Of a stretch of 64,000 bases of DNA, positions 1 to 64,000 are shown piece by piece (within the stretch, counting starts at the first letter, position 1; the number at the start of each line of letters is the position of its first letter). The stretch is taken from assembly GCA_017535315.1 (NCBI GenBank), contig JAFXUD010000002.1, forward strand, positions 62,001 through 126,000, in the 5' to 3' direction. Both the position numbers and the translations under genes were made by a program. The stretch comes from Victivallales bacterium. Its GTDB lineage: Bacteria > Verrucomicrobiota > Lentisphaeria > Oligosphaerales > Oligosphaeraceae. The notes under the pieces are model-generated. The model made no database searches, was not told the DNA's origin, and saw only the letters and a list, made by a program, of their open reading frames with translations.

Positions 1-1301
1 GTATGACCAGCCATGCGGCCCTGGTGGCTCGTGGCTGGGGCAAGTCCTGCATTGTCGGAGCCGCTGACATGCAGGTCGATGCGCCCAACAAGGTTATGAA
101 GATCGGGGACAAGATTCTCCGCGAGGGCGCAGTTCTGACGATGAACGGTTCGGCGGGTACCGTCTATGAGGGCAGCATGCCGCTGGTTGAGCCGACCGCG
201 AATGAGGACTACTCGTTGTTCCTGCGCTTTATGGCGCTGGTTGACAAGTACCGCACGATGGGTGTTCGCGCCAATGCGGATACCGCCAAGGACGCCAGCA
301 AGGCGCGCACCTTTGGCGCTGAGGGTATCGGTCTGTTCCGCATGGAGCATATGTTCTACGGCGAAGGCTCCGCGATGCCGCTGTTCCTGCTCCGCAAGAT
401 GATTCTCTGCCTCTCCACGGCGGACCGTATTTCCGTGCTTAAGGAGCTTTTCCCATACATGAAGAAAGATATCATCGGCACGATGGAGGCGATGGAGGAA
501 TTCCCCGTGACCATTCGTCTGCTCGATCCTCCGTTGCATGAGTTCCTGCCGCACTCCCAGTTGGGACGTTTGGAGCTCTCCAAGGCTCTGAGCATCCCCG
601 AAGACGAGGTGCGCAAGCGTGTTGATGCCCTTCAAGAGAACAACCCGATGATGGGTCACCGTGGTGTCCGCCTTAGCATCACCTATCCTGAAATGACCGA
701 ATATCAGGCGCGTGCCATCTTCGAATCCGCTGCTGATCTGATTCAGAAGGGCAAGAACGTGGTACCTGAAATCATGGTGCCCATCACTTGCGATGTCCGC
801 GAACTGCGCCACACCAAGCTCATCATTGAAGACGTCCACGCTGAGATTCTGCGCCGTTACGACATGAAGGAGCTACCCTACAAGCTGGGCACGATGATTG
901 AGATTCCGCGTGCAGCCCTGTTGGCGGATCAGATGGCGGAAGACGCAGAGTTCTTCTCCTTTGGCACCAACGACTTGACGCAGCTCACCTTCGGTTTCAG
1001 CCGCGATGACATCGGCAGCTTCATGTCCTCCTACCTCGACCAGCGCATCTTGAAGGCGGATCCGTTCCAGACCATCGACCAGGAAGGTGTTGGAAAACTT
1101 ATCCAAATGGCCACTAAGCTTGGGCGCGAAGTGCGCCCCGACTTGAAGGTCGGTATTTGTGGTGAGCAGGGCGGTGAGGCCAACTCCGTCAAGTTCTGCT
1201 ATGAGGCAGGCCTTACCTACGTCAGTTGTTCGCCATTCCGCGTGCCCGTCGCCCGCGTTGCTGCGTCTCAGGCGGCCATCGCGCATGATATGGCGAAATA
1301 A
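1..1301 (+). CDS. ppdK: Pyruvate, phosphate dikinase, C-terminal part (5' end outside the window)
   Basis: PPDK interconverts pyruvate, ATP and phosphate with phosphoenolpyruvate, AMP and pyrophosphate in the cytoplasm. The visible 432 residues start inside the swivelling phosphohistidine domain: motif MTSHAALVARG carries the His that is phosphorylated (residue 4 here). The PEP/pyruvate TIM barrel follows, with GAEGIGLFRMEHMF, the substrate arginine segment TIRLLDPPLHEF, and the C-terminal GICGEQGG and VSCSPFRVP motifs; the Cys of the last (about residue 409) is the family's proton donor. The reading frame is open to base 1, so the ATG at position 3 is internal and the N-terminal ATP-grasp half lies upstream. 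The SCSPFRVP ending and the long insert are typical of PPDK rather than PEP synthase or PTS enzyme I. A GC-rich hairpin follows the stop codon. Confidence 0.95.
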   Translation, partial: MTSHAALVARGWGKSCIVGAADMQVDAPNKVMKIGDKILREGAVLTMNGSAGTVYEGSMPLVEPTANEDYSLFLRFMALVDKYRTMGVRANADTAKDASKARTFGAEGIGLFRMEHMFYGEGSAMPLFLLRKMILCLSTADRISVLKELFPYMKKDIIGTMEAMEEFPVTIRLLDPPLHEFLPHSQLGRLELSKALSIPEDEVRKRVDALQENNPMMGHRGVRLSITYPEMTEYQARAIFESAADLIQKGKNVVPEIMVPITCDVRELRHTKLIIEDVHAEILRRYDMKELPYKLGTMIEIPRAALLADQMAEDAEFFSFGTNDLTQLTFGFSRDDIGSFMSSYLDQRILKADPFQTIDQEGVGKLIQMATKLGREVRPDLKVGICGEQGGEANSVKFCYEAGLTYVSCSPFRVPVARVAASQAAIAHDMAK

Positions 1302-1306
1302 GGGCC

Positions 1307-1329
1307 GTGGGCGCGTTTAGCGCGCCCAC
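1307..1329 (+). terminator. GC-rich hairpin after ppdK
   Basis: Bases 1307-1315 (GTGGGCGCG) and 1321-1329 (CGCGCCCAC) form a perfect 9-bp stem around the loop TTTAG, 6 bases after the ppdK stop codon. There is no T-run after it, so it may be a pause or RNA-end stabiliser rather than a classical intrinsic terminator. Confidence 0.55.
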
Positions 1330-1368
1330 ATCCACCCCCAGTGAAATAGCCAATTGCGTGGTATCGCC

Positions 1369-1396
1369 TTGAAGAATGAATTAGTTGTGTTATAGT
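1369..1396 (+). promoter_or_regulatory. Possible sigma70-type promoter for acpP
   Basis: TTGAAG at 1369-1374 and TATAGT at 1391-1396 are separated by 16 bases and resemble -35 and -10 boxes. They lie about 145 bases before acpP, which would leave a long 5' leader. The match is by eye only. Confidence 0.35.
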
Positions 1397-1541
1397 ATAT
1401 TGATTTTATTCTATGAAAAGTGCTACCTATGCTCAAAGTGTGGGGTGTTGCTTTTCTGCGGAACGACAAGATAGACATTGAATTGCGCAGGGAACATTGC
1501 GAATACAATGTTCCCTGCTATAAACGACTTGGAGAAAAAAG

Positions 1542-1817
1542 ATGGCAGAAACAGATTACGAAGCTCGGGTAAAGAAGATAATCGCTTCCACCTTGAATAT
1601 CAGCGAAGAAAAAATAAAGCTGGAAGACAAGATCATTGAAGATTTGAGTGCGGATTCCCTTGATGTCATTGAACTAATCATGAATTTGGAAGAAGAGTTC
1701 GGGATTAAGATTCAGGATGAGGAATCGGAACTCATCACGACGGTTGGACAGGCGGTTGAATACGTTCAGAACAAGCTTGGCGGCGCCGAAAAAGGCGATG
1801 CGGCCCCTGAAAAGTAA
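1542..1817 (+). CDS. acpP: Acyl carrier protein
   Basis: This 91-residue acidic protein carries growing fatty acyl chains on a phosphopantetheine arm during type II fatty acid synthesis. The attachment motif is DSLDVIEL, with Ser39 as the modified residue, preceded by the usual four-helix ACP pattern. The length is slightly above the normal 75-80 residues because of a short charged tail ending GDAAPEK. A GGAGAA ribosome site lies just before the ATG. fabF follows after 187 bases, the usual acpP-fabF neighbourhood, though here the two are separated by a large hairpin that could set their relative expression. Confidence 0.97.
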   Translation: MAETDYEARVKKIIASTLNISEEKIKLEDKIIEDLSADSLDVIELIMNLEEEFGIKIQDEESELITTVGQAVEYVQNKLGGAEKGDAAPEK

Positions 1818-1898
1818 TTACCAGAGTTTTTTGTAATTATTCCTGCACAAAAGGCCTTTCTGGACAGAAGGCGAAGCATCAGAATTACAAGCTCATAG

Positions 1899-1976
1899 AA
1901 AAACGCAGAGACGTGAATCTTCCTTGCAGATTGGTTTTGCAATGGGATTTTCAAAAGCCATCTCTGCGTTTTTGTG
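1899..1976. terminator. Long-stem hairpin between acpP and fabF
   Basis: Bases 1899-1911 (AAAAACGCAGAGA) are perfectly complementary to 1961-1973 (TCTCTGCGTTTTT). The 49-base interior holds a smaller TTGCA/TGCAA hairpin. The 3' side ends in T5, so it could terminate transcription in either direction. Because of the large interior it could also be a structured leader for fabF. Confidence 0.5.
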
Positions 1977-2004
1977 CTTGAAGAAGCAGTGGATTTTCTA
2001 GGAT

Positions 2005-3249
2005 ATGTCATACGAACGACGAATAGTTGTAACAGGCTGTGGCGCAGTTTCTTCTGTTGGGAATAATGTTGAAGACAGCTGGCGGTCGCTTTTGGCGGGG
2101 CGCAGTGGGATTGGTCCGATTACGCGTTTTGACGCATCCAATCTTCGTAGTCGCATAGCAGGGGAAGTCAAAAACCTGGATATGGATGTGTTCATGAATC
2201 CCAAAGAGCAGAAGCGGTTGGATTTATTCTGCCAATTTGCCGTGGTTGCTGGGGCAGAGGCCCTGAAGAGTGCGGGGCTGGATGGCGAACTGAATGACAA
2301 TGCCCGTTGTGGAGTGATAGTATCCTCTGGAATTGGCGGGATGCATACCATCATTGAACAGACCAAGGTGATGGAAAACCGTGGCATGGACCGAGTTTCC
2401 CCCATGCTTGTTCCCATGATGATTTCCGATATGGCAAGCGGTTATCTTGCAATGAAGCACAATTTCCAGGGTCCGAATTTCTGTGTTGTCAGTGCATGTG
2501 CGTCAGCATTGCATTCCATTGGTGAGGCGTTTTGGATAATCAAACGCGGTGATGCGGATGTGATGATGGCGGGTGGTACAGAGGCGGGAGTTGTGGATTT
2601 GGGCATAGCGGGTTTTGCTTCCATGCACGCATTGAGCACGCGAAACGACGACCCGATGGCAGCCTGCCGTCCATTTGACCGCGACAGAGATGGATTCGTT
2701 CCTGCGGAAGGCGCGGGGATTCTTGTTCTTGAGGAAGAGGGGCACGCGCGGAAACGCGGGGCGAACATACTGGCGGAGGTTGTGGGATATGGTCTGAGTT
2801 GTGACGCTTACCATTTTACGGCGCCACGTGATGATGCATCTTGCACAACAGCTGCGATAGAGGCGGCGTTCCGCACAGCGCAGCTTCCCTATACGGATTT
2901 GGCCTACATCAATGCGCACGGCACTTCCACGGTAATGAATGACAAGTGTGAAACGCTGGCGATCAAGCAGGCGTTGGGCGAACATGCGCGAAAGGTTGCC
3001 ATTAGCAGCACAAAATCCATGACGGGTCACATGCTTGGGGCATCTGGTGGGTTTGAGTCGATAGTCTGCGTGAAGGCGATTCAGGAATCGTGTGTGCCTC
3101 CTACTATCAATCAGTGCAATCCCGATCCAGATTGCGATTTGGATTATGTTCCAAACGAGGCTCGTGAGATGCAGGTGCCGTTGGCGTTGAAGTTGAACTT
3201 CGGTTTCGGCGGTCATAATGCGGCGGTGCTTTTCAGAAAATATGCTTAG
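2005..3249 (+). CDS. fabF: Beta-ketoacyl-ACP synthase II
   Basis: FabF condenses malonyl-ACP with acyl-ACP to elongate fatty acids. The 414-residue length and the thiolase fold with a Cys-His-His active site match the family. Cys165 lies in VVSACASALHS, His305 in NAHGTSTVMND (with Asp after the usual one-residue shift) and His342 in GHMLGASGGFE. The C-terminal glycine-rich NFGFGGHN motif is also present. It follows acpP on the same strand, and a short gap separates it from the HD-phosphohydrolase gene. The KAS II/I type is clear; FabF rather than FabB is chosen from the neighbouring acpP and the TSTVMND sequence. Confidence 0.95.
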   Translation: MSYERRIVVTGCGAVSSVGNNVEDSWRSLLAGRSGIGPITRFDASNLRSRIAGEVKNLDMDVFMNPKEQKRLDLFCQFAVVAGAEALKSAGLDGELNDNARCGVIVSSGIGGMHTIIEQTKVMENRGMDRVSPMLVPMMISDMASGYLAMKHNFQGPNFCVVSACASALHSIGEAFWIIKRGDADVMMAGGTEAGVVDLGIAGFASMHALSTRNDDPMAACRPFDRDRDGFVPAEGAGILVLEEEGHARKRGANILAEVVGYGLSCDAYHFTAPRDDASCTTAAIEAAFRTAQLPYTDLAYINAHGTSTVMNDKCETLAIKQALGEHARKVAISSTKSMTGHMLGASGGFESIVCVKAIQESCVPPTINQCNPDPDCDLDYVPNEAREMQVPLALKLNFGFGGHNAAVLFRKYA

Positions 3250-3291
3250 TCTCCTTGTGAGCACTAATAAGAGTCTCCCAGAGGTGTAATC

Positions 3292-5592
3292 ATGGGAACA
3301 AACAAAGAACGCGAAAACAGTAATGGCGGTAAAGAATCGAAGAACGCCGCCAGCGCATATTCAAAATACTCTTTGAACATGCTAGTCTTCTTTGTTGTGC
3401 TTTGGGGAGCTAGTTTCCTGACAATTCTGTACACGGCTGATGTGCGACGGACGGTTCCCCAATGGGTTGAGGATCTTATCCAGCTTCATTCACACGCAAA
3501 CAGCAATGACACCTACGAGGCTCAGGGCAATATTTATACAGAGCATAGCTTTTCCTACAGCATTTTTGATCGCCGTCAGGGAGTGCCGCTGAAAGTGGAT
3601 TTTACTGAATCCCCTGATGAGGATTTTCTACAAGGGGGTGGGATAGAAGCTGGGCAGGCGGGGAATCTGATGCCACATGAAGCAAAGTCACAGGATGATG
3701 ACATGCCTGCAGAAGGCGAGACGGATAGGCTGAAAGTGGCTGGGCCACAAGAGGGCGGCGAAAGTCTGATTCAACTCAAGGAAGTCATTATCCTTGAAAC
3801 GGACAATCTACCTTCAAGGATGCGGAATGGGAAGGAATCCACAAGATATTATTCCCATGTGAATATTGATGACCTTATTGTGAAAAAGGGGGAGATGCTC
3901 TTTTACAAAAAGGCAGTGAAGAATAAAAACGGACGCGAGAGCTATCATCGAGTTTTTACGCCAGCATTCTACCGTTTGCTGGCCTACGAACGAACTCACA
4001 CGCAACTTAGCAAACGCCATGGAAATGTTCGTATTCTGCTGATGAACTGGCTTCTGGCTGGTATGGTCATGTTGGCATTGGGTTTTTGCTTGTTTTCATG
4101 GCGCTCCAATATATTTGAGTCGGTCAATGAACTGGCGTTGTGCGGAGTATGTCTGCTTATACACATTCTGGGCATTATGATGGCTCATGCGGTGTTCAAG
4201 CGTCTGGACGGTGGGCCTACCTTTTACTTGTATGCTTTGATGCCGATGGCTCTGGGGCCTGCGCTAGTTTCCAACATGATAGGCAAGCGTGTGGGGCTGT
4301 GCGCGGCTATACTGCTTTCAACACTAACTCCGCTTATTGTCGATGACGAGAATCTGTTTCAATTGTTCATCATCGCCTTGTCTTATTCCATCATAGGTGT
4401 ATTGGCGTTTAACAATGTGCGCAAGCGGAAGAATTTTGTCGCAGGGGGTGCAGTCATCATTGTCGTTGTCATGATACTCTGCCTGATGTATGTGTATAAG
4501 AATGACATTCGCTGGGTATGGGAAGGCTTCTCGCCTTTCTGGAACACCGTTGCCATCTATGTCTCCATCAATGCCCTGCTGACCATTGTGGCATTGTTTT
4601 TGCTACCGTTCCTGTTTGAGATGGTTTTTCGTGTTACAACCAGTATCACCTTCAATGAACTGTGCAATGGTGATCATAAGTTGCTTGAGCGTCTGCGGGA
4701 CGAAGCACCAGGCACATACGAGCACAGTATAGCGGTTGCCAGACTTGCAAGTGCTGCCGCCAAGGCGATTGGGGCAAACAGCAAGATGGCCGAGGCATGT
4801 GCACTTTTCCATGACATCGGAAAATTGAGCGACCCGAAGAACTTTGCCGAGAATCTTCTGCTTGGTGAAAAGAACCCACACGACACGCTTTCTCCTCTGG
4901 AGAGCTGTGCCATCCTGCGCCATCATGTTTCGTATGGCTTGGAACTTGCAGCCAAGGCACATTTGCCGCTGGTGATAAGGGAGGCCATCGGGCAGCATCA
5001 TGGTTCCAGCGTCATGGCGGGCTTCTTTGCCAAGGCCTGCGCAGAGGCCAAGGTTAATGAGCAGAAAGCTCCTGATGTGATGAACTATTCCTATATGGGA
5101 GAGCTTCCATGGCGAAAAGAGGTGGTATTGGTTGCGATTGCCGACTTTTGCGAGGCAACCATTCGCTCCTGTATGCAAGTGTGGGATAATCCCAGTTATG
5201 ACCTCATCTTTAAGAAAGTGGTGGAACTGATCCAGGACCGTTTAAGGGAACATCAGTTTGACAAGGCCAATATTCAAATCAATGAACTGAATACCGCCAT
5301 TCATGAATTGGTCGATGTCTTTTGTTCAAAATATCATTTGCGTCCACAGTATGAAACCACTGAACAACAGGTGGAGAAGATGTTGACTAGAAAAGGCAAT
5401 GGGACTTCAGAGACCAAGCTGGAAAACTCCACCGAGCCAGATATGCCATCCGAGCCAGATATGCCAGCTAGTGAAGATGCGCAGGCGAAATCCGAAATAA
5501 CGGGAGGGGAATCGACGGTCAAGCCACAGACATCTCAGAAGATTTCACAGGAAGGCGCACCATTGGTGGAAGGTGAAGAGAAGAAGGAATGA
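3292..5592 (+). CDS. 7TM-HD family phosphohydrolase (PgpH/YqfF-like), likely cyclic-di-AMP phosphodiesterase
   Basis: This 766-residue membrane protein has one N-terminal transmembrane segment (residues about 24-45), a long extracytoplasmic domain, a block of about seven hydrophobic segments (about 250-450), then a cytoplasmic HD domain. The metal-binding His/Asp pair is His507-Asp508 in LFHDIGKL, with an upstream His478 in YEHSIAVARL and a later HHVSYG/QHHG pair. The architecture is that of the 7TMR-HDED family; the Listeria member PgpH hydrolyses cyclic-di-AMP, so that activity is inferred here. The C-terminal tail of about 70 residues is low-complexity with repeated SEPDMP units. The stop codon overlaps the ybeY start (ATGA), and this yqfF-ybeY-CBS order is a recurrent bacterial arrangement. 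Confidence 0.88.
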   Translation: MGTNKERENSNGGKESKNAASAYSKYSLNMLVFFVVLWGASFLTILYTADVRRTVPQWVEDLIQLHSHANSNDTYEAQGNIYTEHSFSYSIFDRRQGVPLKVDFTESPDEDFLQGGGIEAGQAGNLMPHEAKSQDDDMPAEGETDRLKVAGPQEGGESLIQLKEVIILETDNLPSRMRNGKESTRYYSHVNIDDLIVKKGEMLFYKKAVKNKNGRESYHRVFTPAFYRLLAYERTHTQLSKRHGNVRILLMNWLLAGMVMLALGFCLFSWRSNIFESVNELALCGVCLLIHILGIMMAHAVFKRLDGGPTFYLYALMPMALGPALVSNMIGKRVGLCAAILLSTLTPLIVDDENLFQLFIIALSYSIIGVLAFNNVRKRKNFVAGGAVIIVVVMILCLMYVYKNDIRWVWEGFSPFWNTVAIYVSINALLTIVALFLLPFLFEMVFRVTTSITFNELCNGDHKLLERLRDEAPGTYEHSIAVARLASAAAKAIGANSKMAEACALFHDIGKLSDPKNFAENLLLGEKNPHDTLSPLESCAILRHHVSYGLELAAKAHLPLVIREAIGQHHGSSVMAGFFAKACAEAKVNEQKAPDVMNYSYMGELPWRKEVVLVAIADFCEATIRSCMQVWDNPSYDLIFKKVVELIQDRLREHQFDKANIQINELNTAIHELVDVFCSKYHLRPQYETTEQQVEKMLTRKGNGTSETKLENSTEPDMPSEPDMPASEDAQAKSEITGGESTVKPQTSQKISQEGAPLVEGEEKKE

Positions 5593-6074
5593 AGGTTTGC
5601 TTGATTAAACAACGCGGCACAATGTCGCTCAAGTGTCGTGCGCGCTTACAGCGGGTGCTGGCGTTCGCACAGGAACTGGCGGGACTTGGAGAAGAAAAGG
5701 GTATTCTGAACGTTGTGCTGACACCATCGGCTGTGATGACCGAGATGAACGAGGAGTTCCTGGAGCACAAGGGGCGTACTGATGTCCTGACATTTGATTT
5801 GCGCGACAGTTCTTTTGCAGATGAGGAGGCAGATGCTTGTGTTGCCGAGGTCTATGTCTGCCCAGATGTTGCCGTTGAGTATTCGGCGAAGTTCGGGACG
5901 ACACCTTCCTACGAGCTGGTGCTCTACATGGTCCATGGGATGTTGCATCTGGCAGGCGAGGATGATCTGGAAGAGGAGGCACGCCTCTCCATGCGTCAGG
6001 CTGAAAAAAGGGTGATGGATGGTATCGCGAAACGTTTTTCAGTGGAAGGATTCTTGGAAAGGAAACCTGAATAA
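5589..6074 (+). CDS. ybeY: Endoribonuclease/rRNA maturation factor YbeY
   Basis: YbeY is a metal-dependent RNase-like protein involved in 16S rRNA 3' end maturation and ribosome quality control. The 161 residues include the family's GRTDVLTF segment (residues 62-69) and the zinc site HGMLHLAGEDD (residues 116-126). In E. coli the site is H-x3-H-x5-H; here the third ligand is Asp126 instead of His. I recall the same His-to-Asp change in Bacteroidetes YbeY proteins, so it need not mean loss of activity. The start overlaps the HD gene stop by four bases and the stop abuts the next ATG, so translation is probably coupled through all three genes. Confidence 0.92.
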   Translation: MKVCLIKQRGTMSLKCRARLQRVLAFAQELAGLGEEKGILNVVLTPSAVMTEMNEEFLEHKGRTDVLTFDLRDSSFADEEADACVAEVYVCPDVAVEYSAKFGTTPSYELVLYMVHGMLHLAGEDDLEEEARLSMRQAEKRVMDGIAKRFSVEGFLERKPE

Positions 6075-7430
6075 ATGGACATAAATAGCTGTAGTCTTTG
6101 GTTTGCCTTCTTTGTGTGTGCCATGGTAGTGGCGGCGTTTTTTGCCCTGGTCTGCCTGTTGGGGAGCAGTATGAGCGGTGGAAAGATGAAGCACTTGGAG
6201 GAATCGGAGAAAGGGCTAGCCGAGCGCTTGTACGAGCTTTTTCCGCTACGCGAGGAATGGGTTTATGCGGGGCATATTTTGGTGATGGGGCTTGGCGTAC
6301 TGGCTTTTTACTGTGTCTTGAGATGGAAAAGCTGCATGGGAGGGCACAGTGCCTTTGATGTTATCTGGCCACCTGTGCTGACGTTGCTTCTGGTCTATTG
6401 TCTGATGGAGTTCTTTTCTGCGTTGCTGAGCATTTCTGCGGCTGCGCGTCTGCTTCTGGTAACGTTGCCCGTGTTTATGGTTCTCTCGTATGTACTTTTT
6501 CCCGTCACGATGCCGTTGGGTTGGCTGGCGCGCTTCATCAACCGCAGGCGCATGACTGCCAGCGAGGACAGCGTTGCAAGCGTGGAGGACGAAATCCTCT
6601 CTCTGGTCGAGGACGATGAGGAGGATGAGGAGGAGCAGAAACAGAAGGGTGAAGAGGACAATGGCGAATATGAGCGTCCTGGCCTTGAAGAGGATGAAAG
6701 GCGCATGATCATGGGGGCCCTTAAGCTGGACGAGGTCAATGTTCGGCGCATTATGACGCCCCGTGTCGAGGTGACGGGGGTGGAATATGTGGATGATTGT
6801 CCACTGGCGGATTTTGTGGCGAGCGCCAAGCAGGCAATCGTCACTTCGGGGCATAGCCGCATTCCCGTTTTCAAGAAGACCATCGACAATGTGATTGGGG
6901 TGGTTTATTCCAAGGACCTGCTGGATGTGTCGAAGCTTGTCAGCGCGGATTTGCTGATTCACAAGAATCCGCTCTTTATTCCCGAATCCAAAAACATCGG
7001 CGACCTGTTGGGGGAATTCCAGCAGGCCAAGATTCATCTGGCCGTGGTTGTGGATGAATATGGTGGGATGGCGGGCATCGTCACCTTTGAGGATGTGCTG
7101 GAGACACTGGTCGGCGACATCAAGGACGAATATGACTTTGCAGAGGGCAATTTGGAGCCGCGCGAGATGAACGATGGTCATCTTCTGTGCGATGCGCGAG
7201 TGCCCATCGCCAGCATCAACTATGCGTTGGATACGGATATTGCCGAAAATGGTGATTTTGACACTCTGGGAGGATTTATCACCTACAGTGAGGGGCGCAT
7301 CCCGAAGGCAGGAGAGGAGTTTGATGCGCCGCCGTTGCATGTGAAGGTCTGCAAGGCGGACCATCGAAAACTCATCGAGGTTGAGATTTCGAGGTTGGAT
7401 TCGGAAAACAATCGGGAGAAGAGCCAGTGA
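6075..7430 (+). CDS. HlyC/CorC (TlyC)-family CBS-domain protein
   Basis: The 451-residue protein begins with three or four hydrophobic segments (about residues 10-155, a CNNM/DUF21-like membrane region). An acidic linker rich in D and E (about 175-210) follows, then the IMTPRVEV motif, a pair of CBS domains, the highly conserved DEYGGMAGIVTFEDVLE segment, and the CorC-HlyC C-terminal domain. Family members are linked to divalent cation (Mg/Co) efflux or homeostasis. The ATG follows the ybeY stop directly. The next gene starts with GTG overlapping this stop. The transported ion cannot be read from sequence. Confidence 0.9.
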   Translation: MDINSCSLWFAFFVCAMVVAAFFALVCLLGSSMSGGKMKHLEESEKGLAERLYELFPLREEWVYAGHILVMGLGVLAFYCVLRWKSCMGGHSAFDVIWPPVLTLLLVYCLMEFFSALLSISAAARLLLVTLPVFMVLSYVLFPVTMPLGWLARFINRRRMTASEDSVASVEDEILSLVEDDEEDEEEQKQKGEEDNGEYERPGLEEDERRMIMGALKLDEVNVRRIMTPRVEVTGVEYVDDCPLADFVASAKQAIVTSGHSRIPVFKKTIDNVIGVVYSKDLLDVSKLVSADLLIHKNPLFIPESKNIGDLLGEFQQAKIHLAVVVDEYGGMAGIVTFEDVLETLVGDIKDEYDFAEGNLEPREMNDGHLLCDARVPIASINYALDTDIAENGDFDTLGGFITYSEGRIPKAGEEFDAPPLHVKVCKADHRKLIEVEISRLDSENNREKSQ

Positions 7431-8557
7431 AAGTCTTTGTCTCAGGTTGCTATGATATGCTGCATTCAGGGCATGTCGCCTTTTTCGAGGAGGCGGCCAC
7501 CTACGGGGATTTGTATGTCGGAATCGGCTCGGACAAGACCATCCAGGAACTGAAGAACCGCAAGCCCATCAATACCGAGGCAGAACGCCTGTACATGGTC
7601 AAAGCTCTGCGCTGCGTGAAGGATGCCTGGGTCAACAGCGGTTCTGGGATAATGGACTTCGAGAAGGAGGTTGTCGCCTTGAAGCCCGACATTTTCTTCG
7701 TCAACTCCGATGGTTATTCTCCCGCCAAGGAGGAGTTCTGCAGGAAACACGGCATCAGGCTGATTGTGAGCAAACGCGTGCCCCATGGCAATCTGCCCCG
7801 CCGTTCGACCACTGCTCTGCGCGAGGAATGTACTATCCCCTATCGTATTGAGTTGGGAGGTGGCTGGCTGGACCAGCCGTTTGTGAACAAGGTCTGCCCT
7901 GGTTCCGTAATCGTGCTTTCCATCGAGCCAGACATGGAGTTCAACCACCGTTCTGGCCTGGCGACCTCTTCGCGCAAGACCGCCATCCGTCTGTGGCATA
8001 CTTCCATCCCTGAAGGAGACCGTGAGGCGTTGGCCCATACCCTGTTCTGTTGTGACAACCCTCCTGGTACCACCATGGTTTCAGGTTCCCAAGACGCCTT
8101 GGGACTGCTATTGCCTGGTTTCAACAAGCTAAACTACGACAATGGCTACTGGCCTGTCTCCATTGATTCGGTGCGCGACAATGCGTTTTTGGCTTTTTTG
8201 GAGAGCCATGTCAGTCTGATCGCCTTGTCACCCCGCAGGGATGATTGTCGCATTTTGGATAACACCAACGTGACGGAGGAAGGCGTCCGACGCCTTGCCG
8301 AGGCAACGGAACGTATTTGGAGAGCCGCGAATGCACGGGATGTTGCTGAGTGGGGCAGGGCGACCAGTGATTCCTTTAATGCGCAGATATCCATGTTCCC
8401 GAATATGGTCACTCCTGGCATCATGAACACGATTGCGGAATACAAGGATAAGGCATGCGGCTGGAAAATCTCTGGCGCAGGCGGTGGTGGCTACCTGGTT
8501 CTCATCGGGGATGAGGAGATACCAAACGCCATCCGCATTAGGGCCTGCCGTGCCTAG
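7427..8557 (+). CDS. Nucleotidyltransferase fused to a GHMP-kinase-like domain
   Basis: Residues 1-135 are a cytidylyltransferase-like fold: HSGH (His13-x2-His16) in CYDMLHSGHVAFF, then VGIGSDKTI and RRSTTALRE near its end, as in RfaE C-domains and glycerol-3-phosphate cytidylyltransferases. From about residue 137 (YRIELGGGWLDQPF) a GHMP-kinase-like domain follows, ending in the glycine-rich SGAGGGGYLVLIG. Together these suggest an enzyme that phosphorylates and nucleotidylates a sugar or polyol, by analogy with other fused kinase/transferase enzymes; the substrate is unknown. The GTG start overlaps the previous TGA (GTGA), with GGGAGAAG as ribosome site. The kinase part lacks an obvious canonical PxGxGLGSSAA phosphate loop, so it may bind rather than phosphorylate. 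Confidence 0.75.
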   Translation: MKVFVSGCYDMLHSGHVAFFEEAATYGDLYVGIGSDKTIQELKNRKPINTEAERLYMVKALRCVKDAWVNSGSGIMDFEKEVVALKPDIFFVNSDGYSPAKEEFCRKHGIRLIVSKRVPHGNLPRRSTTALREECTIPYRIELGGGWLDQPFVNKVCPGSVIVLSIEPDMEFNHRSGLATSSRKTAIRLWHTSIPEGDREALAHTLFCCDNPPGTTMVSGSQDALGLLLPGFNKLNYDNGYWPVSIDSVRDNAFLAFLESHVSLIALSPRRDDCRILDNTNVTEEGVRRLAEATERIWRAANARDVAEWGRATSDSFNAQISMFPNMVTPGIMNTIAEYKDKACGWKISGAGGGGYLVLIGDEEIPNAIRIRACRA

Positions 8558-8569
8558 GAGTTGTTTTAG

Positions 8570-8585
8570 AGAGGTAATTACCTCT
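8570..8585. repeat. 16-bp perfect palindrome, end sequence of the GAGGTAATT repeat family
   Basis: AGAGGTAATTACCTCT lies 12 bases after the preceding stop and just before the lipoprotein ribosome site. It equals the two outer ends of the GAGGTAATTTCAAAACTA element (copies near 12.0, 27.7 and 48.7 kb) joined back to back, so it may be a collapsed or excised copy. Confidence 0.5.
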
Positions 8586-8598
8586 AGAGGTGGAAACA

Positions 8599-9756
8599 AT
8601 GAGATCAAAACCAATTGTGGCTGCTTTAGCCATCGCGACTATGATGATTATAACATCCTGCACGTCAACAAAGATTGCCGAGGAAAACGAACCGCCAGCC
8701 GAGAGCATGCCGAAGGTGAAAGTCGGGCTTTATCTGGATGATGGTTGCAAAGGGAACGGTCCCTGGCAGTGGGCGAGACTCTTGGCCTATTCCCCGCAAT
8801 TGGAGTTGACCTTTCTGGATGGAAAGGACATCCGCGACGGTAAACTGGCGGGGCTGCAACTGCTGCTGTGCCCTGGCGGCGGTGGTGCGAAGCAGATTGC
8901 TGCCATGAAGCCAGAGGGGTTCGCGCTTGTGCGGAAATTCGTCGAGGAGGGCGGCTCCTACCTCGGCATTTGCGCAGGAAGCTACAACGCCATGAACCGC
9001 AGTGGACGATTTGCCTTCCTCCCATACGATTACATTCAAGGCGCACACGGGAAGCTGGCGGATTTGGCCATTGATTTCAATGAGGAGGGAGCCAAAATGC
9101 TTGGCATCACTCCTGGACGTCATATTGCCCGCTACCATGGCGGCAACATCATGCGCCCAACGGAACCGACTGGCAAGGGGGAGAGCCAGGTTCTGGCTGT
9201 CTTCAAGAGCAGCGTCGGCAACTACGACGCCCCCCCGTACAATTTTCTGGACACGCCAGCCGTCGTCTTTGGTCAGTATGGGAAAGGGAAGGTCCTGGTG
9301 TCCAGTTTCCATCCAGAATCATACGAATCCACGCACGACATTGCGCTGGGCTACATCTATGCGTTGACTGGCGTCAAGCCCGTGCCAGTGTACCCCAAGA
9401 AGGACAAACATCCATTGCACGTGGGCTTCTTTGCGCTTGGCTGCGTAGGTCCCCGTCCTGGCTATGAGATGCTGGCCCTGGACAGGGAACCCGCTTTTGA
9501 CGTGGATATCTTTACGCTCCACGAAATCAATGTGGGCAGCCTTCGCCATTATGACGTGGTGGTGGTGCCTGATGGCGATGAAAACTCCTTCAAGACCTAC
9601 CTTGAAAAGGAGTTCTACAAGGAGCAGTTCAAGAAGTTCCTGGAGCGGGGAGGACGCATCGTTGCTTCAGGAAATGGCAGTAAATATCTGCCTCCGCATG
9701 AAAACATCCAGGTGATACCTGTTGGCGAGCCCTTTAGCAAGGCTGTTGGCAAATGA
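8599..9756 (+). CDS. Lipoprotein with BPL_N / class I amidotransferase-like domain
   Basis: The start at 8599 gives a lipoprotein signal: a hydrophobic stretch followed by the lipobox IITSC (Cys21). The AGAGGTGG ribosome site fits this ATG better than the in-frame GTG nine bases upstream. The mature protein resembles the biotin-protein-ligase N-terminal (BPL_N) family, a class I glutamine amidotransferase-like fold: LLLCPGGGG, then the nucleophile elbow GICAGSY with Cys125, and a later SSFHPES histidine motif. A second related segment (about 270-385, VVVPDGDENS) looks like a partial duplication of the fold. No reaction is established for such lipoproteins. Its stop overlaps the ATG of the ceramidase-like gene, so the two are probably co-translated. 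Confidence 0.7.
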   Translation: MRSKPIVAALAIATMMIITSCTSTKIAEENEPPAESMPKVKVGLYLDDGCKGNGPWQWARLLAYSPQLELTFLDGKDIRDGKLAGLQLLLCPGGGGAKQIAAMKPEGFALVRKFVEEGGSYLGICAGSYNAMNRSGRFAFLPYDYIQGAHGKLADLAIDFNEEGAKMLGITPGRHIARYHGGNIMRPTEPTGKGESQVLAVFKSSVGNYDAPPYNFLDTPAVVFGQYGKGKVLVSSFHPESYESTHDIALGYIYALTGVKPVPVYPKKDKHPLHVGFFALGCVGPRPGYEMLALDREPAFDVDIFTLHEINVGSLRHYDVVVVPDGDENSFKTYLEKEFYKEQFKKFLERGGRIVASGNGSKYLPPHENIQVIPVGEPFSKAVGK

Positions 9757-11072
9757 CAATCCAGTGTGGTTTTGGCAGCAAGGATTTAGCTGAAGTTTTT
9801 CTTGAATCGCGCCCTATTCGCGAACGTTGCGAGGCAAAGGCTTTTTACGTGGAATCAGAGTTCGTGTCGGCTGTATGGCTGGTGCTGGATTTCATGGATT
9901 TCGACCTGGATATCGTCAAAAAACTGAAGATGGCGCTAATGGGTTCGACAGGTGTGCAATATGACCATTCGCACGTTGTGACGACCCACAATCACGGCTG
10001 TTCGACCTGTGATCGCCTGCATCACGATCTGCTCTGCCGTCTGGCGGGAGAATGCGCCGCATCCGCAAAGCGCAATGCCCGTCAGGCGAAAATACGCCAT
10101 GCCTGCATAACGCTGAAAGAGCAGGTGAACTACCATCGTAGAGTTTTTATCCCCGAAGTTGCTGGTACGGCAACATGCTTCTGGGGGCCTGCTCCCGCCA
10201 ATGGCTTTGAGTCATCGCCGTTTGTAGAGCATTATCTCTCCGAACTTGGTGCTGGGCGACTGGTTTGCAATGGGGCAGTGAATACCAGTCGTCCTGCGGT
10301 GCCATTTCCAACTGGTGACGGAAGGTTGTTTGTCGTAGAGTTTCGTGCGTTTGACGACTCGCCCTTGGGCAGTTTCGTCCGTTTTGCCGCCCATGCGGTC
10401 TGTTGCAACCGTCCTGAATACTATTCGTCCGATTACCCGTGGCATGTGCGAACGGAGCTTGCAAAGTCGCTTGGCGGGATTCCAATATTTTTCAACGGTC
10501 CTTGTGCAAACATCGCCCCAGGCATCGTTGACAAGACCAGCGGCGCGGAACGCTGGCTTGGGCGGTTGCTGGCAGAGGAGGCATTTCGCGCCATTTCATC
10601 CTCAGAATACAAACCATTGACTGTGATGAACGATGCCATCCGTCCTGTGCGTCTTCCTGTACGGAGGGAAGTTATTGACAATAAAGTTGAGGTATCCGAT
10701 GAAATGCCGAAAGATCTTGTGGAAAAAAGACGGTTCTTGGAGAGACGGCGTCTGAAATCGACGTTGCCCTTTCTCCGCGCAAAGTATCTTAATGGAGAGC
10801 CATCGCCTTGTAACGATATTGAGATTGAACTGGGTTTTCTCCGCCTCAATGAGTTGAAAATAGTTGCATTCCCTGGCGAGACGTTCTCTTCTACCGCGTA
10901 TTATGACGACAACAATCTCATGACGGTCACCGAACATGGTCGAACGGTCATGTACATTCCTCCCGATGAGGAACGGCGGCTTGGTGGATATGAAAGCATC
11001 TGCTCTGTCACGGACTTTGGAGCAGAGAGGATATTGCGCACCGCCACTGAAAAACTGCTTGAGAAAAGCTGA
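9753..11072 (+). CDS. Neutral-ceramidase-like hydrolase
   Basis: The 439-residue protein resembles the catalytic part of neutral/alkaline non-lysosomal ceramidases. It has TTHNHGCSTCD (compare the family's THTHSGPG zinc and nucleophile region), an RFAAHAVCCN segment that may hold a further zinc ligand, and IFFNGPCANIAP (compare the QGxxGDxxP motif). No signal peptide is visible from the chosen start, which overlaps the previous stop as ATGA. Related uncharacterised proteins are common in planctomycetes and Lentisphaerota, where the substrate is unknown. The assignment rests on short motifs and overall order, so it is tentative. Confidence 0.55.
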   Translation: MTIQCGFGSKDLAEVFLESRPIRERCEAKAFYVESEFVSAVWLVLDFMDFDLDIVKKLKMALMGSTGVQYDHSHVVTTHNHGCSTCDRLHHDLLCRLAGECAASAKRNARQAKIRHACITLKEQVNYHRRVFIPEVAGTATCFWGPAPANGFESSPFVEHYLSELGAGRLVCNGAVNTSRPAVPFPTGDGRLFVVEFRAFDDSPLGSFVRFAAHAVCCNRPEYYSSDYPWHVRTELAKSLGGIPIFFNGPCANIAPGIVDKTSGAERWLGRLLAEEAFRAISSSEYKPLTVMNDAIRPVRLPVRREVIDNKVEVSDEMPKDLVEKRRFLERRRLKSTLPFLRAKYLNGEPSPCNDIEIELGFLRLNELKIVAFPGETFSSTAYYDDNNLMTVTEHGRTVMYIPPDEERRLGGYESICSVTDFGAERILRTATEKLLEKS

Positions 11073-11131
11073 GGAACGTCATAGTTGCTAACGCTTTTAA
11101 AATTTTACATCAATAAAAAGGACTGACACTA

Positions 11132-11929
11132 ATGAACATCATCAAAAACGCAAACGACCAGATTTTCGAGTTTACAGAGAACATTCCTTATCGGGAGGGA
11201 GCTTTCTATGAAAACGGTCCCGCCAACGTCGAACGTTGTAAACTGGATTTGACGATTCCAATGGACAAACCTGGTTTTTCTACCGTCGTGTGGTTTCATG
11301 GCGGCGGACTGACGGCTGGCGCAAAACACACGCCCATGGCTCTGACAATGGATGTGGAGCATCCGTCCGCCGTTGTCGCATGTGGCTACCGCCTGGCGGG
11401 AACGGATGGCGCAATAGGAGCGACCTGCATCGACGATGCCGCGTGCGCCGTTGCATGGGTTCTGAAGAACATTGCCAGTTATGGCGGCGATCCCGAAAAG
11501 GTTTTTGTCTCAGGACACTCCGCGGGCGCCTATTTGACGGCGATGGTCGGCATGGATCCGCAATACCTCCGTCGCTACGGCTGCGACTATACGCAACTTA
11601 AGGGATTGATGCCGTTGAGCGGACAATGCGTCACTCATTTCACCATCCGTGCCGAACAGGGCATTCCCATCACACAGCCAACCTGCGACGCATTCGCCCC
11701 GTTGTACCACGTCGGTACGCCAAACCTTCCGCCTATTCTGTTGACGACGGGGCAGGGCGATTTGGAAATGTGCGGGCGCACGGAGGAAAACGCCTATTTT
11801 TGCCGCATGCTGAAACTCAATGGCCATCAAGATGTCACCCATCTGATCTTCGACGGCTACGGCCACGGGTGCGACTATCCGTCCTTCCCCCCATTCGTGC
11901 AGTTCATCCGACGCGTTGCATGGTCGTAG
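11132..11929 (+). CDS. Alpha/beta-hydrolase (carboxylesterase-like)
   Basis: The 265 residues form a small esterase of the HSL/acetylesterase type. The oxyanion-hole motif HGGG is at 56-59, the nucleophile is Ser130 in GHSAG, and a probable catalytic His lies in GYGHGCDYPSF near the C-terminus. There is no signal peptide, so it should act in the cytoplasm on a soluble ester. It follows the ceramidase-like gene by 59 bases on the same strand, with AAAAGGACT before the ATG, so it may belong to the same transcription unit. A partial palindromic element begins about 60 bases downstream. Confidence 0.85.
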   Translation: MNIIKNANDQIFEFTENIPYREGAFYENGPANVERCKLDLTIPMDKPGFSTVVWFHGGGLTAGAKHTPMALTMDVEHPSAVVACGYRLAGTDGAIGATCIDDAACAVAWVLKNIASYGGDPEKVFVSGHSAGAYLTAMVGMDPQYLRRYGCDYTQLKGLMPLSGQCVTHFTIRAEQGIPITQPTCDAFAPLYHVGTPNLPPILLTTGQGDLEMCGRTEENAYFCRMLKLNGHQDVTHLIFDGYGHGCDYPSFPPFVQFIRRVAWS

Positions 11930-11987
11930 GAAGGTTGCGACAAAGTCAGCGTTTTCGCGGCAGAGCAGTCCAAGCTGTCTGGCTGCA

Positions 11988-12039
11988 GCCACTGCGCCCA
12001 TCTCTTAGCGCATTTCGCGTTAGTTTTGAAATTACCTCT
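11988..12039. repeat. Right half of a GAGGTAATT-family palindromic element
   Basis: Bases 11988-12039 match 48811-48862 almost base for base (GCCACTGCGCCCATCTCTTA at the start, TAGTTTTGAAATTACCTC at the end). Only the right arm is recognisable here. Its terminal ACCTCTTATG, read on the minus strand, encodes the last residues and the stop codon of the APC permease. Confidence 0.7.
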
Positions 12040-13417
12040 TATGAAAGAAAACAACTCCAATCACAATCCAGACAATCAAGCTTATGTAGGATTCTTTGCC
12101 AAGCGAGCAGCCAAACATGGGAATAGGGACTAGGAGCAATACGATGAAAACCAGTGACATGATAATGCCGATGATTCCAGTCGCCATAATGCCTGTGTTG
12201 TTCTCTTGCCTGGCAAACTTGTAGGCAGCCAGAGATGTGTAGCCATAGCCAATTGCCGCACCAATGGAGGACATGTCAACAATCCAGCCAAGTGCGGTTC
12301 TTCCAAAGAAAGGAGCAATCAAGGAAATAATCAGGGTGAACAGGATGGCATGGGCAGGGGTCTTGTATATTTCATGGAGTTCCCCAAACCAGCGGGGGAG
12401 CACCTTTTCCTTTGACATAGAGTAGAGAAGACGGCTGGTTGCCATGTAAAAACCGATGATGCCTGAGAGGATTGCGCCAAGCACAGCGATACCTAGAAAC
12501 ACCAGTCCAGCGGTTCCCAACAGCTGATAACTCGCATGGAACGTGGGAAGGGAAAGTAATCCAGAAAGGTTTGGCATATCGTTGATATAATCAACCCAGG
12601 ACGTGTATTGTTCTGGAATCACGGCGGCTGTCACTGTATTCAGAAGCACATATACGGCGGCACCGAATAGAATTGACAACACCATGATGAGCTTGGTTTT
12701 TTGGGCGGAAAACTTGAATTCCTCTGCCGCTTGCGGAACCGTATCGAAGCCCACGAAAGCCCAAGGAGCCACTGCCACGACAGCCAACATTCCGACCAAT
12801 GACGAATCGCCTGGAGGAAATCCAGGTGAAATGTTCTTGAAGCTGATGTTGGAATTCAAAAGAGCTGCAATGATTATGACAAGAATTCCTCCAACCAAGG
12901 CAAAGACGAGCCCTGTTTGAAAGAAGCCAGCAAACTTCACTCCACGAATGCTCAGGAATGCAAAGAGAATCAAGGCCACCACAGCTAGAAGAATCTCTCC
13001 CAGGTAGATGTCATATCCAGCGACGTTATAATGGAATCCAATCTGGAATATATTGTTCATCAGGTTTCGTCCTATTAGCGCAAGTGCTGTTGCATTGAGC
13101 GGAACAATGGCAAGATAGGAGAGCCCTAAGAACCAAGAGCATATAAAGGCGTGTTTTTGACCAAAGGCTTGATAGGTGTAGGTAAACTCACCGCCTGCCA
13201 CGGGATACTTGTTGATCATGAAGTTATAGTTGAAGGCTATAATGATCATGATGAGTGCGGCAACAGTCATGGCTATTGCCGTTCCCATAGGCCCTGCTTT
13301 TCCTAGAAACGTATTCCCTGGCATCACAAATGCACCCCAGCCAATGATGCAACCAAGGGCAAGCGACCAGACATTCAGCGGCGACAGCTTCTTCTCAAGT
13401 TGAACTTCATTTCCCAT
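12032..13417 (-). CDS. APC-family amino acid permease
   Basis: The 461-residue protein has about twelve hydrophobic segments and the APC superfamily first-helix signature GCIIGWGAFVMPG near residues 18-30, followed by NKYPVAGGEFTYTYQAFG. This predicts an inner-membrane amino acid or amine transporter; the substrate cannot be read. It is the last gene of a minus-strand unit after the amidohydrolase (104-base gap), so it may import the substrate those enzymes process. Its final codons (His-Lys-Arg-stop, CATAAGAGGTAA) lie in the end of a dispersed palindromic element, so insertion of that element may have replaced the original C-terminus. Confidence 0.88.
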   Translation of the reverse strand: MGNEVQLEKKLSPLNVWSLALGCIIGWGAFVMPGNTFLGKAGPMGTAIAMTVAALIMIIIAFNYNFMINKYPVAGGEFTYTYQAFGQKHAFICSWFLGLSYLAIVPLNATALALIGRNLMNNIFQIGFHYNVAGYDIYLGEILLAVVALILFAFLSIRGVKFAGFFQTGLVFALVGGILVIIIAALLNSNISFKNISPGFPPGDSSLVGMLAVVAVAPWAFVGFDTVPQAAEEFKFSAQKTKLIMVLSILFGAAVYVLLNTVTAAVIPEQYTSWVDYINDMPNLSGLLSLPTFHASYQLLGTAGLVFLGIAVLGAILSGIIGFYMATSRLLYSMSKEKVLPRWFGELHEIYKTPAHAILFTLIISLIAPFFGRTALGWIVDMSSIGAAIGYGYTSLAAYKFARQENNTGIMATGIIGIIMSLVFIVLLLVPIPMFGCSLGKESYISLIVWIVIGVVFFHKR

Positions 13418-13521
13418 AAAACTTAACCGTTTTTTCTCAATCCTGAATCTGTGAAAAAACCATCAGAGGGGTTCTGAATAGTTACCATTGAACGAGCAAG
13501 GGATTCCCTGGCAAAAACACA

Positions 13522-14310
13522 TCAGATACCAAGTATGAACTGGGCGTTCCTAAACAGTATCTTGTCCTTGTCCTCCTGCGGAATCTGGAGCGCTTCGATT
13601 ACTTCACGCGCGAAACGCATCTGCATCGGTCCCTGGAGCGGCACATCCGTGCCATATACTATATGGTCCGCGCCGCAGAGGGACAGCATCTTCTCCATTA
13701 CTCCTGGATACACGTACATCAGATAGTGTGCCGTGTCGATGAAAACGTTGTCCAGATTCATGTCCATAACGGCCTCAAGCGAATCCATGTTCGGGAAATA
13801 GGGGTAGTTTCCGTTCTGGTAGGTGCCCGCCATGTGGGCCAGGATGAACTTCGTGCCTGGATGGTTCTTGGCTATGTCTGCCACAACCAGCGGATCGGAG
13901 AAGCCTGTACCAGGCATGCAGGAAACATGGAACAGCATCATCGGCGTCCTGTCTGCCACTTCTTCTACAAAACGGCGGTTTGACTTGACGCCAAGTACGT
14001 AGCCATTGTAGTCGGGATGTATCTTCACGCCCCTGAATTTTTTGTTCGTTTCAAGCAGTGACAAGTCGGCCAGCGATTCGGGAAAGGTCGGGCTTACGAC
14101 AACATAGCCAAGGAATCTGTCGCTTTCCTTGAGGGCCGCGTCAAGCTCCATGTTGCCCTCGTGCACGTCGTACATGATGGCCCTGGAGGAGGACAGGCAT
14201 ACAATGTCCGTCCCAGCCTGCTTGCAGTATTCCTCCAGCCGCTTTGCGTCTGCCTGCCAGAATTTCGAGAAGTTGATATTGCCGAGATGGCCATGGACAT
14301 CGATAACCAT
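13522..14310 (-). CDS. Amidohydrolase-2 family TIM-barrel hydrolase
   Basis: The 262-residue protein has the metal site of the amidohydrolase superfamily: DVHGH (His6, His8) on strand 1, KIHPDYNGY in the middle, a His in FILAHMAGTY, and the Asp of YGTDVPL. The size and motif order match the amidohydrolase_2/ACMSD-like branch, which includes decarboxylases and hydrolases. It lies 13 bases after the creatinase-like M24 gene on the same strand and upstream of the permease, which suggests one catabolic pathway. The substrate is unknown. Confidence 0.82.
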   Translation of the reverse strand: MVIDVHGHLGNINFSKFWQADAKRLEEYCKQAGTDIVCLSSSRAIMYDVHEGNMELDAALKESDRFLGYVVVSPTFPESLADLSLLETNKKFRGVKIHPDYNGYVLGVKSNRRFVEEVADRTPMMLFHVSCMPGTGFSDPLVVADIAKNHPGTKFILAHMAGTYQNGNYPYFPNMDSLEAVMDMNLDNVFIDTAHYLMYVYPGVMEKMLSLCGADHIVYGTDVPLQGPMQMRFAREVIEALQIPQEDKDKILFRNAQFILGI

Positions 14311-14323
14311 ATTCCAATCCTCC

Positions 14324-15478
14324 TTATTCGATGATGTTGAGCTGGCGTCCGTAGCTGGAAAGCTCCTCGGCGGGGCCCTCGGCGCGCACTATCAGACCGT
14401 CCTCCCAGCGGAAGCCCGTCTGGTTGCGGTGCAGGAATACATCGCCCATGAATGTCATGTTCTCCTCCAGCACATAGTCCGAGGAGGTTTCCAGGAAGGG
14501 GTATTCGCATTCCATCTGGCCGCAGCCGTGCGCTGGACCGTACAGAATTGCGTCACCATAGCCCTTGTCGATGATGTATCCATGGACCTTCTTCGCCACG
14601 TCTGCCGCAGACACGCCCGCGCGCATGCTGTCGAATGTCATGTTGAGCGCATCCAGGCCGACCTGCATGAAACAGCGAAGCTCCTCAGGGCATTTCCCCA
14701 GCACCACGGGGCGTCCGATGCTGGAGCTGTATCCCTCCACCTTCGCCCCTATGCTGAAATGGATTATCTCGCCTGTGCCGACCTTGCGCAGCGTGGGACG
14801 GCTTATGGCCTGGTCGGAATTGGGCCCCGAGCAGCACCATACAGGGTAGCCAGTTGCCTCGGCGCCGCCGCTCAGCATCGCCTCTGTGGCGATGCCGCAG
14901 AGTTCAGCCTCGGTCATGCCTGGCTTGATGTGCTCCAGCACTGCCTTGAAGCCAAGCTCGGAAATCCTGGCAGACTTGCGCAGGCATTCCAGCTCCAGCG
15001 CAGATTTCTTCATATAGACGGGCCTCAGCAGGGCATCGGCATTGGAAATGTTCTGCATGCCGCCGAGAGCCTCTGCGATGTTCATCATGATTGTGTAGGG
15101 GAACATGTGGAAGCCTGAAATGCCAAGCTTCCTTATGCCGAAGCTGGAGAGAATCTTTTTCCAGTCGGGGTGTGTGGAGCCAGGATAGTCAGGCTGCGAG
15201 GATTCGCGGAAATCCATGGTCTGCACCACATTGGCCAGCTTAGAGCGGGACGTGGCGAAGGTCAAGCTCTCGGGACCGATTATGAGCGCGGCGGCGCCGC
15301 TGCGCGGGATGAGCACACCAGCCGTCTCGAAGCTGGGCCAGTAGTCGGAGAAGTAGCGGACGCCAGCAGGCTCCGATTCCGTGGAGAATACCAGAACCGC
15401 GTCCAGTTCCGTTTTTGCCAATGCAGCCTGTGCCTTAAGCACGCGGCCATCGAATTCAGCCTGTGTCAAAATCGTCAT
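14324..15478 (-). CDS. M24-family protein, creatinase-like, with altered metal site
   Basis: The 384-residue protein has the two-domain creatinase/prolidase fold: an N-terminal domain (1-145) and a pita-bread C-terminal domain beginning near KSALELECLRKSARISE. In metallopeptidases the strand pair reads D-x-G-x(5)-Y-x-S-D; here it is FSIGAKVEGYSSSIGR, so both Asp ligands are Ser. The AHGCG His is kept, but the Glu of the EPGIY motif is absent (FMGDVFLH). Creatinase, the non-peptidase member of the family, also lacks these ligands, so a metal-free C-N hydrolase is more likely than an aminopeptidase. It is the first gene of the three-gene minus-strand unit. Confidence 0.8.
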   Translation of the reverse strand: MTILTQAEFDGRVLKAQAALAKTELDAVLVFSTESEPAGVRYFSDYWPSFETAGVLIPRSGAAALIIGPESLTFATSRSKLANVVQTMDFRESSQPDYPGSTHPDWKKILSSFGIRKLGISGFHMFPYTIMMNIAEALGGMQNISNADALLRPVYMKKSALELECLRKSARISELGFKAVLEHIKPGMTEAELCGIATEAMLSGGAEATGYPVWCCSGPNSDQAISRPTLRKVGTGEIIHFSIGAKVEGYSSSIGRPVVLGKCPEELRCFMQVGLDALNMTFDSMRAGVSAADVAKKVHGYIIDKGYGDAILYGPAHGCGQMECEYPFLETSSDYVLEENMTFMGDVFLHRNQTGFRWEDGLIVRAEGPAEELSSYGRQLNIIE

Positions 15479-16310
15479 AAATGCTCCTTGATTATGTTTC
15501 TTTTCCCAGGTAAATCAGGTATTGCGGTGCTTGTTTTTTATCACTTTGTCTTTTTATCTAGCTCTGCAAAAAAGAGACCCTTAATTCATCGAGGTCCAAT
15601 TGATATTGGCCGCCTATCCGCACTCTGACCGCCTATCCGCACATTGATACCGACCTTTACGCCGATTGTTTTAAGCACAAAAGCCCCCAAATGGCAAGAG
15701 CCTTGCCGTACTCAACCGCATGGTTTCATCTGGCTTCACCGAGTGGAACCTTGTCGTTAATATATTGCCTCAATGGAAAAAAACTACTATGTTCTCTACA
15801 ATCAACTTTTTCAACTTTTGGGTTCTAGTAATTCCTCAGCGATTGATAATGCCCGCTGGCTTTTCTGCGCCGTGCCGCTTCGCTACGCTACGCGGCACGG
15901 CGCAAAGGAACTGGGGGTGTTGCCTGCCCGTGGGTTCTATCGCGCCTACGGCGCTTATCAATAGGTGAGGCATTGCCTTGCGGGCAAGGTTCTCAACAAT
16001 TTAATCGGGTATCCAACTTGCAATCTGGGCAAGAACTGTCATAATATGTTTTTGCGGGTTCATGGCATCTCCTTTGGTTGCTTGGTAGGCTTCCATTAAG
16101 ATGTTATGATTCCGCTTTTTCAAGTCTGCCGTACAGTTATGGGACGGCTGTGAAAAGAGTTTAGCTGTGAAAAGAGTTTATATATTCAGCGTTGCGGCTG
16201 GAGTAGGTCATACATAACAATTATAGCCCAATGCAAATGTTTGCAAGGGTGCGCATGGTGCATTGGTAACACACTGTCTCCAAAGTTTCATACCCGTTAC
16301 GGGCACAATA
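15479..16310. other. Intergenic region with repeats, no gene
   Basis: This 830-base stretch lies between divergent genes and holds no convincing reading frame. It contains a 14-bp direct repeat CCGCCTATCCGCAC at 15610 and 15629, a palindromic element at 15828-15977, and a 17-bp tandem repeat GCTGTGAAAAGAGTTTA at 16147-16163 and 16164-16180. The tandem pair lies about 130 bases before the large glycosidase gene and could be an operator. Confidence 0.6.
15828..15977. repeat. About 150-bp palindromic element, family CCTCAGC/ATTGATAA, copy A
   Basis: The element has inverted ends: GTAATTCCTCAGCGATTGAT on the left, and TTATCAATAGGTGAGGCATT on the right as its near complement. The interior includes GCGCCGTGCCGC/GCGGCACGGCGC and CCCGTGGG segments. 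A second copy in the opposite orientation is at 43053-43202. No reading frame inside is long enough for a transposase, so it would have to be moved in trans. Confidence 0.75.
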
Positions 16311-19300
16311 ATGCATAATAAACCAAACATGAAATCGATACTATTTGAGTTAGCTTTTGTCCTGCTTTCGTTAAGTGTCAGAGCCAATCTTCCTCCGCTG
16401 CCCGACGGAAAGGCGGCAAAGCTGCAGCAGCAGGGCAGGGCGATCCGCTCCATGCCGCGCATTGAAGGCAACAGCATTGTCTGTGGAAACAAAACCGTCA
16501 CTTTTGACTTGGACGGGAGGGTCAAATTCACCGCAGACGGCGTGACGCTCGGTGAATTATACTGCTATTACAGTGTCACCCAGAAGAATGGGAACAAGAG
16601 CTGGTATGGCAGGTTCAATAAAGAGTTGTGCTCCTTCAAGCGCAATGGAGAAGTGTTTGAATGGGAGTTGCGTCGCCAGGTTGAAAACCATATATGGAAA
16701 GGGGCTGACCAGAAGGTTTCCATTACCCCAGAGGGACTTGTCAAAGTCGAGTTCACCCCGTTGGCATTTGAGCATCCAGAACTGCAGTTGAGAGACCCGA
16801 ACAACTCCCTCTGGTTTATGCTCAACAACAGAATTGCTGTCGGAGCAAAGCATACTTTCAACGATACGCCGTTGATTGTTCCAGAGGATGGGCAGGTCAA
16901 GTTCGACTACAGTGACAAGCAGCGGTTCAATGTCACGTTTTTCGACGGAGACCCAGAAAAAGAGCTTAAGGTACTCTGCGGCAAAAACGATATCAACTGG
17001 CTGATGGCACGCTCCTATCCTGCCCAGCATGAATGCCGTTTTACCTACGTTCCCCACAAAGGAAAAACCGCTGTCATCTGCTTTGACATACGGCAGGGAT
17101 TGGCTCTCGAAAGTTCCAATGAACTCCGTGCGGGGATTGATTTCAAGAAGATTGAAGAGCTTGAGCTTCCCGACGGCAGTCGCCGAAATCTTCTGCCCAA
17201 CAGCTCCTTCGAGCGTGGACTTGAATGCTATCGCCTCCGCCATACCAACACCAATTTCCGCTGGGGGTGGAAATCCTACAGGGTTCAGGGGAAGGAGTAC
17301 TATGCGGGGAGCAATGCGCTGGAGTTTGATGCCCTCCGCGCCAAACAGTATCCTGGAGATGACTTTAGGCGTTTGAACTGCACCCACAACGTGACCACCG
17401 CCTCGCTGATTCTGTCTCCAGGGACCTACACCTTCTCCCTCTATGCTAAATGCACCCCCGATAACAAGGCACTGGTCAACGTGTGGATTCCAAACTTCTT
17501 TTCAGGCAGCATCTACACCACGAACGACCGTACACACATCGGCAGGCTTCCTGTGAGCGACACATGGGAAAGACAATGTTTTACCTTCAAACTCGACCGT
17601 ACTCGCCCCGTGGAGTTCCATTTGAACGCAGCCTGCCTGGGTGAGGGAGACTGCAATGTGTGGATTGACGCCTTGCAGTTGGAAGAGGGAAGCACCGTAT
17701 CCGCGTATGATGCCCCCGCCGCCGAAGGAAGGCTTTTGACCTCCGAGGAGAAAAACTTCGTCAATGCTTCGGAGCTTGTCAACGGACGTTTGCTCATCAC
17801 CAGCAAGCCAGAGATGGAGGGCAGCGTCCAAGTGCGAGTGAAAAACTTCTTCAGTGAAATATTGCTCAACCAGGCTTTCACGTTTAAAACCGATGCCAGG
17901 GGAATTGCCACCGTGGCGCTGCCGCTGGACACCCTGCCTGGGCTAGGACTATTTATCGTGAGGGCCGATTATGCTCTTGACGACGGCTCCAGAAGTTTTG
18001 ACATCCACCGCTATGCAAGAGTGCACTACCTCGACAACAGCAACCCTCTGAGCAGGGTATTCTGCTTCCATTACGGACGGCCCGATATTTCATCAGACTA
18101 TCCTGAAGTGCTTGAACGATGGAAACGTCTGGGCGTAGGCTCAAGATTCTTCCACTACAGCTACAACAAGGAAATCTTCGATTTGGAAAAGCAGTATGGC
18201 ATCTCTCCTGGCTTCTGCTATCTGTTTGGCTTCACACGTGTCAACCGAGGCAAAATCGACGGTTTTGCCATAGCCGACTATGATGAGCACCAGGCGTATC
18301 TCGAACACAATGACCCGAAGATTCTGATACGCGACCACAATGCCGATTCCAACGGTTATCCCACTCCCGAGTATTTGGAAAGGTTCAGGGAGGCCGTCAG
18401 CAAAATCGTCGCCAAGCATCCCCATGTGACTATGTGGCTTCCCGATGGAGAGGCGATTGCTCGCTTCCCCGTGGAGTGGTGGAGCAAGGAGGGAACCGCT
18501 GAACAGTGCGCCAAGATACATGCGTTGATTCTGAAGGCCTTTGTCGATGGTGTACACAAGGGGAATCCCAATGCCCTCGCCCTGCAGGACACGCCTTGCA
18601 ACATGCGCCCTGAGGGAGGAATTGCCGAGACGGACCTCCTACTTACGGAGGCTGATAAAATCGGCTGCAAGTTTGACGTCATCGGCATTCATCCCTATCG
18701 CAGTACCCCTGAAAACCCCGACCTTGACAGCGACGCCGACCGCTTTTTGAAGATGCTTGACAAGCATGGCTATGACAAGACGCCTGTCATCTGGTCCGAG
18801 ATGATGCACTGGGGCCCTTACTCTATTCCCCAACTGGACATCGACTTTCTGCGCTCTGGTAGCGGACGCTCCTGGTATGGCGGCTTCCTCTCCTACGATA
18901 TTGCCAAGCATGAGAAGATTTCCGCCGCCTATTATGCGCGTGCCTGGCTGGTTGCGCTGAAATACTCCAGCCGTGTCGTGGGGGCCACGGCAGGCAACCA
19001 CCACAACAATCTGTATATGGACATCATGATGACCCCATACGCATCGCAGTTGGTTCCCAACACCCTCAACGGACTGTTGGGCGACAGCACCTTCAAGGAG
19101 GACATCCGCTTTGCGCCCTACATCAGGACCTATCTTTTTGAAGATGCCCAGAAACGCCCTGTCGCGACAGTCTGGTGCCATCGTGAACAGGTGGATGACG
19201 GCACCGCCGACGCACCTGTGGCCGAAGCGGATTTCGGCCAAGCCCTGGAAGGGGTCTTCGATTTGATGAACTCCCCCAGGGAGTTTACGGCTGGGAGATT

Positions 19301-20303
19301 CCGCTTTCCTGTTTCAGGCTTCCCCGTGTTTCTGCGTGGGAAACCAGGTACGCTGGCGCAGTTCTCAAAGGCGTTTAACAATGCCTCCATCATCTCTGGC
19401 GAAGGCATATCACCGATTGATGTCCTGGTGAAGCCCAACAGCCCGAACAGCGTGGTGGTGACGCTGACAAACCATCTTGGCACGCCCTTCAACGGGAACT
19501 TGAACGGCAAAAGAGTGGCTATTCCTGCCTCTGGCCACATTCAGGTTTCCCTGCCCAGCAAAAAGGAGATTTCGGCAGAAAAGATTGATTCATACCAGAT
19601 GTCCTTGCAACTACAAGGCGACAATGGCAGCAACTACACATTTCCCCAGAAGTTTGAATTTTTCGCGTCAAGGCACCTCCCTGAGGATGCCACGCTTGAC
19701 ACTGTGGACTGGAGCACACTTCCAGAGGTGGCCATTGCACGGCAATGGAAGCAGCCTGCCAGTACAGGCTGCTTCAAGATTGGCTGGAACCGCAAGGGAC
19801 TTTTTCTCAAGGCAGAAATCAAAGACAGCGTGTTTGTCCATGAGGAGTATCCTGTTCCTGGAAGCCGCTGGAAAAACGACTGCCTGCAACTCTTCTTCGA
19901 TACTCTTGGCGATGCAAGGAGCAAACCGCACGCATGCGATGAGAATGACAGCTCCTTTGGAGTGTTTCCCAATGCCAAGGGGGACAGTGCCTCCTTTTTT
20001 GTCTTCCGTCCTGTGGACCAGCAGTTGGGACTTGGCTCCCAGACCCCACGCAACCAGTCCTTTATCTCTGATGTGCCTTGCCGATTCAGCAGCCGCGACG
20101 GCGTGCTGACATACGAGGTGTTCCTCAAGGCCCCCTATCTGCTGCCAATCAAACTCCAGGCAGGATACTGCTTCGGTTTTGCCATTTTTGCACCAGAGTC
20201 ATCCAAGGTGGATTCCATTAACGGGGCGTTGACCCTTGCGGAAGACGGGGGTGTCACATCCAATCGGCCTCATGTTTGGCCGTTGCTACTGCTGATTGAA
20301 TAA
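16311..20303 (+). CDS. Large secreted glycosidase-like protein with carbohydrate-binding domains
   Basis: An N-terminal signal segment (FELAFVLLSLSVRA) indicates export. The start could be 16311 or the next ATG at 16329; neither has a strong ribosome site. A beta-rich N-terminal region precedes a CBM4/9-like module beginning near NLLPNSSFERGLE and ending with the WIDALQLEEGS pattern. A TIM-barrel region of the GH clan A kind follows, with WLPDGEAIARFP and, about 110 residues later, PVIWSEMMHWGPY, whose glutamates are candidate acid/base and nucleophile. The C-terminal part (WSTLPEVAIARQWKQP onward, with CLQLFFDT) resembles family-9-like carbohydrate-binding modules. The substrate is unknown. 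It converges on the PL8 operon. Confidence 0.7.
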   Translation: MHNKPNMKSILFELAFVLLSLSVRANLPPLPDGKAAKLQQQGRAIRSMPRIEGNSIVCGNKTVTFDLDGRVKFTADGVTLGELYCYYSVTQKNGNKSWYGRFNKELCSFKRNGEVFEWELRRQVENHIWKGADQKVSITPEGLVKVEFTPLAFEHPELQLRDPNNSLWFMLNNRIAVGAKHTFNDTPLIVPEDGQVKFDYSDKQRFNVTFFDGDPEKELKVLCGKNDINWLMARSYPAQHECRFTYVPHKGKTAVICFDIRQGLALESSNELRAGIDFKKIEELELPDGSRRNLLPNSSFERGLECYRLRHTNTNFRWGWKSYRVQGKEYYAGSNALEFDALRAKQYPGDDFRRLNCTHNVTTASLILSPGTYTFSLYAKCTPDNKALVNVWIPNFFSGSIYTTNDRTHIGRLPVSDTWERQCFTFKLDRTRPVEFHLNAACLGEGDCNVWIDALQLEEGSTVSAYDAPAAEGRLLTSEEKNFVNASELVNGRLLITSKPEMEGSVQVRVKNFFSEILLNQAFTFKTDARGIATVALPLDTLPGLGLFIVRADYALDDGSRSFDIHRYARVHYLDNSNPLSRVFCFHYGRPDISSDYPEVLERWKRLGVGSRFFHYSYNKEIFDLEKQYGISPGFCYLFGFTRVNRGKIDGFAIADYDEHQAYLEHNDPKILIRDHNADSNGYPTPEYLERFREAVSKIVAKHPHVTMWLPDGEAIARFPVEWWSKEGTAEQCAKIHALILKAFVDGVHKGNPNALALQDTPCNMRPEGGIAETDLLLTEADKIGCKFDVIGIHPYRSTPENPDLDSDADRFLKMLDKHGYDKTPVIWSEMMHWGPYSIPQLDIDFLRSGSGRSWYGGFLSYDIAKHEKISAAYYARAWLVALKYSSRVVGATAGNHHNNLYMDIMMTPYASQLVPNTLNGLLGDSTFKEDIRFAPYIRTYLFEDAQKRPVATVWCHREQVDDGTADAPVAEADFGQALEGVFDLMNSPREFTAGRFRFPVSGFPVFLRGKPGTLAQFSKAFNNASIISGEGISPIDVLVKPNSPNSVVVTLTNHLGTPFNGNLNGKRVAIPASGHIQVSLPSKKEISAEKIDSYQMSLQLQGDNGSNYTFPQKFEFFASRHLPEDATLDTVDWSTLPEVAIARQWKQPASTGCFKIGWNRKGLFLKAEIKDSVFVHEEYPVPGSRWKNDCLQLFFDTLGDARSKPHACDENDSSFGVFPNAKGDSASFFVFRPVDQQLGLGSQTPRNQSFISDVPCRFSSRDGVLTYEVFLKAPYLLPIKLQAGYCFGFAIFAPESSKVDSINGALTLAEDGGVTSNRPHVWPLLLLIE

Positions 20304-20344
20304 GGAGTTATTTGGAGAATATTGGTAATGTAAATCAATGAAGA

Positions 20345-22180
20345 CTAACTGCGTTTCAAAAAGAATGACTCGGGCGAATCTTCATAGAGGAATACGAGTG
20401 GGATGAAGGCCATCACCCAGCCGCACATAATGCAGTAGGCTCCCCAGTCCATGTCCAGATCCAGGCCATAGTATTCGTCCAGTTGCATGTCGTAAGCGCG
20501 CATCCAGCCGCCGTCCAGTTTTGCAAAGGGGCTGGCTATCTGTATTCTCAGCAGGAAGCGGCGTATCTTCTGATACATTGCATTGACCTTATCCATATTC
20601 ACGGCATGTTGCTTGTAGGCGGGCAGTTTGGTCAGCATTGACAGCGATATGAAGACGAAATTTACGCAGTACATGATATCCGCGATTGAATCCGAGCCAT
20701 CGCCAATCGCGATGCCAGCCTCCGTGTCATTCGTTTTCAGACGAATAGGGCATTCGCGTATTCCGCCGCAATCCTCCTGCAGGTTTTCAAAGAATTCCAG
20801 GATATGGTTGATTCTGTCGGAATAATCCCTGTCTGAAGCATATTGCGCACATGCCAGTGCGATAAAATAGCGGGCGTATGTGAAGTTGTCCGAATAACCG
20901 AATTCGCTTACATCGGGAAAATTTCTGCCGACGCGCTCCACATTGCGCAAGGCCAGATCATGGTACTTTTCATCTGGCAACTGAAGCAGGAAAGAGACCA
21001 TTTCACCGTAGAAGACTGGATTGTCAAGGCGTTGCCGCCCCTCATAGCTGTTTGGGTATTCAAAATATCCGCAGCAAATCGCCTCGTCCCCGAGCCAATT
21101 CAAAAAAGCGTCACCCAGTTTTTCAGCCATGAGCAGGTACTTTTTGTCGCCAGTTGCCTTGTACATGTTGATGATCGCCAGGCCATCCCTGCCAGAATCC
21201 GAGGCCCAGGTCATATTCGTATGGTCCATCCATTTGAACAATCCGTTGGGCAACTGGATGTGGCGGTCTATCAGGAAATCCACCAGATTTCGCCCCAAGG
21301 CGGTCATGCGTGTATCCTGATATTTACTACCTGCGGCTGCGAAGAACGCGCCAGTCAGCAGCGTGCTGTCTGTACGCAAGTTCATTCTGAGTTCAAGGCC
21401 GTTGGACTGTACCATCTCATACATGCCCATGCTTCCATCGGCCTTCCTTAGCATGCCTGAATTCTCATGCCACGACAGAGCTTTCTTTACAGCCTGCTCC
21501 GCATCCGTGTTGCCGCTGGGTTTGATGGATTCGGGGAAAGCCTTCTCGAAGGCGGTTTCGATGACATCGTCCGCTTTGCCCACGAGTTTGGAGAAAACCT
21601 CTACAAAGAGGCGTTTCCAGGCGGAATAAGGCCGCATGAAACATGCATCAAACTGCGATATGTTCATCATCGCCGAAACGCATTTGCCATTTTCCCTGAT
21701 GGTTAGCACTGGAAATTGCGTGTTTCCCTCGCGGAATACGGAATGGGTGCCGATGCAATTGCTGATAACGGCGCTTGTTTCAAACTTCCCATAGTTTTTG
21801 CAGGGGAAATGATAGGACTCCCGCGCCTGCAGAATCATGTCGCCATACAGGACGCATTCCTTGAATAGATACCTGAGTTTTCCCATGGTCTGCATTCCAG
21901 TCAGCCTGCGGCGCAAGTTGTCCTTGGCAAAAAGATTCTCAAAATAGAAGCGCCCGCCCTTGCGAATCAGGGAGAAAAACTCTTCTGTCTTCTCCAGCGA
22001 CAATTCTGGAATGGCATGCTCTCCTTTCTCGTATTGTGGCAGCAGGAGAAACACGGCATCGCCCTCGTCCGCAGGCAATTCCTCTGGGGTGTCATAGACA
22101 AATAATCTGTCATTTGCACCGCATAATGCGGCGACAAATCTCCTGAAACCCTCTGTTCCGCCTGTCAAATAGAAGTTCAT
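20345..22180 (-). CDS. Alpha/alpha-toroid protein with amidotransferase-like N-terminal region, unknown function
   Basis: The 611-residue protein has no signal peptide. Residues 1-200 look like an alpha/beta, trehalose-utilisation or amidotransferase-like fold (FLLLPQYEKGEHAIPELSLE, then GGRFYFENL). Residues 230-600 have repeated helical hairpins with aromatic motifs (NGLFKWMDHTNMTWASDSGR, ICCGYFEYPNSYEG) typical of six-hairpin glycosidases. I do not recognise the exact family. The start codon overlaps the stop of the PL8 lyase (ATGA), so it is translationally coupled and probably acts in the cytoplasm on oligosaccharides released by the lyase. Confidence 0.6.
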   Translation of the reverse strand: MNFYLTGGTEGFRRFVAALCGANDRLFVYDTPEELPADEGDAVFLLLPQYEKGEHAIPELSLEKTEEFFSLIRKGGRFYFENLFAKDNLRRRLTGMQTMGKLRYLFKECVLYGDMILQARESYHFPCKNYGKFETSAVISNCIGTHSVFREGNTQFPVLTIRENGKCVSAMMNISQFDACFMRPYSAWKRLFVEVFSKLVGKADDVIETAFEKAFPESIKPSGNTDAEQAVKKALSWHENSGMLRKADGSMGMYEMVQSNGLELRMNLRTDSTLLTGAFFAAAGSKYQDTRMTALGRNLVDFLIDRHIQLPNGLFKWMDHTNMTWASDSGRDGLAIINMYKATGDKKYLLMAEKLGDAFLNWLGDEAICCGYFEYPNSYEGRQRLDNPVFYGEMVSFLLQLPDEKYHDLALRNVERVGRNFPDVSEFGYSDNFTYARYFIALACAQYASDRDYSDRINHILEFFENLQEDCGGIRECPIRLKTNDTEAGIAIGDGSDSIADIMYCVNFVFISLSMLTKLPAYKQHAVNMDKVNAMYQKIRRFLLRIQIASPFAKLDGGWMRAYDMQLDEYYGLDLDMDWGAYCIMCGWVMAFIPLVFLYEDSPESFFLKRS

Positions 22181-25065
22181 CTATGCTTCTCCTCGGATAG
22201 CTCAATGGTGACGGGTTGGCCGCAATAGACCCCCGTTGGAAGCTGAATGTCATGGAGCTTGTTTTCCCACTCAAGTATCAAAGAGGTTGCCTTGGGATTT
22301 TGCAGCGGGTCGTTTACCGTCACGCGCACCTTTCCGTCTGCAGAACGGTGTAGCAGAATCACCGCAGGCGCATTGACCTTAAGTCCGCCGATTTCACCAG
22401 GTTTATAAAAGACTGCTGCCAAAACGCCCGAACTTGATTCACGTAGTGCTTGAAGGTCAGGGGTCATTGAAAGGATTTCAAAGGAGGGAGATTGTAGATT
22501 AGCCTCAAGACTGAAGAAATCCTTGCAGTGGAAATCCACGGCATACGCATAGGAATCATCCTGAGGATTGCGGCCATGGTCGATTTGAAACATCAGCATT
22601 GGGGCGGTCTTGGGCAGATTTTGGGCTTTTTTATTCCTGATATCGAAATCCAGCCAGCGATCGTTTCGCGTTTCTCCTGACAGGACGCCCCTGCCGTTTA
22701 TAATCCAATAGCCGACACCGTCATGCCATAGCATCTGCGATTCCGTTTTGAAGGTTTCGCCAGGCTGTTGAGAGTTATTCGAAGAGAAGATAGCCTGACT
22801 GCGCCACAATGTCTGGTCGATGGTAGTGGCAACGGGAACGTCACGTTTGCTGGCATCCGTGATGCCAGCACCAATGCAGACCAGCGTTCCATTCAGCCAG
22901 AAATAGGCTTTACGCGCCGTCAGATCAAAGAAATTGGGGTCTGGGCTTGATGAATTCGGCTTCTTTCGTTCCATCTGGTAGCCACAGACGGCATAATTGC
23001 CATCGGTGGCACCCCCTGCAAAACTGTATAATCCCGTATAGGAGCGCCATTTGCTCTCCGTATGGGTGAATTCCCATTGGCGCGAGGTGACGCCTGGTAT
23101 GGCGCATGGTTTCATAAATCCCCTGGCGATTCGGTAGGAATCGAAATGCTTCATGATCCAGGCAGCTCCATCGGACCAGAAATCGGTGAAATGGGAGTCT
23201 GATGGCGCGCATTCGATGGAGAGGACTCTGGAAGAAAGCATGCTGATAGAAACCAATGACTCCTTCTCCCTGCAAAGGAGCAGGTCATTGTTCCAGAAAT
23301 AGCGGGTTCCAGTCGGGAGTTGCTGGACTTTCCCTATAAAGACATCGGCGCAATGTTGGAGCTGCTTTTGCTGTTTTGAACCTTCGGGCATCAGTGCCAG
23401 AAAACCTTGCAGGGTCTTGAGGGGCTTTGTGAAATCATTATATCCTGCCCCCTCGTTGTAGAGCTGTCCGCCGCGTCCGCAGGCGACTGGGATATCCCGT
23501 TGCAGCGTGGCATTTAATTGGGTTGTATTGTCGTTGTCTTTCCATCCTGTTCCATGCCAAAGCAGGGCTTCTAGATAATTGCAAATTGTATTGAAAGCAG
23601 GATCGTCTGTATTCAATGCCCATAAGCTTCCTGAAAGATTGCCGATAAGCTCGCCGATTCCAAGAAAACCGTCCATGGGGTATCCGAAGGGATAGTTTTG
23701 GTTTTTGTGTCCCCAGGCGGAGCCATCGGCGGTCATTCCGTCCAGCCAGAAGGCCGTTTTCATCGTGTTGTAGGAGTTGAGGCTCAAACAGCCTTTTGCC
23801 ACTGCGGAAATGGTATCGAGCATTTTGGGATTGCGGCAGATCAGAGCAGCCCAGAAGGTCGGTCGATAGCTGAAGTTTCCGCCTGTCACGTCGGAGAAGC
23901 AGCCACTGAAGGACTCGACTGTCAAGGCGGGGGCCACGTTTGAATAGAAGGTGTGGAAATAGCACCAGCTGACAGCTTCCTTGAGCAGGCGGTTCAGAAG
24001 GATGGCATCTGGATCGTGGTTGGTTCCCTTTTCCACGGCGTCCATTTCATCGAAGAACACCCGATAGGCTTTCGCGGCGGCGCTGGGCATCAGGAAGGCT
24101 GGGACGATAAAGCGTGGAAGCTCTTCCCGTCGATTGCTTTCCGCCGTAAGCGTGCGGATCAGGCTTTTAAACAACTTTTTTCGGTTTTCCTCGGTTCTGG
24201 GGACTCGTCCCCATTCCCAACGCGTCAGAATCTGCTGGAAAAAAGAACAGCTTTCCTGAATGACGATTTCGTTGATGCTTTCATGCCAAAAATGTCTCTG
24301 ATTTTGAATCTCGACTGCATCCTCGTAGGACAATCCATCAACGGAACCATCGGGATGAATGCGGGCAATCTCTGGAATGCCCTGTAAGTTTTCAGGTGTG
24401 GTCTGCTGGGGCTTCAGCTGGATTTTCAGCTTGTTTTGACGGAGCTGTTCGATTTCCTCCATTTTAACTCTAAAATCTGGATCATTCAGCGTGTCCATCT
24501 TCACTTGTTCCAGCGTATATTCTGGAAAGAAGCAGCCTGACGTCACAGGCGGTACCCACGCCTCTTCGAAATCATAATTCAGGTGGGTTGGCACAAAGCG
24601 AATGTCGTCCAGCACGGCATGGAAATCTGGTACCTCCGTGGAGAATTCCACGGTTTTGATTTTCCCCTGGCGGAGATATGGCCACTGGTTGCTTCGAATC
24701 CTGATGCAGGCGCCACGCCAGCCAATATGAGGCGGTGTGCGCAAATCCCAAATGACTGGCTTTCCCTCGTCGTAGAAAAACGTCACCCTGATGGGTTGAT
24801 TCTTCATCTCTTCGGGAACCCGTATGGCGAACCCAAAACCTTGAAAACTTGCCAAATCAAATAGCTCTTTGTGGGGAGTGAAGGTCAGTTTTGTGCCATT
24901 CCATTCAATGCGTTCCGCATCATAGCCCGACTGGATAATCGGGGCATTGCTTTCCCAGGTCCCAGTTTGTTTATACAGGAGAATATTATCATACTCTTTT
25001 GCCGTCAGCGGCACTGAACTTAATGATATGATCATAATGGTAAAAAGCAGTTGAAGATTCTTCAT
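22177..25065 (-). CDS. Polysaccharide lyase family 8 (chondroitinase ABC-like)
   Basis: The start at 25065 gives a clear signal peptide (KNLQLLFTIMIISLSSVPLTA); the longer in-frame start adds a Cys-rich tail with no signal character. An N-terminal jelly-roll binding region is followed by the alpha/alpha toroid with DGSAWGHKNQNYPFGYPM, which matches the DGTAWRHEGNYPGYSF region of Proteus chondroitinase ABC, and by the beta-sandwich part (GTLVCIGAGI, DSYAYAVDFH). PL8 enzymes cleave uronic-acid glycans such as chondroitin, hyaluronan or xanthan by beta-elimination. The 962-residue length fits. A periplasmic or surface enzyme is expected, within the operon of PHP, propeller and toroid genes. Confidence 0.82.
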   Translation of the reverse strand: MKNLQLLFTIMIISLSSVPLTAKEYDNILLYKQTGTWESNAPIIQSGYDAERIEWNGTKLTFTPHKELFDLASFQGFGFAIRVPEEMKNQPIRVTFFYDEGKPVIWDLRTPPHIGWRGACIRIRSNQWPYLRQGKIKTVEFSTEVPDFHAVLDDIRFVPTHLNYDFEEAWVPPVTSGCFFPEYTLEQVKMDTLNDPDFRVKMEEIEQLRQNKLKIQLKPQQTTPENLQGIPEIARIHPDGSVDGLSYEDAVEIQNQRHFWHESINEIVIQESCSFFQQILTRWEWGRVPRTEENRKKLFKSLIRTLTAESNRREELPRFIVPAFLMPSAAAKAYRVFFDEMDAVEKGTNHDPDAILLNRLLKEAVSWCYFHTFYSNVAPALTVESFSGCFSDVTGGNFSYRPTFWAALICRNPKMLDTISAVAKGCLSLNSYNTMKTAFWLDGMTADGSAWGHKNQNYPFGYPMDGFLGIGELIGNLSGSLWALNTDDPAFNTICNYLEALLWHGTGWKDNDNTTQLNATLQRDIPVACGRGGQLYNEGAGYNDFTKPLKTLQGFLALMPEGSKQQKQLQHCADVFIGKVQQLPTGTRYFWNNDLLLCREKESLVSISMLSSRVLSIECAPSDSHFTDFWSDGAAWIMKHFDSYRIARGFMKPCAIPGVTSRQWEFTHTESKWRSYTGLYSFAGGATDGNYAVCGYQMERKKPNSSSPDPNFFDLTARKAYFWLNGTLVCIGAGITDASKRDVPVATTIDQTLWRSQAIFSSNNSQQPGETFKTESQMLWHDGVGYWIINGRGVLSGETRNDRWLDFDIRNKKAQNLPKTAPMLMFQIDHGRNPQDDSYAYAVDFHCKDFFSLEANLQSPSFEILSMTPDLQALRESSSGVLAAVFYKPGEIGGLKVNAPAVILLHRSADGKVRVTVNDPLQNPKATSLILEWENKLHDIQLPTGVYCGQPVTIELSEEKHR

Positions 25066-25144
25066 GGTATTTTGACTTTCTTTTACACAGCAGCCCAATG
25101 CGGCAAAAGGCATCCAGCATTATGTCAATTACCTTAATTGGGTT

Positions 25145-26467
25145 TTAGGGAAAATGGATGCTGTATAAATCGCATTCCTTCATCTTTATGTGCAGACGGA
25201 TATACATTGCGGGCAATTCAGAGAGTTTTTTGCCGTTCCAGTTCGGTTCCCAGCAAATGCTGTCACCCCAGAACGGCTTCATATCCTTGAAGGCGTATCC
25301 TGGAATCGGCTTTGCATTTTCATCGCAGACTTCCAGCATAATATAACCCCCTGCACTGGTGGAAAGGTTCAGGTCGAGACCGCCTCCACGTCTGTAAAGG
25401 ACTCGTGTCATTATGGTTCCCGTCTGCAAGTTATTAGTGCTTAATGAAACGAATCCATCGGTGCGATATTTGTACATAAGTTTTTTTCTGCCGTGGTACA
25501 TTATCAATTCATCATCGCCATTTTGGACAATGCCCCACGCGATGTAGTTCATACGGTTTAGCCAGCGTTCCTTGTCAAGACCAGGTTTTATCCAGGCGCC
25601 AGGGTAGGGACGTGCAATGCCCTTGCCGTTTCGGGAGAAAACCATTGTCACATCAGTTGCGCTGCCACGGTCGCCAAAGTATCGTGTTGCGGCACCTACG
25701 TAGATATGGGGCGTACGTGTGTATGGGGCAAGCCCGCTGACATACAGGTGCTCTCCCTTTTTATTGACTGTCAGGTACTCTGGTTCACTCCAGTGCAGGA
25801 AATCCTTGCTGGTGACTTTTGCAAAAGAACGCACGCCTTCAAGTCCATCGGCAGTCTTCCAGACGCGGATGTACATGACGTAGCATCTTTCGCATTCGGA
25901 ATAAAAGACCACATTTTGTGAATCCAGCATATGACCGCCGTTTTTTTCTGGCGTGTAGGCTATGATTGGCGCATCTCCATATTGTTGCCAATTGATGCAA
26001 TCGGACGAATAAAAGGCAAAGAGTCCTTTTGTTTCGCGGACACCAGCCACCGCCTTGTAACGCTCTTCGGGCTTGCAGGCAGGATTGGTGTCGTAAAATG
26101 GGACAAAGTTGTGGGTGATGACATTTTTCCCGTACAGTAACGTGTTGGCTGGAACAGGTTTCCCTGGAAAACGGTTCAATTTCGGCAGTTTCCACTTGAT
26201 GCCGTCGGTACTCTGTGCTATGCCGACATATTCCCCAGGGTGGTTGTTATACATCTTCCCCTGGTAGGCGCTGTCCACTTCCCTGTAAAAGAGCCAATAC
26301 TGTTGCGGATCTCTCAGCACCGTGACATAGGCTCCTTCTGGTTTGCTGTTGTCACTGGGCACTTCAACTGGAAAATGAGGCACAAGACTCACATTGCGCA
26401 TCTTGTCAATTATGAAATCGTCAATAAAGAGCTCTCTTTTACCAGTTATGTCATAAACAGTGTCCAT
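25145..26467 (-). CDS. Five-bladed beta-propeller glycosidase-like protein
   Basis: The 440-residue protein has the repeated blade pattern of GH43/GH32/GH130-like propellers: YVGIAQSTDGIKWKLP, FAFYSSDCINWQQYGD, KVTSKDFLHWSEPEYL, with acidic residues early (ELFIDDFIID). There is no signal peptide. Similar proteins are frequent near sulfatases and lyases in PVC bacteria, without known activity. It lies 79 bases before the PL8 gene and after the PHP gene in the same direction. A glycosidase role is an inference from fold and neighbours. Confidence 0.65.
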   Translation of the reverse strand: MDTVYDITGKRELFIDDFIIDKMRNVSLVPHFPVEVPSDNSKPEGAYVTVLRDPQQYWLFYREVDSAYQGKMYNNHPGEYVGIAQSTDGIKWKLPKLNRFPGKPVPANTLLYGKNVITHNFVPFYDTNPACKPEERYKAVAGVRETKGLFAFYSSDCINWQQYGDAPIIAYTPEKNGGHMLDSQNVVFYSECERCYVMYIRVWKTADGLEGVRSFAKVTSKDFLHWSEPEYLTVNKKGEHLYVSGLAPYTRTPHIYVGAATRYFGDRGSATDVTMVFSRNGKGIARPYPGAWIKPGLDKERWLNRMNYIAWGIVQNGDDELIMYHGRKKLMYKYRTDGFVSLSTNNLQTGTIMTRVLYRRGGGLDLNLSTSAGGYIMLEVCDENAKPIPGYAFKDMKPFWGDSICWEPNWNGKKLSELPAMYIRLHIKMKECDLYSIHFP

Positions 26468-26636
26468 AGTGTTATCCTTTTTTCAAGCAGTCAGGTTTCT
26501 GCTGTGAGGGTATGTTGACCTTGCATTTTTCCGCAAAATGGTCGAACTGATGACCTCGTGCAGTCTATCGACATCTCAGAGGTTACTGATCTTGAGTTCA
26601 TTGCGGTGACGCTGGAACTCCTTACGGATGAACGAC

Positions 26637-27698
26637 TCATTCTTGTTCAGTCCAGATCGGGTTTCCGATGGCGATGCGCAGCTTGCGGGTCTCATCGAGA
26701 ATCTCCGCACGCATCCAGCGTGCCGTTTCGGAGACGGGGAAGGAGAAATACTGCATGATGTCTGGCGAGACTTCGCTTTTGAAGACAACTCCCTTGTCAT
26801 CCAGCAACACCATACTGTATTCATGGTCAGCAAAACGGACACTTTCGTGGAAATCTCCAACGGCGAGAAGCAGTTTTTCGTCTTTGCTGAACGGTCTTTC
26901 GCCTCCCATCAGCGTATCTCCGAGAAGCATCCGTATCCCTGCGTTGCCGCTGGTGAAATCTCCGCATCGCAAATGCGGGATATAGGCGGCTCCCAGCTGC
27001 TCCTCGGCATAAATCGTCGTCAGCGCCCCCGTTCCAGGATGCTTGTGTTTATCGCCGCCTGCGCAGACCCAAACCTTCTTGCCTCGCTGAAGCAGTTCTT
27101 CCCAGAGCGGATAATTGTCCATGGATGCCTGGGCATCCAGATCCTCGTAGAAAACTTCTATGCCTGTATAATCCCTATACCAGAAGTCCATGACATCCTC
27201 GGTAACCATAATCTGCCTGGGATGGGGAATCACAAAGAAGCCGCCGTTGTCACGCACCGCATCCATCAATTCGCCGAAACGCTCACGCGTAAAGGTCGGA
27301 TACTTGAAATGGCCTTCGGGAGCACCCCCAAAGTCATATTCAGGAAAAGCCGCCAGCACCTTCTCCAATGAAGCTGAGTTTGGAAACAGCATGTTATAGT
27401 GGAGATTCTTCTTGCTGGCATGACTGTCCGTGATGGTCGTTCCAGGCTCCGTTCCGCAGATGAAGAGCGTATCATCCCATTCGGGCAGATACATGTGCCG
27501 CACTTGACGATGATCCAGAATGGCTGCAAAATCCATCTTCAGTTCCGCCATTTCCTTTTTCCAGACATCCAGCGTGCAGGCACCGTCACTGGTTCCGCCT
27601 GAATCTGAGTGGTCATGCAGTTCCCCGTGAAAAACTTTTCTGCCTTTGTAAGCGTCCTCAAGGCGCTGCTTGTCGTTTTCTGTTGCAAAGTAATCCAT
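26637..27698 (-). CDS. PHP-domain metal-dependent phosphoesterase-like protein
   Basis: The polymerase-and-histidinol-phosphatase fold is shown by its metal ligands in order: HGELHDHSDSGG, FAAILDHRQV, a Glu in CGTEPGTTI, VIPHPRQ, and GGDKHKHPG near residue 240. The ATG at 27698 is preceded by AGGTGAAGA at good spacing, so it is chosen over the in-frame GTG 30 bases upstream. Members of this kind remove phosphate or hydrolyse other esters. The gene heads the minus-strand operon that continues with the propeller and PL8 genes, and a 51-bp palindrome lies just upstream of it. Confidence 0.75.
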   Translation of the reverse strand: MDYFATENDKQRLEDAYKGRKVFHGELHDHSDSGGTSDGACTLDVWKKEMAELKMDFAAILDHRQVRHMYLPEWDDTLFICGTEPGTTITDSHASKKNLHYNMLFPNSASLEKVLAAFPEYDFGGAPEGHFKYPTFTRERFGELMDAVRDNGGFFVIPHPRQIMVTEDVMDFWYRDYTGIEVFYEDLDAQASMDNYPLWEELLQRGKKVWVCAGGDKHKHPGTGALTTIYAEEQLGAAYIPHLRCGDFTSGNAGIRMLLGDTLMGGERPFSKDEKLLLAVGDFHESVRFADHEYSMVLLDDKGVVFKSEVSPDIMQYFSFPVSETARWMRAEILDETRKLRIAIGNPIWTEQE

Positions 27699-27733
27699 GT
27701 TTTCTTCACCTACATTTCTGTTTTGCACTGAAT

Positions 27734-27784
27734 AGAGGCAATTTCAAAACTAGCGACTTTCGCGCTAGTTTTGAAATTACCTCT
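27734..27784. repeat. 51-bp near-perfect palindrome, minimal GAGGTAATT-family element
   Basis: AGAGGCAATTTCAAAACTAG on the left pairs with CTAGTTTTGAAATTACCTCT on the right around a short AT-rich loop, giving a stem of about 22 bp. It has the same ends as the longer element at 48704-48865 but no interior. It lies between the PHP gene start and the broken CesT-like gene, so it could also terminate transcripts. Confidence 0.75.
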
Positions 27785-27798
27785 TAATACCCAGGAGC

Positions 27799-28151
27799 TT
27801 ACGCCTTTGGTTCAGCTTTTCTAGCTTGTTCTTCTTGTTCAAGAACTATTGCCCCCTTAAGTTTGCTCTTGAAGGAAAGGATGGCGTCATCGAAGAAAGC
27901 GTCCCTGTCAATAATATGCTGGAGCACAGGGCGTATTTGCTCAGGCGAGGTATGCTTTTCAAGCAGTTCAATCTGGCCATTCGAGATTTCTAAGATTCGG
28001 CATAGCAGAGAAGGTGTTCGCCTTCGGCGATATGCATCAAGGAGACCTTCATGTCATCCACGAGAAAAGTGCATGTGTCTGCCTCATCCATGGTGAGCTG
28101 CCCTAATCCAGTGTCCTTTCCAAAACGTTCCAGCAATTGATCAAGTTCCAT
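27799..28151 (-). pseudogene. Frameshifted CesT-like type III secretion chaperone gene
   Basis: Read from 28151 the frame gives LDQLLERFGKDTGLGQLTMD, then FLVDDMKVSLMHI and EHLLCYAE, which follows the CesT/SycE chaperone pattern (short acidic protein, LL..G..LGL..L..DE, then a beta-sheet ending LLL.A). It stops after 53 codons at 27990-27992. Inserting one base near 27996 restores an open frame of about 65 codons (ISNGQIELLEKHTSPEQIRP onward) that ends in KAEPKA at 27799, making a product of about 118 residues, normal for the family. CesT chaperones bind effectors in the cytoplasm. No secretion genes are visible here, so the family call is tentative; the frameshift itself is direct from sequence. 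Confidence 0.5.
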
Positions 28152-28497
28152 TATGCTTGCAACTATTTGTTTTTGGGTTTCTAACTTATTGAATCAAGAT
28201 GTTTTCGTCATTCTTCCTAATGTATTCTCTTTGGAAACAATTGCAAATCTCCTATACCCTCTTAAACGTTGCTGATTTTTGAGCCCCGTAGGGGCGATAA
28301 GAACATAGCCGTGGGTGGAGCGAAGCCGCGTCAGTGGCGAAGCGAAACCCACGGGGTAGCCCCCACCATGCCTGGAGCCCCGTAGGGGCGACAGGAATAC
28401 AACGTGGGTGGAGCAAAGCCGCCAGGTGGCGAGCAAAATCTACGTGGCACAGCGGCGAGAGAACCCCACGGAGGTACCACCGACTAACATACGATTA
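28152..28497. repeat. Left-hand REP-like repeat cluster beside the Y1 transposase
   Basis: Two copies of an approximately 74-bp composite unit lie at 28281-28354 and, more degenerate, 28375-28445. Each starts with the hairpin GAGCCCCGTAGGGGC and continues to a second palindrome with arms CCGTGGGT and ACCCACGG. They are inverted relative to the copies on the other side of the transposase. Bases 28152-28280 hold nothing I recognise. Confidence 0.75.
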
Positions 28498-28953
28498 CTA
28501 GTCATTGAAAAGATACTGTTCATCGTATTGAAGTTTATATGCATTAAGAAAAGCCTTGTATTCGTCCGAAAAAGACATCGTATGATGATGTTGTTCTTGG
28601 TTCTTGATGTAATTAATCGTCTTTTCTATCAGGGATGGGCTTACGGAAAACGCTCCATACCCGTCCTGCCAGGCAAATGAAGAATATAAAGGCGATATAG
28701 TTTTAATCCACCTGCTGCTATTTGATTTTGTGTTTCGTACCAGTGCAACTATAGTCTGATTTTTGGGAAGCGTGGTCAAAATGTGAATATGATCGCATAC
28801 TCCACCTACAATGAGGGGAATACTGCCAAATCCATTCAGGATGCCGCCAATGTATGCAAAAATACGAGGTAAATCACCATGGTGCATTTGAACGCTGGTG
28901 GATTTGATGTGAAAAATGAGATGCACATCTATTTTAACCATAGAATTGGCCAT
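28498..28953 (-). CDS. REP-associated Y1 transposase (IS200-like, RAYT)
   Basis: The 151-residue protein belongs to the Y1 HUH transposase family (IS200-like). The HUH pair is His55-x-His57 in GVCDHIHIL and the catalytic Tyr is Tyr115 in KTINYIKNQEQHH. Such enzymes nick and join single strands at hairpins. It is flanked on both sides by inverted copies of palindromic repeats, the arrangement known for REP-associated transposases, which mobilise or process short palindromes rather than forming a standard insertion sequence. The frame is intact, so it may be active. Confidence 0.88.
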   Translation of the reverse strand: MANSMVKIDVHLIFHIKSTSVQMHHGDLPRIFAYIGGILNGFGSIPLIVGGVCDHIHILTTLPKNQTIVALVRNTKSNSSRWIKTISPLYSSFAWQDGYGAFSVSPSLIEKTINYIKNQEQHHHTMSFSDEYKAFLNAYKLQYDEQYLFND

Positions 28954-29282
28954 GTCTTCTCCTTTATCCAGTGGTGTTGTCCGTGGGGGCTATGAGGTGT
29001 CCATGGGTTTCGCTTTGCCGCTGTACTCCGTGGGTTTTGCTTTGCCGCTAGCGCGGCTTCGCTTCACCCACGGCTGTGTTCTTGTTGCCCCTACGGGGCT
29101 CCAAGTATAGGGTGGGCGTGGCCTGTGGATTTCTGTCGCCCCTACGGGGCTCCAGGCGTGGGGTGGGCATGCCCCGTGGGTTTCGCTTCGCCGCTGGCGC
29201 GGCTTCGCTTCACCCACGGCTGTGTTCTTGTTGCCCCTACGGGGCTCTTTCTATGCATCTTCTTTTTGTAAATAATCTGTCT
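28954..29282. repeat. Right-hand REP-like repeat cluster beside the Y1 transposase
   Basis: Composite units lie at 29028-29101 and 29174-29247, ending in the identical string CTTGTTGCCCCTACGGGGCT, plus an isolated hairpin GCCCCTACGGGGC at 29138-29150. All are in the opposite orientation to the left cluster. Each unit has an outer quasi-palindrome (CCGTGGGT...ACCCACGG, with GGCTTCGCTTC arms) followed by the tight GCCCC-TAC-GGGGC hairpin. No gene is present. Confidence 0.8.
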
Positions 29283-29698
29283 TCAAACCTCAAGTTTAAC
29301 ACTCATAAGCTGGGCAGTAGGCGGTCACGAGATTCCAATAGTTGAATAGTTTCTTTTTCTAATACACGCATCTTTGAAATAATAAGGATTAGAATTTTGT
29401 TAAATGTTAACAATAATATACTTGAAGGAACAAGAATAATCAAATCACGAAAAGTTTTCTTTGCAATCTCTAGAAAAGTCGAGCCAGTAGCTTTTCCTTT
29501 GATTTCATCAACCCGATCCATTAAATTGAAAAGAAGATAAAATCTCATTTCTTCTTGCTTCGGAATACAAGAAATAAAACCTTGATTTATACACATTTCA
29601 TGCTCACATAATGCAAAATAACTAATGCTCACTTTGCTGGTCATTAATATCGTTACTGGTGGAAGAAATTTTGATTCAAGAATGACGAGTTCGTCCAC
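29283..29698 (-). pseudogene. hsdS remnant (C-terminal part of a type I specificity subunit)
   Basis: The frame encodes a typical end of an HsdS target-recognition domain: VTILMTSKVSISYFALCEHE, CINQGFISCIP, the GSTFLEIAKKTFRDLIILVP segment and the helical ending RVLEKETIQLLESRDRLLP. It stops at 29303-29305, but a one-base deletion near 29307 explains this, since the next frame continues LMSVKLEV and stops at 29283, the usual HsdS ending. The N-terminal domain is missing. At the 5' edge, 33 bases (29669-29701) match the 3' end of the RloB-like gene at 40875-40909 except for a two-base gap, so the remnant is fused to a piece of that gene. Confidence 0.75.
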
Positions 29699-29744
29699 AT
29701 TAGCTTATTCTTGCATTTTCAGTTATTATTTTTCGTGCTGTTTA

Positions 29745-29773
29745 TTTGCATATAAAATATTTTGCATTATAAT
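29745..29773 (+). promoter_or_regulatory. Sigma70-like promoter for the AAA/TOPRIM pair
   Basis: TTTGCA at 29745-29750 and TATAAT at 29768-29773 are separated by exactly 17 bases in a very AT-rich region, 29 bases before the ATG of the ATPase gene. An AAGGAG ribosome site lies between. Confidence 0.6.
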
Positions 29774-29801
29774 AGAGACATTCACGAACAAAGGAGCAGC
29801 C

Positions 29802-31109
29802 ATGCTGATTTCACTTTCCATAGACAACTGCCTCGTCTTCGACACGGAAACGGAGTTCTCACTACAGGCAAACATGCAGAGCAGACGCTTTGCGCAGAAC
29901 ATCGTACCTGCTGGGAAAATCCACGTCGTCAAGTCCGCCATTGTCATCGGACCAAACAACTCTGGCAAGACCAACCTTGTAATGATATTCAAGACACTGA
30001 AGAATGTCCTCTTGAATACCCCAGTTATTCTTAAAGAGAATCTTTTCTCGACAAAAACAATATGCAGCCTCTCTGTAACTTTTTCCGTAGATGACCATGA
30101 ATACGTGTATGCCATCAAGCACGACACAGCCACTTCCGAATACGTCTATGAACGTTTTTCACAAGTTCTGCGTGACAAATATGGAAACCGCAAAGAGGTG
30201 GTATGGTTACTCCGCGATGGTATCGAGAACAAGAACGAGAGCAAGGACAGGAAGCTAACGGAAATGATGGAACTGGCCTCCAAGCGAAACCTGCTTATGC
30301 ACGCTCTGGACACGTCACGCTTCCCGACACTCGACACCATCAAAAGACTGCTGACTACATTTGCCAGCAGCATTGATGTCATTGACATGAACAACATCCC
30401 GCTTGAGAAGACGGTCGAAATGATGAAGGCCAATCCAGAAAAGCGACAAAAGATAGCCGACTTCGTGAAGAACGCAGACCTATTCCTTCAGGACTATAAG
30501 TACCTGAATGATGATGAGTTCAGGACGTTATACAATAATTATGGTGCACAAAACATGCAACCAGACAAAAACAGGGTGCAAGAGGTGTCAATTCGTCGTA
30601 ACGAAACATTTATAGACAAGTTACATCTGGTCTCCGTCTATAAGGGCATTCAGGTGCCAAGCATCATATTCGATTCCACTGGCACGAAAAAGCTTGCTGC
30701 TCTCGCTAGCTATGTGCTGGACGCTTTGGAGCAGGGGCGAATTCTTGTCATTGACGAGCTGGACAATAGCCTGCATTTCAAGCTGACACGCGAAATCATC
30801 GCCATGTTCAACAACGAGATGAACCAGCGGGCGCAGTTGATTGCAACCGTCCACGATGTGTCGCTGTTGGATTGTCGCACCCTTTTCAGAAAGGAGCAGA
30901 TTTGGTTTTCGCACAAGGACAGCGAGCACGCCTATCTCTACTCCTTGGGAGAGTTCAGCGCAGGCGAGGACGGCATACGCGAGACTACAGACTTGATTGA
31001 GAAGTACAAAAGAGGTCTGCTTGGCGCACTGCCGAAGCCAGATTTGTTCAATTCCCTTTATGATGCTTGTAACATCTCCAGAACCTCAACGAGTGGCAAG
31101 GAGGACTAG
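29802..31109 (+). CDS. AAA-family ATPase of a two-gene defense-type cassette (RloA/AbiLi-like)
   Basis: The ATG at 29802 follows AAGGAGCAGCC, a strong ribosome site; the longer in-frame extension is AT-rich and not protein-like. The 435-residue product has the SMC/ABC-type ATPase layout of the AAA_15/AAA_21 group: an N-terminal strand LISLSIDNCLVFD, Walker A GPNNSGKTN, a long helical insert, Walker B ILVIDELDNSLH and the switch ATVHDVSLLD. Such ATPases pair with a small TOPRIM-like protein in anti-phage systems (RloA/RloB next to type I loci, AbiL, PARIS). The partner gene follows after 3 bases. The role is inferred from this pairing and the island context. Confidence 0.8.
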   Translation: MLISLSIDNCLVFDTETEFSLQANMQSRRFAQNIVPAGKIHVVKSAIVIGPNNSGKTNLVMIFKTLKNVLLNTPVILKENLFSTKTICSLSVTFSVDDHEYVYAIKHDTATSEYVYERFSQVLRDKYGNRKEVVWLLRDGIENKNESKDRKLTEMMELASKRNLLMHALDTSRFPTLDTIKRLLTTFASSIDVIDMNNIPLEKTVEMMKANPEKRQKIADFVKNADLFLQDYKYLNDDEFRTLYNNYGAQNMQPDKNRVQEVSIRRNETFIDKLHLVSVYKGIQVPSIIFDSTGTKKLAALASYVLDALEQGRILVIDELDNSLHFKLTREIIAMFNNEMNQRAQLIATVHDVSLLDCRTLFRKEQIWFSHKDSEHAYLYSLGEFSAGEDGIRETTDLIEKYKRGLLGALPKPDLFNSLYDACNISRTSTSGKED

Positions 31110-31112
31110 ACC

Positions 31113-31751
31113 ATGGCAAAACCACCGCTGTTCTCTGCCAAACACAGCCTTTGCATCATCTGCGAAGGCTATGAGGAGGAGATTTATATCAAGCACCTTC
31201 TTGACAAGAAAGTCTGGAGCGACCTATATGACTTCACAGTCATCAACGCCAAAGGTGAGGGCAACATCCCTGCACGTTACCAGTACATGATAAACAAGGA
31301 TGCCTACGAGCTGGTGCTGGTCTTCTGCGACACTGACCGCAGTCCATACACACAGTATCTTGGAGTAAAGGCTAGAATCAATGAAATGCACGAAGCCGAG
31401 AACGCTGCTGGCAAGGTGGTCCTCTACGCGAATCCCTGCTCGATGCAAATCATACTTTTGCATTTTGCTGTCGTCTCTCTCAAAACCCAGGGGAAGAAGA
31501 CCAATGCCAAGCTGATAGAGAAGCTGACTGGTGTCAAAGACTACAAGGCAAACCAGGAAGAGCATATCAAGGCGATCTGCGCCAAGATCAACCGCCAGTC
31601 ATACGTTGATATGAAAGAGCGTGTCGCAACCATCAACAGACCCGACAATGAGCCTGGCAGCACAAATTTCATCGAGTTCCTACAGCGTTTTGAAACGGAC
31701 AGTTCAGAATGGATTGCCGAAGTTCGGAATAGCCTTGATGCCAATTGTTAG
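31113..31751 (+). CDS. TOPRIM-like partner of the AAA ATPase (RloB/AbiLii-like)
   Basis: The 212-residue protein has the pattern of a TOPRIM-fold nuclease: Glu18 in LCIICEGYEEEIYIKHL, and the Asp pair Asp73/Asp75 in LVLVFCDTDRSPY. It begins 3 bases after the ATPase stop, so both are one unit. In comparable pairs the ATPase senses phage and the TOPRIM protein attacks nucleic acid or tRNA. That mechanism is an analogy, not shown here. It ends facing the UvrD-like gene of the opposite operon. Confidence 0.7.
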   Translation: MAKPPLFSAKHSLCIICEGYEEEIYIKHLLDKKVWSDLYDFTVINAKGEGNIPARYQYMINKDAYELVLVFCDTDRSPYTQYLGVKARINEMHEAENAAGKVVLYANPCSMQIILLHFAVVSLKTQGKKTNAKLIEKLTGVKDYKANQEEHIKAICAKINRQSYVDMKERVATINRPDNEPGSTNFIEFLQRFETDSSEWIAEVRNSLDANC

Positions 31752-31990
31752 TGTAATGCATCTCAAAAAGGATATATATTATCTCTTGAAATAGAGACAA
31801 TCCAACTAAGCAACGACCATCAAAAACACTCCAAATCAACAGGAATAAGCGAATATGTTTGCCCCCATACCTAAGCCCCCAATCATCTTCCGACCATTCG
31901 TTTTTTTCAAACAACTCAACGAAAAGAAGCAGCCCCAACCATTCGCTTATATCGCGTTCCCACTGTTCCAATGAGTAGCCCCAAAACACT
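31752..31990. other. Convergent junction, no supported gene
   Basis: The 239 bases between the + strand TOPRIM gene and the minus-strand helicase contain a 106-codon minus-strand frame (31989 to 31669, GTG start) that overlaps the TOPRIM gene. It has no recognised motif and no ribosome site, and I do not call it. No terminator hairpin is evident. Confidence 0.4.
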
Positions 31991-33019
31991 TTATGTGCTC
32001 ACGACCAAACTATCAGGTAAGAAGATTAATTGCCCGCGAGTCCTTGAACAGGCGACATAGAACTTGTTTTTGGTCACTTGATTAAGTTCTGAGAGACGGT
32101 CCTGTTTATAAAGGTTGTATGTCGTTTTATTGAGAACAACACAAACACAATCAAACGATAGTCCCTTGCATGCTCCCCAATTCATTGCATTGCAATTATA
32201 CTTGGGGGCATTATTATAAAAGAGCTTTTGAATGGAATCGTTCGATATTACTTCATCGGCGGCTGTTTTGCTCTCCAATAATTGGGGTTCACAACCACAT
32301 GCTGAACACGCGGATTTGATTGATATACCAAGTTTTTCAGTAATAAACAGGCAAACTTCTGGTGGACAGCGATGGCTTTCAGCTAGAGAAATCTCGTCAA
32401 GTTCATAGTATTTGCCCACCTGTTTTCGATACTTTTCCAAATCAGAGTGAAGGCTCTGGTTTTTGTTCCCGTCATGGCTTGTGTCATACGTATGTTGGAA
32501 GAAATCGCCTGCTAGGGTAACGGAGAAATCAGCCTTGCCTAGCATTTCTATAAAATCAAAATCATACCCGCCAAAATCCTGCGCTTCATCTATGAAAACC
32601 GCATCGAAAAAACGGCTGATTCGATTCAGTATCTTTTTTTCACCTATGTATTGTTTCACAAACTCAAAAGACCTGCAATGGTAAATGCCACCCTCTTTGG
32701 AAACAAATCGCTCAAAGCCGCGAGCATATCGAGGCACCTCGTTGGGTTTCGGAAAGAGCATCCACCGAATTGGAGGACAATTCTCGACACGGAAGGGCTT
32801 GACGAGAAAACAGAAGACGAAAGAAAACCAGGTTGAAACCATGACATTATCCGGGATACATCCGAATCGCTGAATGATAGCCTTGCGGATGTTGTCGGCA
32901 TTGTTGTCTGTGTATGTCAGCAAAAGACAACGTTTGTTCAATGAAACGGAATTCACCAGAAGTGTTGTCTTGCCGGAGCCAGCTACAGCCAATATCGCTC
33001 GTTTTAGCCGACGATCCAT
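31991..33019 (-). CDS. Short UvrD/Rep-like helicase (GajB-like)
   Basis: The 342 residues keep the superfamily 1 helicase core motifs: Walker A AVAGSGKTT (Lys17), motif II VFIDEAQDF, a GDFFQ segment, and the late YVACSRTRGQLIFL motif VI. At 342 residues it is shorter than GajB (about 490) and far shorter than UvrD, so the 1B/2B accessory domains are reduced. The ATG is inside the last codons of the OLD-like gene (16-base overlap) and has an AGGAGGCC ribosome site. A UvrD-like neighbour is the hallmark of class 2 OLD nucleases, of which Gabija is the studied anti-phage example. Confidence 0.8.
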   Translation of the reverse strand: MDRRLKRAILAVAGSGKTTLLVNSVSLNKRCLLLTYTDNNADNIRKAIIQRFGCIPDNVMVSTWFSFVFCFLVKPFRVENCPPIRWMLFPKPNEVPRYARGFERFVSKEGGIYHCRSFEFVKQYIGEKKILNRISRFFDAVFIDEAQDFGGYDFDFIEMLGKADFSVTLAGDFFQHTYDTSHDGNKNQSLHSDLEKYRKQVGKYYELDEISLAESHRCPPEVCLFITEKLGISIKSACSACGCEPQLLESKTAADEVISNDSIQKLFYNNAPKYNCNAMNWGACKGLSFDCVCVVLNKTTYNLYKQDRLSELNQVTKNKFYVACSRTRGQLIFLPDSLVVST

Positions 33020-34521
33020 CGAATGGCCTCCTGAATATACGATGGAACAACCAGTTTTTCATTAGATTTAAGAATCAGGAGGGCAGCTTCCGCTTTATTG
33101 GCTAACATATATGCCAGTGGGTCTTGTTTGGAGGCAAAGATTTTCGAAAGGGTGTTCTTGTTGTCGCTATAAAGACACACCTCGAAAGTATAGCGTTTTA
33201 AATCCGAATCAACAAAGACTTTCTTCGCTTCGTCCACACAGTCACGATACCAGTCACTAGTTTTTTTGTCATTGTCTCTGATGGCTGCCACCTTGATTCC
33301 GAGCTTATTCGCAAGTTCAAAGTAGCGTTGGAATGAAAGGTTGTTGAGTGATAATATCCAGATGCCCAGTTCGTCCGACTTGCGACCTGTGATCTGCAAG
33401 ATGAACTCGTCCATCAAAATGTACTCCGCCGCACCTTCGACAAGAACGACTTTCTTGGCAAGAATGAATTGCAGGAGGTTGTCATTGGGAGCGCGCATGA
33501 AGAAGTTGGCTGTATCTTCATTCAAATCATTAAAAGATTTCACCGTATCCCCGACGAAGAATGCATGCTTGAGTCCCAGTCTGGTAGTAATGTAGCTACT
33601 GTGTGTAGCAATGAACAATTGACGTCCTGCCGTTTCCCGGTTGATGTGATTGACAAGTTTGCGCAACCCCACTGGACTAAGGTGATTCTCTGGCTCTTCA
33701 ATGATGACGACCGACGAAGTGCCAGAATCGCGAACAAGAGTGCTTTCGGTTTTGGCAATATTGATTGCGCCTTCTCCTCGATTTGAAAGGCTTATACCAC
33801 TTTCGCGAATATCTAGCAAATCTTCCAGTTCGGCGGACACAACGAGTCCTCTTTCCTTCGCCATCTGCGGAAGAGAGAATTGATTGAGATGCCGAGCGAA
33901 GTTGTGTTCATTCTGTGCGCGTTCCCGTTCCCCAAAGACATTTTGGTAAGTGTCCGTTACGATGTTCCGCAATGCCTTCGTCGTGTTGGTACAGGCGTTG
34001 TCAATGAATTTTGATTTGACTGGTTTTTTAAAACCCGTGTATGCGGCATTTGAAAATGTTGAAAACGAAACAAAGTAAAACGAGAACGGGAATGTATTGC
34101 ATTGCTCAGAACGAATAGCTTCGGAAAGTTCTTCCATCTGGTCGGGATTGGGTTCGCACACCATTTTAATACCATAAGCGGCAGTTGGTGCGGCTCCATA
34201 GTGCTGTTCGCCATGGAAATACTGATTCTTGGGCGAATCGGTCATTTCAAGAATCAACTCAATGATGGTTTTGGGCAATGTATCCAGTTGTGGAGCCTTT
34301 TTCCATTTTTCGATGGTTTCAACATTCATAAGGTTGTCAAAACCGTATGAGAGAACACGCGTTGCGCTTCCAGACAAGGCTAAGTCGATTGCTTGGAGGA
34401 TGGAGCTTTTTCCTGCACCATTGTCTCCAACGAAGATGTTCATTCCAGAATTCACTGTGATTGTCGCATCCGTGAATTTCCGGAAGTTTATAAGGTGAAT
34501 TGCTTTGATATATGTTTCCAT
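33004..34521 (-). CDS. OLD-family class 2 ATPase-TOPRIM nuclease (GajA-like)
   Basis: The ATG at 34521 (GGAG nine bases before) is preferred to a TTG 15 bases upstream. Residues 1-330 form an ABC-type ATPase: Walker A GDNGAGKSS (32-40), signature SLSNRGEGA (about 244-252), Walker B VVIIEEPENH (271-280) and the ATHSS switch (305-309). The C-terminal TOPRIM domain has LVEGAAEYIL (Glu362) and AIRDNDKK (Asp416, Asp418). This is the GajA/OLD plan; Gabija cuts DNA when nucleotide pools fall during phage replication. It lies 63 bases after hsdS on the same strand, so it seems to be expressed with the restriction system. Confidence 0.85.
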   Translation of the reverse strand: METYIKAIHLINFRKFTDATITVNSGMNIFVGDNGAGKSSILQAIDLALSGSATRVLSYGFDNLMNVETIEKWKKAPQLDTLPKTIIELILEMTDSPKNQYFHGEQHYGAAPTAAYGIKMVCEPNPDQMEELSEAIRSEQCNTFPFSFYFVSFSTFSNAAYTGFKKPVKSKFIDNACTNTTKALRNIVTDTYQNVFGERERAQNEHNFARHLNQFSLPQMAKERGLVVSAELEDLLDIRESGISLSNRGEGAINIAKTESTLVRDSGTSSVVIIEEPENHLSPVGLRKLVNHINRETAGRQLFIATHSSYITTRLGLKHAFFVGDTVKSFNDLNEDTANFFMRAPNDNLLQFILAKKVVLVEGAAEYILMDEFILQITGRKSDELGIWILSLNNLSFQRYFELANKLGIKVAAIRDNDKKTSDWYRDCVDEAKKVFVDSDLKRYTFEVCLYSDNKNTLSKIFASKQDPLAYMLANKAEAALLILKSNEKLVVPSYIQEAIRWIVG

Positions 34522-34584
34522 GCTGGGAATCTCCAAACGATACTTGTCGAATGATGGCTTCTGATAACAATCACTTGTTATGGC

Positions 34585-40314
<5,730 letters not shown>

Positions 40315-40870
40315 TTTTCTTTTTCCCTATTATTTCACACCAGTATCTTTCACTTCCACTCGTATAAGCTTAGGTTACAATCATTCCCTGTATCCTTGAA
40401 ACGGTACATTCCCATTCCCTTTCCAGACACCAATCGGCAGCTTTCCATCTGAATCAGCAAGCTTTGCCGTTTCAATCGGCAACTTTTGGCGAGTTGTGCT
40501 CACTAATATAAGTCATTTAGGCAAAAAAAAAGCCCTAAATGCCTAAAAATGGCAAAAACATGTTTTTTTGTGCTTAAAACTGGCGGAGGAGGGCGAATTT
40601 CCACTCTGCCCATTCCTGCCTAAACCAGCGTTTTTTTCTTTTTTCGCCTCAAATTTAACACTTTATAGCACATCGCCTTGCTCAATGCGACATGGCCAAA
40701 ACAGGGAAGATTCGGGGAAATCCGCTCCAAACGGAAAAAACGGGGAAGGTTTTAGTACTACTCTTAACCATTGGGCAACGGACTTCCCGACATGGGCAAT
40801 CCTGTGAACTGACCGATGTTTTTAATATATTATCCCAAAACAGAAATGACAGTCAATCCTTGACTTTTCA
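40315..40870. promoter_or_regulatory. Upstream region of hsdR with three phased repeats
   Basis: This 556-base gene-free stretch has three related direct repeats about 21 bases apart: CAATCGGCAGCTTTCC (40431), GAATCAGCAAGCTTTGCC (40451) and CAATCGGCAACTTTTGG (40473), upstream of hsdR on its coding strand. Spacing of two helical turns suggests sites for one regulator. A hairpin CATTTAGGC/GCCCTAAATG with an A-rich loop lies near 40515-40540. A sequence like the tRNA-Ser 3' end lies at 40576-40600. Confidence 0.45.
40576..40600 (-). other. tRNA-Ser 3'-end-like sequence, possible attachment-site remnant
   Basis: Bases 40576-40600 match 42857-42881, the 3' end of the tRNA-Ser gene plus four flanking bases, at 21 of 25 positions, including an unbroken AAAACTGGCGGAG. 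The pair is in direct orientation and brackets the RloA/RloB-like gene pair. This is the layout left by integration at a tRNA 3' end, but no integrase is visible. Confidence 0.4.
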
Positions 40871-41476
40871 TCACTTTTGATTCAAAAGAATGACGAGTTC
40901 GTCCACATTGGTTGATGGATTGGCATCTTGAAGCCGATTCTTCCAAGCCATACGTTCCGCTGGTGGCAGTAGTTGCTGGGCATTTCGGATGGCTGAGTCA
41001 AGTTTGTCTCCCAGCAAATCGCAGACGCCCTCTGTTGTCTCCGTGTAGCCTGGTATCTTTGCTGGCAAAAGCCTCTCTTTCAGTTCAGTTGGAGTAGTCG
41101 GCGTATCGCGATACACGAAATGCAGGAGATACCAGAGTTCAAAGCACGGATTTGAGAAGCACCAGCGTATCCTGGACTTTTCCGACTTGCCAACTACCCG
41201 CAGAAGCTCGTCCTGTAAATTGTCATCGCAGTCGAAGACAAGGCAATAATGGTCATAGCCAGAATACTTCGGAAGACGCATATAGCCAAGTGCCTCATTC
41301 AGCAGATGCTCCGCATTCCCGCCTCCGAGACCGATGCATGTTACACGCAGTGTCGGCAGATTGAAGCCATCGAAATAGAGCTGTTCGGTTGTCCCCTCCG
41401 TGAAGATGCAGAAACTCTCGCGACGCCGCTGGACTGGCCGCCTCACCGACTGCTGCCATGGTTTCTTCTTTGACAC
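40871..41476 (-). CDS. rloB: RloB-like TOPRIM-fold protein
   Basis: The 201-residue protein starts with a basic segment (KKKPWQQSVRRPVQRRR) and then the TOPRIM-type pattern: Glu27 in FCIFTEGTTEQLYFDGF and Asp82/Asp84 in CLVFDCDDN. RloB-like proteins occur with RloA ATPases beside type I restriction loci and are suspected nucleases. The start is GTG, 3 bases after the rloA stop. Its 3' end (35 bases at 40875-40909) is duplicated beside the hsdS remnant near 29.7 kb, showing past recombination between the two ends of the island. Confidence 0.8.
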   Translation of the reverse strand: MSKKKPWQQSVRRPVQRRRESFCIFTEGTTEQLYFDGFNLPTLRVTCIGLGGGNAEHLLNEALGYMRLPKYSGYDHYCLVFDCDDNLQDELLRVVGKSEKSRIRWCFSNPCFELWYLLHFVYRDTPTTPTELKERLLPAKIPGYTETTEGVCDLLGDKLDSAIRNAQQLLPPAERMAWKNRLQDANPSTNVDELVILLNQK

Positions 41477-41479
41477 TGG

Positions 41480-42703
41480 TCAGCCCTCCACATTCAGGTT
41501 CTTTATGTAGGGTATGCCGCCGAAACATCCGTGCAGGTAGTCTTTCGTGATGCGCGTGAAATTGCCTCGTATGCCAGTAAAGTCCGCCAATGACGCCAAG
41601 TTGGACGAGCTTTCGCTGTCCTTTCCGACAAACCACACCTGGTCATGGCGGAGCGTCGTCTCCGTGAGGATGGATGGCGAATGGGTGGTTGCAATCATTT
41701 GGGCATTGGCGGGATTATTGCTGTGGAACATTTCAATCAACTGGCTGACGAGCAGCGGATGCAGGCTTGCATCCAGTTCATCAATGAAGAGCACCTTGCC
41801 GTTCTTCAGCACATCAAGCAGCGACGCCGAGAGCGCGAATATCTTCTGCGTTCCAGATGATTCGTGGTGGAACATGTCGAAATGATAGGTTTTGTCCGCA
41901 ATCACGTGTGTCGTGCCGATTCTGGCCAATCCATTCCTACCGCCTGACGTTTCCGCTTCGCCAGCCTCGACCTTCTGGATGCCGAGGTCGGCCTTGGATA
42001 TGAGCCTTGAAATCCTGTCGGCCAGTTCGCTGTTCTTCATGGCTGCGAATGTCGTACCAAGATACTGCTGATAGGTATGCGCGGAGACAATCAGCAATGT
42101 TCTTTCAAACCAGTTCTGTACTGCTTCACATACTCCACCAGCAAACATCCGAGCGGCTGTAGAGAGGAACAGCGCATTCTTTGGCAGGTTCAACTTTGTG
42201 TCCGAGAGCACCTTTGTCCATGCCTTCAGTTCGGCAAACTCTGGCGACGAATCCACGAATGAGTTGTTTTCACGGGCAAACATCAGTGTCATGCGCTGCT
42301 TCTGCGCGTAAAGCCATTCGGATACAATTGCGTCTCGTGTGCACTCAAAGCCGTAGCGGTAGCGGCGTTCGCTGGCAATCATCTCCAACTCGAAAAACAC
42401 AGGTTCGCCGAGCGTCTTTTCCGAAAGAGCGAAAGGCTCAAGCAATAGGGCAACCTCCCTGTCGCCAACACCACTATGGAGAACAACTGACTGCATCACC
42501 GTCAATGCTTGTATCAGATTGCTCTTCCCGCTTGCGTTCGCCCCATATATGACGGCGGATTTCAGAAGGGACTTTCTGGGCGGAAGTGCAGGACAGCTAA
42601 AACTGTTTTCAGGAAGTACCCTGGTCTGTCCATGCTTCTCCATTGAGAAAGCAGCTTTGTCTTTGAATGACCTGAAATTGCCGACTGTGAAGTTGATGAA
42701 CAT
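41480..42703 (-). CDS. rloA: RloA-like AAA ATPase
   Basis: The 407-residue ATPase starts MFINFTVGNFRSFKDKAAFS, typical for AAA_15 RloA proteins. It has Walker A IYGANASGKSN, Walker B VLFIDELDASLHP and the TTHSPSIL switch, then a C-terminal HGCFGGIPY segment. It pairs with the RloB-like gene directly downstream. It is a different subfamily from the ATPase at 29.8 kb (little sequence shared outside motifs), so the island holds two separate AAA/TOPRIM pairs. It is transcribed away from tRNA-Ser, with an AT-rich promoter region between. Confidence 0.85.
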   Translation of the reverse strand: MFINFTVGNFRSFKDKAAFSMEKHGQTRVLPENSFSCPALPPRKSLLKSAVIYGANASGKSNLIQALTVMQSVVLHSGVGDREVALLLEPFALSEKTLGEPVFFELEMIASERRYRYGFECTRDAIVSEWLYAQKQRMTLMFARENNSFVDSSPEFAELKAWTKVLSDTKLNLPKNALFLSTAARMFAGGVCEAVQNWFERTLLIVSAHTYQQYLGTTFAAMKNSELADRISRLISKADLGIQKVEAGEAETSGGRNGLARIGTTHVIADKTYHFDMFHHESSGTQKIFALSASLLDVLKNGKVLFIDELDASLHPLLVSQLIEMFHSNNPANAQMIATTHSPSILTETTLRHDQVWFVGKDSESSSNLASLADFTGIRGNFTRITKDYLHGCFGGIPYIKNLNVEG

Positions 42704-42815
42704 TGTATTTTTTGCTTTAAAAAACGTTTTCCTATTTTTATATTGCCATTAATGTATTGTTAATTTTTATTTTTGCAAATTATTTGCAAATTTAATTTTT
42801 AAATGATTGAGTAAG

Positions 42816-42851
42816 AAAAAAGCCCCGAAGTGAACACTTCGGGGCTTTTTA
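42816..42851 (-). terminator. Intrinsic terminator of tRNA-Ser
   Basis: AGCCCCGAAGTG and CACTTCGGGGCT form a strong stem flanked by A-runs on the left and T-runs on the right, so it can work in both directions. It lies 11 bases after the tRNA 3' end on the minus strand. Confidence 0.88.
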
Positions 42852-42861
42852 AATACAAAAC

Positions 42862-42953
42862 TGGCGGAGAGGGGGGGATTTGAACCCCCGGTACGGTGTT
42901 ACCCGTACGACGGTTTAGCAAACCGCTGCCTTCGGCCACTCAGCCACCTCTCC
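42862..42953 (-). tRNA. tRNA-Ser (anticodon GCU)
   Basis: On the minus strand the 92-base sequence folds as a class II tRNA: acceptor arms GGAGAGG and CCTCTCC, D-arm GGCTGAGTGGCCGAAGGC, anticodon loop TTGCTAA with anticodon GCT, a long variable arm GTACGGGTAACACCGTAC, T-arm GGGTTCAAATCCC, then G and an encoded CCA. It reads AGC/AGU serine codons. The long variable arm confirms a serine tRNA. Confidence 0.97.
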
Positions 42954-43052
42954 AGCACGATTATAAAATGAAATAGCAGTTAATAATATACTATGAAACG
43001 ACCCTATGTCAAATGATGAGCTGTTTTTTTGTCGCTCAAGCGTGATTTTTCG

Positions 43053-43202
43053 GTAATTCCTCACCTATTGATAAGCGCCGTGGGCGCGAGCGAAACCCAC
43101 GGGCAGGCGATACCCCCAGTTCCTTTGCGCCGTGCCGCGTAGCGTAGCGAAGCAGCAAGGCGCAAAAAAGCCAGCGGGAATTATCAATTGCTGAGGGATT
43201 AC
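43053..43202. repeat. About 150-bp palindromic element, family CCTCAGC/ATTGATAA, copy B
   Basis: This is the reverse-orientation copy of 15828-15977: GTAATTCCTCACCTATTGAT at one end, TTATCAATTGCTGAGGGATT at the other, with the same GCCGTGGGCGC and CAGTTCCTTTGCGCCGTGCC interior. Here the inverted ends extend out to GTAATTCC/GGGATTAC. Confidence 0.75.
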
Positions 43203-43252
43203 GGCATCGCAAGTGCGCTGGGGATTGGGCGTATTTTCCGACGGCGAGACAC

Positions 43253-43406
43253 TAATACTCCTAACTTAAAAGGGACTGGAGGGACGGGAGAGACGGGAGG
43301 GACAGCGAAATGGCGCTAGGTCTTCTTTTTTGTCGCTCCTGTCGCTCCTGTCGCTCCCGTCGCTCCCGTCGCTCCCGTCCCATTAGGCGTTAATTCAGGA
43401 TTATTA
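43253..43406. repeat. Purine/pyrimidine palindromic element with 9-bp tandem units, copy 1
   Basis: The outer ends TAATACTCCTAA and TTCAGGATTATTA are inverted. The left arm is purine-rich with a 9-base rhythm (GGGACGGGA, GAGACGGGA). The right arm holds five perfect 9-base repeats (GTCGCTCCT twice, GTCGCTCCC three times) at 43332-43376. Related copies are at 44379-44457 (right arm only) and 56624-56757. Confidence 0.8.
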
Positions 43407-43445
43407 GCGAGATACCGTCGCCACACCCTGCACCGTCGCTACTCC

Positions 43446-44351
43446 CTAATTGCCAGCGGGCTTGAACAAGCCGATGGTGGTTAGGTCGCGGTCTGTAAGC
43501 AGCAGGTTCAGGCCTTGTCTGGCGGCCTTTGTCGTCACGTGCTTCTGGAGTTTAGGCTGGGTGGGGTATTCGATGAGCACGACGAACAAGCCCTTTGCCT
43601 GGGCTTTCTTCAGGTTATGCACAGCTTCGGCGGACTCGTGTTCGCTGAGTGCCTTTTTACCGTCCGAAAACACATCCTCGGCACCGATGCCATCCAGGGA
43701 GCGCATGAAGGCTTCATCGTCGAAAAGCGCTTGCGCATTCTGCTGGATGACCATGAACTGCGGTGATTTCTGCTTTGCGTGCCTGGCAAGTGCCTGGACA
43801 AAGGCCTTCATATCCTGCCTGTAGGTTCGCCCTGTTTGGGGGTTGACACAGTTGTCCTTGCCCTTTTCGAAGAACTCGTAGCCATCGACGATGTCCAGAT
43901 AAACGCCGTCGAAGCCCTGCGCCAGAATGGTGTCCAGGTAGGTTTGAATAATCTTCTGCCACTCCAGGTTCCAGTACCGTACGTGGAAGTTTCCCTTCCA
44001 TTCGCGGTTTTCTTCCAACAGGAAAGAAGGTCGCCTTCCATGGCTCCACTCCTGCTTCCAGTATGGGCGGTAGTTTTCCGCCTCGCCGATGGAAAGGTAG
44101 GCGAGGATTTTCCGTCGGCTGTTGCTCTTCTTCATCGAACTGATCTCATTCGGGCACCATTCACCTGACTCCTCACCGTCAAACGAGTAGTCGATGACCA
44201 CGATGTCGCGGTGACTTTCGTTGATTCTGCGGATAAACGCCTCCTTGCTTTTCGCGAACTTCTCCGCCTGAAGGATATAGGCAAAGGAGGGGGCAGCGTT
44301 TGCAAACAGCGGAGTCGCCAGTATAAGGATGAGGAGAAGTGCTGTGGTCAT
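43446..44351 (-). CDS. GH114-like (endo-alpha-1,4-polygalactosaminidase/TM1410) secreted TIM-barrel protein
   Basis: A signal peptide (LLLILILATPLFANA) precedes a TIM barrel with the GH114/TM1410 motifs: DIVVIDYSFDG, ILAYLSIGEAENYRPYWK, GFDGVYLDIVDGYEFF and a late LLLTDRDL. Members cleave galactosaminogalactan-type polymers or are uncharacterised; some are misannotated as cysteinyl-tRNA synthetases. The acidic residues of YLDIVD and IGEAE are the candidate catalytic ones. It follows the deacetylase-like gene on the same strand, which may point to work on amino-sugar glycans. Confidence 0.8.
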   Translation of the reverse strand: MTTALLLILILATPLFANAAPSFAYILQAEKFAKSKEAFIRRINESHRDIVVIDYSFDGEESGEWCPNEISSMKKSNSRRKILAYLSIGEAENYRPYWKQEWSHGRRPSFLLEENREWKGNFHVRYWNLEWQKIIQTYLDTILAQGFDGVYLDIVDGYEFFEKGKDNCVNPQTGRTYRQDMKAFVQALARHAKQKSPQFMVIQQNAQALFDDEAFMRSLDGIGAEDVFSDGKKALSEHESAEAVHNLKKAQAKGLFVVLIEYPTQPKLQKHVTTKAARQGLNLLLTDRDLTTIGLFKPAGN

Positions 44352-44378
44352 GGAGAATCTCTATGGTGTTGAAAGGGC

Positions 44379-44457
44379 ATGGCATCAGGTACTTCGTTAC
44401 GTTGCTCCCGTCTTTCCCGTCACTCCCGTCTCATCAGGTGTTAATTCAGGGGTATTA
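44379..44457. repeat. Purine/pyrimidine palindromic element, copy 2 (right arm only)
   Basis: ATGGCATCAGGTACTTCG followed by CTCCCGT repeats and TTAATTCAGGGGTATTA matches bases 56681-56757 of copy 3. The purine-rich left arm is missing. It lies between the GH114-like and deacetylase-like genes. Confidence 0.7.
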
Positions 44458-44481
44458 GCGAGCCGCCATTGCCCCCCATCG

Positions 44482-45606
44482 TTACAGCCCCCAGGCTGTA
44501 TTACCGAAGATACCATGGGTAAAGAAGACGGGTTTGTAGCCTGATTCGGTGGCGTGTCGGCAGGCGTGTTCGATGCGTTGCAGGTGGTCGGGAAGGTAGT
44601 GGTGGTAGGTCGGATAGGAGTACTGCTCGTGGGAAAGTAGCGCGAAGGCCGTGTTGTAGTACGGGTTGTGGATGAAAAGACAGTCGATCTCCGACTCGAT
44701 CTTCTTTAGCGGCGTCAGGTTGCAGATAAGCGCATCGGGAAAGAGGAAGAAGTCGTGGAAGCGGTCGTAGAAGACCAGATGCGTTGCAACGTATTCGGAG
44801 ACATCCTTCTCGTAGAAGAGGTTAACGTCACAGTAGCGGGTCTGCCTACCAGTTGCATCGCGTTCCCCCTCGATGATGAAGGAGGCGGTATTGACACGCA
44901 TTCCGCGTTCGCGCAGCACGCGGAAGGTATTGGGCGGCTGCATCGCCCAGTGGATATTGGTCGGCGCGATAAGTGTCTTTTCGCCAGCAAAGCGGATGAT
45001 TTCCGAGGCGATGAGGTCGTAGTCAGCCGCAAGTTTTTCGGCGGTGGCATGCTGATAGGGGCGTCCAGGGAACTCCGAGTAGGAGTGGAAGGCGAGCCGC
45101 AACCAGTTGGAATTGTCCTCGAATTCGGCTTTGTAGCAGTCGGGGAAATCCTTCATCTCGAAGCCATGATGGTCGTCTCGGTAGAAGCAGTTGAGGGTGA
45201 AGCAGGTGCCATATTTGCGGTTGATGTTTTGCAGGGTCTTCAGGTAGAAGTGGTCGAAAAGCGAACTGGGGCGCTCCCGCGCGATTTCCGTCAGAAAGAA
45301 GCTGTTGTCGTCAAGGGCGAAGTTATAGCGCTTGAAGGCTTTCTTGTCCCAGACCAGCGTGATAGTCTGGGAGAGTTCACCGTATTGCGAGGAGGCGCGG
45401 ACTGTTACCTCGTTGATGCGTTTCGTCAGGCGCGCTGTCCCCGTGAACTGTCGGTCCATGCGGTCGGCGGGTACACCATCGATGGTGACAAATGCACGCG
45501 GATCCGCCAGACCTTGGATTGGGATTTCGAGAGCCTCGTCGGTCTCCCGTCCAAACGAGTAGTCCAGGACGGCCCCGCTTCGTATATTGCTTAATTCTAA
45601 CAACAT
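44482..45606 (-). CDS. Polysaccharide-deacetylase-like (NodB-fold) protein
   Basis: The 374-residue protein has an N-terminal beta domain (1-90, with DGVPADRMD) and then a region like carbohydrate esterase 4 barrels: YNFALDDNSFFL, a His in LAFHSYSEFP, ALICNLTPL and a C-terminal FFTHGIFG. The CE4 D-D and H-x3-H motifs are only partly matched, so catalysis is uncertain. There is no signal peptide. It is 2 bases after ligA, probably by operon expansion rather than shared function. Confidence 0.5.
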   Translation of the reverse strand: MLLELSNIRSGAVLDYSFGRETDEALEIPIQGLADPRAFVTIDGVPADRMDRQFTGTARLTKRINEVTVRASSQYGELSQTITLVWDKKAFKRYNFALDDNSFFLTEIARERPSSLFDHFYLKTLQNINRKYGTCFTLNCFYRDDHHGFEMKDFPDCYKAEFEDNSNWLRLAFHSYSEFPGRPYQHATAEKLAADYDLIASEIIRFAGEKTLIAPTNIHWAMQPPNTFRVLRERGMRVNTASFIIEGERDATGRQTRYCDVNLFYEKDVSEYVATHLVFYDRFHDFFLFPDALICNLTPLKKIESEIDCLFIHNPYYNTAFALLSHEQYSYPTYHHYLPDHLQRIEHACRHATESGYKPVFFTHGIFGNTAWGL

Positions 45607-45608
45607 AG

Positions 45609-47414
45609 TTATAGTGCCCAGAACTGTTCTTCAGAGAGGATGGTCACGCCCATCTTGCGTGCTTTGACTACCTTCGAAGAGGTGGAATTGGGGTCGGCGA
45701 CGACGAGGTATTTGGTGGTGGAGGTGACTGCATCCACGGGGACGAGTCCCTTTTCGCGGGCGGCCTGGTGCATCTCGGAACGCGGGCGGGTGGATTTGCC
45801 CGTGAAGCAGATTGCATCGCCTTCGGGTGCGGGAGCGGACTGGCTCAGCTCGAACTCCTTGCGCAACTCCTGGATGTAGGCCTGCTTCTCCACGAGTCCC
45901 TCGCTGATGCGTTTCGCCATCACCTCGCCGATGCCATTGGCGCGAAGCAGTTGCGCGATGGTAAGGCCGCCGATGATTTCATCGACGCTGTAGATTTTCA
46001 GCAGCTCCTCGCTGGCCTTTTTCCCCAGTTCAGGGACATTCAGCGCCGTAAGAAAAAGCTCTGGTGTGCAGCGGCGCGCTTTTTCGATTTCATCCATAAT
46101 GGCGGTGATGCGGGTTTTCCCGAAACCTTCCTGCCCCACGAGCAGCGAACCGTCAAGTCGCATGAAACCGAGGAAGTCACGGATGCCCGTGATGTCCATA
46201 ATGGCTCGCACAATCTCCTTGCCGATGCCGAACATGCCCACGGTCATCACGCTGAAGTAGAGTTGGTTCAACTGCTGCTCACCACATTCGGGGTTGCGGC
46301 AGAAGAGGTTGGCTCCATCGCGCACCAGTTTGCTGCCGCAGACGGGGCAGTCGGTGATGGCCGTTGGGGCGGCTTCTCCAACCTCCAGCACCTCCGCCAG
46401 GTAGGGGATGACGTCGCCCGCGCGCTCCACACGCACCTTGGAGCCGACGCGAATGCCACCGCTGAGGATGCCTGGCTGTCCGTCCAGCGTGTCAATAACG
46501 GGGACCTTCACGTTGGTGACCGTCACGCCGCCGATGTCGCGCGGCTCAATCTGCGCCGTGGCGGCGAGTGTTCCGCGCTTGCCGATGCTCAGCGTGAACC
46601 CCGTGACCACGCTCTCCACCGACTCGTTTGTGAACTTCAACGCCATGGCCCCGCGCGGGTGGTGCTCCGTATAGCCTAGCGATTCCGCGTAGGTGGCATC
46701 CTGCAGACGGACGACGATGCCATCCATCGGGTAGTCCAGTTGCTCGATGCTGTGCTGGATGCCATCCCATTTTTCAGCGAACTCATTGAGTTTCAGGGGG
46801 TGTGTATTGGTCTCGTAATCGACGAAGGTCAGACGTGCGCCCTGCTTCAGGTAGAACTCGACGCCGTCGTTGGCGACGATGCCCGCCACGGCGTTGCGGC
46901 TGTTCTTGAAGGGGGTACCTGCCTTGGTCAGCACATGGCTGTACATGGTCTCGAAGGCACTGTTGCGTATGACGATTTCGCCGAGGATGCCGTCGCGCTT
47001 CTCCGACTCGATGTCGATGATGGCCAATTTATCGGTGATGTTCACGCCCACGCGTCCGTCGCCGCGCGTCACCAGCACGCCATGTTCAAGTTTGCCAGAG
47101 ATTCCATCGTACTTGGGTTGCACAAGGAATGGCTCGTCCTGCGTGCGTGCCACCTTTGCCATCCACTGGCGCAGTGATTCCTTCGTATAGACCTTGTCCA
47201 GGCTGAGCATCGGCTTGGTATGGACGATTTTCTCGCCAGCTGCTGCGGGTGCCTCCACCTTTTTCAGCAGGGGGTTCTGCGGGTCCCAACTGCGGAGGGT
47301 TTCGACGAGGCGGTCATATTCCACATCGCTGATTTCAGGCGTTCCCTTTTGCCAGTAGAGGTCGTTATGGTGACGTATCTGCTCTTCGAGATGGCTGATG
47401 AAGTTTTCGCTCAT
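45609..47414 (-). CDS. ligA: NAD-dependent DNA ligase
   Basis: LigA seals nicks using NAD. The 601 residues show the N-terminal Ia domain (HNDLYWQKGTPEISDVEYD), the adenylation motif VQPKYDGIS with the catalytic Lys, RGDGRVGVNIT, DGIVVRLQD and ALKF motifs, an OB fold, a four-Cys zinc finger (CPVCGSKL...FCRNPEC), helix-hairpin-helix repeats and a C-terminal BRCT domain (AICFTGKSTRPRSEM onward). It is about 70 residues shorter than the usual 670, mainly in linkers, with all domains kept. It lies 8 bases downstream of the deaminase-like gene. Confidence 0.93.
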   Translation of the reverse strand: MSENFISHLEEQIRHHNDLYWQKGTPEISDVEYDRLVETLRSWDPQNPLLKKVEAPAAAGEKIVHTKPMLSLDKVYTKESLRQWMAKVARTQDEPFLVQPKYDGISGKLEHGVLVTRGDGRVGVNITDKLAIIDIESEKRDGILGEIVIRNSAFETMYSHVLTKAGTPFKNSRNAVAGIVANDGVEFYLKQGARLTFVDYETNTHPLKLNEFAEKWDGIQHSIEQLDYPMDGIVVRLQDATYAESLGYTEHHPRGAMALKFTNESVESVVTGFTLSIGKRGTLAATAQIEPRDIGGVTVTNVKVPVIDTLDGQPGILSGGIRVGSKVRVERAGDVIPYLAEVLEVGEAAPTAITDCPVCGSKLVRDGANLFCRNPECGEQQLNQLYFSVMTVGMFGIGKEIVRAIMDITGIRDFLGFMRLDGSLLVGQEGFGKTRITAIMDEIEKARRCTPELFLTALNVPELGKKASEELLKIYSVDEIIGGLTIAQLLRANGIGEVMAKRISEGLVEKQAYIQELRKEFELSQSAPAPEGDAICFTGKSTRPRSEMHQAAREKGLVPVDAVTSTTKYLVVADPNSTSSKVVKARKMGVTILSEEQFWAL

Positions 47415-47422
47415 GGCTTTTC

Positions 47423-48664
47423 CTATAGCATGGCCGCGTATTCGGTGGCCTTGTCAATGATTTCGTTTTCCCCAGGCACCTGGCGGTTTTGCATCAGGAT
47501 TCTGCCATCGCAGATGACGGTGTTGACGCAACTTGAATCGGCGGAATAGACAAGGTTGGAGAGGAGGTTGTGGGAGGGCACGAGGCAGGGAGTGTGCGCG
47601 TCCAGCAGCATGAGGTCCGCCAGTTTGCCTGGGGCGATCTCGCCTGCGTCCAATCCAAAGGCATTCGCCCCATTGCGCGTGGCGGCCGTAAAGATCTCCT
47701 CGGCGGTGCAGGCGGTAGTTGTCTGCGCAGATAGCTCGGCGGTGATGGCCGCCGCCTTCATTTCGTCGAACATGGAGAGGGAGTTGTTGGAGGCGTTTCC
47801 GTCCGTTCCGATGGTCACATTTACGCCCGCATCGGACATCTTGCGGAAGGGCATCAGCCCCGAGAGCAGCTTCATGTTGCTGCATGGGTTGAAGGCGATT
47901 GCCGCCTTGCGGGCAGCCATGAGCTGCATGTCGCTGTCGGTGAGGTGAACGGCGTGCGCGGCGACCACTTTCTCCGAGAGGAAGCCGAGGCTGTCGAGGT
48001 ATTCCACGGGGGTCATGCCGTTGTGGTCTGCTTTGCACTGCTCCACTTCGCCCTGCGTCTCCGAGAGGTGGATGCTGATTTTCAGGTTTTCGCGGCTGGC
48101 GAAATCCGCCAGTTTTGCGAGTGTCTCGCCGCAGACGGTGTAGATGGCGTGGGGCGCTAGGGTCAGCGTGATGGTCTTCGGCAGTTTCGCGCGGTTCGCC
48201 CAGATGGCCTCATTGTTCTGGCGGATGAGTTCGGCGTTGGGCGAGGCCTCCAGCGTGGTCATGCCGATGGCGGCGCGCATGCCCATTTCGCGGACAGCGT
48301 CGGCTATGCGCTGCGGGAAGAAGTACATGTCGTTGAAGAAGACCGTCCCCGACTTGATCATCTCCAGGCAGGCAAGCTTGGTGCCCCAGTAGATGTGCTC
48401 TGCGCCCATCTTCGCCTCGGCTGGCCAGATGTGCTTCTGGAGCCACTCCATCAACTCCAGGTTGTCAGCGTAACCGCGCAGCAAGGACATCGCCGCATGG
48501 GTGTGGGTGTTGTAGAAGGCTGGCACCGCGATGAGTTCCCTGCCGTCGATGATCTGGTCGGCGGCTGCGGTCAGTTTCTCGCCGATGGCGGCGATGCGGC
48601 TGCCTTCTATGAGGATGTCGCTTCTCTTCTGGTTCAGTTGGACTTGCTGTATAAAAATGCTCAT
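47423..48664 (-). CDS. MTA/SAH-deaminase-like amidohydrolase
   Basis: The 413-residue cyclic-amidohydrolase has the zinc ligands of the MtaD/TrzN/ATZ group: NTHTHAAMSLLRGYAD, LAPHAIYTV, SIHLSET, AAHAVHLTD and IGTDGNASNN, plus the N- and C-terminal beta sandwich. The family deaminates 5-methylthioadenosine, S-adenosylhomocysteine or related purines. Purine deamination is the likely role, but triazine or guanine substrates cannot be ruled out. It is the first gene of the unit with ligA. Confidence 0.85.
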   Translation of the reverse strand: MSIFIQQVQLNQKRSDILIEGSRIAAIGEKLTAAADQIIDGRELIAVPAFYNTHTHAAMSLLRGYADNLELMEWLQKHIWPAEAKMGAEHIYWGTKLACLEMIKSGTVFFNDMYFFPQRIADAVREMGMRAAIGMTTLEASPNAELIRQNNEAIWANRAKLPKTITLTLAPHAIYTVCGETLAKLADFASRENLKISIHLSETQGEVEQCKADHNGMTPVEYLDSLGFLSEKVVAAHAVHLTDSDMQLMAARKAAIAFNPCSNMKLLSGLMPFRKMSDAGVNVTIGTDGNASNNSLSMFDEMKAAAITAELSAQTTTACTAEEIFTAATRNGANAFGLDAGEIAPGKLADLMLLDAHTPCLVPSHNLLSNLVYSADSSCVNTVICDGRILMQNRQVPGENEIIDKATEYAAML

Positions 48665-49054
48665 AAACTCGTTTTCCCTGCTTGTTATCCTAAGAGGTTA
48701 TTTAATTGAGGTAATTTCAAAACTATCATCGAAATGCGCGTTGACATGAACAGATTGGCGTTGGCAACGCCTCTCGCCGCACGAAAGTGCGGCTTCGAGC
48801 CGTTGCCTTAGCCACTGCGCCCATCTCTTAGCGCATTTTGCGCTAGTTTTGAAAATACCTCAATTACCTCCAATGTTTCAACGCCATGCTAAAAAGATAT
48901 AGTCATTTTCACCGTTTTCAAGCAGAAACAACGGGATTAGTTGAACTCCTGGAAATTTGGGTTATTTTAGAGGTGATTTCAAAACCATCATCGAAATGTT
49001 CCATTGTAATTATCTCTTTAACAAATGTCATTATCATTCAAGGAAACGGCATTC
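48665..49054. other. Divergent intergenic region with two GAGGTAATT-family copies
   Basis: The 390 bases between divergent genes hold the full palindromic element at 48704-48865 and a left-half copy at 48969-48998 (AGAGGTGATTTCAAAACC, then ATCATCGAAATG). The promoters of both neighbouring genes must lie within or next to them. No gene is seen. Confidence 0.65.
48704..48865. repeat. Full-length GAGGTAATTTCAAAACTA palindromic element
   Basis: The ends AATTGAGGTAATTTCAAAAC and TTTTGAAAATACCTCAATT are inverted. The interior carries hairpins GGCGTTGGCAACGCC and CCGCACGAAAGTGCGG. Partial copies are at 11988-12039, 27734-27784, 48969-48998 and 8570-8585. There is no coding capacity. Confidence 0.8.
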
Positions 49055-51847
49055 ATGAAAAAGACAATCCTGTATCTGCTGGCCATGTCCATCTGTGCTG
49101 TTGCAGAGAATCTGATTCCTGCAGGGGACTTTACGCAAGCCAAGGAAAATCTGAGCGACATTGTTGTCACCAACGGCGGCAAGGCCGTCCTGTTCACGGA
49201 AGATGGCAACTGGAACAAATGCGCCAGGCTGTATGTCGATAAGATCACCCGTAACGACCAAGGGTTTGACTGCGTGAACAGTTGTGCTTGGGTAGGCCGC
49301 ACCACCAAGGAAGGCGTGAAGGTCAAGCCCAACACCAAATACCGCTTCAGCGTGGAACTCAGGGGGAATGCAGCAAGCGCCAGTGTGGGCGGCGTCACCT
49401 GGGACAAGGGCAAGGACGTCTGGCACCAGAACAAACACAAGACTACGCCTGTCGTCATCACCCCCGAATGGAAAAGCTTCCGTGGCACTTTCACCACAGG
49501 ACCCGAGGTGGAGTATGCCGCCATTCAGGTATCCCTTTGGTGGAATACCCAGTATGGCCCGATGAAGTTCAAACTGGATGACTATGTGCTCATCGACAAC
49601 GTCATTTTGGAAGAGGAGACGAATGTCCTCGGCGCTGCCCAGACACCCAGCATCGCACCAGTGCCCCTGCGGAAGGCGGCTCTTGCACAGAAGACCCCCT
49701 TTGTATTCAATGACTTTACGCAACTCAACCATCATGAGGTGCACTCCGAATTGACCACGGTGAAGATTTCCCACAACGAACAGGCCTTTGTCTTGGATAT
49801 TGAATGCGATGAGCCCGACAAGGTTGTTGTTGCGGCGGATACTCCCTGGCGCGGAGACTGCGTGGAAATCTTTTTCCTTGAGAACGGCAGAATTCACCAG
49901 TTCGTCACCAGCGCTGGCAACGCCACCTACACCTCCGATGAAACCTCCGCCTGGACTCACACTGCGGAGGCCTCCGAATACAAGTGGTCCCTCCATGTGG
50001 AGATTCCCTACGCAACCATTGGCCTCTCGCCTGAAACGGGTGATTCCATCCCCTTCAATGTTGCGCGCCAGCGCAAAAACAAAAAGCAGCTTCTGACCTG
50101 GTCTCCCCTGAAGGATGGCTTCAGCGACGTAAAACGCTTTGGTGAACTAGTTATTGATGACTTCTCGGTCGCCTATCAAAAAGCCTTTGGAGAGCCGTCG
50201 GAACAGCCTTTGGATAGGGAAAAATATGAACAGGCCGTGGCAGACGCTAAATACGCTGCCATCAAGGCAAAATACGAGAAGTTCAACAATCTGAAGTTCG
50301 CTGTCGCCCCCGTCCCCGTGTGCAGCGACATGGCCATCCCGTTCGTGCCCGAGCAGATTTTCAACCCCGTCGAGAAAATCGAGATTGCCGCTGCCGTCAA
50401 CGAACGCAAGGCACTTCCGCTTGCCATTGCCAACCTCACCGACAAAGTGGCGGAATATCGTGTGACCATCGAGACGGTTGAACCTGGGCAGTTGGGTGTG
50501 AATCAATATAACGGCTTCTATGGCCTCAAGGGCTTCCCGCCCGACAAGATCGAGCAACGCTACGCGATCCGCTACAAGGACACGGATACAGATCCCGACT
50601 GCCTTCGCCTCGATCCGCTTCCCCTCATGGGACAAGCACGCACCATCACCATCCCCCCGAAGGAGGCAGGGCTCGTCTGGTTCGACTTCGACACAGAGGA
50701 TGTCGCACCAGGCACATATGAGGGCATCATCCGCGTCATTCCCCTCTCTGAACTCGGGAGATTCAAGAAAATCGGCCCATCCTATCACTGGCGCAAATAC
50801 GAGGGGCACATGCAGGACATTCCCACCAAATTGACTGTCCGCGACATCGTGCTGCCCAAGGAACCCGTCATCCCGATGTCCTTCTTCCAAGAGGCTGTAA
50901 ACGAAAACATGTTCAAACTCATGTACGACTGCGGCACCCGCGAGTTTGGCCTCTCGCCCTGGTCTTTCACCTTCGAGAAGAAAGATGGCAAACTGGATAT
51001 TTCCCCCGAAAACTGGACCGAATCCACGCTGAAAATCGTGAACACTATTCGCAGGCATCAGGCGTGGGCAAAAAAGTTCAACAGCAAGATTCGCTTCTTC
51101 ATTGGCTACTCCTCCTTCCATGTCGTCAAGCAGACTTGCAAACCAGAGCATTGGGAGGAGTGGCTGCACGGCCTGAAGGCTGTGATGGATTCCTGTGGTG
51201 TTTCCCCGCAGGACTATTCCATTGAGGTGTGGGATGAGCCTGCACTTTCCGCTTTTGACGAAGCGTTGGATTCCCTCAAGCGCGCCAAGGCGGCAGAACC
51301 CGAACTGCAGCTTTGCATGACCATGGGCGCCAACAATATGGCGGCTGAACTCATGGCAAAGTGGGCTCCCTACGTGAATGTCTGGATTCTCTGGTCGGAC
51401 GGCTACTTCTCCCGAAAGGACCACCTTGATTTCTTCGCCGCCGAAAAGGCCGCAGGAAAGCGCATACAGCACTACACATGCGACACCAGCATGCGCTCCG
51501 ACCTCCACAAACGCTATCGCAGGAACGCCTGGAACGGAGCACGTTTCCAGGCCAACGGCAACAATATGTACCAGTTCACCGACGGCATGGCTGGATGGGG
51601 CAATTCAGACTGGAAAAGCTGCGCGACAGGCAGCGTCTCATACCGTTCATTCGACGAAGTGCTGCCCTCCATCCGATACATGGCCCTCCGCGAGGGGATG
51701 ACGGACATCAAATATCTCTCGCTAGTGCAAGACCAGGCCTTCGTGGAAAAAGCGTATAATCGCGTTTGCCGCCTCAATTCACATCTGATTTCCGAGCCTG
51801 ACGCCGTCCGCGAAGAGGCCGCACAGTTGATAATGAAACAAAAATAA
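49055..51847 (+). CDS. Secreted GH123/DUF4091-like glycosidase with two binding modules
   Basis: The start at 49055 gives a signal peptide (KKTILYLLAMSICAVA); AAGGA precedes it. After cleavage there is a CBM4/9-like module (NLIPAGDFTQAKENLSD to DNVILEEE), a family-9-like module (DTPWRGDCVEIFFLE to FNVARQR), a beta-sandwich region ending VAPGTYEGIIRV, and a barrel of the GH123/DUF4091 type. The barrel has the adjacent acid pair in SIEVWDEPALS and the late YQFTDGMAGWGNSDWK segment. GH123 enzymes are N-acetylgalactosaminidases that use the substrate acetamido group; the exact substrate here is unknown. The CE15-like gene follows after 10 bases. Confidence 0.78.
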   Translation: MKKTILYLLAMSICAVAENLIPAGDFTQAKENLSDIVVTNGGKAVLFTEDGNWNKCARLYVDKITRNDQGFDCVNSCAWVGRTTKEGVKVKPNTKYRFSVELRGNAASASVGGVTWDKGKDVWHQNKHKTTPVVITPEWKSFRGTFTTGPEVEYAAIQVSLWWNTQYGPMKFKLDDYVLIDNVILEEETNVLGAAQTPSIAPVPLRKAALAQKTPFVFNDFTQLNHHEVHSELTTVKISHNEQAFVLDIECDEPDKVVVAADTPWRGDCVEIFFLENGRIHQFVTSAGNATYTSDETSAWTHTAEASEYKWSLHVEIPYATIGLSPETGDSIPFNVARQRKNKKQLLTWSPLKDGFSDVKRFGELVIDDFSVAYQKAFGEPSEQPLDREKYEQAVADAKYAAIKAKYEKFNNLKFAVAPVPVCSDMAIPFVPEQIFNPVEKIEIAAAVNERKALPLAIANLTDKVAEYRVTIETVEPGQLGVNQYNGFYGLKGFPPDKIEQRYAIRYKDTDTDPDCLRLDPLPLMGQARTITIPPKEAGLVWFDFDTEDVAPGTYEGIIRVIPLSELGRFKKIGPSYHWRKYEGHMQDIPTKLTVRDIVLPKEPVIPMSFFQEAVNENMFKLMYDCGTREFGLSPWSFTFEKKDGKLDISPENWTESTLKIVNTIRRHQAWAKKFNSKIRFFIGYSSFHVVKQTCKPEHWEEWLHGLKAVMDSCGVSPQDYSIEVWDEPALSAFDEALDSLKRAKAAEPELQLCMTMGANNMAAELMAKWAPYVNVWILWSDGYFSRKDHLDFFAAEKAAGKRIQHYTCDTSMRSDLHKRYRRNAWNGARFQANGNNMYQFTDGMAGWGNSDWKSCATGSVSYRSFDEVLPSIRYMALREGMTDIKYLSLVQDQAFVEKAYNRVCRLNSHLISEPDAVREEAAQLIMKQK

Positions 51848-51857
51848 GGAGTTCCCC

Positions 51858-53108
51858 ATGTACAGCCAATCCCCCGACAGACCTTTCGGCGCCTACCCCT
51901 GCGATGAATCCATTGTTCCCGACTACACGCTTCCCGACCCGCTGTTGAAAGCGGATGGCACGCGCGTCACCACCGCTCAGGAGTGGATGAACCACCAGCG
52001 GGCCGCCATCCTCGACATCTTCAAGAAATACGAATACGGCGAGATCATCCCGAACCCCGAAATCCTCTGGTTCGAGCAACTCACCAGGCGCGACGACGCG
52101 CTGGACGGACTTGCCATACGCAAGGAAATCCGCATCCATGTCGGCATGGCGAACGGCCGCACCACCGCCTTCGACATGCTGCTCTATCTGCCGCAGGGGG
52201 CGGAGAGCCATCCCGTGCCCGCTTTTCTCGGGCTGAACTTCAAGGGGAACCACGCCACCACCACCGAGGAGGATGTACACCCGACAGGACTCGACATGCA
52301 GGACAACGCCGACGAGGCGACGGTGCGCGAACATCGCGGCATCCAGGCGTCCCGCTGGTGTTTCAAGGAGACAATCTCGCGCGGCTACGCCTCTGCCACC
52401 ATCTGCTACCACGACATCTTCCGCGACCAGGTCGGCCATGCGCAGGAGAGCATCTTCCGCCTCTTCTACGACCAGGTTGTGATGGAGCAGGTGAACGAGA
52501 CCTACACCCCCATCGGCGCATGGGCCTGGGGACTCAGCAGGGGTTTTGACTGCCTGGCCGCGCAAGCGGGCATCCTTCAGGGCTCTATCGCGGTGCATGG
52601 GCACTCGCGCCTCGGCAAGACCTCCCTATGGACGGGGGCCATCGACCAGCGCTTCGCGATGGTCATCTCCAACGATTCGGGATGCTGCGGCGGGGCGCTC
52701 CACCGCAGGAAATACGGCGAGAATCTCTCGCAGCACTTCCAGAGCCACCTGAACCACAAGGTGCCTGTGTGGTTTGTCAACAAGTTGGATGAATACCTCT
52801 GGCGCGAGGAGAATCTGCCCTTCGACCAGCACGAACTAATGGCGCTCTCCGCGCCGCGTCCACTGGCCATTGCCACTGCGACCGATGATCAGGTGGCGGA
52901 TCCCCGCGGCGAGTTCCTTGCGGCAAAGGCCGCTTCGGAGGTCTATCGCCTCTTCGGCTCAAAGGGGCTGCCCGCCGACGAGATGCCCGTACCCGACCTT
53001 AACATCACAGGTGACATCTCCTTCCACTATCGCACGGGCAAGCACGACCAGACTCCACAGGATTGGGCACACTATCTCGACCTCGCCGATATCTATCTTG
53101 CCAAGTAA
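51858..53108 (+). CDS. CE15-like glucuronoyl methylesterase
   Basis: The 416-residue alpha/beta hydrolase has the CE15 nucleophile motif VHGHSRLGKTSLWTGA (Ser250), the downstream NDSGCCGG segment that forms the oxyanion and acid region, and a late FHYRTGKHDQTPQDW carrying the catalytic His. CE15 enzymes cleave esters of glucuronic acid, best known in lignin-carbohydrate links; bacterial members may act on other uronates. No signal peptide is visible. AAGGAG lies before the ATG, directly after the GH123-like gene. Confidence 0.85.
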   Translation: MYSQSPDRPFGAYPCDESIVPDYTLPDPLLKADGTRVTTAQEWMNHQRAAILDIFKKYEYGEIIPNPEILWFEQLTRRDDALDGLAIRKEIRIHVGMANGRTTAFDMLLYLPQGAESHPVPAFLGLNFKGNHATTTEEDVHPTGLDMQDNADEATVREHRGIQASRWCFKETISRGYASATICYHDIFRDQVGHAQESIFRLFYDQVVMEQVNETYTPIGAWAWGLSRGFDCLAAQAGILQGSIAVHGHSRLGKTSLWTGAIDQRFAMVISNDSGCCGGALHRRKYGENLSQHFQSHLNHKVPVWFVNKLDEYLWREENLPFDQHELMALSAPRPLAIATATDDQVADPRGEFLAAKAASEVYRLFGSKGLPADEMPVPDLNITGDISFHYRTGKHDQTPQDWAHYLDLADIYLAK

Positions 53109-53128
53109 GTAGTGAGTGGTTAGTGATT

Positions 53129-53209
53129 AGTGATTAGTGGTTAACGGCAACCACTTGCTAGACCACTGCCCCCTAATCCCTAATCCCTAATCCCTAACCA
53201 CTAATCACT
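53129..53209. terminator. Inverted repeat with CCCTAAT tandem units between convergent genes
   Basis: AGTGATTAGTGGTTA (53129-53143) pairs perfectly with TAACCACTAATCACT (53195-53209). The loop contains short CCCTAAT tandem repeats on the right; TTAGTGA repeats flank the left arm. It separates the convergent CE15-like and kinase genes and overlaps the kinase stop codon, so it probably ends both transcripts. Confidence 0.55.
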
Positions 53210-55271
53210 GCTGCGGGACGAGCGCAATTCTGAAGCCAGATACCGAGTCGGAATAGGTACTCGGCATACCGTCTTTAGCACGTGAACCATGTATCATGTA
53301 TTTGCCAGAGAGATGATAGTTTCCGCCTTTCGTTATATGCAGGGCCCCTGCGTCTATTTTAGGGAACTCTGGATTCTCTGAAATCGTTTTTTGATTCACG
53401 AAAACATCGCGGCACCATTCTTGCACGTTGCCATTCATATCGTAAAGGCCAAGCTCATTCGGCAGTTTTCCCTTGACGGGATGCGTACACCATTTGTATT
53501 TAGGCTGATCATTGCGATAATCCCCCGAATAATCACTTAATTCGCATACTCCAGAGTTTTCGGCGCACCATGCGACATCAATAAACGAGTCGCTGCCGCT
53601 GTGTTCATAACCGCGGCTTATGATACCGCCTTTTGCGGCGAATTCCCATTGGGCTTCCGAGGGCAAGTCAAATGTGTATTGAGGGGGAATCTGGTCTGAA
53701 AAGAGGTTGTTCAGCCTCTGGCAGAACTCTCTTGCATCATTCCACGAGACATTCTCAACAGGATGCTCTCTTGTATTCGGTATCTCTTGCGGCAAATAAC
53801 GGCCATAACGACCTCCTTTTCTGAAGACGGAAGGATTGGTATTCATGACCGTTTCCCACTGTCTCTGCGTAATCTCCGTTTCGCCCAGCCAGTAATCCCG
53901 CGTCAACGCAATGGAATACTCTATCTTTATGCGGGGATGCCCCATGAAAAAGTTTCCAGCCTTGACTTTGATGAGCTTCAAAGAGGTACCATTTACAAAG
54001 GAAATGACAAACTCCGTCGCCTTGTCGGGCTCGACAGGCTCCTTTTTTTGGGGGGATGTCGCGGAACGTGAATACCACTTCCACGTCGGCTCATCGACAT
54101 CAGGCTCTGCGGCTATGCTTTTCTCCATAAGCTGTGTTTCCGACGGAACTACAGGTTTTGAGGCTGGTGCGGTGGTTTGTTCTGTATGCATCGCTATAGG
54201 CGATGAGGGGGCGCTGGGTGTCTTGCCGTGGTAAATGGCAATGCCCCCAACGGCGATGAGCATAACGACTGCGACACCGACAACAAGGCGCATCGCAGAC
54301 GGGCGTACAATGGAGGACAAATGCCCGCCTTCCAAGGCCGTGATGAACTCCGTGCAACTTGCAAATCGATCGGTGGCCTCCTTGGAGAGGGCACGCCGCA
54401 GGGCGGCGTTTGCAAAGGAGGGAATCCCCTTGATAGGCTCCACCGCCTCTTCCAAGACTGCCTGTTTCAAGACTTCGGCATCCGATGAATCGAATGGAAG
54501 GCGTCCTCCCAGCATCTCGTAGGCCATGACGGCCAGTGCGTACTGGTCGGCGGATGCCCCTTGCGGCTTGCCGCGCCACTGCTCTGGCGCCATGTAGGCA
54601 CGTGTGCCACTTGTGCCATGGTAGGCTCGTGATATGTGCGTGAGGCTGCTGTAGATTTGTGCGGCCAGACCAAAGTCCATCACCTTCGCCTTGCCGTCAA
54701 GCGTAAGCATCACATTGCTTGGCTTAATGTCGCGATGTATCACCTTCAGTTCATGCGCATAGTCCAGTGCCTCTGCCACCTGCCGCAAAACAGCCAGCGC
54801 CTCCTCAAGCGGAATGCTGCCGCGTTCCTTTTGCATGCGGTGCATCCAATGGCGCAGGCTTACACCCTTGACATACTCCATCACCAGGTAACAGTCGCTT
54901 GTATCTTTGTCCAGCTCAAGGCTTTTGGAGACAGCGATGTTTTGGTGGACGAGGCGCGAGACCAACTGGAAATTCTCGCGCACCTCCTCCATCTCCGCCT
55001 TATTGTGGGAAAGTTCGGGTGGCAGCGCCTTCAGCGCGACTTCGATTCCCGCCGTGCGGTCCAGGCAGCGATAGACCACTCCCATGCCGCCGCGCCCAAG
55101 CTCCTCGATGACCTCGTAGCGCCCATCGACCAGCCTGTCGCCAGGGCGCGGCTCCAGAGGACGCACGCCATCATTTCCCTTCTCCGTCGGAAAATCGAAA
55201 TCGTCATCGGATGATGCGCCGTCGGTAATGCCTTTCTCGGTCTTGAAACTGTAGTCGTCCATTGTCACCAT
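53205..55271 (-). CDS. Ser/Thr protein kinase with transmembrane segment and FGE-sulfatase-like domain
   Basis: The kinase domain spans about residues 50-310: glycine loop GRGGMGVVY, Lys81 in VALKAL, HRD at 179-181 in VIHRDIKPSN, DFG at 199-201 and APE at 228-230, all intact. A transmembrane helix (about 328-347) leads to a proline/serine linker. The C-terminal domain (about 415-688) is of the formylglycine-generating-enzyme type (FFMGHPRIKIEYSI, YDMNGNVQEWCRD, SGFRIALV); the two Cys of true FGE are not evident, so it is probably a ligand or sensor module. The N-terminus repeats FKTEKG and FPTEKG, possible phosphothreonine sites. The HTH-FHA gene is 41 bases upstream. Confidence 0.88.
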   Translation of the reverse strand: MVTMDDYSFKTEKGITDGASSDDDFDFPTEKGNDGVRPLEPRPGDRLVDGRYEVIEELGRGGMGVVYRCLDRTAGIEVALKALPPELSHNKAEMEEVRENFQLVSRLVHQNIAVSKSLELDKDTSDCYLVMEYVKGVSLRHWMHRMQKERGSIPLEEALAVLRQVAEALDYAHELKVIHRDIKPSNVMLTLDGKAKVMDFGLAAQIYSSLTHISRAYHGTSGTRAYMAPEQWRGKPQGASADQYALAVMAYEMLGGRLPFDSSDAEVLKQAVLEEAVEPIKGIPSFANAALRRALSKEATDRFASCTEFITALEGGHLSSIVRPSAMRLVVGVAVVMLIAVGGIAIYHGKTPSAPSSPIAMHTEQTTAPASKPVVPSETQLMEKSIAAEPDVDEPTWKWYSRSATSPQKKEPVEPDKATEFVISFVNGTSLKLIKVKAGNFFMGHPRIKIEYSIALTRDYWLGETEITQRQWETVMNTNPSVFRKGGRYGRYLPQEIPNTREHPVENVSWNDAREFCQRLNNLFSDQIPPQYTFDLPSEAQWEFAAKGGIISRGYEHSGSDSFIDVAWCAENSGVCELSDYSGDYRNDQPKYKWCTHPVKGKLPNELGLYDMNGNVQEWCRDVFVNQKTISENPEFPKIDAGALHITKGGNYHLSGKYMIHGSRAKDGMPSTYSDSVSGFRIALVPQQ

Positions 55272-55312
55272 TTATCAAGGTGGGCTCCCTGGGGTACGTG
55301 AAACGCACCCAT

Positions 55313-56254
55313 CTATCCCAATGCCGTGCTTTGCCCCTTCTGCGAACTTCCAATCAGCCTCTGCGCGAAGTGGTGCGCCTCCACGGCAAGCGGCCCCTCC
55401 TGCCATTTCATTCCATCGGAAAGACCCAGCAGCGTCCCCGAAGGCGTCAGCAGCAGAAAACCGCCATTTCGGCGGTAGATGTGGAGGCCTGTAAGAGAGC
55501 CATCCAGGACGCCAAGGTCGCAGCACTGCCAGACAATCGCAAAGCCCTCGGGCAGGCCGTCCTCCCTGGCAAGCGTGACCGACTGCACCTTGTGTGCTTC
55601 GTCTGTGTGAATCTTCAGTTGGAACGCGATGTCGCCCATCGAGAGGCGGCATTGCGGTGGTAGGGGGATGCCGTTCTTGCTGCTGGTCGCGGGTGTGACG
55701 CCGTCTATGCGCGTGGAATCCTTTTTCGTGAAGAGAAGGACGCGGCCATCGCTGCTGCAAATCTCAAGCTGCTCGCGGCTGACCGTTGACGTGGGGCGTT
55801 CAGAGGGCTTGGCGTTGTTCTTCCAATCGACGACGGCAAAGTCATTCCTTTCGGGATGCCGCCCGAATTTGACCTTCTCCTTGGCGCAAATATAGACTGC
55901 GAAGCCGCCGATGAGCAGCGTGATCGCTTCGAGTTGCTCTGTGTGTGGGAGGGCCTCTGCAGTCTTGAACGCACCCTCTCCATGGGTATCCAGCATGGTC
56001 TCCCTGGCAATCAACTGCGGGGGGTAGAGTGGAGTCTTCTTGTGCAAGATGATTGGCTCGACGACCTCATCCCGCACCTGCACGCGCTGTTTCTGCAGGT
56101 ATTCCTCCAGGTCCTTTTCCGCGACCCTGTAGCTCTTGCCGAACCTGTATGCAGGCAGTTCGCCTGCTCGTACCAAATTGTACACCATCTGGTAGGAGAC
56201 GCCGAACTTCGCCGCAACCTCGTGCAGAGTATAGAATGTTACATTTCCCAGCAT
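55313..56254 (-). CDS. HTH (excisionase/MerR-type) protein with FHA domain
   Basis: Residues 6-55 are a helix-turn-helix of the excisionase/HTH_17 type (FYTLHEVAAKFGVSYQMVYN, then RFGKSYRVAEKDLEEYL). A hydrophobic stretch follows (about 109-122, ITLLIGGFAVYI), then an FHA-like domain with KFGRHPERND (131-138) and STVSREQLEI (156-165). FHA domains bind phosphothreonine. With the kinase gene directly downstream, this looks like a two-protein phospho-signalling unit: the kinase phosphorylates itself, this protein binds it or is modified, and DNA binding changes. That order is inferred. The hydrophobic stretch may be core packing rather than a membrane helix. Confidence 0.75.
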   Translation of the reverse strand: MLGNVTFYTLHEVAAKFGVSYQMVYNLVRAGELPAYRFGKSYRVAEKDLEEYLQKQRVQVRDEVVEPIILHKKTPLYPPQLIARETMLDTHGEGAFKTAEALPHTEQLEAITLLIGGFAVYICAKEKVKFGRHPERNDFAVVDWKNNAKPSERPTSTVSREQLEICSSDGRVLLFTKKDSTRIDGVTPATSSKNGIPLPPQCRLSMGDIAFQLKIHTDEAHKVQSVTLAREDGLPEGFAIVWQCCDLGVLDGSLTGLHIYRRNGGFLLLTPSGTLLGLSDGMKWQEGPLAVEAHHFAQRLIGSSQKGQSTALG

Positions 56255-56362
56255 TATCGTGAAACCACCTTGTTTGCAATAAATATATACCCATTGGGTG
56301 ATTTTTCAATATGCCGTCATATTGGGAATAGAATCGGATATTCGTGAGTTTGATTATAAAAT

Positions 56363-56444
56363 CGCGGAAACGTGTAATTTTCGTAATTATAAAAATCGCG
56401 GAAACGTGTAATTCTGATGTTGAAAAAAACGCGGAAACATGTAA
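56363..56444. promoter_or_regulatory. Three iteron-like direct repeats upstream of the HTH-FHA gene
   Basis: CGCGGAAACGTGTAATT occurs at 56363-56379 and 56397-56413, and CGCGGAAACATGTAA at 56430-56444, spaced 34 and 33 bases apart and each preceded by an A-rich run. They start 109 bases upstream of the HTH-FHA ATG, so they are candidate binding sites for that protein or another regulator. Confidence 0.55.
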
Positions 56445-56623
56445 GATCTATTTCGAATATCGTTTTGGGCTGCCCGCATTTAAGCAAGTATCATGCCAAC
56501 TGGATTCACACGGAAACAAGCCCCCTACCATCACATCCAGTTATAAAAAACTGTCACCCAGTAGCAGGAGGTATGCCAAATAACTGTGTCCTTGCAATGC
56601 TACAAAAAACGACAACGGCCCGT

Positions 56624-56757
56624 CAATACTCCTAATTTAAAAGGGACAGGAGGGACGGGAGAGACGGGAAGGACAGCGAAATGGCATCAGGTACTTCGAT
56701 GTCGCTCCCGTCTCTCCCGTCGCTCCCGTCTCATTAGACGTTAATTCAGGAGTATTA
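56624..56757. repeat. Purine/pyrimidine palindromic element, copy 3
   Basis: Left end AATACTCCTAATTTAAAAGG, purine arm with GGGACGGGAGAGACGGGA, right arm of CTCCCGT units, right end TTAATTCAGGAGTATTA. It is the same family as 43253-43406, with fewer 9-base units in the right arm. It lies just past the KAP ATPase stop. Confidence 0.8.
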
Positions 56758-56778
56758 ACGAGGAGATCGTTACCCCAC

Positions 56779-59205
56779 TTATTTCAGGCTTTTCAGCAGT
56801 TTCTGGAGGTCTTTCAGCCAATCGATGATGCCATCGAAGGGGATGTCTTCCTTGCGCCACCAACCGAACTCTCCTGCTTTATGTTCTGGGAAGAGATTTT
56901 TTAGTTCTGGATATGCTTCCATTGCGTCGGCCATTTTTTGCGGATTCTCATGGCTTTCCCAAATGCCTGTTCCAAAGCCAGTACTATGCAAATGGATGCT
57001 TATGCCGAATGTGTCATTGCCAAGTTGAGCGCCGTCAAGATAAGTCTGGCTATACCATTGACTCATTTTGGTGAAGGGGGCGAGGTCCATGGCTTTAAGC
57101 TCGTTGCGGAGTTTTTCATCATGCCCCATGCATAATGCATTGATTTCTGGTATCAGCTTGAATCGGATGCGCATCAGACCGCTGAAAAAATCCGCAAATC
57201 TCTTGACGGATTCATCTGCAATGACTTCTTCCAGAGTGTTGAAGCAGAACATCATGTGTAAATATATTTGTCCATACTTCTGACCAGCCTGATTTACCTC
57301 ATTGTATGTGTCTGAAATGTTTAGCTTGATTTCAGGGGATTTTGCAGCATATTCCCGTATTTCCCGTACGACGGAATCATGAAGTCCAGAGCATCCAAGC
57401 AACGCCTCCTCTTCCTGAATGGTGCCATAACCCCAAGCTAGGAAAGAAATGCTACTCGATAAGGCAACATTGTACGACTTGTCATCATGCCCGATGGTGA
57501 CAAGCATATCGGCACCGCTATTACCAGCCTGTTTCTGTTTTTCAAAGACGAAATAGAGCTTGCTTTGAACGCGTCCGTTTGTGCATTTGAAGGTATCCAA
57601 ATCCCCCATGTGTGAATTGACTTCTGGAACGAACTTGTCCCTGAACACCTTCAGCCACCAGGAAGGATTGAAGTCCTCTATCTTCTTGACGACGGTTTCC
57701 TCCGTCGTGTGGACATTGGTGACAGCGGAGAAGCGTATCAGACGTTCAATTGTGCTTGCTACCGCCTCGTCATGCTCTTTGACGGCTGTTGCCGCATCTT
57801 CGCTCTCGCCCTTCGGGACGATATCGCTGATTTTGTTGAGGAGGCGCGAGATGTCAACGACACGGCTGGAGAGGTAATTGTCCTTGAGGCAGACTCTGAA
57901 CAGAATGCGCTCCCAAGGTTCGTCGAAGTCATCTCCCTGCTTATCCAACTTTTTCTGCTCTGCTTCGGTCAACTCTTGCAATGAGAGCTTTTTGACAAGG
58001 GTCTTGCCGTCGCCGCCATTGTCATCCCCCCACTGGCGGAAGTTCGGGTACTCAAGCAATGTGTTGTAAACCAGCGGATAGATGATCTGCAGGCAGACCA
58101 GTGCGAAGTTTACCTGCTTGTCAAGCAGGATTTCCTCGGGCGTCTGTTTGTTTTCAGAATTATTCCTGTCCTCCTCCGTCATCAACTGGATGAGCGAGAG
58201 AATGTTGGTCAATCGCTTCAGCGAGCGCGGATTCGTCCCTACGGAGTACATCGCCATCTGCGTGAGATTGCCCTTCAGCTCCTCGTTGTTCAACTCTTCG
58301 GGGGTCAGGTAGCCGATGCGGCTTAAGGCATCGATGAGGAAGGTGTCAATCCTGTAGGAGGAGACGGGCATCGCAAAGGGGAGCTGGATGATTTTGTCGA
58401 AGAAGGAACGGAACTCGCGAGCGTTCTTGTCGGTCAGTTCGCCGAACTTCGGCTTCAGTCCCTTGACCACCACGTCGTAGTCGATGGCAAGGACGTAGAT
58501 GCAATGTTCTAGGTCGAAGATGTTCTTAAGGAGTTCTAGAATCTGCACGGCGAAAGGCGGGTCAATGCGGTCAAGGTCGTCGATGAAGAACAGAAAGCCC
58601 CTGCGGCCTTTTGCAGTGCTTTTTGCAAGAATCTCCTTGATGAAGGAGGCGATGGTCTTTTTCAGTTCCGCTATCTGGGAGTCGCCTGTGGCTGGTGCGC
58701 TGGCCTGGTCTTTGGCAACCTCTTCATACGCCTTGACCAATTGATTGCCTGCATCGCCTGCTCCAATGAACTTCCCCGCTGCATTCAGCGCATAGGTGCT
58801 GGCGATTTTGCCGATTTTGCCGAGCATCGGAATGAGCTTGCGCTTCTTTTCCTCCTCGTTTGCCTCCAAGGCGTTACCCAATTGGTAGATGATACTCTGG
58901 AGGATGCCGATGATGGAGCTTTCGGGGTTGCTCAAAATGGAATGCTGCCACGTGTTGATCCAGACCGAGTAGTACAGCGCTCCCTCGGCCTCGCAGAGAT
59001 GGTATTTCAGGAGATTCATCAGCGAGGTCTTGCCGCTTCCCCATTCGCCCTGCAACGCAATGGTCAGCGGTGTGTCCGCGCGCTTTATGAACTCCGTCAA
59101 AGCATATTCATATCTGGATATGCCGAACTTGTCTTTGTCACTCAGATTCTCCTGACTCGACAACGTGACTGGCTGGTCAATGATGCTGCTGTGCTGCTCG
59201 GTCAT
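56779..59205 (-). CDS. KAP-family P-loop NTPase
   Basis: The ATG at 59205 has GGGAG upstream and gives 808 residues. The KAP layout is clear: Walker A GEWGSGKTS (53-61), the KAP-typical VWINTWQHS after strand 2, a long insert (about 100-195), Walker B FLFFIDDLDRID and a following LKNIFDLEHCIYVLAIDYDVV. Most bacterial KAP ATPases have membrane helices in the insert; here LNAAGKFIGAG is too weak to call one. KAP proteins are often found in phage-defense loci. The C-terminal 400 residues are not recognised. It lies 34 bases after the small Cys/His repeat protein, in one operon. Confidence 0.82.
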   Translation of the reverse strand: MTEQHSSIIDQPVTLSSQENLSDKDKFGISRYEYALTEFIKRADTPLTIALQGEWGSGKTSLMNLLKYHLCEAEGALYYSVWINTWQHSILSNPESSIIGILQSIIYQLGNALEANEEEKKRKLIPMLGKIGKIASTYALNAAGKFIGAGDAGNQLVKAYEEVAKDQASAPATGDSQIAELKKTIASFIKEILAKSTAKGRRGFLFFIDDLDRIDPPFAVQILELLKNIFDLEHCIYVLAIDYDVVVKGLKPKFGELTDKNAREFRSFFDKIIQLPFAMPVSSYRIDTFLIDALSRIGYLTPEELNNEELKGNLTQMAMYSVGTNPRSLKRLTNILSLIQLMTEEDRNNSENKQTPEEILLDKQVNFALVCLQIIYPLVYNTLLEYPNFRQWGDDNGGDGKTLVKKLSLQELTEAEQKKLDKQGDDFDEPWERILFRVCLKDNYLSSRVVDISRLLNKISDIVPKGESEDAATAVKEHDEAVASTIERLIRFSAVTNVHTTEETVVKKIEDFNPSWWLKVFRDKFVPEVNSHMGDLDTFKCTNGRVQSKLYFVFEKQKQAGNSGADMLVTIGHDDKSYNVALSSSISFLAWGYGTIQEEEALLGCSGLHDSVVREIREYAAKSPEIKLNISDTYNEVNQAGQKYGQIYLHMMFCFNTLEEVIADESVKRFADFFSGLMRIRFKLIPEINALCMGHDEKLRNELKAMDLAPFTKMSQWYSQTYLDGAQLGNDTFGISIHLHSTGFGTGIWESHENPQKMADAMEAYPELKNLFPEHKAGEFGWWRKEDIPFDGIIDWLKDLQKLLKSLK

Positions 59206-59239
59206 GGTTATTACTCCCATTCAGATTTTTGATACTCTA

Positions 59240-59620
59240 TTATTTTAGCGGAGAATGGTTGCCTTTGCGGAATCCATCAGGATGTTTAGGACAGGAACTT
59301 GTCACGAGAGAGCGAAAATCGCTTTTATGCTCCCCACAGTATTTACAAGTATATTCTGATTTCGTTCCACCTTCGTATGGAACGTGGTTGCCCTTGCGGA
59401 ATCCATCAGGATGTTTAGGGCATGATTGGGTCACGATATCGCGGAAGACACGTTTGCTCTCTCCACAGTAAATGCATCTGTATTCACTGTCTTCAGGCCC
59501 TTCAAACAACTCATGTTTTCCGTTGCGAAAGCCTGCTGGATGCTTGGGACATGAGTTTCTGAGTAAACTCGCTGGATCACTGTTTTCTTCTCCGCAAAAC
59601 TTACAGAAATACTTCGCCAT
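59240..59620 (-). CDS. Small protein of three tandem CxxC...CPKHP modules, unknown function
   Basis: The 126 residues are three repeats of about 42: each has Y-x-C-x2-CG, a 14-16 residue stretch, SCPKHP(D/A)GFR-x-G-x-H. With two Cys, then a Cys and one or two His per module, each is probably a zinc-binding fold. Modules 2 and 3 are also very close at DNA level (about 30 bases nearly identical), so the gene grew by recent duplication. An AAGGAG site precedes the ATG. It is translated just before the KAP ATPase and may be its nucleic-acid- or protein-binding partner. I do not recognise a characterised family. Confidence 0.75.
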   Translation of the reverse strand: MAKYFCKFCGEENSDPASLLRNSCPKHPAGFRNGKHELFEGPEDSEYRCIYCGESKRVFRDIVTQSCPKHPDGFRKGNHVPYEGGTKSEYTCKYCGEHKSDFRSLVTSSCPKHPDGFRKGNHSPLK

Positions 59621-59943
59621 TTTTTCTCCTTATTTTGACTCCGTGAATTGCTTTTCAGTTGCCCTCTTCCACGGGGTCAGGGTAAAAGAGAGCTTCTGAA
59701 TTATGGATTATTAGTTAAACTATCAAGCATTATGCTTTTTGACGACCGCCTGTGGAAGGCTGTAATGCAAAGAATGGTATGAATCACTTGTATTCCAAAC
59801 AATCTTTTATGAAATTTTCCAGAGTCTCCTTTATTATGGCAAATCTCTTTTGAAGATAATGAATCTCCATTCTGTTTCTTTTCCGCCTTTGAGGTGGAAA
59901 AGAGGATTCAGGTTAATGATGATGTCAATTCAGAATTAGAGAA
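59621..59943. other. Intergenic stretch, nothing recognised
   Basis: The 323 bases between the zinc-module gene and the end of the DUF262 operon are AT-rich. A promoter for the zinc-module/KAP operon must lie here, but no clear boxes, repeats or frames are visible. Confidence 0.4.
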
Positions 59944-61875
59944 TCAAGATACGATGAATTGGAAGTTCCCGTCTGCATCACGATTTCCCTTGGGGGGTGT
60001 GTCGCTTTCCCACCAAGATGGATCACACACATTATACCACACACCATCTTCCTTGGCCTTTGCCCACCATGGCCAGGATGAATCAAAGTAAACTCGCTCA
60101 TTGAGCAATAGTTGGCGATTTTTCCGCTCGTTGTCATTAAAATCCAGGCGAATGCTGTTGGCACTTCGTTTGCTGTCAGTCTGAAGAAGGTACATCCACC
60201 CATACCACCACCGCAATGCCGAATTTTCCACTTGACCAGAACGGAGCAAATCTACCAGTTGAAGCATCCATGCAGGTGTCTGCTGTGGCGTATCTGGGGC
60301 ATCATGCCACATCTTCAGCGCATCAATGAAACGCCCATCCGTTAAAATATGCTCTTTCCACACATTCACATCGCCTGCGTGAAGAGGCGTGAAAATATAA
60401 CGTTTGTGTACGTTGATCTTCTCCGAAGGAATCCTAGAGACAAGATCTTGATAGAAATCCAGCCATTCATCTCCCGTAATCGCAGCACGAATAGGCTCCA
60501 GTCTTTCGCTGATGTCCTCGGCATCGCGGAATTGTGTCCATCCAATGAAGCGAAGACTGCCATTCTTAACAAGCTCGTCAGTCTCAAATGTGGTGATAGC
60601 TTGTTCTTCTATTGACCATTTTCTGATTTCGTCTCCCAGCTGTTCTGGGGAATATCCAACCAGGCGTGACTTGATGGTTTCCAAATCCAAAATCCCCGCG
60701 ATGAAATCAAGACCAACTTTCATGGCATCTACAAAATTATACACATTAATTGAGGATGCATCAAGCAGGTTGAGAATGATGCGACGGCGACGCTGGTCGT
60801 CTTTAACTTCATCATGCGCATTCTCCGCCAAGAATGCCATACGCAAAATATCGCCACATGAGGCAGGTGCTCTGTTTAGAAGCCAATTCTTCCAGAATTC
60901 CGTTTCATTGGCTGGTACATTCCAAAGTGCGTTTTGCGCACGTTCGCTGGTCCAGCATTTGGCGATTGTCGATAACTTGTCGAAATATCCCGCTGCAATT
61001 TTGTAAAACGTCACGCGAGTTTTTTCATCGAAAGCACCCTCGCCATCTCCTGAAAGTTTCTTCTCCATCTGCCAAAGAGAATCATTCTGCGATTCGAATC
61101 GCGCATACGCCACTCGAATGATTTTCTCCATTGCAGCGTCAAGCCTGGATATATCGTTGTTGGAATGTAGCCAGATGCATTCTGTCCAATCTCCATCGAC
61201 TTTATCGCGCCAAGCGTCCGCCAACTCCTGGGGCAAATACTTGTCAAGCATTGCCTTCATATTTTCCCATGGCGACAACTCCTTTCCACGTGCGTTCATC
61301 TTACGGAAGATATGGTCAAAAGTGTCGCTGTGCCCGTCAATTCCGTGCAGCAAAAATGAGATTCTCCCGAAATCGGCGTCAGCTCGGTTGCGCTGACCAA
61401 TGGTCTCGTGCAGTGCATCCAGCATCTGCAGCATTCCATCAACGCTAGGATCTTTCTCCCAAATTGGAAGGAACCACCCAGAACCTTTGATTTCAACAGA
61501 AGGCAGACCCTCCGCCTTGCAGGGATGCTCCAGAAGCCCTTTCACGAACAGTTGCGGAATACGCCTCGCTTCGTATGTGAAACACCAGTCTGACTTCCAC
61601 TTTCCGCATAGCCAGGCCAGCAAAAACAGCGTGGATAGGCGCTGCTGCCCGTCAAGAGGCAGCAAGCACTGCTCTTTTGTCACGCCATAGATGAAATCCA
61701 ATGAGAGTTCCTCGCCACCAAACACAGCTTTTACCAATGCAGGTGCAAAGTTCTTGCGGATTTCAAGCCCTTTTTCATCTCCTCGACCTTGCACATAGCC
61801 ACGCTGTATGCGTGGCACACAAATGCCCTTGGGAAACAAGCTGAAGATTCTTTCCAAGGTATATTTTTCGCTCAT
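59944..61875 (-). CDS. DUF262-domain protein (GmrSD_N-like), larger subunit
   Basis: The 643-residue protein starts with the DUF262 pattern: VPRIQRGYVQGR (20-31, a variant of the usual IPxYQRxYxW) and LPLDGQQRLSTLFLL with DGQQR at 75-79. DUF262 has a ParB/sulfiredoxin-like NTPase fold and is the N-terminal half of GmrSD type IV restriction enzymes. Later comes FDHIFRKMNARGKELSPWE, the family's usual second conserved block. The C-terminal 300 residues show no clear DUF1524 nuclease motif. The start overlaps the stop of the next DUF262 gene (ATGA), so the two are made together. Confidence 0.8.
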   Translation of the reverse strand: MSEKYTLERIFSLFPKGICVPRIQRGYVQGRGDEKGLEIRKNFAPALVKAVFGGEELSLDFIYGVTKEQCLLPLDGQQRLSTLFLLAWLCGKWKSDWCFTYEARRIPQLFVKGLLEHPCKAEGLPSVEIKGSGWFLPIWEKDPSVDGMLQMLDALHETIGQRNRADADFGRISFLLHGIDGHSDTFDHIFRKMNARGKELSPWENMKAMLDKYLPQELADAWRDKVDGDWTECIWLHSNNDISRLDAAMEKIIRVAYARFESQNDSLWQMEKKLSGDGEGAFDEKTRVTFYKIAAGYFDKLSTIAKCWTSERAQNALWNVPANETEFWKNWLLNRAPASCGDILRMAFLAENAHDEVKDDQRRRRIILNLLDASSINVYNFVDAMKVGLDFIAGILDLETIKSRLVGYSPEQLGDEIRKWSIEEQAITTFETDELVKNGSLRFIGWTQFRDAEDISERLEPIRAAITGDEWLDFYQDLVSRIPSEKINVHKRYIFTPLHAGDVNVWKEHILTDGRFIDALKMWHDAPDTPQQTPAWMLQLVDLLRSGQVENSALRWWYGWMYLLQTDSKRSANSIRLDFNDNERKNRQLLLNERVYFDSSWPWWAKAKEDGVWYNVCDPSWWESDTPPKGNRDADGNFQFIVS

Positions 61876-63494
61876 TTTGCACCTCTCATGAATTGGTCAA
61901 ACGTTTGTTTCATTGTCTCGCGGTAATTTACCGCATCATCTTTTCCCCAGTATCGCATCTGAGCCGCTGATGTGGAATATAGCTTGGCAAAAACAGCCTC
62001 TGTCAAAGGAGGAATATACTTTCCATTATTCAGCGATTCTTTGAGAATCCACCGCCGTTTCGCAGGGAAGATGGCATTCTTGTAGGCCCTATTCGTTCCT
62101 GCGTCTAAAAGCGCAAGGTTTTCAATCCCGTCCTTGTCGACAATTCTATCTTTATCATCCTTTTTCTCGAACAGGTTGAAGACAAACGACCATTTCTCTG
62201 CAAAACTCTTTCTCTCATTCAAAAGGTCCAGATCACTCTTTGTCATCTCCTTTTGCGCCAAGGCTAGCCACTGCTCCTGCTCGTCTTTGTCAGTGAGTGG
62301 ATTGTCCGTCTGCGAGGCGATATGTTCGATATCCCAGCGGTATTGTTCATACAAGTCGAAGCGGAAGCGAATGTGTTGTCGCTGTGCTTCCAGCGCATTG
62401 AGAAGAACGAAGAAGCCACGCAAATCGTCCGTGGACGCGAGATTATATCGGAATGAGTCGAAGTCTCTTTCTACGATGCCGTTAGCCACAAGCTGCCGCA
62501 ATTCCTTCTTGAATGCATCCATGCGACAACCTTTCTTTTGCCAAATGTCCCAGAGCCCTCTGGTTCCTCTTTCAGAAAACAGTACTAGCCAACCGAGCAG
62601 GTGATAGGCTTCATCGTCAGCAAAGCACGATTGCATCCACCACCAGCATCGAAGTGTCATCTCCCACATTGCCCGCAGCTCCTTTTCCTTTGCAAGGGTC
62701 TCCATCTTTCGATAGACGAGCAAACCGTCCTGTCGTGCTTTTTGGGAATCAACATCGGTAACAATGGAAAAGAGAAAATCCATCCTTGTAGGCACATCTC
62801 TAAAATCTTGTTTTTTCCAAATCGCCCAAAACTCATCGTTGCCCATTTCGGCTTCAATCAAATCCCACTCCTTGGCGATATCCGCTTTCTCACTATCGCT
62901 TAAACCATTTCCTGCCTCCATATAGAGTGCCCTAATAAGTTCTGAGGAGGTTAGCGGAGTTTTACCAGCATTCAGCCGCTGGAAAACAGCGTGGCCATCT
63001 TCTGATGCCTCGATTTCATAAAGGAGGAAAATCACCCTTTTATTACCATTGCCATTTATCAACTCGCATAATGCCTCTTTGCGTGAGTTGTCTTGTCGTA
63101 GCCAATTCTGCACAGCGGCACGTGCCTGATTTCTGAAGAAATCATTGATGGAATTGCCAGGTGCCTCAAGCAACTGGCTTAGCAACATTCCTCCTTCAGC
63201 GGTGTATTTTATATCCCAAATGTGTTTTATCTCCAACTCGTGCAAAATAATAGCTATTGTAGTTAGTCGCTGCTGTCCGTCCACGACATTGAGTTCACCC
63301 TCATCTAGTTTTTGGAGTACCAAGGGCTGGAGACAGTAAGGTTCTTCTTGTGTGGAATTCTGCGCAAACGCAAGGAAGTCATCAAGCAAAGCCGTGACTT
63401 CCTTATTTGTCCACCGATAACCACGTTGATAATGTGGAATGATAAAAACTGTTGCTGGAATCCTACTTACAGATAATTCGCGTTTGTCATTCAT
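61872..63494 (-). CDS. DUF262-DUF1524 protein (GmrSD-like)
   Basis: The ATG at 63494 with AAGGAC upstream is chosen over a GTG 27 bases earlier. The 540 residues contain the standard DUF262 motifs IIPHYQRGYRW (18-28) and VVDGQQRLTT (70-79), FQRLNAGKTPLTSSELIR, and a C-terminal DUF1524-like His-Me-finger region: RWDIEHIASQTDNPL and ENLALLDAGTNRAYKNAIFP. GmrSD enzymes with this pairing cleave modified phage DNA using NTPs. In DUF1524 the His of IEH and the Asn of the NLxLL-N segment are the likely catalytic residues, both present. It is first in the operon, upstream of the larger DUF262 protein. Confidence 0.85.
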   Translation of the reverse strand: MNDKRELSVSRIPATVFIIPHYQRGYRWTNKEVTALLDDFLAFAQNSTQEEPYCLQPLVLQKLDEGELNVVDGQQRLTTIAIILHELEIKHIWDIKYTAEGGMLLSQLLEAPGNSINDFFRNQARAAVQNWLRQDNSRKEALCELINGNGNKRVIFLLYEIEASEDGHAVFQRLNAGKTPLTSSELIRALYMEAGNGLSDSEKADIAKEWDLIEAEMGNDEFWAIWKKQDFRDVPTRMDFLFSIVTDVDSQKARQDGLLVYRKMETLAKEKELRAMWEMTLRCWWWMQSCFADDEAYHLLGWLVLFSERGTRGLWDIWQKKGCRMDAFKKELRQLVANGIVERDFDSFRYNLASTDDLRGFFVLLNALEAQRQHIRFRFDLYEQYRWDIEHIASQTDNPLTDKDEQEQWLALAQKEMTKSDLDLLNERKSFAEKWSFVFNLFEKKDDKDRIVDKDGIENLALLDAGTNRAYKNAIFPAKRRWILKESLNNGKYIPPLTEAVFAKLYSTSAAQMRYWGKDDAVNYRETMKQTFDQFMRGAK

Positions 63495-64000
63495 TTTTGT
63501 CTTGTCCTTGTCATGTATCACTAATTCTGAGTGTATTAGTCATTACCAAAACCTTATCTATATTTGGGAGAGGTATATACTTTTGTTTCCCAGAAGACCT
63601 AGAAGACTTAGTGGGAATTGTCTAGGTAACAATAATCCCGTAAGGCCTTGTACTTCCGTGAGAGGTTGACGACCTAGTAGCATTTTTCCAGGTAACAAAA
63701 TATATAATTACAAAAAAAGGGCACGGTAAGCGTCTCTGGTCCATCGAAGGTACTTGCAAACCTGGAAAAAGCACAGAGACTCCCGTGCCCAAAGTGTGGG
63801 GCGTAGAGTAGCCTTGCGCCGTATTTTTTCCGTGGAAAAGATTGCAAGTTTTTCGATGGAACGGCGATATGTCAGAAGCCCATCAGGGCTTGATGCTGTA
63901 AATGTCCTTTATATGCTCCTTGCGTTTAAGGTGGTGAAATCCACCCTTAATGTAAGGTGCTTTGGGCGTTTTACAAGCACTGACAACCGTTTTTTTCCCA
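63495..64000. other. Upstream region of the DUF262 operon, structured, no gene
   Basis: The 506 bases have no supported frame. They include AGGTAACAA direct repeats near 63625 and 63690, the composite hairpin at 63719-63790, a sequence at 63842-63860 complementary to the hairpin interior, and a hairpin TTAAGGTGG/CCACCCTTAA at 63926-63950. Confidence 0.5.
63719..63790 (-). ncRNA. Candidate structured RNA or terminator with nested stems
   Basis: GGGCACGG/CCGTGCCC (outer, 8 bp) encloses GTCTCTG/CAGAGAC (7 bp) and a weaker inner AGGT/ACCT helix. On the minus strand the structure is followed by T7, so it could end a transcript from the right or be the tail of a small RNA. A competing helix with 63842-63860 is possible. 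No known RNA family is recognised. Confidence 0.4.

Follow-up and report, generated by a model that had tools for sequence, protein, structure and literature searches.

What does a small protein made of repeated cysteine- and histidine-containing modules do beside a KAP-family P-loop NTPase? The question is raised by a locus of a Victivallales bacterium, which we analysed within a stretch of 64,000 nucleotides (the window). A sequence-only reading had noted this pair, but it overlooked two DUF262/GmrSD genes that lie on the same strand, just upstream of the small gene. Based on the gene content, the relatives of the four genes and the residues that the modules share, we tentatively propose, at somewhat below an even chance, that the 126-aa protein acts as a repeat-reading adaptor within a horizontally spread four-gene KAP/DUF262 cassette, probably directed against phages or plasmids.

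Gene content of the locus

As the sequence-only reading had it, the small protein is whole, encoded by a single open reading frame (Table 1) and composed of three CxxCG...SCPKHPxGFR...H modules, which follow the pattern CxxCG-x13-C-x2-HP-x-G-x3-G-x-H with a period of 43 residues. Because its gene has a good ribosome-binding site (AAGGAG) and dN/dS is 0.06 in the closest related pair (loci L149 and L151), we regard it as a real, constrained protein. It matches the profile of a two-module family with an E-value of 2.5e-66, and the three cysteines and the HP...G...H pattern are conserved in each module across 58 sequences; this C-C-C-H pattern suggests that each module binds one zinc ion. The AF2 model (mean pLDDT 86) predicts a strand, a hairpin and a short helix per module. 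Scans of the small protein against Pfam, NCBIfam, PHROGs and PADLOC gave sub-threshold noise only, with no family reaching its cut-off, and a known zinc-ribbon family, which the sequence-only reading had named as possible evidence against itself, was sought in Pfam and NCBIfam, where nothing exceeds the curated cut-offs. A PDB profile search returned weak C2H2 and eL43 matches only, and Foldseek of the model against PDB and viral models nothing below E 0.1. An Rfam scan of the region detected no RNA element, and a promoter and terminator scan gave counts just slightly over those of shuffles.

The KAP gene does follow directly, starting 19 bp after the small gene, or 34 bp if its second possible start is used. 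Its product matches PF07693 (E 7.5e-34; 117.7 bits against a cut-off of 20) and carries Walker A (GEWGSGKT at residue 58) and Walker B (IDDLDR) motifs. The PADLOC matches, to PDC-S20 (2.5e-35) and PifA (2.5e-32), cover the NTPase part only, and the C-terminal part matches no Pfam family. By hydropathy only, no transmembrane segment is clear (top 19-residue Kyte-Doolittle mean 1.5, at residue 370), and an AF2 model of KAP built on 8 sequences was of low quality (pLDDT 65, pTM 0.36).

Along the minus strand come DUF262a, DUF262b, a 323-bp gap, the module protein and KAP, the two DUF262 reading frames overlapping by 4 nt. A decayed copy of an 84-aa companion protein was sought in the gap, and none was found. 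DUF262a matches PF03235 (4.6e-29) and PF07510 (2.2e-6) and contains DGQQR at 81, EHIASQT at 399 and NLALL..N..YKNAIF; judged by domain and motifs, it is a putative DUF1524 His-Me finger nuclease that would be nuclease-competent. In DUF262b, no nuclease domain was detectable by Pfam or motif search. A similar division, in which one member of a pair has an EH[IVL]..Q nuclease-type motif that is absent from its partner, is seen in the DUF262 pairs of L150, L159, L160 and L088. Since EH[VI] is also present, outside nuclease context, in the other member in L159, L160 and the window (DUF262b), this split is one of motif and not of structure. The genome that contains the window has, at another place (L127:7859-12554), a DUF262 pair with a WYL regulator after it and no zinc-module protein. 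Downstream of the cassette and on the same strand, the window encodes a protein kinase fused to an FGE-sulfatase (SUMF1-like) domain (53205-55271), with a helix-turn-helix protein beside it (55313-56254).

Table 1. Coordinates, within the window, of the four cassette genes and of the modules of the small protein
Feature	Position	Strand	Length	Remarks
KAP-family P-loop NTPase	56779..59220	-	813 aa	second possible start (ATG) at 59205
Three-module zinc protein	59240..59620	-	126 aa	open reading frame and translation; profile match to two-module family
Module 1	59483..59611	-		residues 4-46
Module 2	59354..59482	-		residues 47-89
Module 3	59243..59353	-		residues 90-126
DUF262b, GmrSD_N	59944..61875	-	643 aa	PF03235 8.3e-10; DGQQR at 75
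DUF262a, GmrSD_N + GmrSD_C (DUF1524-like)	61872..63521	-	549 aa	GTG start; ATG at 63494

Age of the triplication

The sequence-only reading had called the modules near-identical and their array recent and variable between strains. The first description does not hold, identities among the modules being just 47, 57 and 70% in protein and 50, 58 and 70% in DNA. Modules 2 and 3, said to have almost the same DNA, are 70% identical as wholes (modules 1 and 2, 50%), and the statement is correct only for a short patch encoding SCPKHPDGFRKGNH, their sole near-identical stretch; a repeat finder reported a single 101-nt pair at 75%. As for the second description, a colinear three-module layout is also present in L149, L150, L151 and L159, four loci of the same phylum, where module 3 ends identically (..HSP) and the linker pattern is that of the window. 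Based on this common layout, ending and linkers, the simplest reading is that the triplication predates the split of these lineages. Comparison with the four loci rules out the recent tandem array deduced from DNA identity and leaves its strain variability unsupported; the SCPKHPDGFRKGNH patch is the only local and recent change.

Recurrence of the cassette around a KAP clade

When L025 and L088 are added to the results of searching the phylum, the order to which G192 belongs and the class of the window, eight KAP genes make up a single clade with identities of 38-67% (the window, L149, L150, L151, L159, L160, L088 and L025). The small protein is encoded within 6 kb of seven of the eight, mostly on the same strand, the exception being L160, and five of these seven loci have the three-module form. 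DUF262 genes stand near six of the eight (the window, L150, L151, L159, L160 and L088). In L150, from another class of the same phylum, all four genes are side by side in an order different from that of the window, with the small gene directly after KAP; DUF262a and DUF262b are respectively 57.8 and 52.7% identical to their window counterparts. More distant KAP genes are without the small protein, some of these contigs being short.

As the small gene has a density of only about 1 per 2.6 Mb even in genomes having one, chance is no serious explanation for its pairing with KAP. L149, L151 and L159 belong to one family, so the lineages are not all independent, and L025 (Clostridia) is a 5.5-kb MAG contig for which mis-binning is possible; there are four or five separate occurrences, namely the window, Victivallis, L150, the L149 group and the Clostridia MAG. 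We consider the recurrence of the four-gene cassette well supported, and neither the profile libraries nor the open papers searched describe a KAP, zinc-module and DUF262 combination. In the window, the GC content of the cassette (43-49%, with one 1-kb block at 54%) is below that of the adjoining 12 kb (48-63%), as would be expected of imported DNA.

Other genes accompany this clade. An acidic protein of 79-85 aa (..NWEDP..EETQELIEAIVAELK..DFWDKID..), with no convincing Pfam match, recurs at L149:10576-10833, L025:2669-2923, L159:1445-1702 and L160:1895-2134, in the last case despite the absence of a zinc-module protein; the window does not have it. In L160, whose KAP/DUF262 cassette has no zinc-module protein, three consecutive tyrosine-recombinase-like genes (L160:9850-13231) flank the cassette. 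Upstream of the KAP cassette of L150 (L150:1202-4201) are two pairs of short ORFs (72-74 aa and 166-167 aa) of the 'LYHGS...DFG.GFY' type, which resemble putative DUF3990-like ADP-ribosyltransferases and suggest a defence island.

The module family and its neighbours

The family that the module defines is uncharacterised and has no model in Pfam, NCBIfam, PHROGs or PADLOC. When one genome per species was scanned, at least 261 loci emerged, mainly in Bacteroidota, Spirochaetota and Verrucomicrobiota (Lentisphaeria/Kiritimatiellae), with few in Bacillota; the 80 loci kept from it are the nearest to the query and no random sample of the family. When modules are counted per homologue, as had been suggested, nearly all members have two (83 aa). 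Three are found mainly in KAP-linked proteins (the window protein and four relatives) and also in one secreted protein (L055), and a related protein with a hydrophobic N-terminus has five, of a CTYS..HKH subtype (L124:7979-8734). The sequence of locus L017 is carried by G014, a family relative of the window genome. Family members occur on five plasmid records. Phage origin was rejected, as neither protein nor DNA comparison matched any phage record and, among 2.9 million viral contigs, 2 have the small protein and none KAP. An N-terminal signal peptide or membrane anchor precedes the modules, which are here less matched to each other, in L038, L041, L055, L056, L070, L073, L079, L083 and L097, mostly from Kiritimatiellae/Lentisphaeria. 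Because Kiritimatiellae-type members are exported, this argues that the module is a general binding unit, with defence as one use among others.

Within 6 kb of the small gene at 92 loci with flanks, we found DUF262 at 26 (22 of them on the same strand), a WYL regulator at 27, an RNase T exonuclease at 21, an AAA ATPase at 14, a metallophosphoesterase at 9, a PD-(D/E)XK nuclease at 9 and KAP at 3. Of the 65 family genes in 50 whole genomes, 15 have DUF262 within 5 kb, where 0.46 would be expected, and 2 have a strong KAP gene within 10 kb, where 0.07 would be. DUF262/GmrSD is the broader and commoner partner of the family. The coupling to KAP that had been claimed is borne out from the side of the KAP clade (seven of eight) but not from that of the family (three of 92). 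Homologues scattered without KAP neighbours, which the sequence-only reading had named as evidence against itself, are literally what the whole family presents; the coupling at the level of the clade is strong nonetheless. In Bacteroidota and others, L024, L045, L046, L049, L059 and L081 share a recurrent accessory set of changing gene order (a DUF262 pair, a WYL-WCX regulator, an RNase T exonuclease, a metallophosphoesterase, a 561-aa AAA ATPase and a two-module zinc protein), which may be a system of its own.

These neighbourhoods bring in a second explanation, namely that the small gene forms an autonomous cassette by itself, travelling in defence islands and mobile regions, that the protein has a role of its own, for example as a small zinc-dependent regulator, and that KAP and DUF262 are no more than common neighbours in such islands. 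Its neighbours are indeed diverse, at least one of the seven types being near 58 of the 92 copies and none near 34, and carriage on plasmids also suits such a cassette. We nevertheless find this explanation unlikely, though well worth keeping in view, as the three-module form and the KAP clade coincide in five loci of several families, and as the small gene is present at seven of the eight KAP-clade loci against an island background of well under 1% per locus.

Matched residues within each protein

Comparing 75 two-module proteins, we found eight module positions (6, 8, 16, 17, 18, 20, 26 and 27) that vary widely from protein to protein and yet agree between the two modules of a single protein (67-80% within, 13-26% between). 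The mean agreement is 5.89 of 8 against 1.66 after shuffling (maximum 2.17 in 5000 shuffles); the eight positions were picked by largest excess, so the excess per position is somewhat flattered, and the shuffle margin is far larger. A module is closer to the second module of its own protein than to that of the nearest relative (5.89 against 4.35). The residue pair after HPxG in three-module KAP-linked proteins has the same tendency (FR/FR/FR, WC/WC/WC, AY/SY/NY). Agreement is lower in signal-peptide members (4.1 of 8) and higher in DUF262-adjacent ones (6.6 of 8), both values being uncorrected for phylogeny. The surface residues are matched as if every repeat reads the same target, a pattern that fits a ligand reader without proving it and would suit the sensor or targeting subunit suggested earlier. 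A wider reading, to which we give rather low probability, would have a general bacterial recognition class whose members each read a tandem or dyad target through two or more zinc modules, the fast-changing specificity residues being kept identical between modules, with an exchangeable partner enzyme (DUF262 pair, KAP or others) and a valency set by module number.

Matching of this kind could also result from mere gene conversion between repeats, which would be silent on recognition. Local codon usage predicts a codon identity of 0.393 at matched sites and of 0.453 at invariant ones; the observed values are 0.507 and 0.489, so that about a fifth of the matches may have been recently copied, and the nearly identical stretch common to window modules 2 and 3 points the same way. 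On the other hand, columns 2, 7, 11 and 24 are interspersed among the matched ones with almost no within-protein excess, agreement remains 5.89 of 8, against 1.71, in the 45 proteins whose codon identity is low, and the modules of L062 are 94% identical in protein with a codon identity of 0.29. We judge conversion on its own to be improbable and read the matching as probably reflecting coordinated selection in the main, with a minor share of recent copying.

Proposed mechanism

DUF262/DUF1524 proteins have known defence roles, and in GmrSD, BrxU and SspE the DGQQR-bearing DUF262 protein is an NTPase by which a DUF1524 nuclease is gated (PMC10952713); KAP proteins also have known defence roles, one example being the defence protein Tmn (PMC11846954). 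In the adaptor cassette that we favour, the modules would bind a repeated or two-fold ligand, either nucleic acid or an oligomeric invader protein, and the zinc-module protein, as the ligand reader, would interact physically with the NTPases and present the ligand to them. KAP and DUF262b, the latter a paralogue with no detectable nuclease domain, could then act as an NTP-driven signal relay. NTP hydrolysis by KAP and/or DUF262 would license cleavage at the DUF1524-like site of DUF262a, the putative cutter, which would be both NTP-gated and nuclease-competent. Several observations count against this adaptor cassette: most family members adjoin neither KAP nor DUF262, the close KAP locus L160 has a DUF262 pair without the small protein, gene order is unfixed and 323 bp separate DUF262b from the small gene. 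The signal peptides or membrane anchor of some members are also an ill fit to a purely cytosolic defence adaptor.

That the small protein is instead an antitoxin or inhibitor, silencing a toxic neighbour (the DUF262a nuclease or KAP) until infection, would agree with its small size, its short-spaced, co-directional position beside nuclease-type genes and surface residues that could track varying partners, but is quite improbable, since the small gene occurs before, between and after the putative toxins, and since DUF262 pairs without it, in the same genome (L127, L128) and in L160, should be lethal if it were obligate.

If the adaptor cassette is correct, a widespread unnamed family, with at least 261 loci across a single genome collection, would be a candidate specificity subunit of defence systems, and eight positions may predict the specificity of the small protein. 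The combination of KAP, zinc-module protein and DUF262 pair gives a definite candidate for a new defence system of several genes, and one that can be cloned.

Comparison with known systems

The modules share with small zinc ribbons and C2H2/C2HC fingers a CxxC knuckle, a hairpin and a short helix, but they differ by the C-x2-C-x14-C-x2-H spacing with a further invariant H, by their matching and by the lack of any weighty profile or fold match. Tmn, PifA, QatA and PADLOC PDC-S20 have a KAP NTPase domain with Walker A and B motifs as in the window KAP, which differs from these defence proteins by its Pfam-unmatched C-terminal part and its partner genes. Tmn has two transmembrane segments in the NTPase domain, unlike the window KAP as judged by hydropathy only, and the window KAP scores far below the QatA equivalog cut-off of Qat (63.9 bits against 600). 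Menshen, Dazbog and PD-T4-2 likewise place a DUF262 protein beside partner genes (PMC10952713). Their DUF262 is without DUF1524, whereas the window cassette adds a nuclease-bearing DUF262, and they are likened here by their description. Finally, DUF262a resembles GmrSD/BrxU type IV restriction enzymes, a class that cleaves DNA with modified cytosine using NTP, in its DGQQR NTP-binding motif, its DUF1524-like EHI motif and both Pfam domains; the cassette differs from these in having a second DUF262 protein, with no nuclease domain detectable in it, a KAP NTPase and a zinc-module protein.
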